DNA of 39,171 nucleotides from Bacillota bacterium (GTDB taxonomy: Bacteria > Bacillota > Sulfobacillia > Sulfobacillales > JAIMBI01): the NCBI GenBank assembly GCA_021846505.1, contig JAJZWV010000038.1:1-39171 (forward strand), in the 5' to 3' direction. The first letter of the stretch is position 1, and each line of letters opens with the position of its first letter. Below are positions 1 to 39,171 of this stretch, one piece after another. Position numbers and translations under genes: made by a program. The notes beneath the pieces were generated by a model. The model was not told the DNA's origin. It saw nothing but the letters and a program-made list of their open reading frames with translations, and ran no database searches.

Positions 1-272
1 CCCCGCGGCCAGGGCGCCCGCCCGGCCGGCCGCGCCGGCGCCGTGGGGGGGCACGCCACACCCCGGTAGCGGACGGGCGTCCAGGCCACCGGGACCGGTG
101 CATCCGCCACCCACGTGTGGGCCACCACCCGCGGATCGAGTTGGGCGTGCCGATGCCAGCGCGTCCCGTCGCACACCGGACACGCCGCCGGCTGCGGGCT
201 CTCAACCGGGACGCGCCACCCCGTCGCCGTCTCCCCCACCGCCGTCACCCGTTCGTGCGCCCACCCCCGCAC
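1..272 (-). CDS. Partial transposase-like protein with zinc-ribbon N-terminus
   Basis: An open frame on the minus strand runs off the left edge of the window. The visible N-terminal part has a Cys-Pro-Val-Cys-Asp-Gly motif, then a His/Trp-rich stretch (TRWHRHAQLD) and a second Cys (RYRGVACPP). This layout resembles the N-terminal zinc ribbon of ISL3-like transposases, which comes before a line such as 'PVRYRGVAC'. The frame has no ideal start: upstream of the GTG at 272 it stays open to about 330, with a GGAGGAGGG about 20 bases before the GTG. Codon use is GC-rich like the neighbours. The family assignment is an inference from a weak pattern, and the protein could be another zinc-binding protein. 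Confidence 0.35.
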   Translation of the reverse strand, partial: MRGWAHERVTAVGETATGWRVPVESPQPAACPVCDGTRWHRHAQLDPRVVAHTWVADAPVPVAWTPVRYRGVACPPTAPARPAGRAPWPR

Positions 273-410
273 CGTCGTCCACTCTGCGGTACCCTCCTCC
301 CTAGCGGGAGCACCCTCCTTCGTCGATGTCAGCTATCAACGAATGGGACGTGCTGCCGCTTCTCTCCTGCCTGCCCATCCCACAGGTTTCATCATAGAGC
401 CGCCGTAAGC

Positions 411-439
411 TTGACAGGGCTTGGGCGCCGCGGTAGCAT
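411..439 (+). promoter_or_regulatory. Sigma-A-type promoter of the riboswitch/Ehr operon
   Basis: A perfect -35 box TTGACA (411-416) is followed by a 17-base spacer and the -10 box TAGCAT (434-439, four of six consensus bases). Transcription would start near 446, about 20 bases before the fluoride aptamer. That leaves a leader of about 150 bases before the first gene. Confidence 0.65.
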
Positions 440-461
440 AACCGAGTTGAGAGCGAAAGCG

Positions 462-525
462 CGAAGGCGATGGAGACCGCCGGGGCTTTGCCCAAACTGC
501 CGGATTCCGGCTAATGACTCCTACT
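462..525 (+). promoter_or_regulatory. Fluoride riboswitch (crcB motif) aptamer
   Basis: The leader carries the hallmark segments of the fluoride aptamer in order: GGCGATGGAG (466-475), the closing CGCC (478-481), AAACTGCC (494-501), a hairpin GCCGG-ATT-CCGGC (499-511) and TAATGACTCCTAC (512-524). GGCG pairs with CGCC, and GGAG (472-475) pairs with CTCC (518-521). From memory, the order and bases closely follow the Thermotoga petrophila and Bacillus cereus fluoride aptamers. One difference is an extra small hairpin GGGC-TTT-GCCC (483-493) between the first stem and AAAC. The 3' strand overlaps an intrinsic terminator, so fluoride binding should switch transcription on. It lies directly before the hydrogenase-4-like operon. 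A covariance-model search (Rfam crcB family) would settle the call. Confidence 0.87.
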
Positions 526-562
526 GGCCACGCGGGTAAGCGTGGAAGTAGGGTTATTTTTT
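520..562 (+). terminator. Riboswitch expression platform: intrinsic terminator
   Basis: CCTACT (520-525) pairs with AGTAGG (547-552) and CCACGC (528-533) pairs with GCGTGG (540-545) around the loop GGGTAA, with small internal bulges. The stem is followed by GTTATTTTTT (553-562). The first bases of the stem (CCTAC) are also the 3' strand of the aptamer. Aptamer and terminator are therefore mutually exclusive: with ligand the terminator is blocked, without it transcription stops before the first gene at 600. Confidence 0.82.
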
Positions 563-599
563 GCGCGGAAGCGGGAAGAGCAGGGAAGGGGAGAGGCGC

Positions 600-1532
600 G
601 TGCCCATCGTGGCGCAGGTGCTCCAGGTTCTGTTTGTGCTGGCGTTTGCCCCGCTTTTAAAAGGCATCATGGATCGGGTCAAGGCACGCGGCATGCGCCG
701 GCAGGGGCCGCCGTGGCTGCAGCCCTATCGCAATCTGTGGAAGTGGGCCCACAAGCACGTTGTGCGGAGCCCCTATGCGACCGGGCTGGCCGATTGGGTG
801 CCGGTGCTGTACTTCACAGCTCCGCTGGTGGTGACCCTGCTTATTCCGGTCCTCACGACGATGCCGCTGCCGCTGGCGTTTATGGCCGACATTCTGGGTG
901 GCGGCCTGATCCTCGCCGGTGCCGGCTTCCTGCTGCTGTTTTATGCCCTCGACTCTGGCAGCGCCTATGCCGCCATCGGGGTGAGCCGCATCCGCCTCAT
1001 TGGAACCCTGGGAGAGCCGCTAGCGGTGATGGCCGTGTTCACGGCGGCAGCGGTGGGACAGTCCACCATCCCGTACGTGGTCAACCAGGCGTTTTATGCT
1101 CGCGGCTTCTTTACCCCGGCGCATCTATTGGTGCTGCTGGCGTGGCTGCTGCTGCTGCTGGCGGAGGCCGGGCGCCTGCCTGTGGACAATCCCGATTCGT
1201 CCCAGGAGCTTTCGCTCATCGACCCCAATAGGGTTTTTGAAGCCAGCGGCCCCGACCTGGCGCTGCTGGAGTGGGGCGGCTGGATGAAGTACACCGTGCT
1301 GTCCATCATCCTTGTGAACGTGCTGGGCTGGCCGGTGGGCCTCGCGGCGGTGCTGACGCCGGGAGCTTTGGCGCTGGCGGTGGCCGTGACGGCGGCCAAG
1401 CTCGTGGCCGTGGGCCTTTTGGTGGTGGCCATCGAGCTGTCGTTTGCTAAGTTGCGCTTGATGCGCATTGCGGAGTACCTGACGCTGTCCGTGGCGATTG
1501 CTGCGCTGGCGGCCCTGGCCGCTGGCCTGTAG
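600..1532 (+). CDS. HyfC/NuoH-like membrane subunit of Ehr-type complex
   Basis: This 310-residue polytopic membrane protein belongs to the NuoH/HyfC/HycD family, the subunit that links the soluble electron-transfer arm to the ion-pumping arm in complex I and group 4 hydrogenases. Features include an N-terminal helix, the segment GVSRIRLIGTLGEPLAVM, the acidic stretch RLPVDNPDSSQELSLID that matches the family's 'PFDxxEAExELV' loop, and FAKLRLMRIAEYL near the C-terminus. The GTG at 600 is chosen because AAGGGGAGAGG lies just before it. A TTG at 561 would start inside the terminator U-tract. It is the first gene of a six-gene operon and lies directly under the fluoride riboswitch. Confidence 0.85.
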   Translation: MPIVAQVLQVLFVLAFAPLLKGIMDRVKARGMRRQGPPWLQPYRNLWKWAHKHVVRSPYATGLADWVPVLYFTAPLVVTLLIPVLTTMPLPLAFMADILGGGLILAGAGFLLLFYALDSGSAYAAIGVSRIRLIGTLGEPLAVMAVFTAAAVGQSTIPYVVNQAFYARGFFTPAHLLVLLAWLLLLLAEAGRLPVDNPDSSQELSLIDPNRVFEASGPDLALLEWGGWMKYTVLSIILVNVLGWPVGLAAVLTPGALALAVAVTAAKLVAVGLLVVAIELSFAKLRLMRIAEYLTLSVAIAALAALAAGL

Positions 1533-1665
1533 GCTAGCCGGCTAGGTGCCGAGACGCCAAGCCACGGACTTGGTGCGGCACGGCCGGAATCGCCCGACAC
1601 AGCGCGAAAAGGCGCTGAAGCTGGCGGGGCGGCGTTGCGAAGAGTGAGAGTGAAGGAGGGGCGCT

Positions 1666-2286
1666 ATGCCCGTGTGGCTCGTGCATCCCACCGTGATGGC
1701 AGAGGCGGGCGCGGCTGTCGTGTGGCTGAGCGCCAACCTGATCGCCCTGGCGCGGCGGCCCGGGACGGCCCTCGGCTGGTACACGGCGGCCGGGGTGGTG
1801 GAAGGGGTGTTGGCCATCATCTGGGGCGTGAGCCACCACCAAGCCGCCTGGTGGGCCATCGGGGTGGTGTGGATCGCGGCCAAAGGGGGCGTCGTGCCCC
1901 GGTGGCTGGGAGGGGCGCTGCCGGCCGACCGGTGGGAGTTGGTGGCCGCAGGCACCCCTCGGCTCATGCTGGGCAGCGCCCTGCTGGCGGTGGTGGCGAT
2001 CGCAGCCGCGGGCCCTGCGGGCTTGGCGCTGGCGGCTTTGGCGACGCCGTTTTGGCTCTTGACGCAGCGGCGCGAGCTGTGGGTGGCGGCGGTGCTCCTG
2101 CTCGAAGCCGAAGTGGCCCTGGGATTTGTGGCACTGGGTGCCCACGTGGCACCCGCCGCGGCCGACGTGCTGGACGTGGCCGAGGTGGTGTGGGCCACGG
2201 GCCTGCTGGCGTGGCTTCTGCGGCGGGGGCGCTTGGACTGGGATGAGCCGATTCACACCACGGCGCTGCGGCGCTTGAGGGGGTAA
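1666..2286 (+). CDS. HyfE-like membrane subunit
   Basis: This is a 206-residue hydrophobic protein with about six predicted membrane segments. It sits between HyfC-like and HyfF-like genes, where hydrogenase-4 operons carry hyfE (NuoK-like C-terminal half). The C-terminal part (VLLLEAEVALGFVAL and DVAEVVWATGLLAWLL) resembles the NuoK-like region with its buried acidic residues in membrane helices. The start ATG has AAGGAGGG six bases upstream. The gene ends three bases before the next start, so translation is probably coupled. Sequence similarity in this family is low, so the name rests on both position and hydropathy. Confidence 0.72.
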   Translation: MPVWLVHPTVMAEAGAAVVWLSANLIALARRPGTALGWYTAAGVVEGVLAIIWGVSHHQAAWWAIGVVWIAAKGGVVPRWLGGALPADRWELVAAGTPRLMLGSALLAVVAIAAAGPAGLALAALATPFWLLTQRRELWVAAVLLLEAEVALGFVALGAHVAPAAADVLDVAEVVWATGLLAWLLRRGRLDWDEPIHTTALRRLRG

Positions 2287-2289
2287 ACC

Positions 2290-3606
2290 ATGCTGGTGTG
2301 GCTGCCAATGGGATGGGTGGTGGCGATGGGCGCGGTGGCGTCCGCTCGCGGGCGGTGGCCAGTGGCCGCGGCGGCTGGCACGGCGGCCATGGGGGCGCTG
2401 GATGTTGTGCGGGCGGTTCGGCACCCGGCGTGGGCCAGCGAGTATGGGGCGCTGGTGCTGGTGCTGACCACGTTCGCCTTGGTCATGTCGCCGGGCTACT
2501 TTAAGGGGGCGGCGGCCCACCACCCCTGGCCGGCCGCGCGCGAGCGGTGGTACTACGGCTGGCTGGGCGCCTTTGCGGCCGCCCTGCTGGCGCTGGCGGC
2601 CCCCTGGCCGCTGGTGGACCTGTGGGTGGCGGTGGAAGCGACCACCCTGTCTTCGGTTCTCTTGGTGGCTCTGCCGCCGGGCGCCGGGCCTTTTGAAGCC
2701 TCTTGGAAGTATCTCACCCTCGCCATGCTGGGAGGTTTGCTGGCGCTGGGCGGCATCTTGATGCTGCAGAGCGGGGCGGCGTCCGACATCGCCGTCGGTG
2801 CTCTGCTGATGCTCGTGGGCTTTGGCACCAAAGCGGGCCTCGTGCCTTTTCACACCTGGCTGCCGGATGCCCACGCAGAGGCGCCTGCCCCGGTGTCGGG
2901 GCTGCTGTCGGGGGCGGAACTGGGCGGCATCCTCATCGTGGCCTGGCGCGGGCTGACGCTGGCGCAGCAGCTGCTGCACCAGCACTGGCCGCTCATGGCG
3001 CTGCTGGGCCTGGGTCTGCTGTCTCTGCTGGTGGGGGTGGCCCTGATTTCCCGCCAGCACAATTTGAAGCGCCTGTTGGCGTACTCGTCGGTGGAGCACA
3101 TGGGGGTCATCGCGGTGGGACTCGCGTTCGGCGGCCCCGCCCTCTTGGGGGCGTTTCTGCACGTGTTTACCCACGGGCTCGCCAAGAGCCAGGCCTTTTA
3201 CCTGTCGGGCTCGGTGCAAGCCCACTATGGCACGGTGGACACGCGCGAGATTCGCGGCTTGGCGCAAGAATTGCCCTGGACCGCCACGGGATTGGTGGTG
3301 GCGATTGGCGCGCTGGCCGGCCTGCCGCCGCTGGGGCCGTTTTGGAGTGAGTGGCTGGTGATTCAAGGAGGATTGGCCGAGCCGGGGATGGCCCCGTGGG
3401 CGGCCCTGACCGCTATCTTGCTAGCCGGGGGGTTTGTGGCGCTGATGTATCGGCTGCCGCGCCTGTGGCAGGGGCGTCCGTCCAAGGCCCCGCCGGGGCG
3501 CGAGGCGCAGTTGCTGCCCCTGCCGGTGCTGATGATGTCGGGGCTGACAGCATCGGCTGGAATCGTGGTGCCGTGGCTGTTTTTGGGCTTGGGGAGGGGG
3601 ATGTAG
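2290..3606 (+). CDS. HyfF/NuoN-like antiporter-type proton channel subunit
   Basis: This 438-residue protein belongs to the Mrp antiporter-like family (NuoL/M/N, HyfB/D/F). Diagnostic segments are GFGTKAGLVPFHTWLPDAHAEAPAPVS, with the conserved Lys and His of the channel, and HNLKRLLAYSSVEHMGVI, with the second Lys and the TM12 region. It is one of two antiporter-type subunits in the operon and would translocate H+ or Na+ when driven by electron transfer. It is shorter than NuoL and lacks its long C-terminal lateral helix, as HyfF does. A GAGGGGG site precedes the ATG, and the gene is followed at once by the large-subunit gene. Confidence 0.85.
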   Translation: MLVWLPMGWVVAMGAVASARGRWPVAAAAGTAAMGALDVVRAVRHPAWASEYGALVLVLTTFALVMSPGYFKGAAAHHPWPAARERWYYGWLGAFAAALLALAAPWPLVDLWVAVEATTLSSVLLVALPPGAGPFEASWKYLTLAMLGGLLALGGILMLQSGAASDIAVGALLMLVGFGTKAGLVPFHTWLPDAHAEAPAPVSGLLSGAELGGILIVAWRGLTLAQQLLHQHWPLMALLGLGLLSLLVGVALISRQHNLKRLLAYSSVEHMGVIAVGLAFGGPALLGAFLHVFTHGLAKSQAFYLSGSVQAHYGTVDTREIRGLAQELPWTATGLVVAIGALAGLPPLGPFWSEWLVIQGGLAEPGMAPWAALTAILLAGGFVALMYRLPRLWQGRPSKAPPGREAQLLPLPVLMMSGLTASAGIVVPWLFLGLGRGM

Positions 3607-3608
3607 CC

Positions 3609-4982
3609 GTGGCAGACTGGTCGGTGGAGATGGTCCGGGACACAGGGGGCGCGGATGCGCTGGCGGATGTGCTGAGCCAGCTCGCCGCTGAAGGGTCCCC
3701 GCTGGTGCACGCCTTCGTCGGGACGCGGGGGCTCACGCTGGTGGTCCCATCCCGCCATGGCCACCACCCGGAAGAAGTCGCGGTGGGTGCTGGGCCCTTC
3801 AGCCGCCCGACGCGGGCTGGCCATGAGCTGTTTGGCGGCTTAGAGCACAACCTGCCGCCGTCGATATGGCGGCATGCCAGCCGCCGGCGGCCCGTGCGCG
3901 GGCGCGGCTTGCACCTGATGCCGCTCGGCCCGGTGCGCGGGGACGTGTCGGAGTCGCTGGCGTATCAGCTGGTGGTGCTGGGTGATGAGATCCACCACGT
4001 GCGACTCCGGGCGGGGTACAAGCGCCGCCATGTGGTGCAAGCCATGGCCGGCGCGGAGATTGACGCGGCGCTGCTGGTGGCGGAGCGCGTGACCGGCACC
4101 TCGCCGGTGGCCCATGCCCTGGCCTTTTCGGAGGCGGCCGAAGAAGCCCAGGGCCGCGCCGTGTCCGGTGATGACCGGCGCGCCCGCGTGGTGCTGGCCG
4201 AGCTGGAGCGCATCACCAGTCACGTGGGCGACTTGGCGCTGCTGGCCGCCTCGACCGGCACGGTGGCGGCTGCGGCCGATTGGCTGCGCATCAAAGAGCG
4301 GCTGCTGCGATATCAGGCGGAGCTGACGGGCCATCGCTACCTGCGCGGCGTGGTGGCGCCCGGCGGCCTCCACCACCCGCTGTCGGGGAGCCTCGGCGAC
4401 TTGGGGGCCTTGCTGAAGGCGATAGCGGGCCAAGTGCGCGACATCGCCGGCGCGCTGGAGCGAACCAACAGCTACTTGGACCGGCTGCACAACGCCGGGC
4501 GTCTCCCGGTGCATGCGGATGGGGCGGTGTATTGGACCGGGTTTGTGGGCAAGAGTGCGGGGCTTCGGCGCGACTGGCGCTGGGACCGGCCGTATGCCGG
4601 CTACCAGGGGATCACCGCCCAGATGCTGCCGGTGTCGCTGGATCGGCCTGATGCGTATGGGCGGGCGCGCGTGCGGCTGGAGGAAATCCAGCAAAGCGTG
4701 GCCCTGGTGGAGCGGATGCTGGCCAGCGAGGCCCCGGCGGCGAGGAAAATGCGAAGCGCTGGGCGCGCGGGCGTGGGCTATGGCTTGGTGGAGGCCCCGC
4801 GCGGGCGACTCTGCTACCGGCTTGAGCTTGAGGGCGGCCGGGTGCACGCCGCATCGGTCACAACGGCGTCGCAGCTCAACTGGCCGGCGGTCCCCCTGGC
4901 GCTGGAGCAGCACAACATCTTGCAGGACTTTCCCATCATTGACGCCAGCTTCAGCCTGGCGGTGGCGGCGCTGGATTTGTAG
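3609..4982 (+). CDS. HyfG/NuoCD-like large subunit lacking NiFe ligands (Ehr type)
   Basis: This 457-residue protein combines a short NuoC-like N-terminal region (about 1-130, ending near RPTRAGHELFGG) with a NuoD/HycE-like domain. The proximal motif that is ERxCxxC in hydrogenases reads ERVTGTS here (residues 159-165; Thr162 and Ser165 in place of Cys). The distal DPCxxC motif reads DASFSL (445-450). All four NiFe-binding cysteines are therefore absent, although the surrounding family signature (HALAFSEAAE, ELERITSHVGDL, QDFPIID) is kept. The protein cannot hold a standard NiFe site and fits the Ehr group between complex I and group 4 hydrogenases. The GTG at 3609 follows a GGAGGGGG site that lies inside the preceding gene's end. 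Confidence 0.85.
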   Translation: MADWSVEMVRDTGGADALADVLSQLAAEGSPLVHAFVGTRGLTLVVPSRHGHHPEEVAVGAGPFSRPTRAGHELFGGLEHNLPPSIWRHASRRRPVRGRGLHLMPLGPVRGDVSESLAYQLVVLGDEIHHVRLRAGYKRRHVVQAMAGAEIDAALLVAERVTGTSPVAHALAFSEAAEEAQGRAVSGDDRRARVVLAELERITSHVGDLALLAASTGTVAAAADWLRIKERLLRYQAELTGHRYLRGVVAPGGLHHPLSGSLGDLGALLKAIAGQVRDIAGALERTNSYLDRLHNAGRLPVHADGAVYWTGFVGKSAGLRRDWRWDRPYAGYQGITAQMLPVSLDRPDAYGRARVRLEEIQQSVALVERMLASEAPAARKMRSAGRAGVGYGLVEAPRGRLCYRLELEGGRVHAASVTTASQLNWPAVPLALEQHNILQDFPIIDASFSLAVAALDL

Positions 4983-5045
4983 CGGGCCAAGAGGGATGAG
5001 GGATGCCGGCAACACGCACCGCAGACGCAGTCAGGAGGAATGGCA

Positions 5046-5585
5046 ATGTTTTACAAGCGGTGGCTGATCCACTACTTGCAGCGTCCGGCGGTGACGAGCT
5101 TCCCGCGCGGGGCGGACGGGGCGGCGCCGGCCCACGCGCCGCAGGATGTGGCGCCGGACAAGCTGTTTCGCCAGTCGCTGGCCCTCCGGCAGCTGGACGG
5201 GGGCTCCTGCAACGGGTGTGAGGCCGAAATTCAGCTCCTGGGCAGCCCCGTGTATGACCTGTCGCGATTTGGCTTCACCCTGTCTCCGTCTCCCCGCCAC
5301 GCCGACTTGCTGCTGGTGACGGGGGTGGTGACAGAGGCCCTGGTGCCAGTGATTCATGCGACGTACGAGGCCATGCCGGAGCCTCGGCTGGTGGTGGCGG
5401 TCGGTGCGTGCGCCACGGAGGATGGCGGCGTGTTTCGCGGCATGCCGGGGGCGGTGGGCCGCTTGGACGGTGTCGTGCCGGTGGCGGCGCGCATTCCCGG
5501 CTGCCCACCCACCCCCAACGATTTGCTGGCGGGTTTGCTGGCAGCCGTCGGGCGCCCAGCAGCCCTGGCTGCGGAGGCGCGCTGA
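5046..5585 (+). CDS. HyfI/NuoB-like Fe-S small subunit
   Basis: This 179-residue protein is of the NuoB/HyfI type, which holds one [4Fe-4S] cluster next to the large subunit's active cavity. The four cluster cysteines are present: Cys55 and Cys58 (GGSCNGCEAE), Cys122 (VGACATEDG) and Cys153 (PGCPPTPNDLL). AGGAGG at 5033-5038 is 7 bases from the ATG at 5046 but only one base from an in-frame ATG at 5040, so the start at 5046 is preferred. The last codon overlaps the next start (TGATG). The conserved cluster next to a large subunit without NiFe ligands suggests electron transfer to something other than protons. Confidence 0.88.
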   Translation: MFYKRWLIHYLQRPAVTSFPRGADGAAPAHAPQDVAPDKLFRQSLALRQLDGGSCNGCEAEIQLLGSPVYDLSRFGFTLSPSPRHADLLLVTGVVTEALVPVIHATYEAMPEPRLVVAVGACATEDGGVFRGMPGAVGRLDGVVPVAARIPGCPPTPNDLLAGLLAAVGRPAALAAEAR

Positions 5586-7570
5586 TGCTGGCGGTTCTGG
5601 TGCTGGGCCTCTTGGTGGCCATCGGGGCGGCCATCGGCCTGCTGCATGCCGGCGGCGCGGCGGCCCCGTGGAAGCGGCGGCTCGCGGTGGCGGCTTGGGG
5701 GCTTTTGGCGGTGGCGGGTGCGGTGGGCCTGGCTTGGCGGAGTGGGCCGGTGCGGTGGGCCACCCCCGTGGGCGCGGTCGGCTGGCACGTGGGTCCGTGG
5801 GTAGCGGGCTGGCTCCTGCTCATCGGCGCGCTGGGTGCGCTGGCCGTCAGCACGCGAGCGGCCAGTGGGGCGGCGGGCGGCGAGCTCACTGCGGCCGGGT
5901 GGCTGGCTATCGGGATGGCGGGGCTGCTCAGCGCCGCCGATCCGCTGGCGCTGGTGCTGGCGTGGGGCATCGTGACCGCGGCCGCCTACGGGACGGTGGT
6001 GGCGGGGGCCCACCGAAGCCGCGTCCTGGCCGCGGGCTGGGTGCTGCTCGTCATGAATGAGCTGGGAACAGCGGCCCTCATCGTGGGTGCCATTGTGCTG
6101 GCCACTCATGGCCCGCGCGGAGCCGCGGGCGACGTGGCGGCCCTGTTGGGCCTCTTGGGACTGGGCGCGAAGACCGGCCTGTTTCCGTTCCAAGTGTGGC
6201 TGCCGGTGGCGGAACCCGAGGCGCCCGGGGTGGTTGCTGGCGTGCTGTCCGGGGTGACCACGGCGGCTGTGATGGTGGCGCTGGCCCAGTGGTACGCCTG
6301 GGCGCACCCAGACCTGACGGTGGGATGGATCACGGTGGGGCTGGGCGTGGTGGGCGGCGTGCTGGGCGCTGTGCATGCGGCGCTGGATCATGATGTGAAG
6401 CGTGTGCTGGCTTATTCTACGGTCGAGTGGATGGGCCTCGGCTCCGCGCTGCTGGGCCTCTCGGTGGTGTTTGTGCGCGCCGGCGACCCGGCGCCGGCGG
6501 GGGTGGCGCTGGCGGCATTTTATGCCGTGGCGCTCATGCATCTGGGAGCCAAGACGGCCGCGTTCGGGGTCGCGGGCTGGGTGGAACAGGGCGGCGGCGG
6601 CCGGCGCCTGGACGCCCAGGGCGGCTTGTTTCGGCGGGCCGGCTGGCTGTCGCGCTGGGCACTCATTGCCATCATCGCGCTGATGGCGCTGCCTCCGACG
6701 GGGGGCTACGTGGCGGAGTGGCTGTCGCTGGAGTCGGTGTTCATGGAGAGCGCCGGGCCGCTTCGGCCGCCGCTGGTGGTGGTGGGCATTTTGCTGGCAC
6801 TGTTGGCGGCCGCGGGCGCCACCGCCATGCTGCGCTGGTACGGGGCACTGTTTTTAGGTCCGCCGCGCGGGCGGAAGCTGCCGCGCCGGCCAGCGGCCGG
6901 TGATGTGCGCTTGGTCGGTGCGGGGGCGGCACTCGCGCTGGCGGGCGGCATCGGAGTCGGCTGGTGGCTTCCGTGGGCGGGGCACTGGGCCCCTCCGCTG
7001 GCGAACCAGCCGCTCCTGCGGCACTTAGTGGCACACACCTTCGTCAGCCACCCCGCTCCGGCGCTGCTCGTGTCGCTGGGCGGGCGCGCGTGGGCCGGAC
7101 TCCCGGGATCTCCCGGCGCGATTGTGTTTCCGGGCCCTGGGTTTACCGCCACCGCGCCCTGGTACCTGCTGTGGTTTGGGGGGGCCATGGTGGTGGCGGT
7201 CGCATGGGCGCGGCGCGCCTGGATGCGGCGCCACCAGCTGACGGTGCGCCACACCGCGCCGTGGTCGGGTGGCTCGCACTATCGGCGCGAGCATGCGTGG
7301 AGTGCCACCGCGCTGACCCACCCGCTGCGGCTCGCGTTTGCACCGCTCATTCGCCTGCAGCGGCGGCGCACCGAAGGCACCAGCGTGCGCATTGAAACGG
7401 ACATCGCCGACCGGCTGCTGGAGCAGGGCATGCGGCCCCTGCTGCGCTTGGTGGGCCGCGCGGCCGACGCGCTTTCCGCCACCGAGTCGGGATTGGTGAG
7501 CCACTACGTTCTCTACGTGCTGGGCGCCCTGGCGCTCGGGCTCGTCGCGCTGAGGATAGGCGGCGGGTAG
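5585..7570 (+). CDS. HyfB/NuoL-like antiporter-type subunit
   Basis: This 661-residue polytopic protein of the NuoL/HyfB family is the second antiporter-type subunit of the complex. It shows GLGAKTGLFPFQVWLPVAEPEAPGVV, with the channel Lys, and DHDVKRVLAYSTVEWMG, with the second conserved Lys. The C-terminal third extends beyond the core and ends with an amphipathic stretch and a final hydrophobic helix (YVLYVLGALALGLVALRI). The start overlaps the stop of the HyfI-like gene by one base. It is the last gene of the operon. No ferredoxin-like subunit (HyfA/HyfH), formate dehydrogenase or hyp maturation gene follows, so the complex encoded here has only six kinds of subunit. Confidence 0.87.
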   Translation: MLAVLVLGLLVAIGAAIGLLHAGGAAAPWKRRLAVAAWGLLAVAGAVGLAWRSGPVRWATPVGAVGWHVGPWVAGWLLLIGALGALAVSTRAASGAAGGELTAAGWLAIGMAGLLSAADPLALVLAWGIVTAAAYGTVVAGAHRSRVLAAGWVLLVMNELGTAALIVGAIVLATHGPRGAAGDVAALLGLLGLGAKTGLFPFQVWLPVAEPEAPGVVAGVLSGVTTAAVMVALAQWYAWAHPDLTVGWITVGLGVVGGVLGAVHAALDHDVKRVLAYSTVEWMGLGSALLGLSVVFVRAGDPAPAGVALAAFYAVALMHLGAKTAAFGVAGWVEQGGGGRRLDAQGGLFRRAGWLSRWALIAIIALMALPPTGGYVAEWLSLESVFMESAGPLRPPLVVVGILLALLAAAGATAMLRWYGALFLGPPRGRKLPRRPAAGDVRLVGAGAALALAGGIGVGWWLPWAGHWAPPLANQPLLRHLVAHTFVSHPAPALLVSLGGRAWAGLPGSPGAIVFPGPGFTATAPWYLLWFGGAMVVAVAWARRAWMRRHQLTVRHTAPWSGGSHYRREHAWSATALTHPLRLAFAPLIRLQRRRTEGTSVRIETDIADRLLEQGMRPLLRLVGRAADALSATESGLVSHYVLYVLGALALGLVALRIGGG

Positions 7571-7603
7571 CTGCGGGTTCGTGGTGTTGGACGCGGGCTG
7601 CGC

Positions 7604-8113
7604 CTATCGGGGCTGGCCCCCTTGCGGGTGCTGTCGGGAGGGAAGGGCCAAGCTTTTGGCCATGAAGAGGCAGGGGTTCTCCCCATCCCACAGCGTGGAG
7701 AACACCTCCAGGGGCCTGAATCCCTGTGCGAGATAAAATTGCCGCGTCTTCGCATACGCGGCATTGGGCCGCGAGGCGTCCAAAGTTTTCACGGTAAGAA
7801 ACTCCGCCCGATGCTCCCCGCAGTAGCGTTCTGCGGCGGCCACCAGCCGAGACCCGATTCCCTGGCGATGAAAGTTTTGGAGAATTCCCATGCAGAAAAC
7901 TTCCCACGTGTAGGGATTGTGCTGACGCAGCGACAGAAATCCCACGGGGGTTCCTTCGGCATAGGCGGCCCACAGCCACATGTCCTGCGATTGGCCGACG
8001 TATTCGGCAAGGGCCTCCTCGATGCCGAACCAGTCAGGCAGGGCGCGAAGGACCCTGTCGGCGATTTGCCGCTTCAAAGACCGGTCATTGATGGCCAACA
8101 CGGTGTGCGCCAC
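7604..8113 (-). CDS. GNAT-family N-acetyltransferase
   Basis: This 169-residue protein carries the GNAT acetyl-CoA binding signature NFHRQGIGSRLVAAAERYC (R/Q-x-x-G-x-G/A loop), preceded by the beta strand WEVFCMGI and followed by KTLDASRPNAAYAKTRQFYLAQGF, typical of motif B. It would transfer an acetyl group from acetyl-CoA to an unknown amine. GAAGGAGG lies 10 bases before the GTG at 8113. It converges with the Ehr operon, with only 33 bases between stops and no clear terminator. Confidence 0.82.
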   Translation of the reverse strand: MAHTVLAINDRSLKRQIADRVLRALPDWFGIEEALAEYVGQSQDMWLWAAYAEGTPVGFLSLRQHNPYTWEVFCMGILQNFHRQGIGSRLVAAAERYCGEHRAEFLTVKTLDASRPNAAYAKTRQFYLAQGFRPLEVFSTLWDGENPCLFMAKSLALPSRQHPQGGQPR

Positions 8114-8340
8114 GGCGTCCGGCCTCCTTCGTCACCTGCTGGCCCTCACCATATCACCGGCAAGACGCGACCCGTGGGAGCAGGGGGGATGCCGATCCGC
8201 TCGTGGATGCGGGCCATCTCCTCGACCGGGCGCCGCAAAAAATCTTCCCGCTGCGGGAATCCGCCGCCAACCTTGACACGGTTTGCGCGTTGAATAGGGC
8301 GGCAGGGGGCCCGGCCAAGGCTCGGGACGGAGGTGGCAGG

Positions 8341-8898
8341 CTGGCGCGGCCAAGCGACGGGGACATCGCCGATTGGGTGGAGCGGTGGGGCGACCGCTTG
8401 GTCGGCTTTGCCTGGACGTATCTCCACGATGCCGAGCTGGCGCAGGACGTGGCCCAAGAGACGTTCCTGCGCTTGGTGAAGGACCGGCGGCGCATGGCGC
8501 GCCGCGAGGTTCACCCCGGCTGGCTGTTTGCGGTCGCGCGCCGAATTTGCCTGGACCACCTGCGTCGGCCGGCAGCGAGAACGCTGCCCGGGGCGGAGGT
8601 CGCCGATCCGCACTCCGCCAAGGCGTTTCTGGCCGTCGACGTGGAATCGGTGCTGCGTCAGCTGAAGCCGGCCGACCGTGAGTGCCTGTGGCTCTTTTAC
8701 TATGGGGGGCTGTCGGTTGCGGAGATTGCCCAGCTGCTGGGCATTCCCCCCGACCGCGTCAAGGCGCGCCTGTATCGCGCGCGCCAGCGCTTCGGCGCCG
8801 AGTGGCGGGCAGACGAGGCCGAGCGCCCAGCGGCTGGAGGTCGTCCTCGCGCGAACCGCCCCCCTAAGCGGCGCGCCCGATCCCGAGCCGATGGGTAA
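8341..8898 (+). CDS. ECF-type RNA polymerase sigma factor
   Basis: The protein has the ECF layout: region 2 (GDRLVGFAWTYLHDAELAQDVAQETFLRLVKD), then the WLFAVARRICLDHLRR segment, a short linker and region 4 with a helix-turn-helix (LKPADRECLWLFYYGGLSVAEIAQLLGI, DRVKARLYRARQRF). It would direct RNA polymerase to specific promoters under control of an anti-sigma factor. The start is unusual: the best ribosome site, GGAGG (8329-8333), points to CTG at 8341. Other in-frame starts are TTG 8290, which has no ribosome site, and GTG 8377, which cuts close to region 2. The next gene, 31 bases downstream, probably encodes its membrane regulator. Confidence 0.85.
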   Translation: MARPSDGDIADWVERWGDRLVGFAWTYLHDAELAQDVAQETFLRLVKDRRRMARREVHPGWLFAVARRICLDHLRRPAARTLPGAEVADPHSAKAFLAVDVESVLRQLKPADRECLWLFYYGGLSVAEIAQLLGIPPDRVKARLYRARQRFGAEWRADEAERPAAGGRPRANRPPKRRARSRADG

Positions 8899-8929
8899 AG
8901 AAGGAACGAAGACAGGGAGGGGGGACGTC

Positions 8930-9898
8930 ATGCCCAGGAGGCGCAAGGAAGAAGACCCGGAGGCGTGGGACGACGCGGGCGAGCGCGCCTGGCTGGCAAA
9001 TCACGGGCTGGAGCCGGGCCAAACCCCGGTTCCGTTTGACCGCGAGCGCTTTTGGAAAGCAGTGCCCCAAGGGCGCCCCAGGCGTCGCTGGCACTGGCCT
9101 GCGGTGGCGGTGGCCGCTGCAGCGGCCTTGGTGCTGGGTGTGCGGCCGGACCTGTTCTCGGGTGCCGCCGCCCCGCCGCACCCACCCGTCGTGCCACTCA
9201 TCCCGCCCCACTGGGGCGCGGCGACGATAGGGTCGCTGGCCAGCCAAGCGGCCCAGCAGGCCGGGAGCCTCCGGGCGCTTCCGATGAGCTATGTGGCCAC
9301 CACCGAGCGCCAAGCCTTGGCCTGGTCGCCCGCGCTGGGTGTGAACCAGGTGGTAGGCGGCCATCCGGTCTACGTGGCGGTGATGCGCGGCCACTTTTCT
9401 TATCGCACGGTCCCGCTGAATGCGGTGGGCCGGAAGGGCCATTGGCTGGTCATGGTGGTGGGCCGCATCAACGGATCCATCATCGCGACCGCCCTCTTGC
9501 CGCAGCTGCCGGCGCCGCTGGCCCGCCTCGGACACGTGGTGCAGCAAACCGTGCCCGCCGTGGCGTATCCGCCCCTGACGGACGGCCCCGTGGTGTGCCC
9601 GCCCGCCCGTGAGCTGGGATCCCTGCCGCCCTCGCCGGCCGGGCCCGCGCTGGCCGCACTCAATCAGTATCGGGCACAGCACGGCGGGAGCAGCACGCCG
9701 CCGCTCGCCGCCGCCGACCTGGCCTACAGCGGGCCCGCCGCCCACAGCCCCTACGGGCTGGTGGTGCGGGGAACCTGCGGATCGGCTGTGCTGCATGCCT
9801 CGTGGGCCATCACCTGGGGGCATGACCCGTCACTGGCGGCGACGGCCTTCCTGATCGACAGCCACGGCCACTGGCGGCTGTGGAGCGTCTATCCGTGA
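8930..9898 (+). CDS. Probable anti-sigma factor / single-pass membrane protein
   Basis: This 322-residue protein has an acidic, charged N-terminal cytoplasmic region (residues 1-58), one membrane helix (about 59-78, AVAVAAAAALVLGV) and a large extracytoplasmic domain with two cysteines (VVCPPARE and RGTCGSA) that could form a disulfide. It directly follows the ECF sigma gene and has a GGGAGGGGG site before its ATG, so an anti-sigma role is likely from context and topology. No zinc-binding HxxxCxxC anti-sigma signature is visible in the N-terminal part, so it is not a classic ZAS-type factor. The outer domain is not a family I recognise. Confidence 0.6.
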   Translation: MPRRRKEEDPEAWDDAGERAWLANHGLEPGQTPVPFDRERFWKAVPQGRPRRRWHWPAVAVAAAAALVLGVRPDLFSGAAAPPHPPVVPLIPPHWGAATIGSLASQAAQQAGSLRALPMSYVATTERQALAWSPALGVNQVVGGHPVYVAVMRGHFSYRTVPLNAVGRKGHWLVMVVGRINGSIIATALLPQLPAPLARLGHVVQQTVPAVAYPPLTDGPVVCPPARELGSLPPSPAGPALAALNQYRAQHGGSSTPPLAAADLAYSGPAAHSPYGLVVRGTCGSAVLHASWAITWGHDPSLAATAFLIDSHGHWRLWSVYP

Positions 9899-10788
9899 GG
9901 GCAGCGGTATCGGGAGCGCTTGAAGGGCGGTGGTCGCGCTCGCCGCCGTACGGGCGGCTGGCCGCGTGATTTGCCCGAGGCTCAACGGGGAGGCGTGCTG
10001 GAAAGAGGCCAGGGAAGGCCGGAGTGGACAACGTGGCCACTACGGGCACGCAAAGTGTGTCGTCGGTGGGCTGGCGTGGTTTCCGAAGAGGGGGCGTCGC
10101 TCATGCAGGGGAACCCTGCGGCCCGCCAGCGGATGTGGGCATCGCATTCGAATCGGCCGGCTATTCGAGTCCCTGCCGTGCCACTTCAAGGCGGAGGAGT
10201 GCAGTGCGGTGCAGTACAGTGCGGGGATACTTTGCTGCGGAACGCACATGACGATGACGCACCTGGGCGATGGCCGAAGCGGTGGAGGCCGCCGGCCCCA
10301 CCAACCTGCCGACATTCCGCCCGGCAGGGCATCTTGGCTCCGCAAGGGACCGCCCCGGCGATGGCTCAAGAAGACGCCGGCTCCCTGCCGTCGATGCTCT
10401 CACCGCCCCTGGCGCGGGAACCTCTGTGAGCGAGGCGGCGGAGGCACCATCCATCCAGCGGGTGCTGGCCCATCAAGCACCCGGCCGGCGACATCAGTCA
10501 AAGGCCCTGTGGGTCACAGCACGGTCGCGTCAGCAACCGCCCGCCATCGGCGACCATGGCGAAGATCCTGCCGTCCAATTGTCCCCAATCCTGGCCCAGC
10601 CGCGCCTGGTGTCTATGGAACACGTGCTGCGGAACGCCTTTGGATTTGGAGGGCAGAACGCCGCCATGGTGCTGAGCGGGTACGCATCTGCATGGGACGA
10701 GAGGGCCGGGACGCGACAGGGGCGCTGGGCAGGGGCTCCCGCACTGCTCCCGGGCTTCTCGCCCCCTCTCCTGTGTTTGGCCGCCGCG
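9899..10788. other. 890-base spacer without a supported gene
   Basis: Open frames exist on both strands but have no ribosome sites and give Arg/Pro/Gly-rich products without family features. Two details stand out. A tRNA-like 3' fragment lies at 10164-10183 (TTCGAGT loop, then CCCTG, then CCGTGCCA) without a matching 5' half. Short direct repeats of GTGCAGT/GTGCGG units lie at 10199-10227. The region may hold a decayed gene or a former integration site, but I cannot identify either. Confidence 0.4.
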
Positions 10789-11181
10789 CTATTGGCGGTG
10801 CTTGAAGGCCGCCAGGCCCCGCACGCCGACCACTACCGTGGCCGCGGCGCCCGCTGCCCACCAGGTGGAGCGGCGCGTGCCCGGCACCTTGTCGGTGCGC
10901 GCCAGCCGGAGGCCGCCCACCACGATGCGAGAGGCATCCGCCACCTCGGGCGCAGCCAAGTCCAGCGCGGAGGTGGCCACGCTCAAAAGCTGGCGCCGCG
11001 AGCGCCGATCCACGAGCGGGGCCACCTTGGTGGCATCGGCGCGAAATTCTTCGGCCAGGCCGCTGGCACCCTGGGTTCGCACATGGCGTGCCACCTGGTC
11101 GGGGACGATGTAGCGGCCGCCGCTCCAGGCGCGCCCTTTTTCCTCCAGGTAAGATTCCAGATCGCTTAGTGGTGTGGCCAT
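10789..11181 (-). CDS. Hypothetical protein with C-terminal membrane helix
   Basis: This is a 130-residue protein of no recognised family. Residues 1-95 look soluble and helical, with a charged start (SDLESYLEEKGRAW). A basic segment is followed by one hydrophobic helix near the C-terminus (TWWAAGAAATVVVGVRGLAAF), which suggests a tail-anchored or single-pass topology. The ATG at 11181 has GGAGGAAA nine bases upstream, which supports it over the longer frame reaching 11319. It stands alone, with nearby genes in both directions and no operon context. Confidence 0.6.
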   Translation of the reverse strand: MATPLSDLESYLEEKGRAWSGGRYIVPDQVARHVRTQGASGLAEEFRADATKVAPLVDRRSRRQLLSVATSALDLAAPEVADASRIVVGGLRLARTDKVPGTRRSTWWAAGAAATVVVGVRGLAAFKHRQ

Positions 11182-11413
11182 AGATGTTTCCTCCGCTGCT
11201 GCGCGCCCTCGGCCGCAAGAATTCCTTCTGTGAATCGAGCCTGGCACGGCGCCACACTTTCGCTCCCCGGGGAGGGCCGAAGCCGCTACGCGCCGGAAGT
11301 GCACCTCAGCGTGTCCCATGCCATCCTGTGGTTTAAACGCCGGCGGAGCTTTTGAAGTTCGGGCGGCTGGGCAGGTGCTGAAAAAATTTCTCCAAGCGCG
11401 CTGCCGCCGGCCC

Positions 11414-12475
11414 TCAGAGCACCCAGGGCGCCAGCGGGCGGGAGGGGTCAGGCGGCTCGCCGGCGCGAATGGCCGTCTGCATCATGGTCCCGCTCCGAAT
11501 GCGCACGGCTTGTGCCAGTGGCGCGAGCGGGCCCGTCGGGTCGAACGACAGGACCAAGCTGGTGGCTTCACGCGCCCACTGCTGCTTGACGGTGTCCCAC
11601 AGGTGCTGCGCGGGGCCCAGGTCCTCCGGATCGAGGAACACCAAGTCGACTGCCGCCGGGCGGATCACGCGGTCGTCGGGAAGGGCATGCACCACCCGAT
11701 TGGCCACCCGCATCCACAGCGGCAGGGCCACCACGCTGATGGCCAGGTACTGGTAGAGATAGGTGATGCCTAAGCCCGCGACAATGCGCCCGCTGGGGTC
11801 CTCCGAGACGAGATACACCCGCGGCGCGCTGGCGGCGCCGGGGGCCGCTCCCTGAGGCGCGCCGGAGACCCACGCCGCGAGCTGCTGCGCGCTTCGGGGT
11901 CGATGAAAGTTGGCGGAACCCCAAAACTGGGTGAGGCGCGCGGCCACTTCCTCCAGGTCGTCCAGTCCGGCGGGCCGCACTGTCCACGGGCCGTCCGGAG
12001 TGCGCGCATTGGGAGACAGGCGCACCGTGGCGCGGGCAAAGGGCCGGCTCTCGGCCGTCTGCCAAGAAGCCGTGGCGGCGAGCGAGGCGGCCTGGCCCTG
12101 CGACAGGTTGGCCACGAGCAAGGCATCAGGCCCGCACCGCTCGGCGGCCCGGGCCACCCGGTGCCGCGTAAGGGCGGCGGCGATGCCCTGCCGCCGATGC
12201 CGCGGATGCACCACGAGGCCGCCCAGAAGGGCCGCGGGCCGGATGTGCCCCTCGTACTGCACCCGGTCAAATGCAATCTTGGCGGCCCCCACGAGCGTTC
12301 CGTCCACGTGGGCGGCATAGGTTTCGCCGTCGAGGCCGAGCGCCCGGTCAGCGTCATCGGGAAACTCGACGTATTCCGGAGAGAAGCTTAAGGATCCGCG
12401 GCCTGAGCTGTCCCGCGCCAGTCGGGAAAACGCTTCGAAGTCCTCGCGCTGCAGCCGTGCAATGCTGATGGCCAT
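11414..12475 (-). CDS. GNAT-family N-acetyltransferase (two-domain)
   Basis: This 353-residue protein has an N-terminal GNAT domain (residues about 1-150) with the acetyl-CoA signature VVHPRHRRQGIAAALTRHRVARAAERCG, and a second half that begins like another GNAT domain (WTVRPAGLDDLEEVAARLTQFW, residues about 165-190). Two-domain GNAT proteins of this length are common in Bacillota and Actinobacteria. The substrate is unknown. An AAAGGCGG site lies before the ATG at 12475. A T6 run just beyond the stop (complement of 11386-11391) may help end transcription, but no good stem precedes it. Confidence 0.8.
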   Translation of the reverse strand: MAISIARLQREDFEAFSRLARDSSGRGSLSFSPEYVEFPDDADRALGLDGETYAAHVDGTLVGAAKIAFDRVQYEGHIRPAALLGGLVVHPRHRRQGIAAALTRHRVARAAERCGPDALLVANLSQGQAASLAATASWQTAESRPFARATVRLSPNARTPDGPWTVRPAGLDDLEEVAARLTQFWGSANFHRPRSAQQLAAWVSGAPQGAAPGAASAPRVYLVSEDPSGRIVAGLGITYLYQYLAISVVALPLWMRVANRVVHALPDDRVIRPAAVDLVFLDPEDLGPAQHLWDTVKQQWAREATSLVLSFDPTGPLAPLAQAVRIRSGTMMQTAIRAGEPPDPSRPLAPWVL

Positions 12476-13181
12476 CTGACGCCGCCTTTCGTGATTTCAC
12501 TGACTGGCTCAATCATGCACGGTGCACTGCGCGGCGCCAACCCGCCGGGCCGGGAGGGAAAGGCAGGTCGGCCCGCGGAGAGCGGGGCGCCGCCATAGAG
12601 TGGACGGGGGTCCCAGCTTCTGGGCTAGGCGGTAGGCGGATCGGCAAGGCAGGAAGGAGTCAGGAAGGAGGTGGTGGCTTTGGCGGCCTGGGCGAAGATG
12701 CCGCCTTGGCGGGTGGCGGGGGCGGCCGCCGCCTGGGCGTCGTATCATCGCAGATCCGGCGGGCGCTGTCCAACGTGCTGTCCGCCGAGCACGGGCGATG
12801 CAGCGAGCGGTGGCGCGCGCGTTTCTCTCCATGAGCATGAACACGAATGTCGTGCCGCCGAAGCCTGGCAGCCCTTCGCGGCGGGCGCGGCGCTGTCCGC
12901 ACAGCCGCGGGCATTTGGCGCTGGGACCCCGGTGTGCGCCAGCCTCCTCAAAATATGCGGCGCCAATTTTTTGCTCGCAGGGTGGCGGCGCGTGGTTCGC
13001 AGCCAGATGGTGTCCATGACGCTTGCGTCGGGGAGAATTCGAAATCCCCAAATCGCGACCATGCTCGGCCAGACGGGCTTGCAGGTGATCGGCGGCCGCC
13101 CGGCGCGCCCTTTCACGCTCGGCCCCCACTCTGGCACAATGGCGGGGAGAACCTGGCGGCTGCCGGGAGGAGGCCGCTGGA
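12476..13181. other. 700-base spacer without a supported gene
   Basis: Long frames cross this region on both strands (GC-rich DNA has few stops), but none has a ribosome site, a family motif or consistent codon use. Its base composition is a little less GC-biased around 12930-13080 than in the flanking genes. The only supported element is a promoter-like pair at 13111-13140 that serves the next gene. A decayed gene is possible but not identified. Confidence 0.4.
13111..13140 (+). promoter_or_regulatory. Possible promoter of the EamA transporter gene
   Basis: TTTCAC (13111-13116) and CACAAT (13135-13140) are separated by 18 bases and end 41 bases before the start codon at 13182. Both boxes match the sigma-A consensus only in part. 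Confidence 0.35.
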
Positions 13182-14072
13182 ATGAAGCGCGCAAGCTTGC
13201 TCCTGCTGGTGGCCGTGACCGCCATCTGGGGCCTTACGTTTGTGATGGTGCAGGAGGCCGTCCGCGCCACGCCGGTCCTGAATTTCTTGGCGTGGCGCTT
13301 TCTGCTGGCTGGCCTCGTGATGGCCCTCTTGAGCCGCCGCCACTGGCGCCGCGTGACGTGGGGCGCGCTGGGGCAGGGCACGATCCTGGGTGTCTTCATC
13401 ACGGCCGGATACTGGCTGCAGACGTTTGGGCTGGCGCAAACGACGGTCGACCTGGCCGGCTTTCTGACCGGGCTCGCCGTGGTGCTCACCCCGGTGCTGG
13501 CATTTTTGCTGTGGCGCCGGGCTACCCCGCCGCTGGTGTGGGTGTGTGCCGCAGCGGCGCTGTTAGGGCTGTGGTTGTTGGCCGGCACGTCAGGGGCGCT
13601 CAGCACGGGTGACTGGCTGGTGGTGGGAGCAGCGGTGGCCTTTGCCCTGCAGCTGCTGGCCACCGATGTGGGCGTGCGCGGGCACCCGCTGGCGGTCCTG
13701 GTGGCCGTGGAGCTGTTGGCGACGGGGGTGTTTTCGACGGGCGGCGCTTTGGCCGCCGGGGTGCTGGTGTGGCCCACCGGTGCCGTCGTGTGGGGGGCGC
13801 TGCTGGTGACGGCCCTCTTGGCCAGCGTGGCGGCCTTCTGGCTGCAGGGCTACGCGCAGCAGCACGCCACCCCGCAGGAAACCGCGACTGTGCTGGCTGC
13901 CGAGCCGCTGTTTGCCGCCTTGTTTTCGTACGTGCTGCAGGGAGCGGCGCTCCAGGGCTGGCAGTGGGTGGGCGCCGGCCTCATTACCGGCAGCATCGTG
14001 GTGCTGGGCCGCGTGGCGCCAGCCGATGAGGGGCCGCCGGGTTTGGGCACGGTGGTGCCGACCGACCCGTGA
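13182..14072 (+). CDS. DMT-superfamily (EamA) transporter
   Basis: This 296-residue protein has about ten hydrophobic helices arranged as two EamA repeats. The first repeat starts with AVTAIWGLTFVMVQEAVRATPVLNFLAWRFLLAGLVM, a characteristic EamA opening (W-G-x-x-F ... F-x-R-F). The second repeat ends with PQETATVLAAEPLFAALFSYVLQGAALQGWQWVGAGLITGSIVV, the usual 'E-P-x-x-A-x-x-x-x-x-x-x-G-E' region near the end of EamA proteins. It would export or import a small metabolite, but the substrate cannot be read from sequence. GGGAGGAGG precedes the ATG. Confidence 0.87.
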   Translation: MKRASLLLLVAVTAIWGLTFVMVQEAVRATPVLNFLAWRFLLAGLVMALLSRRHWRRVTWGALGQGTILGVFITAGYWLQTFGLAQTTVDLAGFLTGLAVVLTPVLAFLLWRRATPPLVWVCAAAALLGLWLLAGTSGALSTGDWLVVGAAVAFALQLLATDVGVRGHPLAVLVAVELLATGVFSTGGALAAGVLVWPTGAVVWGALLVTALLASVAAFWLQGYAQQHATPQETATVLAAEPLFAALFSYVLQGAALQGWQWVGAGLITGSIVVLGRVAPADEGPPGLGTVVPTDP

Positions 14073-14243
14073 TGCCCGCCTTCCATCCGGGAGCCCCGCC
14101 CCTGTGCAGCCGGGGATCCCCGCCGCCGGCACACGGCCGGCGTTGGGAGCCAGCGCCTGTCCCCCTCTGCCGCGCGGGATCGGGCAGGGCCGGATTCGAG
14201 CCCTCAGCCCACCAGACTTCCATCGGTCCACCATGGGCACCAC

Positions 14244-14276
14244 TTGCAATGGCGCATGCCGCTATATACAATATAG
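14244..14276 (+). promoter_or_regulatory. Promoter with palindromic operator over the -10 box
   Basis: TTGCAA (14244-14249), a 17-base spacer and TACAAT (14267-14272) form a good sigma-A promoter, 24 bases before the start codon. The -10 box sits inside a perfect palindrome, CTATAT-ACA-ATATAG (14262-14276), in very GC-rich surroundings. A repressor of the GntR/MarR or a similar class could bind there. The palindrome is seen directly; the repressor is inferred. Confidence 0.6.
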
Positions 14277-14296
14277 TTTAGAAGAGGAGTGATGCC

Positions 14297-14926
14297 ATGG
14301 ACAGCGTGTGCAGCCTGACCGCGGGGGGCGCGCGGCCCCGACTGGGTATTGTAACCGCCAGCACTCGCCCCGGCCGGATGGGACCCGTCGTATCTGGGTG
14401 GCTGGTGCAGCGGGTCCGCGAACACCGCGGGTTTGAGGTCGACCTCATTGACTTGGCGGCAGTGAGCCTGCCGTTCCTGGACGAACCCAACCACCCGCAG
14501 TTGCAGCGCTACATGCACGAGCACACTCGGCAGTGGAGCGAGCGCGTCAACAATCTGGATGCGTTCGTGATGGTGGTGCCTGAATACAACTTCGGCATGG
14601 CTCCCACGCTGCTAAACGCCCTCAATTTTCTGTTTCGCGAGTGGGCGTATGCGCCGGTAGGATTTGTGAGCTACGGTGGCGTCTCAGGAGGCACTCGTGG
14701 GGTGCAGATGGCGAAGCAGGTGGTGACCACCTTGAAAATGATGCCCATCCCGGAATCCGTCACCCTCCCGTTTGCTCCAAGCCTTCTGAGCGCCGATGGG
14801 CAGCTGGCACCCTCTTTGGCCATGGAGCTGGCCGCCGCGGCGATGCTGGACGAGTTGCAGCGGTGGGAGTTGGCGCTGCGCCGCCTGCGCCAGCGGAATC
14901 GGGAGCCGGGGCCCGTGGGCGCTTGA
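14297..14926 (+). CDS. NAD(P)H-dependent FMN reductase
   Basis: This 209-residue protein has a flavodoxin-like fold. Near the N-terminus is the FMN phosphate loop GIVTASTRPGRMGPVVSGWL, the usual 'GSxRxxRxGxxVAxW' signature. Then come DLIDLAAVSLPFLDEP and MVVPEYNFGMAPTLLNALNFL, the conserved 'PEYNxSxPxxLKNALD' motif that holds the flavin ring. It reduces FMN, and possibly quinones or azo compounds, with NAD(P)H. AGAGGAG lies seven bases before the ATG. It is a single-gene unit under a promoter with a palindrome, which suggests inducible control. Confidence 0.88.
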   Translation: MDSVCSLTAGGARPRLGIVTASTRPGRMGPVVSGWLVQRVREHRGFEVDLIDLAAVSLPFLDEPNHPQLQRYMHEHTRQWSERVNNLDAFVMVVPEYNFGMAPTLLNALNFLFREWAYAPVGFVSYGGVSGGTRGVQMAKQVVTTLKMMPIPESVTLPFAPSLLSADGQLAPSLAMELAAAAMLDELQRWELALRRLRQRNREPGPVGA

Positions 14927-15150
14927 CTCACGGGCCAGCCGGATCACTGGGGTTGAAGGCGGAGCCCGGGCGGCGGCCGCTCGCCGCGATGGCTTGCCCA
15001 ACGAGCGCGGCGCGGGGTGGGCCCACGGCCCACGGTCTCCCAGAGGTGGCGACCGCCTCGACACGGCGCCGCCCAGCAACTCGGCCCCGGTGTGGGGAGC
15101 CGTCATCGGGAGCGCTGCTTGAGCCCGAGCCCGCGTGGCGCTCCGTGCCA

Positions 15151-16308
15151 TCAAATGACGAAGGGCTCTGGCTGCAGGGCTTCCTGGAACCGGGCCCACC
15201 GAAACGGTGTCAGGTCCGCGAATGGCGCCTGCCCACACATCAACTCGGCCAAGGCGCGGCCGGCGGCCGGGGCGTGTTGAAAGCCATGCCCGCTGAACCC
15301 GGCAGCGATGTAGAATCCTTCCGGAAGTTCTCCGCCGGCCGTCGGCGCTCCATCGATGATGGGATTGTGGTCGGGGGTGATTTCATACAGCCCCGCCCAC
15401 CCGCGCATGAGGGAGGTGTGCTGGAGACTTGGCGCCCACCGCGTCACGGCCTCAATCAGGCGAATCAGCGAGTCCTGGTCCAGCGCGGTGTCAAAGCTCG
15501 AAGGCTCGGCCGGGTCGGACATGCCCAGCAGCAGTGATTCCCCCTCTCGCCGAACATACGAGGTGGTTTCGAAATCCAGCGTCATCGGCATCGCGCGAGG
15601 CAGCACGTCGGTAGGAGCGGTTACGTAAACCGCTCGGCGGTATGGATCGACGGGCACGGCGACGCCGGCCATGGCACCCACGGCGCGGGCATGCGGGCCT
15701 GCCGCGTCTACCACCATGGGGCTTGCGATCGGGCCCGCAGTGGTGTCGGCGCCCCGGACGCGGTGCCCCTCCACCGTGATGGCCGTCACCTCGGCTCCAT
15801 ACACAATCCGAGCACCGAGCTCACGGGCCCGGCGCGAAAAGCCATACATCATGGCGAACGGATCCGCGACGCCATCCTGCGGGCCAAAGGTGGCACCAGC
15901 CAAATCGTCCATCACAACGTAGGGAAACCGGCGGCGCACCTCGCCCGCCCCCAGCGTTTGCACCTCCACGCCCAGGGAGCGCTGCAGGTCGGCCGCCGCC
16001 TGCATCACCGCCCAGCGCTTGGGATCGCGGGTCAAAAACAGGTAGCCGCATTGGTTGAACGATGCGGGCACTCCGAACCGGCCCTCGAATTCCTTCAGCA
16101 TCTGGACACCGTATTGCGAGAAGCGGATGCTGCTGGCCAGCCCAAACTGCAGGCGAATCCCGCCGGCACTGCGGCCCGAGGATCCCTGTCCGAACGATGA
16201 CTCCCGCTCAACCACCACCACGTCGCGCATCCCCTGCTCCACCAGGTGGTAGGCAATCGACAGCCCGACGAGTCCCGCGCCCACGATGACGGCATCTGCG
16301 GTGTCCAC
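15151..16308 (-). CDS. FAD-dependent oxidoreductase (DAO / sarcosine oxidase-like)
   Basis: This 385-residue protein starts with the Rossmann dinucleotide motif AVIVGAGLVGLSIAYHLVEQG and the ribose-binding VVVVERE, then GSSGRSAGGIR, common in sarcosine oxidase beta/DadA-like flavoproteins. The C-terminus carries DHNPIIDGAP and GFYIAAGFSGHGFQHAPAAGRALAELM, typical of the DAO family flavin pocket. It would oxidise an amino or imino acid and pass electrons to O2 or a carrier. The start GTG at 16308 is chosen because GGGAGG lies seven bases before it. A longer frame to 16332 is less likely. Confidence 0.86.
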   Translation of the reverse strand: MDTADAVIVGAGLVGLSIAYHLVEQGMRDVVVVERESSFGQGSSGRSAGGIRLQFGLASSIRFSQYGVQMLKEFEGRFGVPASFNQCGYLFLTRDPKRWAVMQAAADLQRSLGVEVQTLGAGEVRRRFPYVVMDDLAGATFGPQDGVADPFAMMYGFSRRARELGARIVYGAEVTAITVEGHRVRGADTTAGPIASPMVVDAAGPHARAVGAMAGVAVPVDPYRRAVYVTAPTDVLPRAMPMTLDFETTSYVRREGESLLLGMSDPAEPSSFDTALDQDSLIRLIEAVTRWAPSLQHTSLMRGWAGLYEITPDHNPIIDGAPTAGGELPEGFYIAAGFSGHGFQHAPAAGRALAELMCGQAPFADLTPFRWARFQEALQPEPFVI

Positions 16309-16385
16309 TGCAAAACCTCCCGACTGCACCACGAGCGAGAGCGTGCTGCCGATACACTACCACACCCCCATAGCCCGGCGTCTGC

Positions 16386-16418
16386 GGCCCGGCGCCGGCC
16401 GACGGCTGGCGCCGGGCC
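16386..16418. repeat. 15-bp intergenic inverted repeat
   Basis: GGCCCGGCGCCGGCC (16386-16400) pairs with GGCTGGCGCCGGGCC (16404-16418) around a GAC loop, with one G-T wobble on the RNA. It lies between the divergent oxidoreductase and panD genes. No U-tract follows on either strand, so it is not a typical terminator. Confidence 0.6.
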
Positions 16419-16555
16419 AAACCTTGGGCGGGCAGGCGCTGGGGCGATGGCCACCAGCACCCCGGGCGGGGCCAGTCGCCCCTGGCATACGTTGGTATGA
16501 CCACCGCCGCCGTGAGTGCTATGCTGGCGGGAGAAGTGAAGCGCAGGAGGTCAAG

Positions 16556-16948
16556 ATGCAATATCGAATGATGGCGGCCAAAATTCATCGCGCGACCGTC
16601 ACCGAGGCGGACCTGAACTACGTGGGCTCCATCACGCTGGACCGCGAGCTGCTGGAGGCGTCGGGCTTGAAGCCCTATGAAATGGTGCAAATAACCAATT
16701 TGTCGAACGGCGCCTTGTGGCAGACCTACATTTTGCCGGGGCCCGCCCGTCAGGGCGATGTGTGCTTGAACGGCCCGCCGGCCCGGCACTTTCACCCCGG
16801 CGACTTGATTGTGGTGCTGGGCTTCCGATGGCTGGAGGAGGCGGAGTTGGACACCTACCAGCCGCGGACCGTGTTTGTGGACCAGCACAACCACGTGACC
16901 AGCGTGGCCACAGCGGAGGAGCCCTTCACCAGGGTGCCCAACGCGTAA
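16556..16948 (+). CDS. panD: Aspartate 1-decarboxylase precursor
   Basis: This 130-residue pyruvoyl enzyme decarboxylates L-aspartate to beta-alanine for pantothenate and coenzyme A synthesis. The self-cleavage site Gly24-Ser25 lies in YVGSITLD, at the same position as in the E. coli enzyme, and Ser25 becomes the pyruvoyl group. Lys9, the LWQTYILPG segment that corresponds to the active-site Arg/Tyr region, and the conserved CLNG motif (Asn72 region) are present. AGGAGG ends five bases before the ATG. The other pantothenate genes (panB, panC) are not in the window, so panD stands alone here. Confidence 0.94.
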   Translation: MQYRMMAAKIHRATVTEADLNYVGSITLDRELLEASGLKPYEMVQITNLSNGALWQTYILPGPARQGDVCLNGPPARHFHPGDLIVVLGFRWLEEAELDTYQPRTVFVDQHNHVTSVATAEEPFTRVPNA

Positions 16949-17054
16949 GAACCGAAATCTGTAGGCGGATGGCCACGCGGCCTGCGGCAGCGTACTACAA
17001 TGAGAGGCGGCCCCCAGTGCCGAAGCCAGCGGGCCAGGGGACGGGAGGCACAAC

Positions 17055-17312
17055 GTGAAGCCAGAACCTGCAGACACCGAGACGCGGGCCGCGGTCACCG
17101 TGGATGCGCGGGGCCTCAGCTGCCCACTGCCGGTGATTCGCGCCAAGCGCGGCCTGGCCGCAGTAGAAATGGGGGCGGTGGTGCATGTACTGGCCACGGA
17201 CCCGGGATCCGTGGCCGACTTTACCGCGTGGACCAAAAGCACCGGGCATGAGCTGGTGGCTATGCGCCAGGATCCGGACCTCTTTCAGTTTTGGATTCGC
17301 CGGGCCCGCTGA
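17055..17312 (+). CDS. TusA-family sulfurtransferase
   Basis: This 85-residue protein has the TusA/SirA/YeeD signature DARGLSCPLPVIRAKRGLA, with the sulfur-carrying Cys23 in CPLP, followed by the conserved second half GAVVHVLATDPGSVADFTAW and the end LFQFWIRRAR. Such proteins pass persulfide sulfur in tRNA thiolation, molybdopterin synthesis or, in sulfur oxidisers, in sulfur oxidation. GGGAGG lies eight bases before the GTG. The next DNA is a decayed thioredoxin-like gene, so a former sulfur/thiol operon is possible. Confidence 0.9.
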   Translation: MKPEPADTETRAAVTVDARGLSCPLPVIRAKRGLAAVEMGAVVHVLATDPGSVADFTAWTKSTGHELVAMRQDPDLFQFWIRRAR

Positions 17313-17338
17313 TGCGCCGCCACCCTGCGCCGGTGGCC

Positions 17339-17763
17339 ATCCTCATGCGGGCCGCATGGGGGTGGGGCTCCAGGTGGGGAGCGGCCGCGCAACTTCACGC
17401 TCACCGCGGCGACCGAGCGCCGGCTTGCCTTCTGGTCGCTCAAGGGCCACGCAGGGTGGCTCAATTTTTGGGCGACCGGATGCGTGTGGTGCAAGGGTGA
17501 GAGGCCGGCGATGAAGTCCATCCGACCTCGTGGGCGCCGATGGGCGCGAGAGCCGGACGGCGGCAGCGGCTTTCTTGGCTGCCCGGCACGTGGCTGATCC
17601 GGTCGTGCTGGACACCCCCATCGGCCCAACACGCTGCGACGTCACCGCGGTGCCCCACTCGGTCTTCACTGCGCGCAAGGGCCGCATCACGGCCATTGAG
17701 ACCGGCTCGCTACTGTCCGCCCCGGGCATGCGGCCGCTGGTGCGCCCAGCCGTTCGCGGGGGC
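17339..17763 (+). pseudogene. Decayed TlpA/ResA-like thioredoxin gene
   Basis: Reading across frames recovers a thioredoxin-like protein. One frame gives PRNFTLTAATERRLAFW, then GHAGWLNFWATGCVWCKG and PAMKSI (about 17380-17520), with the redox CxxC (CVWC) at 17481-17492. A second frame, from about 17530, gives ESRTAAAAFLAARHVADPVVLDTP, DVTAVPHSVFTARKGRITAIETG and LVRP. This is the usual TlpA C-terminal half, with the cis-Pro motif 'VTAVPHSVF'. About 25 residues are missing at the junction, the central block is shortened and no signal peptide is visible. The remnant ends at the hairpin that spans the end of the next, opposite gene. Confidence 0.7.
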
Positions 17764-17766
17764 CGT

Positions 17767-17791
17767 CCGCCAGCTAGCGCCGGCTGGCGGC
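17767..17791 (-). repeat. Hairpin over the stop codon of the EAL gene
   Basis: CCGCCAGC (17767-17774) is complementary to GCTGGCGG (17784-17791) and encloses the region of the stop codon. No U-tract follows, so factor-independent termination is doubtful. Confidence 0.4.
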
Positions 17792-20086
17792 GCGCTGCCG
17801 CGGCGGGGCTTGGGCCTCGGCGTTCCAGAGCGCCAGCCCGGCGGTGCGCGCCAAGTCTTCAATCAGGCGGCGCAAGTCTTGGTCCAAGTCCTCGCTGACC
17901 CCGTACACGGCCAGGACCATGAGTGTGCGGCCCTGAGCTTTCAGCGGGACGGCCAACAGCCACCGGAAGCCGAACAACTCCCAGGCGGCACGGAACGGGC
18001 TGTCGCGGTACTTCCCGCTTTCGGCCCGGCCGGGGCAGAGCCAGGTGGTGGTGCCGGTTCGATAAGCCTCTGACACGGGCAGCCGGCCGGCGGGATCATC
18101 GGGATTGGCGGACACGCGCCAGTGCTGAAAGTAGCCAGCCGCTTCGCCGGCTGTGGCCAGCACCTGAAACAGCTGGTCCGGCCCGGGCTGCACTAGCGCC
18201 GCCAGGCCATCCGGCAGCAGGCGCTGCACCGTGCCCAGCAGTGCTTCGATGACGCCCCCCCGGCTGGCGGCGTCCGCCAGGTGACGCTGGCCATTCAAGA
18301 CAATGTCGTTGCGCTGCTTGGCCACCCGCGTCCGCCGCTCCGACTCGGTGCGAGCAATGAGGGCGGCGGCCAAGGCCGCCAGCCCTTCCAAGCGCGAGCG
18401 CCGCCCAGTGTCTGAGAGGGCCCCCATCGCGCCGTGGTAAACCTTCAAAAGTCCGAGCAGCTCGCCTTCGGCCACGAGCGGCACCGCCGCGGCCGACAGA
18501 ATGCCGTCCGCCAAAAGGTCCTCTCGCCAGGGAAGCATGCGCGCATCGGTGCGGACATCGTCCGACACCGACAGCTGCTGAAGCCGGAGTGCCTCGCCGT
18601 TGCAGGAGCGGCCGTCGTCGGTCGACGGATCCATGAACGAGGCCAGGTCCAAATCAAACGGTTCCTTGTCCGTGCCCACGCAGTGGAGATGTCGCCGCGC
18701 CGCATCCGTGTACCCGATAAAGCCGGTGTGTCCGCCGGTGAGGCTCAGCGCCGCCATGAGCACATGCTGGAGGGATGCCTTCAAGCTGTCGCCCTCCGGC
18801 GCCGCAGAGGGATCGGCCGTGGGATTCAGCGCGCGCGCCGCCATCAGCAGGCCTTCGCCCGACAGTTCCGTGGGGGTGGCCGGCTGGTCGCTGGCGTCGG
18901 CCAGCACGCCCACCAGCGCGGTCATGCCGCTCAGCATCTCCACCACCGGCGGCCGCACCCGATCCGGCTCCCGATACGCAATCACCAGTGCTCCCCAAGG
19001 CTGGCCGTCCGCGACAATCGGCAGCGCCACCAGCGACTGGGACTGCCATCCGCTGCGGGGCGCCGTGCGCTGCATCACGATGGGGCGCTCCTGCTGAAAC
19101 AGCCGCTCGCCCAATTCCAAGTCCTCGGTTGGAAAGCGCTCGCGCCGGGTGATGCCCTGGGAGGCGAGCCAGCGCCACTCCGCGGCTACTGGGCCCGCCA
19201 CCCGCTGCAGCAGCGCCACCATGTCGGCGCCGCTAACCTGCGCGGCCATGGTGACCAGCGCCTCCGCAGCACCCTCGCCGCGGCGCATGCCCCGTGCCGC
19301 AAACCTCAAGAGCCGCACCAGCGAGGACATCAGCACCTCGGGGGGCGCCATGGTGCGCTGCGGCAGCGGGGGCAGGGCAATGGCCGGCTCGGGCCGCATC
19401 GCCCAGTCGGGCCTCCCCAATAAGTACCCCTGCGCCAGTTCGATGCCCAGCTCGCGCAGGGTGTTGAGCTCGGCAGACGACTCCACCCCTTCCGCAATCA
19501 GCTGGATGCCGTTCATTTGCGCAAACCGGGCGGTGGCGTCCACCAGACTGAACTTGACGGGGTCGAAGTCGATGTGCCGCACTAGCCCCAAGTCAATCTT
19601 GGCGAAGTCGGGCCGCACCTCCACGAGCCGGGTGAGGCTCGAGTAGCCCGCGCCCACATCGTCCACCGCAATCCGATACCCGTGCCGGCGCAGCATTCGG
19701 AGCCAGCGCGCCAAGTCGGGGCCGGCCGCGGTTTCCTCCACCAGCTCCAGCACCAGCTGGCGCGGGGGCACGCTGGTTTGGCTGAGCAGCAGGTCTGTGA
19801 CCAGCGGCAGGGAGATGGGCAGCACGTTCAAAAAGACCGGCGTGTCGCGCGGCGGCCGGCCTGCCAGCTCGGCCAAGATGCGCTCCAGCACAAACCGGTC
19901 CAGCGCATCCGCCTCGCCGCTGGCCCGGGCCCACCGAAACAGCTCATCCGGGCGAAGGGGCTCGCCCGCCGCCGTCATGGGGCGCGCCAGGGCTTCGTGG
20001 CCAAACGCCTGCCCGCGCTGCAGCGATACAATGGGCTGGAAGGCGATGCGCAGCAGGCCAGGCTGAAACCGTGTCCACACGGACAA
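17774..20086 (-). CDS. EAL-domain cyclic-di-GMP phosphodiesterase with GAF sensors
   Basis: This is a 770-residue cytoplasmic protein without membrane helices. Residues about 1-235 form an EAL domain: E31-A-L, NVLP, ELVEE, IAVDDVGAGYSSL, FAKIDL, LIAEGVES and AQGYLLGRP are all in place, which suggests an active phosphodiesterase that hydrolyses c-di-GMP to pGpG. The remaining 530 residues contain three GAF-like regions (about 255-400, 430-590 and 600-755), likely sensors for small ligands or redox state. No GGDEF domain is present. Having EAL first and the sensors behind it is less common than the reverse. The start (TTG 20086 or GTG 20080) has only a weak ribosome site. Confidence 0.85.
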   Translation of the reverse strand: MSVWTRFQPGLLRIAFQPIVSLQRGQAFGHEALARPMTAAGEPLRPDELFRWARASGEADALDRFVLERILAELAGRPPRDTPVFLNVLPISLPLVTDLLLSQTSVPPRQLVLELVEETAAGPDLARWLRMLRRHGYRIAVDDVGAGYSSLTRLVEVRPDFAKIDLGLVRHIDFDPVKFSLVDATARFAQMNGIQLIAEGVESSAELNTLRELGIELAQGYLLGRPDWAMRPEPAIALPPLPQRTMAPPEVLMSSLVRLLRFAARGMRRGEGAAEALVTMAAQVSGADMVALLQRVAGPVAAEWRWLASQGITRRERFPTEDLELGERLFQQERPIVMQRTAPRSGWQSQSLVALPIVADGQPWGALVIAYREPDRVRPPVVEMLSGMTALVGVLADASDQPATPTELSGEGLLMAARALNPTADPSAAPEGDSLKASLQHVLMAALSLTGGHTGFIGYTDAARRHLHCVGTDKEPFDLDLASFMDPSTDDGRSCNGEALRLQQLSVSDDVRTDARMLPWREDLLADGILSAAAVPLVAEGELLGLLKVYHGAMGALSDTGRRSRLEGLAALAAALIARTESERRTRVAKQRNDIVLNGQRHLADAASRGGVIEALLGTVQRLLPDGLAALVQPGPDQLFQVLATAGEAAGYFQHWRVSANPDDPAGRLPVSEAYRTGTTTWLCPGRAESGKYRDSPFRAAWELFGFRWLLAVPLKAQGRTLMVLAVYGVSEDLDQDLRRLIEDLARTAGLALWNAEAQAPPRQRAASRR

Positions 20087-20256
20087 ATCCGTTGGCTGCT
20101 CGCGGACCGGAGACTCCGTGGCGATCGCCCCCCGACTGGCGCTGCGATGAGTTGTGTTACGAATATTGTCAGCATACCGGGTGCCACCGGGATCGCCAAG
20201 CGAGTGTGTCGAATTGGGGCGCCGCCGGCTGCGGCCGGAGGCGAGGAGGACTGTCT

Positions 20257-21228
20257 ATGCTGGTGGAGTGCGTGGCCAACTTCAGCGAAGGGCGCCGGCC
20301 GGAGGTGGTGGCGGCGATTGTGGAGGCGGCCCGCGCGCCGGGGGTGTCGGTGCTGGACGCGTCCGCTGATGCCGACCACCACCGCAGCGTCGTCACTTTC
20401 GCGGGCGAGGGTGCGGCCGTAGCCGAGGGCGCGTTTCGGGCCGTGGCTGTGGCCGTCGCCCAGATTGACCTGCGCCAGCACCGGGGGACGCACCCGCGGA
20501 TCGGCGCGGCGGATGTGGTGCCGTTTGTGCCGCTGGGTGACACCCCCATGGCGTACTGCGTGGCGCTCGCGGAGTCGGTCGGCGCACGCATCGCAGCCGA
20601 GCTCAACGTTCCGGTTTACCTTTACGGCGACGCCGCTCGACGGCCCGCGCGCCGGGAGTTGCCGCGCGTCCGGCGGGGAGAATTCGAGGGGCTCCGGGCC
20701 CGAATGGCGGATCCGGCTGGCCGGCCGGACTTCGGCCCGGCGGCGCCGCATCCCACGGCGGGTGCTGTGGCGGTGGGAGCCCGCCCCGCCCTCATCGCCT
20801 TCAACGTGTGGCTGGCCACGCCGGAAGTGTCCGTCGCGGATGCGGTGGCCCGGGCGGTGCGGGGCTCCAGCGGGGGGTTGGTGGGCGTGCGCGCGCTCCC
20901 GATGGACACCGCTCGCCGCGGCCAGATGCAGGTGTCCATGAACTTGGTGGACTTCCGGCGGACACCTATGCCGGCAGCGCTGGAGATGGTGCGCCGGGAA
21001 GCGGCGCGCTTTGGCGTAGCCGTGGCTGGCAGCGAAGTGGTGGGAATGGTGCCGCTAGCCGCGCTCCTGGCGTCCGCGCAGTATTATCTGCAGGCGCACG
21101 AGCTCACGACCGCCCAGGTGCTTGAGCTCCAGCTCCTGGACCTGGCGGCGGTGGAGCCGGCGGCCGCCGGCGAGCGGACGGCGGATGGGAGACGGGATGG
21201 CGGCCAGTCGGCCGAGAGTGGGGTGTAG
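20257..21228 (+). CDS. ftcD: Glutamate formimidoyltransferase
   Basis: This 323-residue enzyme transfers the formimino group from N-formimino-L-glutamate to tetrahydrofolate, a late step of histidine degradation. The opening CVANFSEGRRPEVVAAIVEAA and the following HHRSVVTF, QHRGTHPRIGAADVVPFVPL and YGDAARRPARRELPRVRRGEFEGL are the standard formiminotransferase signature. The C-terminal extension (RTADGRRDGG) is low-complexity. The cyclodeaminase domain found fused in some FtcD proteins is absent. AGGAGG lies eight bases before the ATG. It is followed directly by hutI, forming a two-gene unit. Confidence 0.92.
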   Translation: MLVECVANFSEGRRPEVVAAIVEAARAPGVSVLDASADADHHRSVVTFAGEGAAVAEGAFRAVAVAVAQIDLRQHRGTHPRIGAADVVPFVPLGDTPMAYCVALAESVGARIAAELNVPVYLYGDAARRPARRELPRVRRGEFEGLRARMADPAGRPDFGPAAPHPTAGAVAVGARPALIAFNVWLATPEVSVADAVARAVRGSSGGLVGVRALPMDTARRGQMQVSMNLVDFRRTPMPAALEMVRREAARFGVAVAGSEVVGMVPLAALLASAQYYLQAHELTTAQVLELQLLDLAAVEPAAAGERTADGRRDGGQSAESGV

Positions 21229-22491
21229 ATGTCAAGGGAGAGGGTCGGGGCAGTGAGCCCGAGAGACGAGGGACTAGCACCCGCAGGGGAGTTGGTGCTG
21301 CGGAACGTGGGGCAGCTGGTGACCATGGCCGGCCAGGCAGTTCCATTTGCGGTGGAAGCGCACGCCGCGCTGTGGCTGGTGGGCGGTCGGGTTCAGTATG
21401 CGGGGCCCGAGAGCGGTCTGCCGCCGGCCGCGGCCAAAAGTCCCACCGTGGACGTGGGCGGCCGGCTGGCAACTCCCGGCCTTGTGGATGCCCACACACA
21501 TCTGCTGTATGCCGGCCAGCGCGCCCAGGAGGTGGCGCTCCGAGCGCGGGGGGCCGGGTATCTGGAGATGCTGCAAGCGGGTGGGGGCATTTTGGCCACG
21601 GTGGCGGCCACCAATGCCGCCTCCGACAGCGAGGTGCTGGACGCCACCCGGCGGCGGCTGAGTGAGGCACTCCGGGCGGGCACCACCACGCTCGAGCTGA
21701 AGACGGGCTACGCGCTCGATCCCGCAGGGGAGCTGCGCCTGCTGGGCTTGGCGGAGCGGCTCCGCGACGAGGGCCCGATGCGCTTGGTGCTGACGTACCT
21801 GGGGGCGCATGCCCTGCCGGCCTCGCACGCCGGTCAGCCCGGGCGCTTTTTGGAGGAGCTGGCCACCACCCACGCCGCCGTGGCAGGCCGTGCCCAATTT
21901 GTGGATGTGTTTTTGGAGCCGGGGGTGTTTGGCCCCGCCGAAGTGGATCCATATTTGGCCGACGCCCGGCGGCACGGCCTAGCGGTCAAGGTGCACGTAG
22001 ATGAGCTGCAGGATGGCGGAGGGGCGGCCCTGGCGGCCCGGTGGGGCGCGGTGTCCGCGGACCATTGCGCCTACACGTCCCCCGCGGGCATCGCTGCGCT
22101 GCAAGCGGCCGGCACGGTGGCCGTGCTGCTGCCGGGCACCGCCGGCTATCTGCACCCCGAGCACATGGCGCCCGCCCGGCAATTTCTTGAGGCCGGGGTG
22201 CCCATCGCGATCGGATCGGATGGCAACCCCGGCTCCTCACCCACCAGCTGCCTCGGCACCCTGCTGCCATGGGCGGCCGCATGGCTGCACCTGACCCCGG
22301 AGGAAGTGTGGACCGCCGTGACGCGCGGCGGCGCGCGGGCCGTCGGCCGCACGGATGTGGGCCAGCTCACCCCGGGGTCGTGGGGGGATGTAGTAGTGTG
22401 GGATGCGGACGACTACCGGGTGCCCTGCTATCGGTATGGGACCAACCTCGTCCAGGCGGTGTATGTGAGCGGCCGGCAGGTGGCACCGTGA
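21229..22491 (+). CDS. hutI: Imidazolonepropionase
   Basis: This 420-residue amidohydrolase hydrolyses 4-imidazolone-5-propanoate to N-formimino-L-glutamate in histidine catabolism. Metal and substrate residues are visible: VDAHTHLLYAGQRAQE (HxH), TLELKTGYALD, VKVHVDELQDGGGA (His), SADHCAY (His) and IAIGSDGNPGSSPT (Asp). The ATG directly follows the stop of ftcD without a spacer, so translation is coupled. Histidase and urocanase genes (hutH, hutU) are not next to it and must be elsewhere if the pathway is complete. Confidence 0.93.
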   Translation: MSRERVGAVSPRDEGLAPAGELVLRNVGQLVTMAGQAVPFAVEAHAALWLVGGRVQYAGPESGLPPAAAKSPTVDVGGRLATPGLVDAHTHLLYAGQRAQEVALRARGAGYLEMLQAGGGILATVAATNAASDSEVLDATRRRLSEALRAGTTTLELKTGYALDPAGELRLLGLAERLRDEGPMRLVLTYLGAHALPASHAGQPGRFLEELATTHAAVAGRAQFVDVFLEPGVFGPAEVDPYLADARRHGLAVKVHVDELQDGGGAALAARWGAVSADHCAYTSPAGIAALQAAGTVAVLLPGTAGYLHPEHMAPARQFLEAGVPIAIGSDGNPGSSPTSCLGTLLPWAAAWLHLTPEEVWTAVTRGGARAVGRTDVGQLTPGSWGDVVVWDADDYRVPCYRYGTNLVQAVYVSGRQVAP

Positions 22492-22598
22492 ATGCACTAG
22501 CGAGCCCCATCAACCGTCCGCCGAGCCGCCCGGCTCGCGAGCGCCAGTCAGGCAATGATGCGTGAAAGGCGTTCAGGGGTCGGCCGCCCTGGTTTAGC

Positions 22599-22626
22599 GA
22601 CGCCGTAGGAACTTTATGACGGCGTC
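22599..22626. terminator. Hairpin between convergent genes
   Basis: GACGCCGT (22599-22606) and ACGGCGTC (22619-22626) form a perfect 8-bp stem with a 12-base loop, in the 235-base gap between the convergent hutI and ABC permease genes. There is no clear U-tract. It probably marks the end of one or both transcripts, but this is inferred from position. Confidence 0.4.
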
Positions 22627-22726
22627 CTAATCTCGAAGGCGCGCGCCCAAAGGTGATTGCGGCCGAACTGGGGCGACGGAGCAGCGGCCGCTCAGGGCGC
22701 GGGAGAGCTAATCACCGGTTCGTGCC

Positions 22727-23893
22727 TCAGCCGCCGTAGCGCAGCGCGGCAATCGGGTCCAGTCGCGCGGCCTTGACCGCGGGGTAGAGGCCAAACACCA
22801 GGCCCACCATGGTGCTGAAGACAAACGCCAAGACGACGGAGTCGGGCGAGAAGGCGGCGGGGCTTTTCACCACCAGCGGCGCAAAGTGCACCATGACCCA
22901 GCCCAGGCCGACGCCCAGCGCCCCGCCGCTCAAGCTCAGCACCATGGCCTCCAGCAGGAACTGCAGGACTACATCCTCCGGGACCGCCCCCACGGCCCGC
23001 CGCACCCCAATTTCGCGGGTGCGCTCGGTGACCGACACCAGCATGATGTTCATGATGCCGATGCCGCCCACCACCAGCGAAATCAGGGCGGTGCCGGCCA
23101 GCAGGTTGGTGAAGGTGGCCCGCGTGGCTGACAGCGTGGCCAACACCTGGTCCTCCGAGGCGACGCTGACCGCCGAGGTGGACCCAAAGCGATTGGCATA
23201 TAGGTTGGCCAGCAGATCTTGCGCCAGCGAGGCGGCGGCGGGGGACGGCGCTCCCACCAGCACCGCAGACAAGGCGTTCGTGCGCAGCAGAAACTGCGCC
23301 ACCGGGAGCGGGATAAATACCGAATTGTCCTGGCTGACCCCGGGGCCCTGGCCCACCGGCTGCAGCACGCCGACCACGGTGAACCGCTGGCCCAGGAGGG
23401 ACACGTGCGCCCCCACGGGGTTGGATCCGCCAAACAGCGCCTGGCTGACATTGGCCCCCAGCACGACGGCGCTGCGGTTGAGCGCCAGGTCGGCCGGTGT
23501 AAAGAACTGGCCCGCCGCCAGGTGAATGGCCCCCAGGCGCTCGTAGCCGGGGGTGGTGCCCACCACCGGCGCGGCCACGGTGGAGGTACCCAGCGAAAGC
23601 TGGCCGCCGCTGCTCAGCAGCGGCACCACTACCTGCGCCATGGGCGTGTTGGAGCGAATGTAAGACACCTCGCTGGACGTGAAGGGCGTGCCTGGCCCTG
23701 GTGTGACAAACAGCACGTTGGTGCCCAGCGTCTCAATGCGGGACGCCACCGCATTCGACGCACCATTGCCGATGGCCACCAGGGTGATGACGGCGGCCAC
23801 TCCGATGATGACGCCCAGCATCGTGAGCAGCGCGCGGAGCTTGCTGCTCCACATGCCAGCCCAGGCCGTGCGCAATCCGTCTGCCCATGTCAT
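22727..23893 (-). CDS. MacB/FtsX-like ABC transporter permease
   Basis: This 388-residue protein has an N-terminal membrane helix after [29 protein letters not shown], the characteristic start of MacB-type permeases. A large extracytoplasmic domain follows, then three C-terminal helices around [30 protein letters not shown] (the FtsX core), [14 protein letters not shown] and [31 protein letters not shown]-like. It partners the adjacent ATPase and works by mechanotransmission rather than by a classical channel. The start overlaps the ATPase stop by four bases. It is the last gene of a three-gene efflux operon on the minus strand. Confidence 0.9.
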   Translation of the reverse strand: [388 protein letters not shown]

Positions 23894-24570
23894 GCTGCAC
23901 CTCCGCCCGGCGCCAGGAGGCGCCCGTCGCGCATGCTGAGGACCAGTTCCGCGCGCGACGCCACCTCAGTGGAGTGAGTGACGATGACGATGGTGCGGCC
24001 CTGGCGGTGCAGGTGCTCCAGGAGGCCTAAAATTTCGCTGCCGGTTTCCGCATCCAAGTTGCCGGTGGGCTCGTCGGCCAGCAGCAGGGGCGGGTTGCCC
24101 ACCAGGGCGCGGGCGATGGCCGTTCGCTGCTGCTGGCCGCCCGAAAGCTGGCTCGGCCGGTGGTGCCCGCGGTGGGGGAGCCCTACCGCCGCGAGCGCCT
24201 CTTCGGCCACGCGGCGGCGCTCGCGCGGCGGAACCCGCCGGTACACGAGGGGCAGCTCCACGTTGCCCAGCGCCGTCAGGGCGGGCAACAGGTTAAAGGA
24301 CTGAAATACAAAACCAATAGTGCGGTTGCGCTCGCGAGACCACTCGATCGGGTTGAAGTGGCTCACGTCGCGTCCGTTCAGCCAATACCGGCCTGCATCG
24401 GCCGTGTCCAGCCCACCGAGCACGTTCAGCAGGGTCGTTTTGCCGGATCCGGACTGGCCCGTGATGGCGGCCAGCGCTCCGGTGGGAATCTCGAACGTCA
24501 CGTCATCCAACGCCCGCACCCGGCTGTCGCCCAGGTGGTAGTCCTTGACCAGCTGCTGCACTCGGATCAT
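23890..24570 (-). CDS. ABC transporter ATP-binding protein (MacB/LolD-like)
   Basis: This 226-residue ATPase has Walker [18 protein letters not shown]-loop [21 protein letters not shown], signature [15 protein letters not shown], Walker [13 protein letters not shown] and H-loop VIVTHS. It belongs to the LolD/MacB-type subfamily, which works with FtsX-like permeases. It overlaps the genes on both sides by four bases (ATGA), so all three proteins should be made together. Confidence 0.94.
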
Positions 24571-26075
24571 GGCTTGCCACCGCCGCGGCGGCCCCCACCG
24601 CCCCTCCGTGCTCCGTGCACCGCCCGGCCCTTGGCGCGGAGCTTGCGCTGGGCGCCGGTGGCGGCGGGCTCGGCGATGATGACGCGTTCCCCCACAGCCA
24701 GGTGCGGCGCGGATACTGCGGCCGTCGCCGTAGAGGTCAGCAGCACGCGAACCGGTACGGCGCGGACTTGCCCCGACGCGGTGAGCAGCCGGACGAGGGC
24801 ATGCCCGTGGCTGCGGCCGAGCGCGGCCAGCGGCACCACGAGCTGGCCGCGGACCGACTTGAGCTGAATCGCGACGTTGGCGGATAAGTTGTAGTAGTGC
24901 ACGCCGCTCATGCCGCCGACCGAGATTTGGACGTTGAACGATGCGACTCCGTTGGCGTAAAGGCCCACCGGTGGAATCGCGGAGACGGACCCGGAAAACT
25001 TGTCCGCGGGATAGGCCGGCAGCGAAATCGCGGCGGCCTGTCCGGTTCGCAGGTACTGCAGCTCCGTCTCCGGAATAGGGACACTCACCATGCGGCTCGC
25101 GGAGTCCAGCACCACGACCTTGGACCCGGGCCCGGAGGTGCTGGCGTAAACCACTTGACCCGCAAACGGGGCCGTGACCTTAAGGCCCGCCACCGCTTGG
25201 CTGAGGGTTGTGACCGTGTTTTGGTCAGCGGAGACGGCCGCCTGGCCCGCTGCCACGGCGGCCGCCTGGCTGGCCGCGCTGCCGGCCGCCTGTGCGCTGG
25301 CCAGCGCCACGCGGTCCTCAGCGACGGTGGCCTGGTCGGCGGCCAGCTTGGCCGACAGCTGAGGGTCACTGATGGTGACCAGTGCTTGGCCAGGCGCCAC
25401 CCGCGCCCCGCTGGCTACGTGCACGGCCGACACCGTGCCCGCGTCGGGTGCGGCGTAGGTGGCCGCGCCTTCGGTGGCCACCACTTGATTGGCCGCTACA
25501 GCCTGTCCCGGCGCCACCAGCAGCGTCACGGTGCCCGAGGCCGAGCTGGCCACGGTCAGCTGCTGAATCGCCGTCTCGTCCGCGGATACTTGAGCGGACG
25601 CCTGGGCCAGGGCGGCTTGCGCTGCGGCCACCGTGCTGGCGGCGCTAGCGGGCGACTGAAGTGCGGCCAGCGCACGCTCGGCTTTCAGCAGCGCGGCCTG
25701 GGCGTTGGCCAGCTGCAGTGCCAGCGCGGGATCTGAGAAGGCTGCCAGCACCTGGCCGGCGCTGACGGATTGGCCAGCACGGACCGGCAGCGAGGACACT
25801 GAGGCGCCAGCGGGCAGGCTGACTGTGTCCGTCTGGGCGGGCGCGAGCTCACCCGTTGCCTGATAAACCAGCGACACGGTGCCCCGGCGAACCGGGGCCG
25901 TCGCAAATCGAGGCCCCGCGGGGGACCGCCCGGCCGACACCACCGCATATGTAAGTCCCGCCAGCAGTACCGTGGTGCCGCCAGCCAGCGCCACCACTCG
26001 CGGCATTGTTAGCCGTCTCCGCCTGGGCGTTCGGGGCACCTCGGATCCCAGTGTCGCTGCACTATGGGAAGACAC
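24567..26075 (-). CDS. MacA/HlyD-like efflux adaptor protein
   Basis: This 502-residue protein has a basic N-terminus and one membrane helix (about 25-50), then a barrel-sandwich region with several lipoyl-like turns ([54 protein letters not shown]), a long alanine-rich helical hairpin and a beta-barrel end ([25 protein letters not shown]). The C-terminus is Gly/Arg-rich. It would link the ABC permease to the cell surface, as in YknXYZ-type systems of Bacillota that have no TolC. Either GTG 26075 (AGGAG close by) or ATG 26006 (GGAGA nine bases upstream) could be the start. Confidence 0.83.
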
Positions 26076-26224
26076 GCTCCTAAGTCGCCTCCAGTGTTTG
26101 GGGCCGCAATGGACAAATCACCCACCTCAGTGTCCCAGGCAGATGTGTAAGAAGTATCAAGATTCCGCAGGCTTTTGGGCAGGCATGACCCCGGCGGCTA
26201 AGCGCTATCGGCCCTCGGAGTCGC

Positions 26225-26985
26225 TGGATGGAGCAACATGCTGGGAAGCCCGAAGCCGCCGCCTTCCGGGTGTCCCACATGCCCAGCTGCTCGTGGCCGG
26301 GCGCCAGGCACGCCATCCGGTAGGTCCCGGCCTTGCTGGCCGTCAGCGTGAAGCTTGCCGTGGATTCCGACGCCACGCCGGTCGTGGCGCAGGGCACTTC
26401 GGCCCCGGGAAACGCCAGCACCGTGCTGTGGGCACGTTAGTCACAATGGCGGCGGAGTGCGGCAGCAGTCCCTTGCTGCCGGCGGTCCCCGTGGCCTTTC
26501 CGCCCACGCGCACGGTGATGGCCCTGGCGCTTGTGCCCTCGCCGCTGAAGTTGAAGCTCGACACGCGGCTGCGGCTTGCCACCAGCGAGATGGCACGTTG
26601 TGGCGGACGGATGATAGTGCAGGGTGTGGCTGGCCCGGTGGGCCGCGCCGCCGCGGCAGCTTTCCCGTTGCGCCTATTGGCACGAAACGGCAAGCCTGCC
26701 ACGCTGCTGGCTTGCCGCTTGGTGCATGAGCCAGGGTTCAGCTTCGGCATGTACGCGTCGTTGAATTGGGACAGCTGATTCTGGGTGGGTCTGAGCCCCG
26801 CCAGGTGAATTGAGGACGCCTTGCCGATGAGGGGCGGGCACACACCCGGCACCCGAGTCCGTGGCGCCATGGCAAATGGTGCAGGTGGCTTTGTAGGGGG
26901 GCGCCTGGCCGCCGCCCCCAGTCCCACCGCCACCGCTCCGGTGCCCAGCATCGTCTGCACGTGCACGTCCATTCCACCGATCGAA
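26225..26985 (-). pseudogene. Decayed cytochrome c / sulfocyanin-like fusion gene
   Basis: Three reading frames together recover one protein. A Gly-rich linker (GGGGTGGGGQ) leads to a haem-binding site ATCTICHGA (CxxCH at 26869-26883). After a frame change come PPLIGKASSIHLAGL and NDAYMPKLNPG, with the likely Met ligand. A copper domain follows: VSSFNFSGEG and GLLPHSAAIVTN with a His, then after another frame change TVLAFPGAEVP, FTLTASKAGTYRMACLAPGH and EQLGMW. The C-x4-H-x4-M spacing (26278-26310) is the type 1 copper site of sulfocyanins. At least two frameshifts break the gene. It lies upstream of the efflux operon and has no intact partner here. Confidence 0.68.
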
Positions 26986-27243
26986 GCGGCTTAGTGGAGC
27001 TGTGGGGTGGGGGTTTGGATGTCCGGAAATGCGAACTGCGACTGCCTTCGTCCTCCTGGATTACAGTCAAGCCAGCAGTTGCGGGCAACCGCCTGGGACC
27101 AATTAAGCAGGCGCCGCCGCTATCCGCAATCTTGGTACCATGGAAGGCGTGAGGGCGGATAGCGGGTCGGCGGGCCAGAGACCACGTGATGGCAGAGGCG
27201 ATCAGGGAGGCGGCCAGCGGGACGAGCGGGAGGGAGAAGCGCA

Positions 27244-27852
27244 GTGGAGAATCCTTGGAACAGTCGGGAGCGCCAGGAGCTACTGCTGAGCCCACGGCGA
27301 GAGCGGTGGTTTCCGCGGTCAGCCATTCTGCAGGGGCTGGCACTGGGCGAGGGCATGGCGGTGGCCGATGTGGGGGCCGGCGGCGGCTACCTGGTGGAGG
27401 AGCTGGCGCTGGCCGTTGGGCAGGCGGGTCAGGTGTGGGCGGTCGACCCGAGTCCCCAGGCGCGAGCGCTCCTCACCGAGCGCTTTCAAGACGGACGCCA
27501 CCCGCAGGTGGCGGTGTGCGACGGCACCGCCGCGGCCACCAGCCTGGCCGCAGCCACGGCGGACCGGATGGTGTGGATGGCCATCTACCATGAGCTGCTG
27601 CACGACGCGCCAAAAGGGGGCGGAATTGACGCCAGCTTCGCGGAGGCACGGCGCGTGCTTAAGCCCGGGGGACTCTTGGCCATTGGAGACTGGCGCCCGG
27701 TGGAAACCGAGATAGGCCCGCCGGTGGCCGCGCGCGTCTCGCGGTCTGACGCCGGTGAGCAGGGGCGGGCGGCCGGCTTTACCTTGCTGTCGGCCACGGA
27801 TGTGAGTGATGCCGTCTGGCTGCTGGTGCTGAAGGCTCCCGCCGGTGATTGA
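27244..27852 (+). CDS. Class I SAM-dependent methyltransferase
   Basis: This 202-residue protein has the SAM-binding motif I MAVADVGAGGGYLVEELALAVG, the acidic end of the second strand VWAVDPSPQA, motif IV DRMVWMAIYHELLHD and the C-terminal strands ARRVLKPGGLLAIGDWRPVE. The substrate is unknown; the fold resembles small UbiE/arsenite-like methyltransferases. A GGGAGGGAG site lies before the GTG start. The stop overlaps acpS by eight bases, so it is the first gene of the acpS-nnr-alr unit. Confidence 0.85.
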   Translation: MENPWNSRERQELLLSPRRERWFPRSAILQGLALGEGMAVADVGAGGGYLVEELALAVGQAGQVWAVDPSPQARALLTERFQDGRHPQVAVCDGTAAATSLAAATADRMVWMAIYHELLHDAPKGGGIDASFAEARRVLKPGGLLAIGDWRPVETEIGPPVAARVSRSDAGEQGRAAGFTLLSATDVSDAVWLLVLKAPAGD

Positions 27853-28234
27853 GGGCGTGGGCGTGGATGCAGTGGACGTCGGGCGATTTCAGCAGGCGGC
27901 GGAGCGCCGCCCACGGCTGCTGGATCGGCTGTTTGACCCCGCGGAACTGGCGTACGCTGGCGAGGGAAAAAATCGATGGGAGCGGCTGGCGGCGCGATTT
28001 GCTGCCAAAGAGGCTATTGTGAAAGCGGCCGGCGGATTCCGCGGCGCGGCCTGGTCCGACATCGTCGTGGGCGGCCAGCTCAACCAGCTCCCGCCCGTGG
28101 CGGTGCGCGGCCCGCTGGGCCAGTGGATGGAAGATCGGGGGCTCGAGGTGCTGGTATCGCTGACTCATGAGCGCACCTTCGCCATCGCGGTGGCGGTGCT
28201 GCAGGCGCGGCAGGGTGGCTCGAATGAATCCTAG
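27845..28234 (+). CDS. acpS: Holo-[acyl-carrier-protein] synthase
   Basis: This 129-residue enzyme transfers 4'-phosphopantetheine from coenzyme A to a Ser of acyl carrier protein. The signature GVGVDAVDVGRF (Mg-binding Asp), RFAAKEAIVKAAG (catalytic Glu/Lys) and VSLTHERTFAIAVAV are all in place. Start GTG 27845 overlaps the methyltransferase stop. Its last codons overlap the start of nnr, the common arrangement in Bacillota. Confidence 0.93.
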   Translation: MIEGVGVDAVDVGRFQQAAERRPRLLDRLFDPAELAYAGEGKNRWERLAARFAAKEAIVKAAGGFRGAAWSDIVVGGQLNQLPPVAVRGPLGQWMEDRGLEVLVSLTHERTFAIAVAVLQARQGGSNES

Positions 28235-29732
28235 GGGCGCTGGCGGCGCCACACTGCCGGTGTGGACCGCCCGCGAAGCCCAGGCGGCGGATCGCCGGGC
28301 AGCGGCGATGGGGATCGCGGAGTCGTGGCTGATGGAATCGGCGGGGGCCGCGGTCGCGCGCCGCGTGCAGGCATGGGGCGCCAGCAAGCCCCTGATTCTC
28401 GTGGGGTCCGGCAGAAACGGCGGCGACGGGCTGGTGGCCGCCCGGCGCTTGGCGCTCGCGGGCAGGCCGCCACGGGTGTTCATGCCCGCGCCGCCGCGGT
28501 TTGCCGAGGCCGCCCAGCTGATGTCCAGCGCGTGGGCTGCGGGCGCCGCGCCAGTGGCGGCAGAGCAGCTGGGGCCATCGCTCGCGTGGGCAGACCTGGT
28601 GGTGGATGCCGTGCTGGGCACGGGGCAGCGCGCCCCCCTTCAGCCGCCCTGGGACGCGTGGTGGCCCAAGCTTAGCGGGCAGCGCATTTTAGCGGTCGAC
28701 CTGCCGACGGGTGTGAATGCAGACACCGGCCAGGTGTGGGGACCCCTCCCGCGCGGCATTGTCGAAACCGTCGCGATCGCCGCCCTAAAGCCGGCTCACC
28801 TGTTGCCGCCCGCCGCCGCCGCGATGGGCCGCATTTCAGTGGCAGACATCGGGCTGGGCGCCGAGCCGGGCCGCGAGCTGCAGATGGCGCTGCCAGACCA
28901 ATGGCCGGCGGGCCGCGCGGAGGACGACGACAAATATGCGCGCGGCACCCTGATGATCATTGGCGGCTCCGCCCGCTACAGCGGGGCGCCCGGGCTGGCG
29001 GCGGCGGCGGCCATGCGCGCGGGCATGGGCTACGCCGAGATATGGTGTGCGGCCGCAGGGGCGGACCGCATTCGCTTCCTGCCGGCGGTGGTGCGGGTGC
29101 TGCCCGAAAGTGCCGAGGGCGCCCTGCTGCTTTCCCAGGAGGCTGAGGCGGCGCTGGGCCGAGCCGGCGCGGTGGTGCTCGGGCCGGGTGCCACGGTGCA
29201 CGCCTCGCTCCTGGAGGCGGTGCGCCGGGCGCGTCGGCCCGTGGTGGTTGATGCGGGCGCCTTCGCCGCGTATGTGGCGGTGGGCCGGCCGCGATGGCCG
29301 GAGGCGGTGTTCACCCCGCATGTGCGAGAGGCAGCGCGGCTCCTGGCGGTGGACCCCACGGCAGTGTCCGCCGACCGCCGTGCCGCGCTTCGGCAGCTAA
29401 CCGACGCCACCGGCGGCGTCGTGCTGCTGAAGGGGCGGCGCACCTTGATTGGACAGGGGGAGGGGCCGGCGTACGCCAACTGGCCGGGTGGCCCCGAGTT
29501 GGCCACGGCGGGCTCGGGCGATGTGCTGGCTGGCATGATTGGAAGCTTGCTGGCGCGCGGCCTGGATCCCTTGGCCGCTGCCCGGCTGGGCGCGTGGTGG
29601 CATGGGGCGGCCGGGTTGCACATGCGATGGGCCTACGGCCCATCTGGGGGCTCGGCGGAAGACCTCACGAAGGCGCTGGCGGGTGCACTGCCGCTCACGG
29701 TGCCGGCGGACTGGCCGGAGTGGGTCTGGTGA
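28224..29732 (+). CDS. nnr: Bifunctional NAD(P)H-hydrate epimerase/dehydratase
   Basis: This 502-residue repair enzyme converts damaged NAD(P)HX back to NAD(P)H. The N-terminal epimerase half (YjeF_N, about 1-215) carries GSGRNGGDGLVAARRLA and DLVVDAVLGTG, with DLPTGVNADTG. The C-terminal ADP-dependent dehydratase half (about 235-500) carries GSARYSGAPGLAAAAAMRAGMGYAEI, GPGA, TPHVREAARLL, VLLKGRRTLI and ATAGSGDVLAGMIGSLLARG. The ATG at 28224 lies inside the end of acpS. The stop overlaps alr. Confidence 0.94.
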   Translation: MNPRGAGGATLPVWTAREAQAADRRAAAMGIAESWLMESAGAAVARRVQAWGASKPLILVGSGRNGGDGLVAARRLALAGRPPRVFMPAPPRFAEAAQLMSSAWAAGAAPVAAEQLGPSLAWADLVVDAVLGTGQRAPLQPPWDAWWPKLSGQRILAVDLPTGVNADTGQVWGPLPRGIVETVAIAALKPAHLLPPAAAAMGRISVADIGLGAEPGRELQMALPDQWPAGRAEDDDKYARGTLMIIGGSARYSGAPGLAAAAAMRAGMGYAEIWCAAAGADRIRFLPAVVRVLPESAEGALLLSQEAEAALGRAGAVVLGPGATVHASLLEAVRRARRPVVVDAGAFAAYVAVGRPRWPEAVFTPHVREAARLLAVDPTAVSADRRAALRQLTDATGGVVLLKGRRTLIGQGEGPAYANWPGGPELATAGSGDVLAGMIGSLLARGLDPLAAARLGAWWHGAAGLHMRWAYGPSGGSAEDLTKALAGALPLTVPADWPEWVW

Positions 29733-30856
29733 CCGGAGCTACCCGCCGAACGGAAGCCGTGGTCAGCTTGGCGGCCGTGGCTGCCAACGTGCGGGCGGTG
29801 CGGGCGGCGCTGGCGCCGGGCACTATGCTGTGGGCGGTGGTCAAGGCGAATGCCTATGGCCACGGTGCCGTGCCGGTGGCGTTGGCGGCCTTAAGAGCCG
29901 GGGCCGACGCGCTGGCGGTGGCACTCCCGGAGGAGGGCTGGGCCCTGCGCCGCGCCGGCATTGCCAGCCGTATTTTAGTGCTGGGCCCGATCCTTCCGGA
30001 GCAGGCCGGTGGGGTGGTGAGCGCGGACTTGGAGGCGATCGCTTTCAGCCCTCCCGTGATTGACGCGCTGGGCGCGGCGGCGCAGGTGGCGGGGCGGCGG
30101 GTGGCCGTGCATCTCAAGGTGGATACGGGCATGGGGCGCGTGGGGGCAGCGCCGCAGGACGTGCCGGCTCTGGCGGAGCGGCTCGGGCGCTGGCGGTCTA
30201 TTGAGTGGGCGGGCCTGATGACCCACTTGTCCGACGCAGACCACGAGGACGCGACCTGGACCGGTGAGCAGTACCGCCAGCTGCTCCGGGTCGTGGAAAG
30301 GCTGCGCCAGCGCGGTTGGTCCGTGCCTGTGCACGCAGCCAACTCCGCCGCGGCGCTGAGGTTCCCGGGCTTGCAGGCGGATGGCGTGCGCGCAGGGCTC
30401 GCGCTATACGGCTTGGAGCCTTGGCCTGGCGCACCGCCGCTGTCGCCGGCGATGGAGCTGACGTCCGTGGTGACGATGGTGAAGCCGGTGCCGCGTGGGT
30501 TTGCCGTGGGATATGGGCACACGTATCGCGCGCCGGCCCCTCAGCAAATCGCGACGGTGGCTGCGGGCTATGCCGACGGCGTGCGGCGCGCCCTGTCCAA
30601 CCGCGGGGCGGCCTTGGTGGGCGGCCTGCGCGCGCCCATAGTGGGGCGCATCTCCATGGACCAGCTGACGCTGGCTGTACCTCTCGCGGCGCCAGTGCAT
30701 GTGGGAGATCCCGTTGTGTTGCTGGGGCGCCAGGGCAACGAGGCCATCCGCGCAGCCGACTGGGCGGAGTGGCTCGGCACCATTTCCTACGAAGTTGTGT
30801 GCGGGATTAGCGATCGCGTGCCGCGGGTGTACCGCGATCCCCACGAGGCTCCCTGA
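29729..30856 (+). CDS. alr: Alanine racemase
   Basis: This 375-residue PLP enzyme interconverts L- and D-alanine for peptidoglycan. The PLP lysine is in AVVKANAYGHGA near the N-terminus, KVDTGMGRVG follows, the catalytic tyrosine is in VGYGHTY, and GRISMDQ contacts substrate. The GTG start at 29729 overlaps the nnr stop; an in-frame GTG at 29720 is also possible. In Bacillota, alr is usually followed by mazEF. Here an IS remnant and an Rpn nuclease gene separate them. Confidence 0.94.
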   Translation: MTGATRRTEAVVSLAAVAANVRAVRAALAPGTMLWAVVKANAYGHGAVPVALAALRAGADALAVALPEEGWALRRAGIASRILVLGPILPEQAGGVVSADLEAIAFSPPVIDALGAAAQVAGRRVAVHLKVDTGMGRVGAAPQDVPALAERLGRWRSIEWAGLMTHLSDADHEDATWTGEQYRQLLRVVERLRQRGWSVPVHAANSAAALRFPGLQADGVRAGLALYGLEPWPGAPPLSPAMELTSVVTMVKPVPRGFAVGYGHTYRAPAPQQIATVAAGYADGVRRALSNRGAALVGGLRAPIVGRISMDQLTLAVPLAAPVHVGDPVVLLGRQGNEAIRAADWAEWLGTISYEVVCGISDRVPRVYRDPHEAP

Positions 30857-30974
30857 GCGCAGCTGTCGGAGGCCCGCGCCGGCCGCCGTGCACTGGTGAG
30901 CACACTCGTCCCTGGGCCATCAGCAACACGCCAGGCGCATACGGCGCGCGCCCTTACCACATCGGGGCGAAAAG

Positions 30975-30994
30975 CCCTGGGCTCTAGCCCTGGG
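30975..30994 (+). repeat. Left-side IS605-like hairpin
   Basis: CCCTGGGCT (30975-30983) and AGCCCTGGG (30986-30994) form a short-loop hairpin with one mismatch, followed by GATGAAAG. It shares the pattern GGCTnTAGCCnTGGGGA with the right-end hairpin at 32535-32551. Confidence 0.5.
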
Positions 30995-31112
30995 GATGAA
31001 AGCCCTTTGGTTCGTCCGGGCCAAACCGTCTCACATCGTTCGTGCCCACGGCGGGGCCCGGTATGGTGGATGCAGGGCGTCGAAGGATAGATCCCCGTGA
31101 GGAGGGGGCGGC

Positions 31113-32466
31113 GTGGCGGTGCCCAAGAGCGATCGGCGACTCCGGGCCGCCCGCGCACGCCCTCGTTTGTGTGCGAGATTCCGCTGCGCGTCACGCGCGT
31201 CCAGGAGCGGACGCTCCTCGCGCACTGTGAGGTGGCGCGCCACCTGTACAATGCCCCTGTGGGCGAGGGGTGCGGCGGCTGGCCGCGCGGCGCCAGTCCC
31301 GTCTCTACGCGGACGCCCGCCGTCACCCGCGGACGCGCCCCGCGGAGCGCACGTTGCTCTTTGCACTGGCCCGCCGTGCGGCCGGGTTCACCGAGGCGGC
31401 GCTGTCCCGCGATGCGAGCGGCATTCATGCGTCCTGGATCGGCGATGTGGCCGCGGTGCTGGGGCAGATCTTGGCCCGCCGGGCGTTTGGCGCCATGAGC
31501 CAGATGGCCCCCGGACGCGCCAAGAAAGCCCGCTTCACAGGGAAGCGCGGCCTGCACCACCTGGCCAGCTCAGAAGGAACGTCGAATGCCGCCGGGCTAC
31601 GGTGGCGGGACGGCGCTCTGGTGTGGGGCCGATTGGTGCTGCCGATGACGAAGGGCGCTGGGCGGTCCAGGTGGTGTGCGAGGGGTTGCCGTACCGCAAG
31701 CGCGATCCCAAGACGGGCGCCTTTCGCGATGCCTATGGCAATGAGGTGCAGGGATTGGACCTGGGACCTCCACCCTGGCGGCGGTGGGCGAGACCACGGC
31801 GCGTCTTGAGCCGTTTGCCGCCGAGGGCTGCGGGGCCACGCAGCCCTCGGCGGCTCCAGTGCCATGTGGACCGCCAGCGGCGGGCCAATAACCCCCATTT
31901 CTACGATGACCCGGGCCGCGTGAAGCCAGAAGCCTACCCGGTGCCGCGCAGTCCGCCAGCGCCAAACCGAGTTCCAGCTGCAAGATCTGTGGCGCCGTGA
32001 AGCCGCCCGCCGCCGCGGACGGCACGGACGCTTAGCCAACCAACTCCTGACGGGCGGCGTGATCTTCAAGACCGAACGGCTCAGCCTTGACCCGCAAGGC
32101 TGCAAGCGCCGGCGGGCAGGTCCTCGAATTCAGCACGCGGACGACGGCCCTCTCTCAGCGGTGCTGTGTGGCGACAAGCACCCCAAGCGCCTCGCGGAGC
32201 GCGTGCATACGTGTCCGCAGGGCACCGTCGCCATGCCGCGCGATGTGTTCAGCGCCTATCTGGCGCGCTTTGTGGAAGACGACGCCCTCCCAATCGCCGC
32301 GGCGTGTGCGTCGTGGCCAGGCGCGAAACCCGATGCGGACGGCTTGGGAGCGGGCAACGACAAACCAACCTGCGAGGGGACGGGCTCTCCCGTCCGCCTT
32401 TGGCCGGCTACCTGCCGGCTGGAGTCGGAGCGGGTCGTCCGAGAAAGAATGCTGGCCAGGAACTAA
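31113..32466 (+). pseudogene. tnpB: Frameshifted TnpB (OrfB) of an IS200/IS605 element
   Basis: Pieces of TnpB appear in different frames: SFVCEIPLRVTRVQERTLLA and ARHLYNAPVGE at the N-terminus (31160-31265), then RLAARRQSRLYADARRHP, ARKKARFTGKRG-like and WRDGALVWGRLVLP (31270-31650). After another change come VCEGLPYRKRDPKTGAFRD and GLDLGP, the RuvC-I region with its Asp. Near the end are VLEFSTRTTALSQRC and LCGDKHPKRLAERVHTC with RDVFSAYLARF, the zinc-finger and final RuvC part. At least three frame changes and a palindromic insertion make it non-functional. A GAGGAGGGG site precedes the original GTG start at 31113. Confidence 0.75.
31817..31854. repeat. Perfect 16-bp inverted repeat inside the tnpB remnant
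   Basis: GCCGCCGAGGGCTGCG (31817-31832) and CGCAGCCCTCGGCGGC (31839-31854) are perfect complements with a 6-base loop, GGGCCA. It interrupts the TnpB reading after LEPFAAEGCG and is not part of the family's coding sequence. Confidence 0.7.
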
Positions 32467-32525
32467 AGGACCGGATGGTGTACCGCAAGGGAGAGCCGGT
32501 CAAAGGGACATGGCACCAGGTTTCA

Positions 32526-32557
32526 GAACCCCCCGGCTTTAGCCGTGGGGAGGTTCA
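32526..32557 (+). ncRNA. IS605 right end / omega-RNA 3' hairpin
   Basis: GAACC-CCCC-GGCT pairs with AGCC-GGGG-GGTTC around TT, with small bulges, and ends in GGTTCA. This is the typical right end of tnpB elements and the 3' scaffold of the omega-RNA that guides TnpB. The bases after 32557 (CTAACGG...) would be the guide. The hairpin is intact although TnpB is not. Confidence 0.65.
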
Positions 32558-33517
32558 GACTAACGGCCCGACCGCCAACTCCACCGCATGGGTAGCGTCG
32601 GCCAAGCTCGTGGCCGATACGACGGCATCCAGCAGGGCCAAGAGCTGGTCGGCGTCGTCGATGGCCGCTACTTGTGTGCGGGTGGCCCGAGACGCGTGGC
32701 CAAATCGCTGCAGCAGCGTCTGGCGCACCGCGGCCTGCAAGCCCTCGACTTTGCCGCGCGCTTCGCCCCGCTGCTCGCCCCGCGCTTCGCCCCGCTGCTC
32801 GCCCCGCGCTTCGCCCCGCTGTTCGGCTTCCTCCACCACCACGTCCAGAACGGACCGCACCGAACGCACCTCCTGCAGCCATTTTAGCACCAACACCGCC
32901 AGCTCGGCTGGCGCCATGCCCACGACGCACGCCACCGCCGCCTCCGCCCAGGGAGACGGCATCGCGGCTGCCACCTGGATCGCGCGCCCGACGCGGGCGG
33001 CGGCCGTCGCGGCGGGGTCGCGCATGTACGGCAGCAGCGCCACGTCCAATACATCGACGCCGGTCCAGTCGGCCGCGGGCCCCGACGCCTGCTTCGCTTG
33101 CAGCCGCTGCCACGTGGCCGCTCCGTCGCGCGCGCCCACAAAGGTCCGCTCGAGCTGGAACTGCAGCCAGCCCCCCTCGATCCGGCTGGGCAGAGGAGGC
33201 GCCGGCGGCGGCCCCAGATGCAGCACCACCGTCTGCAGCGGTGAGTGGTACCGGTGCCACAGGTCCACCGCGTAATCCAGAAAGCGATCGACCACGGGAT
33301 CGGCCGCCGTCTGAAACTCCAGGTCCAGGAGCGACCCGTCCACCAGGCGAAACAGGCGATCCACCCGGCGGTCGGTCACGTGCACCGCCGGCAAGTCCGT
33401 CGGGAGCACCTCCGCAATGGCCGGCAGCCCCTGTCCATACCATGCGGAAAAATGTGCGGCCAAGGCGTCGGTCACCTGCCGCTGCGCAATGTCCTTATGC
33501 ATGCGCGACCAAGGCAT
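32555..33517 (-). CDS. Rpn-family recombination-promoting nuclease-like protein
   Basis: This 320-residue protein belongs to the Rpn/YhgA-like PD-(D/E)XK nuclease family. The start of the core is HKDIAQRQVTDALAAHFSAWYG, followed by RVDRLFRLVDGSLLDLEFQTAADPVVDRFLDYAVDL, which carries the D...DxE active-site pattern and a conserved Tyr. A low-complexity EQRGEARG repeat links to a helical C-terminus (LLQRFGH ... DADQLLALLDAVVSATSLADA). AAGGGG seven bases before ATG 33517 supports this start; upstream ATGs to 33622 lack ribosome sites. The stop codon is supplied by the right end of the neighbouring IS, so the last few residues may be altered. Confidence 0.82.
   Translation of the reverse strand: MPWSRMHKDIAQRQVTDALAAHFSAWYGQGLPAIAEVLPTDLPAVHVTDRRVDRLFRLVDGSLLDLEFQTAADPVVDRFLDYAVDLWHRYHSPLQTVVLHLGPPPAPPLPSRIEGGWLQFQLERTFVGARDGAATWQRLQAKQASGPAADWTGVDVLDVALLPYMRDPAATAAARVGRAIQVAAAMPSPWAEAAVACVVGMAPAELAVLVLKWLQEVRSVRSVLDVVVEEAEQRGEARGEQRGEARGEQRGEARGKVEGLQAAVRQTLLQRFGHASRATRTQVAAIDDADQLLALLDAVVSATSLADATHAVELAVGPLV
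32757..32825. repeat. 24-bp tandem repeat in the Rpn gene
   Basis: Two full copies (32757-32780 and 32781-32804) and most of a third (32805-32825) of a 24-base unit encode the octapeptide GEQRGEAR on the minus strand. The first two copies are identical. Confidence 0.85.
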
Positions 33518-33798
33518 GCTCCACCCCTTCACGTTTTCCATGCCACGCCACGGCCGCACCATTTCATCCATACGGGAGCCCATATAGAGAGAGCCATATG
33601 TTTCGCTAATATGTAACAGCATACCACATCTTTAGTGGACCTGGGAAGGTGGGCCCGAGACGCTCGCAGGCAAATCGTCCGCTGAGGCGGCCCAGGATCA
33701 CCGCGGCGTTTGCCGCTCGCGGGAGGCCTGCTGGCGCACGGGCTCGATCGCCCACGGCAGTGGTCCGCCGAGCCTCTTTCCGGGGAACGAAATTGGCC

Positions 33799-33804
33799 TA
33801 TAAT
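33799..33804 (+). promoter_or_regulatory. Consensus -10 box upstream of mazEF
   Basis: A perfect TATAAT (33799-33804) lies 102 bases before the mazE start. The -35 region is weak (TCTTTC/CTTTCC around 33775-33781). The remaining spacer (33518-33798) holds no gene that I can support. Confidence 0.5.
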
Positions 33805-33905
33805 CAAGGCGGTCTGAAACGCGTGCGTGCTGAAGGAGCATCCGAAGAAAGCTGGCGGGCAAGATGCGGGCATCAAGCCGACCGAGGTGGAAGAGGGGCG
33901 GCCAG

Positions 33906-34187
33906 ATGGAAGAGGAGCGATCGTTGTCGGTAGCCCGGCTGGTGGTGCGCATGCCGCGAGAACTGGTGGAGGCGCTGGACGACTTGGGCCGGGAGCAGCA
34001 CCGGGGGCGGGCGGACCTGATACGCGAAAGTGTGGCCCGGTACCTCGAACAGCGGGCCCGAGAGCGTCTGCGGGATGAGCTGATTGCGGGGTATCGCGAA
34101 TGGGGCGAGATGTACTGCCACCTGCGCGACGAGCAGTGGGAGCCGCTGGCGTGCGAAGCGGACGCGGCGAGTCCCCACGACCAGTAG
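33906..34187 (+). CDS. mazE: MazE/EndoAI-type antitoxin
   Basis: This 93-residue protein has a ribbon-helix-helix N-terminus: SVARLVVRMPRELVEALDDL, REQHRGRADLIRESVARYLEQRA. The C-terminal tail (ELIAGYREWGEMYCHLRDEQWEPLACEAD) corresponds to the toxin-binding part of B. subtilis EndoAI. It would neutralise the toxin encoded next and repress the operon. The ATG at 33906 follows GAGGGGCGG. It overlaps the toxin frame by 37 bases. Confidence 0.88.
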   Translation: MEEERSLSVARLVVRMPRELVEALDDLGREQHRGRADLIRESVARYLEQRARERLRDELIAGYREWGEMYCHLRDEQWEPLACEADAASPHDQ

Positions 34188-34540
34188 GGGCGGCGGTCCG
34201 CCGCGGCGACATCTTCTTTGCGGACTTGTCGCCGGTGGTGGGATCCGAGCAAGGTGGGGTGCGCCCGGTGCTGGTGCTGCAAAATGACATCGGCAATCGG
34301 TACAGCCCGACCGTGATTGTGGCGGCCATCACCTCGCAGCACAGCAAGGGCCGCCTGCCTATTCATGTCACCGTCGCCCGCGAGGAGTCGCCGCTGGGCC
34401 GGGAGTGCCTTGTCCTGCTGGAGCAGGTGCGGACCCTCGACAAGCGGCGGCTGAAGGACCGGGTCGGCCAGCTCGCCCCGCATATCATGGAGCGCGTAGA
34501 CCGTGCGCTGTCCATTTCCCTAGGGTTGCTGGACGTGTAG
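34151..34540 (+). CDS. mazF: MazF/EndoA-type mRNA endoribonuclease toxin
   Basis: This 129-residue protein has the EndoA core VRRGDIFFADLSPVVGSEQGGVRPVLVLQND (catalytic Arg in GGVRPV), SPTVIVAAITSQ (catalytic Thr/Ser) and CLVLLEQVRTLDKRRLKDRVG, as in B. subtilis, which cleaves mRNA at UACAU. The only in-frame start near the usual N-terminus is GTG 34151, inside mazE, which gives about 15 extra residues (RSGRGESPRPV). The usual start just before VRRGD has no ATG/GTG/TTG here. The pair is the normal neighbour of alr in Bacillota. Confidence 0.92.
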   Translation: MRSGRGESPRPVGAAVRRGDIFFADLSPVVGSEQGGVRPVLVLQNDIGNRYSPTVIVAAITSQHSKGRLPIHVTVAREESPLGRECLVLLEQVRTLDKRRLKDRVGQLAPHIMERVDRALSISLGLLDV

Positions 34541-34619
34541 CGCGGGTCAGTCGGAAGCTATTGGAGGGCCCCGGCGGTCTCGCGGGCCCGTGGATCAGAA
34601 AAGGGGAAGCATAAGCACG

Positions 34620-35369
34620 ATGAAACCGGTGGTGGGGATTACGACGCGGCATGCGGACCGTGGCTCGTCCCCCTATGACGGTGTGGCCGTCACCTATATC
34701 CAAGCGCTGGCTCGGCACGGGGCCGCGATGGTTCTGCTGCCCAACGTTCCGGATGCCGAGGCCCTCCGAGTGGTGGACGGCCTCCTGCTGACGGGCGGCG
34801 GCGATTTTGCTCCCACGCTGTTTGGCGCCGCGGATGAGGGCACCGACTGGGCGGCCTACTCCGCGGAGCGCGACGCGGCGGAAATTTTGCTGCTGCGGTC
34901 GCTGCCGCCGGATGTGCCGGTGCTGGGCATCTGCCGGGGCATGCAGGCCATGGCGGTGGCGTACGGCGGCTCCTTGGTGCAGGACATTCCGCGCGCGCAG
35001 CCCTCCGCGCTGAACCACTCGCAGGCCGAGCCCACCCACGTCACCAGCCACACGGTGCACATTGAGCCCGAGTCGAGGCTGGCGCGGATCACGGGCGGCG
35101 GGACACTGGCGGTCAACTCGTTTCACCACCAGGCGGTGGATCGCGTGCCGGCGGGGTACCGCGCGGCCGCCCATGCCCCGGATGGCCTGATCGAGGCCAT
35201 GGAGGCGGCCGGGGAGTTGGACCGCGGGCGATCGCCGCGCTTTGCCGTGGGCGTGCAGTGGCACCCGGAGACGCTGGTGGGCCACCAGGCCCACGCGGAC
35301 CGCTTGTTTGAAGCATTTGTGGCTGCCTGCGGCGCGCGGACTGCGGTGGGAGCCCAGTTCGTTGGCTGA
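34620..35369 (+). CDS. Gamma-glutamyl-gamma-aminobutyrate hydrolase-like peptidase C26
   Basis: This 249-residue class I glutamine amidotransferase-like hydrolase of the PuuD type has oxyanion loop LLLTGGGDFAP, the nucleophile Cys in LGICRGMQAMAVAYGG and the His/Glu pair in VGVQWHPETLV. NSFHHQAVD is typical of the family. It cleaves gamma-glutamyl amide bonds such as in gamma-glutamyl-GABA. The ATG at 34620 has AAAGGGGAAGC somewhat far upstream. The stop overlaps the asparaginase start, so these genes form one unit. Confidence 0.88.
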   Translation: MKPVVGITTRHADRGSSPYDGVAVTYIQALARHGAAMVLLPNVPDAEALRVVDGLLLTGGGDFAPTLFGAADEGTDWAAYSAERDAAEILLLRSLPPDVPVLGICRGMQAMAVAYGGSLVQDIPRAQPSALNHSQAEPTHVTSHTVHIEPESRLARITGGGTLAVNSFHHQAVDRVPAGYRAAAHAPDGLIEAMEAAGELDRGRSPRFAVGVQWHPETLVGHQAHADRLFEAFVAACGARTAVGAQFVG

Positions 35370-36381
35370 GGCGGCGGTGGAAGTCCGCCGCGGAGGACGG
35401 GTGGAAAGCGTCGTGCGGGCGGACGGGGTGGTGGTGGACAGCACGGGGCGCCTGGTGGCGTGGCTCGGCAATCCCCACCGCGAAACATATTGGCGCTCCA
35501 GTGCCAAGCCTTTTCAAGCGCTGCCACTGGTGACGTCAGGAGCCGCCGGCCAGTTTCAGCTGGACGCGGCCGACCTGGCGATGGCGGCCGCGTCCCACAG
35601 CGGCGAGCCGCGCCACCAGGCGCGGGTGGAGCGCTTGCTGAAGCGCGCGGGCTTGACCGCAGCCGACTTGCAGTGCGGCGTGCACTGGCCTAAGCACGAA
35701 CCCACCGCCGCTGCGATGCGGCGGGCGGGACTGGCCCCGACTCCCCTCCACCACAACTGCTCTGGCAAGCATGCGGGCATGCTGCTGACGGCGGCCGCTT
35801 TGGGTGCGCCACCCGAGGGCTACCTGGACGCCGGCCACCCGGTGCAGCAAGCGGTGCGGGCCGCGGTGGCACTGTTCACCGGGATGTCCGCCGGGCAGCT
35901 GGCGACAGGGGTGGACGGCTGCGGGGTGCCTACGTTTTATCTCCCGCTGTCCCGCATGGCCTGGGCGTACGCGCGCCTGTACGATGGTCGCGGGCTGCCG
36001 GACGCGGAGGCCGCCGCGGGCCTGCTGGTGGCCGAAGCGATGCGGGAGCATCCCGGCCTGGTGTCCGGCGAGGGCCGTCTGGAGTGCCGCATTGCGGACG
36101 CCACCGAGCGCCGGGTGATGTCCAAGGCGGGGGCTGAGGGCGTCTACTGTGCGGTGCTGCCCGAGCGCGGCTGGGGTGTGGCCCTGAAGATGGATGATGG
36201 CGGCACGCGTGCGCGCCGCTCACTGGCCGCCGCTGTGCTGAGCCTGCTGCCCGTGCTGCCCGAGGAGGCGCGCGGGCGCTTGGCGGCGATGGCGGTGCTG
36301 CCGCTGGAAAACTATGCGGGCCGTGTGGTTGGTGAAATGATGCCGGTGGTTGAATTGCAGTGGGGGCAGGTGAAAGCATGA
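35362..36381 (+). CDS. Asparaginase II-family protein
   Basis: This 339-residue protein of the asparaginase II family (Rhizobium etli type, distinct from bacterial type I/II asparaginases) hydrolyses asparagine or a related amide. Signatures are RSSAKPFQALPLV (the catalytic Ser-Lys pair), HSGEPRHQARVERLL, HNCSGKHAGMLL (the Cys/Lys region) and GVDGCGVPTFYLPLSRMA. TTG 35362 overlaps the previous stop. GTG 35377 with GAGG upstream is an alternative start. The ATGA overlap with the next gene shows tight coupling. Confidence 0.88.
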   Translation: MAEAAVEVRRGGRVESVVRADGVVVDSTGRLVAWLGNPHRETYWRSSAKPFQALPLVTSGAAGQFQLDAADLAMAAASHSGEPRHQARVERLLKRAGLTAADLQCGVHWPKHEPTAAAMRRAGLAPTPLHHNCSGKHAGMLLTAAALGAPPEGYLDAGHPVQQAVRAAVALFTGMSAGQLATGVDGCGVPTFYLPLSRMAWAYARLYDGRGLPDAEAAAGLLVAEAMREHPGLVSGEGRLECRIADATERRVMSKAGAEGVYCAVLPERGWGVALKMDDGGTRARRSLAAAVLSLLPVLPEEARGRLAAMAVLPLENYAGRVVGEMMPVVELQWGQVKA

Positions 36382-37532
36382 CGCCGTTTGCGGTGACGAA
36401 TGTGAAGTTGCTGGATGCCGAGCTGGGCTATGTCGAGCGTGGGGGCCTCCTGATCAACGCGGACGGGCGCATCGCAGCGGTGGAGTCGAACTATACGCCG
36501 AGCGCCGGCGTGCCGGTGCTGGATGGGCAGGGCTTGTGGTGCCTCCCCGGCTTTGTGGACGCCCACAGCCATATCGGGCTGTCCACTAAGGGGGAGTCCG
36601 GCGACGCGTCGGACGGCAATGAAGCGACGGAGGCCGTGACGGCCGACGTGCGCGCGCTGGACGGTCTCAATCCACGCGACCCCGCCATCCCGGAGACCCT
36701 GGCCGCGGGGGTTACGACGGCGTATGTGACGATGGGGTCCGCCAACGTGATTGGCGGCATTGGGTGCACCGTGCACCTGGTGGGCCGCACCGCCGAAGAG
36801 ATGGTGATGGTCCCGGCCGGCGGCATGAAAGCCGCCATGGGAGAAAACCCGCGCCGTGTGCATGGCGCGAACGCCAAGCGGCGCCCCGTGAGCCGGCCGG
36901 GCGTGGCGGCGGTGCTGCGCGAGTGGCTGGAGCGGGCTCGCCGGTATGCCAATCAGCCGCCGGCGGGTGCGCGCGACTACAACCCGAAGCTGGAGGCCCT
37001 GGCGATGGTGGTGCGAGGAGACATCCCCCTGCGGGTGCACTGCCACCGCGCTGACGACATTGCCACTGCCCACCGCATTGCCAGCGAATTTGGCCTGCGC
37101 TGGGTGATGGATCATGCCACCGAGTCGCACTTTATTCTGGATGACGTGGTGGGCTGGGGGGTGCCTGCGGTGGTCGGCCCGTCATTCGGGGCGGCCAACA
37201 AGGCGGAGACCCGCCACAAAAGCTTCGCCACCCCGGCCACCTTGGCGAAGGCAGGGGTGGCGACGGCCATCTGCTCAGACCACCCAGTGATTCCATCGCA
37301 GTATCTGCCCATGTATGCTGGGCTGGCGGTGCGGGCGGGGATGCCGGAGTCGCTCGCGCTGGCGGCCATTACCCGCGTGCCGGCCCAGATTGTGGGCGTC
37401 GGAGACCGAGTGGGGGCGCTGCGGGTGGGCTTGGAGGCGGACTTCTCTCTGTTTACGGACAATCCGCTCACTCATGTGCAGGCCACCACGCGGGCGGTGT
37501 ACATCGGGGGGCAGCAGGTGAGCGGCCTCTGA
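36378..37532 (+). CDS. Amidohydrolase-superfamily protein
   Basis: This 384-residue metal-dependent hydrolase has GFVDAHSHIGL (HxH), MVVRGDIPLRVHCHRADDI (His), WVMDHATESHFI (His) and ATAICSDHPVIPS (Asp), the metal ligands of the amidohydrolase superfamily. The C-terminal ADFSLFTDNPLTH ... VYIGGQQV is the usual composite beta-sandwich. It resembles imidazolonepropionase-like uncharacterised amidohydrolases. The substrate is unknown, but the neighbours suggest amide or peptide breakdown. It overlaps the asparaginase gene by four bases (ATGA). Confidence 0.87.
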   Translation: MTPFAVTNVKLLDAELGYVERGGLLINADGRIAAVESNYTPSAGVPVLDGQGLWCLPGFVDAHSHIGLSTKGESGDASDGNEATEAVTADVRALDGLNPRDPAIPETLAAGVTTAYVTMGSANVIGGIGCTVHLVGRTAEEMVMVPAGGMKAAMGENPRRVHGANAKRRPVSRPGVAAVLREWLERARRYANQPPAGARDYNPKLEALAMVVRGDIPLRVHCHRADDIATAHRIASEFGLRWVMDHATESHFILDDVVGWGVPAVVGPSFGAANKAETRHKSFATPATLAKAGVATAICSDHPVIPSQYLPMYAGLAVRAGMPESLALAAITRVPAQIVGVGDRVGALRVGLEADFSLFTDNPLTHVQATTRAVYIGGQQVSGL

Positions 37533-37547
37533 CCCTCACGCATGCAT

Positions 37548-37575
37548 GGACACGGTCGGACGCCCGCACTACACT
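37548..37575 (+). promoter_or_regulatory. Probable promoter of the uracil-DNA glycosylase gene
   Basis: TGGACA (37548-37553), a 16-base spacer and TACACT (37570-37575) each match five of six consensus positions. They lie 33 bases before the start codon. Confidence 0.5.
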
Positions 37576-37607
37576 GAGTGCAACTGGCGCCGGGGGAGCG
37601 GAAGCAC

Positions 37608-38189
37608 ATGCCCGAGGAAATGGGACCGCCCGTGCCGGACTCGCTGGACAAGATTGCCCAGGAGGTGGGGCGGTGTGTGGCCTGCGGCCTGCATCAAGGC
37701 CGCACCCGCGCTGTGCCCGGTGAGGGCCCTCTGCATGCGCGCCTGATGGTGGTGGGGGAAGGCCCCGGCCAGCAGGAGGATGAAGCCGGCCGCCCGTTCG
37801 TGGGCCGGGCTGGCCAGTTGCTGACCGATATGCTCCGGGCGATTCACCTGGAGCGGCACGAGGTGTTCATTGCCAATGTCGTGAAGTGCCGGCCTCCCGA
37901 GAATCGCAATCCGACCCCCGCGGAGGCAGAAGCCTGTGCGCCTTTTTTGGCCCGCCAAATCGCCCTCGTCGATCCGGAAGTGGTGCTGGTCCTGGGCCGG
38001 ACGGCCGCAGAAGCCCTGATGGGGCCGGGAGTGCGCATCTCCGCCATCCGGGGTGTGTGGACCACGCTGGGCCACCGCGCCTTGATGCCTACCTATCACC
38101 CCGCGTACCTGCTGCGGGACCCTCGCAAGAAAGTCGAAACCTGGGAGGACTTAAAGCGCGTGGCGCAGCGGCTGAGCATTCAGGTGTAG
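37608..38189 (+). CDS. Type-4 (Fe-S) uracil-DNA glycosylase
   Basis: This 193-residue family 4 UDG removes uracil from DNA, an important repair task in thermophiles. Motifs: CVACGL (two cluster Cys), VVGEGPGQQEDEAGRPFVGRAGQLL (active-site motif GExPG with the uracil pocket), NVVKCRPPENRNPTP (third Cys, Asn), EACAPFL (fourth Cys) and MPTYHPAYLLR (motif with His). The four cysteines coordinate one [4Fe-4S] cluster. GGGGGAG lies before the ATG at 37608. It stands alone. Confidence 0.93.
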   Translation: MPEEMGPPVPDSLDKIAQEVGRCVACGLHQGRTRAVPGEGPLHARLMVVGEGPGQQEDEAGRPFVGRAGQLLTDMLRAIHLERHEVFIANVVKCRPPENRNPTPAEAEACAPFLARQIALVDPEVVLVLGRTAAEALMGPGVRISAIRGVWTTLGHRALMPTYHPAYLLRDPRKKVETWEDLKRVAQRLSIQV

Positions 38190-38455
38190 CGGCGGCCGCC
38201 CCCCGGTACGAGCGCGCCTCGCACTCGAATAGATTGACCCCGCCGTCTGCCCCACGCTGCATCGAGGTCCGAAATCATGGGCGGCATTTTCCATCAGGGT
38301 GTCGGGGAACAGCCCGGCGTTGGTGACTGTGCGGCGGGTATCACGGTAGTGAAATCGACCGCGCCATCGCAGTCTGCCCGGTGGCGGTCTTGCCTCAAAC
38401 TGCGCAGTTGTAAGCGCCAGCCCTACACTCCCCAATGGCGCCACTGACATTTCCC
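38190..38455. other. Spacer with a possible minus-strand remnant
   Basis: No gene with a start is supported. A minus-strand frame reads RFHYRDTRRTVTNAGLFPDT and LMENAAHDFGPRCSVGQTAG with less GC-biased codons than the neighbours, as if it were the end of a foreign gene cut by the intron. The family is not recognised. Confidence 0.3.
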
Positions 38456-39171
38456 GTGCGCCATGAAGCTGGCTGCACAGAGTTGGTGCGATTCCAACCG
38501 CCGAAGGGGTAGCCGCCCACGGCGAAGCGAGTCTGGCGGGGCCGTCCGCGAGGACGGTCGCGAAGCGTAGACAGCGCGACGACCAGGCCGCAACCCGCAA
38601 GGGTGAAGCGATGGAGCCTCGTAAGAAGATGATCCGAGGGCCGACGGGCGGGGAAACCCGGAAGGCAACAACAAGCATCCGGTATAGGCGAGGATGCGGT
38701 GACCTCGGCGGGGTCGCCGAGCGCGGCAGGGCGGAAAGCTGGGCCGTCGGAACAGGGGAGACCTCCCGGGGTCGCGCAAGCGTATGCCGCACCCCAGGCG
38801 AAGGCCCGAGGGCGGCAAACGCGCCGGGAGGAGTCGGAGGACGGCATAGGACGCGGAGCGCGGGAAAGCCGCGTACAGGGGGAAGGCCGTCCGCGGTGTC
38901 CGCGGTCCCGTCCCGTCGAGTCCCTCACGCAGAGGAGGAATACGAAACGTACGCTGGATGGGATCGCATCGCCGCACGGGCGCAGGCGGCGCCGCACGAG
39001 CGGTTCACCGCCCTGGCCCATCACCTCACCGAGGAGTTCCTGCGCGACCCGTATCTCCTGATGAACCGCCACGGCGCCCCGGGCGTGGACCGGGTCCGCA
39101 GGACAACCTATGGCCAGCACCTGGAGGACCGGCGGGCGGACCTGGTGGCCCGCCTGAAGCGGGGCGCGTAT
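38456..39171 (+). mobile_element. Group II intron, 5' part
   Basis: The likely 5' splice site is GTGCG at 38456-38460. Downstream are domain I features common to bacterial group II introns: CGAAGCGTAGACAGCGCGA (38560-38580), AACCCGCAAGGGTGAAGCGA (38590-38610), GGAAACCCGGAAGGCAACAA (38650-38670), GCATCCGGTATAGGCGAGGATGCGGTGACC (38675-38705) and GTCGGAACAGGGGAGACC (38745-38765). An intron-encoded reverse transcriptase begins inside it. The 3' end lies beyond the window, so the insertion target and splicing ability cannot be judged. Confidence 0.85.
38896..39171 (+). CDS. ltrA: Group II intron reverse transcriptase/maturase (partial)
   Basis: The first 92 residues of the intron-encoded protein are visible before the window ends. 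AGWDRIAARAQAAPHERFTAL followed by YLLMNRHGAPGVDRVRRTTYG and LVARLKRGAY is the conserved RT-0/RT-1 start, as in 'PGVDGVT..EY...L...L..LK.G.Y'. The GTG at 38896 is the likely start, with GGGGGAAGG nine bases upstream. The protein would splice and mobilise the intron. Confidence 0.85.
   Translation, partial: MSAVPSRRVPHAEEEYETYAGWDRIAARAQAAPHERFTALAHHLTEEFLRDPYLLMNRHGAPGVDRVRRTTYGQHLEDRRADLVARLKRGAY

Follow-up and report, generated by a model that had tools for sequence, protein, structure and literature searches.

Introduction

The fluoride riboswitch (crcB motif) was reported near genes for 'formate hydrogen lyase' in 2010 by Weinberg (PMC2864571), and a review of the field also names a riboswitch-associated 'formate hydrogen lyase' (PMC11139923). 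The association has been noted ever since, it has been called one of the most common for this RNA, and it is still unexplained. In Bacillus cereus, binding of fluoride to the crcB switch prevents termination of transcription (PMC10687018). HF that enters the cell makes the cytoplasm more acidic and reduces the proton-motive force, and among riboswitch-linked genes the Na+/H+ antiporters are second in frequency to the exporters (PMC11139923). Fluoride toxicity is also a major challenge in bioleaching (PMC12831704).

Here we describe an operon in a window of 39,171 nucleotides, by which we mean the whole stretch of DNA that was analysed. It makes up contig C113 of a bacterial genome of 3.58 Mb in 119 contigs that is 96% complete. 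An initial annotation, made from the letters of the DNA, had proposed that a fluoride riboswitch controls an ion-pumping complex at this locus, recalling a link of the crcB motif to formate-hydrogenlyase-like genes; the published report confirms that this link is real (PMC2864571). The acidophilic setting that it assumed for the host was graded as plausible, the relatives being Sulfobacillus and other metagenome-assembled genomes (MAGs) of Bacillota.

Results

The riboswitch and the six-gene operon

The leader of the operon is, by homology, a fluoride riboswitch (Table 1). A search with the Rfam covariance model, which the initial annotation had suggested as a check, was done with cmscan and gave a match on the forward strand that covered the full model (positions 1–64) and scored 47.9 bits against a gathering threshold of 34. 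In the folding prediction a hairpin at 514–557, followed by a U run, takes up the 3' strand of the aptamer, ACUCCUACU. Because the hairpin uses this strand, aptamer and terminator are predicted to be mutually exclusive, and therefore fluoride binding should prevent termination. The hairpin was missing from the output of a simple terminator scan, probably because its stem is bulged. A near-textbook aptamer had been annotated at 466–524 and an overlapping intrinsic terminator at 520–562, and these coordinates were correct to within a few bases.

Right behind the riboswitch we found the six-gene, Ehr-type operon that had been described there, with all genes in the same direction (600–7570) and in the order hyfC-E-F-G-I-B-like. 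The expected Pfam matches were obtained for five of the six genes (NuoH/HyfC, two PF00361 subunits, NuoD-like and NuoB-like), and the HyfE-like gene stands second. Neither CrcB nor CLC is among the six genes, in agreement with the earlier statement that the operon contains no fluoride exporter. The next gene past the operon encodes a GNAT acetyltransferase on the opposite strand. Shortly 3' of the operon region the window contains an ECF sigma factor gene (8203–8898, + strand), and near the contig end a Group II intron (D1D4-6, RF02005, 129.3 bits) was found at 38489–38723 on the + strand.

Table 1. Features of the riboswitch-controlled operon, in window coordinates.
Feature	Position	Strand	Evidence and remarks
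Sigma-70 promoter-like site, TTGACA-17-TAGCAT	411–439	+	10/12 matches; 0.1 expected in shuffles
Fluoride riboswitch aptamer (core ~466–524)	457–530	+	RF01734, 47.9 bits, E 2.1e-10
Predicted intrinsic terminator overlapping the aptamer 3' strand, then U run	514–562	+	MFE -24.5 kcal/mol, z -3.6
hyfC/nuoH-like membrane subunit	600–1532	+	PF00146, 80.7 bits; GTG start at 600 after AAGGGGAG
hyfE-like multi-helix membrane subunit	1666–2286	+	Without Pfam match; place kept across loci
hyfF-like antiporter-type ion-translocating subunit	2290–3606	+	PF00361, 146.7 bits; channel residues conserved
hyfG-like large subunit, all NiFe-ligand cysteines lost	3609–4982	+	GTG start at 3609; predicted fold similar to HycE/NuoD
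hyfI/nuoB-like small subunit	5040–5585	+	Four N2-type [4Fe-4S] cysteines retained
hyfB-like antiporter-type subunit; closes the operon	5585–7570	+	PF00361

The large subunit

HyfG aligned with HycE of the E. coli formate hydrogenlyase (FHL) and with NuoD of complex I. The closest solved structure is that of HycE, which was also the best match of the predicted HyfG structure (pLDDT 89), and the fold is retained together with invariant Glu, His and Arg residues. HycE has RVCGICG as its first NiFe motif; this motif reads RVTGTSP in the window, and the C-terminal CxxC motif is replaced by IDASFS. The NiFe ligand cysteines were absent from every HyfG sequence of the family (101/101). Loss of these cysteines is a known mark of Ehr. 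Judged by its subunits Hyf B, C, E, F, G and I, all present, and by the missing NiFe ligands, the complex is assigned to the Ehr/hydrogenase-4-related class.

The resemblance to HycE, together with the published name of the riboswitch-associated genes (PMC2864571, PMC11139923), would fit a hydrogenase or formate hydrogenlyase by which the cells turn to fermentation when fluoride blocks glycolysis. However, the [NiFe] site is gone from the family, and the complex is therefore not a formate hydrogenlyase. Furthermore, no formate dehydrogenase or ferredoxin-type subunit is encoded in the operon, and the same six-gene set was found in other phyla. HypD was detected neither in the host's own genome (96% complete) nor in G001–G004 or G006, and it is absent from most genomes of the order that carry the complex. 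Given that the cysteines are lost and that the modules and HypD are missing, we ruled out this function as very improbable.

Respiratory complex I was rejected as well, its modules and quinone residues being missing. In the alignment the GPQHPSTHG motif of complex I corresponds to GPVRGDVSE in the window, and the position of the quinone-site Tyr is not kept.

The membrane subunits and the small subunit

The ion-channel residues of the two antiporter-type subunits were nearly invariant in the family. K181, K260, H295, K299 and E354 were found in 78/78 F subunits, and K196, H319, K323 and E378 in 75/75 B subunits, with K272 in 74 of them. The Glu in TM5 was present in 73/78 F subunits and 66/75 B subunits; the window B subunit has a Gly in this place. 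Such conservation is expected of the Ehr/hydrogenase-4-related class, and the window departs from it in the TM5 Glu of B. The predicted model of HyfE was helical and resembled NuoJ weakly: Foldseek gave no significant match for it, and comparison with structures in VIA-align gave middling Z scores only, NuoJ being among the entries.

The window HyfI keeps four N2-type cysteines. Among 98 I subunits the fourth cysteine was replaced by Asn, His, Gln or Asp in 21, and in 16 of those 21 a Cys is located seventeen columns earlier. The retained cluster bears on the reading that the complex acts as a redox enzyme with some further partner, such as one that oxidises ferredoxin at N2 and pumps ions, and so sustains electron flow while fluoride inhibits other enzymes. 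Most members, including that of the window, retain the N2-type cysteines, and HyfG keeps its fold with the invariant Glu, His and Arg. Weighed against this, the operon contains no gene for a donor or acceptor, the aligned positions hold no equivalents of the His and Tyr at the quinone site of complex I, and the replaced fourth cysteine (21/98) makes redox-driven pumping questionable in part of the family. We regard a redox enzyme of this kind as possible but doubtful.

Linkage of the riboswitch to the complex

The host's own genome contains two fluoride riboswitches, and both head operons of this kind. Following the suggestion in the initial annotation to compare the operons of related genomes, we examined an order-level set of 61 relatives, in which the family was defined as the 50 HyfG homologues scoring at least 155 bits. 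The riboswitch was located 2.0–3.8 kb upstream of hyfG on the same strand in 45 of these 50, or 45 of the 47 that could be assessed. Of the other five, three are too close to the end of a contig to be assessed, whereas the second copy in G006 and the member from G052 are without a riboswitch; the tree places the G052 sequence outside the clade. Upstream of the lower-scoring, more distant Hyf/Nuo homologues in the order, a riboswitch was found in 0/18 cases.

A HyfG profile scan of ~85,000 species genomes, which was blind to riboswitches, revealed relatives outside Bacillota in Pseudomonadota, Acidobacteriota, Planctomycetota, Nitrospirota, Thermodesulfobacteriota, Myxococcota, Verrucomicrobiota, Lentisphaerota, Actinomycetota and Chlamydiota. 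A riboswitch was present in 38/40 of the non-Bacillota host genomes. By coordinates, it lay 2.5–4.8 kb upstream in 28 of the 32 loci that had enough upstream sequence, a count in which contig identity was deduced from matching coordinates and which does not include Chlamydiota. In three of the four others (L205, L232 and L242) the aptamer is placed farther upstream, with a dynamin-like or enolase gene in between. Direct cmscan of twelve non-Bacillota loci detected the aptamer on ten, these three included; at L206 and L236 it was below the gathering threshold or beyond the stretch scanned.

Among 295 genomes of Nitrospirota the family occurred in four, with the riboswitch 3.6–3.7 kb upstream in 4/4, one of which was already part of the non-Bacillota count. 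The other HyfG-like copies in this phylum, which are cousins of the family, had a riboswitch within 12 kb in 0/39 cases, and 21 of their genomes do contain a riboswitch. The NiFe cysteines were also absent in the 26 cousins inspected (L312–L337), a sister group that shares a C-terminal NKSF.LSY.G.D motif. It is therefore this clade that the riboswitch link marks, and not NiFe-less relatives in general. In the tree, which was built with a quick method and has some long branches, the riboswitch-linked sequences formed one clade of 91 with an SH-aLRT of 97. It consists mainly of a Sulfobacillales branch, to which the window belongs, and a pan-bacterial branch that includes the second copy of the host.

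The pairing of the riboswitch with the NiFe-less complex is thus a rule across about ten phyla, and this recurrence strongly supports the earlier claim that an Ehr-type complex is under riboswitch control. That the operon is not regulated by fluoride and lies next to the riboswitch by chance, or next to a decayed one, was ruled out by the linkage among assessable loci (45/47 in the order, 28/32 outside Bacillota and 3/3 further loci in Nitrospirota) and by its absence from the outgroup complexes; its probability is negligible.

Fluoride exporters in genomes with the complex

Fluc (PF02537) was found in none of the seven genomes of the host's taxonomic family (G000–G006). Within the host's genus, no riboswitches were found other than those in front of two of the complex operons. 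CLC genes are present in the genus without a riboswitch link and with the motif GREGP, which presumably differs from the CLC-F type motif. The CLC gene of the host's own genome (C57, L164 ~3700–4700) is broken across reading frames, either as a pseudogene or through an assembly error. A CLC protein as the exporter of the genus was disfavoured, the own copy being broken and the intact copies having GREGP, although the motif comparison is not decisive. Fluc and CLC were both absent, with the complex present, in G004, G018, G025 and G057, and outside the order in G078, G085 and G091. In G018, G025 and G085 the complex operon stands behind the only riboswitch found. The earlier idea that an exporter draws on a gradient made by the complex is a poor fit for the host's genus, where neither Fluc nor a riboswitch-linked exporter was found.

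An alternative is that fluoride is extruded by the complex itself, as F- or HF and with or without coupling to H+/Na+, and that the complex replaces Fluc/CLC-F in some lineages. Such a role would agree with the lack of Fluc in the family (7/7), with the position of the riboswitches in the genus, with the seven complex-bearing genomes without Fluc or CLC, three of which have a single riboswitch, and with the GREGP motif. The antiporter-type subunits of the complex I/hydrogenase-4 superfamily, however, move H+ and Na+, and to our knowledge none of them moves F-. Fluc and the complex occur together in many hosts, sometimes in one operon, which suggests complementary roles. Absence is no proof in genomes that are mostly incomplete MAGs, and unrecognised exporters, for example MFS proteins under riboswitch control, could be present. 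We consider extrusion by the complex to be unlikely; if true, it would represent a third kind of fluoride-resistance machine, complex-I-like in build, standing in for Fluc/CLC-F in lineages such as the host's genus.

Neighbouring genes

At other loci the operon adjoins crcB, DUF190, MutS-like, enolase, MFS and antiporter genes, in one run in L211, L212 and L229. Elsewhere in the order the riboswitch targets are enolase, pyrophosphatase, CrcB, DUF190, pairs of MutS-like proteins, MFS and YaaH. We concluded that this neighbour set is the known fluoride regulon and that the complex is a regular member of it.

Several other genes under fluoride riboswitches were observed. Dynamin-like GTPase genes are located in or beside riboswitch operons (L205:600–2378, L232, L154), twice directly ahead of the complex. 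A riboswitch-controlled family of ~310 aa (L146:8811–9749, L081:4200–5120, L077) had no Pfam/NCBIfam match and carries a C-terminal WH[IV]AGLTG motif; it heads the second riboswitch operon in the Fluc-less genomes G004 and G006. Directly behind fluoride riboswitches we also found a family of ~168 aa with nine members (L137:2616–3122), likewise without a Pfam/NCBIfam match. MutS domain V-like ATPases, arranged as tandem pairs, stand under fluoride riboswitches (L152:5951–7480 and a cluster of 37) and are not true MutS at the NCBIfam cut-offs. One genome of the same order (G034) has fifteen fluoride riboswitches spread over several contigs.

Discussion

In this study we verified that the operon of the window belongs to a riboswitch-linked family, and its function can be proposed from the class of the RNA and from the make-up of the complex. 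In the absence of fluoride the leader terminator would form and transcription would stop. With Mg-fluoride bound, the aptamer would hold its 3' strand, the terminator would fail and the six genes would be transcribed. The product would be a membrane complex of the hydrogenase-4/complex I superfamily in which the ion-translocating arm and, in the window, the N2-type cluster are kept. We propose that under fluoride stress it exports H+ and/or Na+, and that this outward pumping may counter the acidification and the loss of membrane energy caused by HF entry. The function suggested in the initial annotation, restoring an ion gradient, is likewise an inference. A fluoride-induced, H+/Na+-translocating complex of this kind is the reading towards which we lean, with moderate confidence. 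An intact ion-translocating arm under fluoride induction would serve the same end as the Na+/H+ antiporters, and this appears to be the simplest interpretation.

Some observations count against an ion pump. The six-gene operon contains no electron-input module; the complex may be fed with electrons straight at its N2 cluster, or it may have become a secondary transporter. The TM5 Glu is missing from the window B subunit, and the second-copy complex in G006 is without a riboswitch of its own.

Since switch and pump are paired again and again across about ten phyla, we see in the complex probably a machine dedicated to fluoride stress and not a 'formate hydrogenlyase'. No NiFe-less, fluoride-linked complex was found described in the literature searched, and as far as that literature shows, a discrete NiFe-less family that is nearly always riboswitch-controlled across about ten phyla is new. 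With a discrete family that lacks the hydrogenase site and is wired to fluoride, a misleading name gives way to an object that can be tested. If our reading is true, a large, energy-linked membrane complex is devoted to a single toxic ion, and this perhaps explains how organisms that have no known exporter, among them acidophiles of bioleaching, tolerate fluoride.

Compared with the riboswitches described near FHL genes, the window shares the RNA class (crcB motif, RF01734) and the predicted transcription-termination architecture. The association with Hyf/Hyc-type genes is common to the published 'formate hydrogen lyase' genes and the operon studied here, but the name misfits the present complex, in which every NiFe ligand and all formate and ferredoxin modules are gone. 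The fluoride-linked Na+/H+ antiporters (CPA), Fluc and CLC-F probably serve the same physiological purpose and often share the riboswitch or the operon, whereas their proteins are unrelated to the six-subunit complex. Respiratory complex I has homologous NuoH, NuoD, NuoB and NuoL/M/N-like subunits with the channel residues. In contrast to it, the window complex is without the NADH module and NuoI, and the quinone-binding His/Tyr have no counterparts in the alignment.

With Ehr and hydrogenase-4 (Hyf) the complex shares the subunit set C, E, F, G, I and B. Hyf-like copies without a riboswitch in related genomes have the order B-C-E-F-G-I and keep CYSC; in Sulfobacillales such a separate complex (L296–L305) has a degenerate RVCGADS motif next to the kept CYSC. 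In contrast to Ehr/Hyf, the window family forms a clade of its own with the order C-E-F-G-I-B, bears a QDFPI...F.LS signature at the C-terminus and is placed under a fluoride riboswitch.
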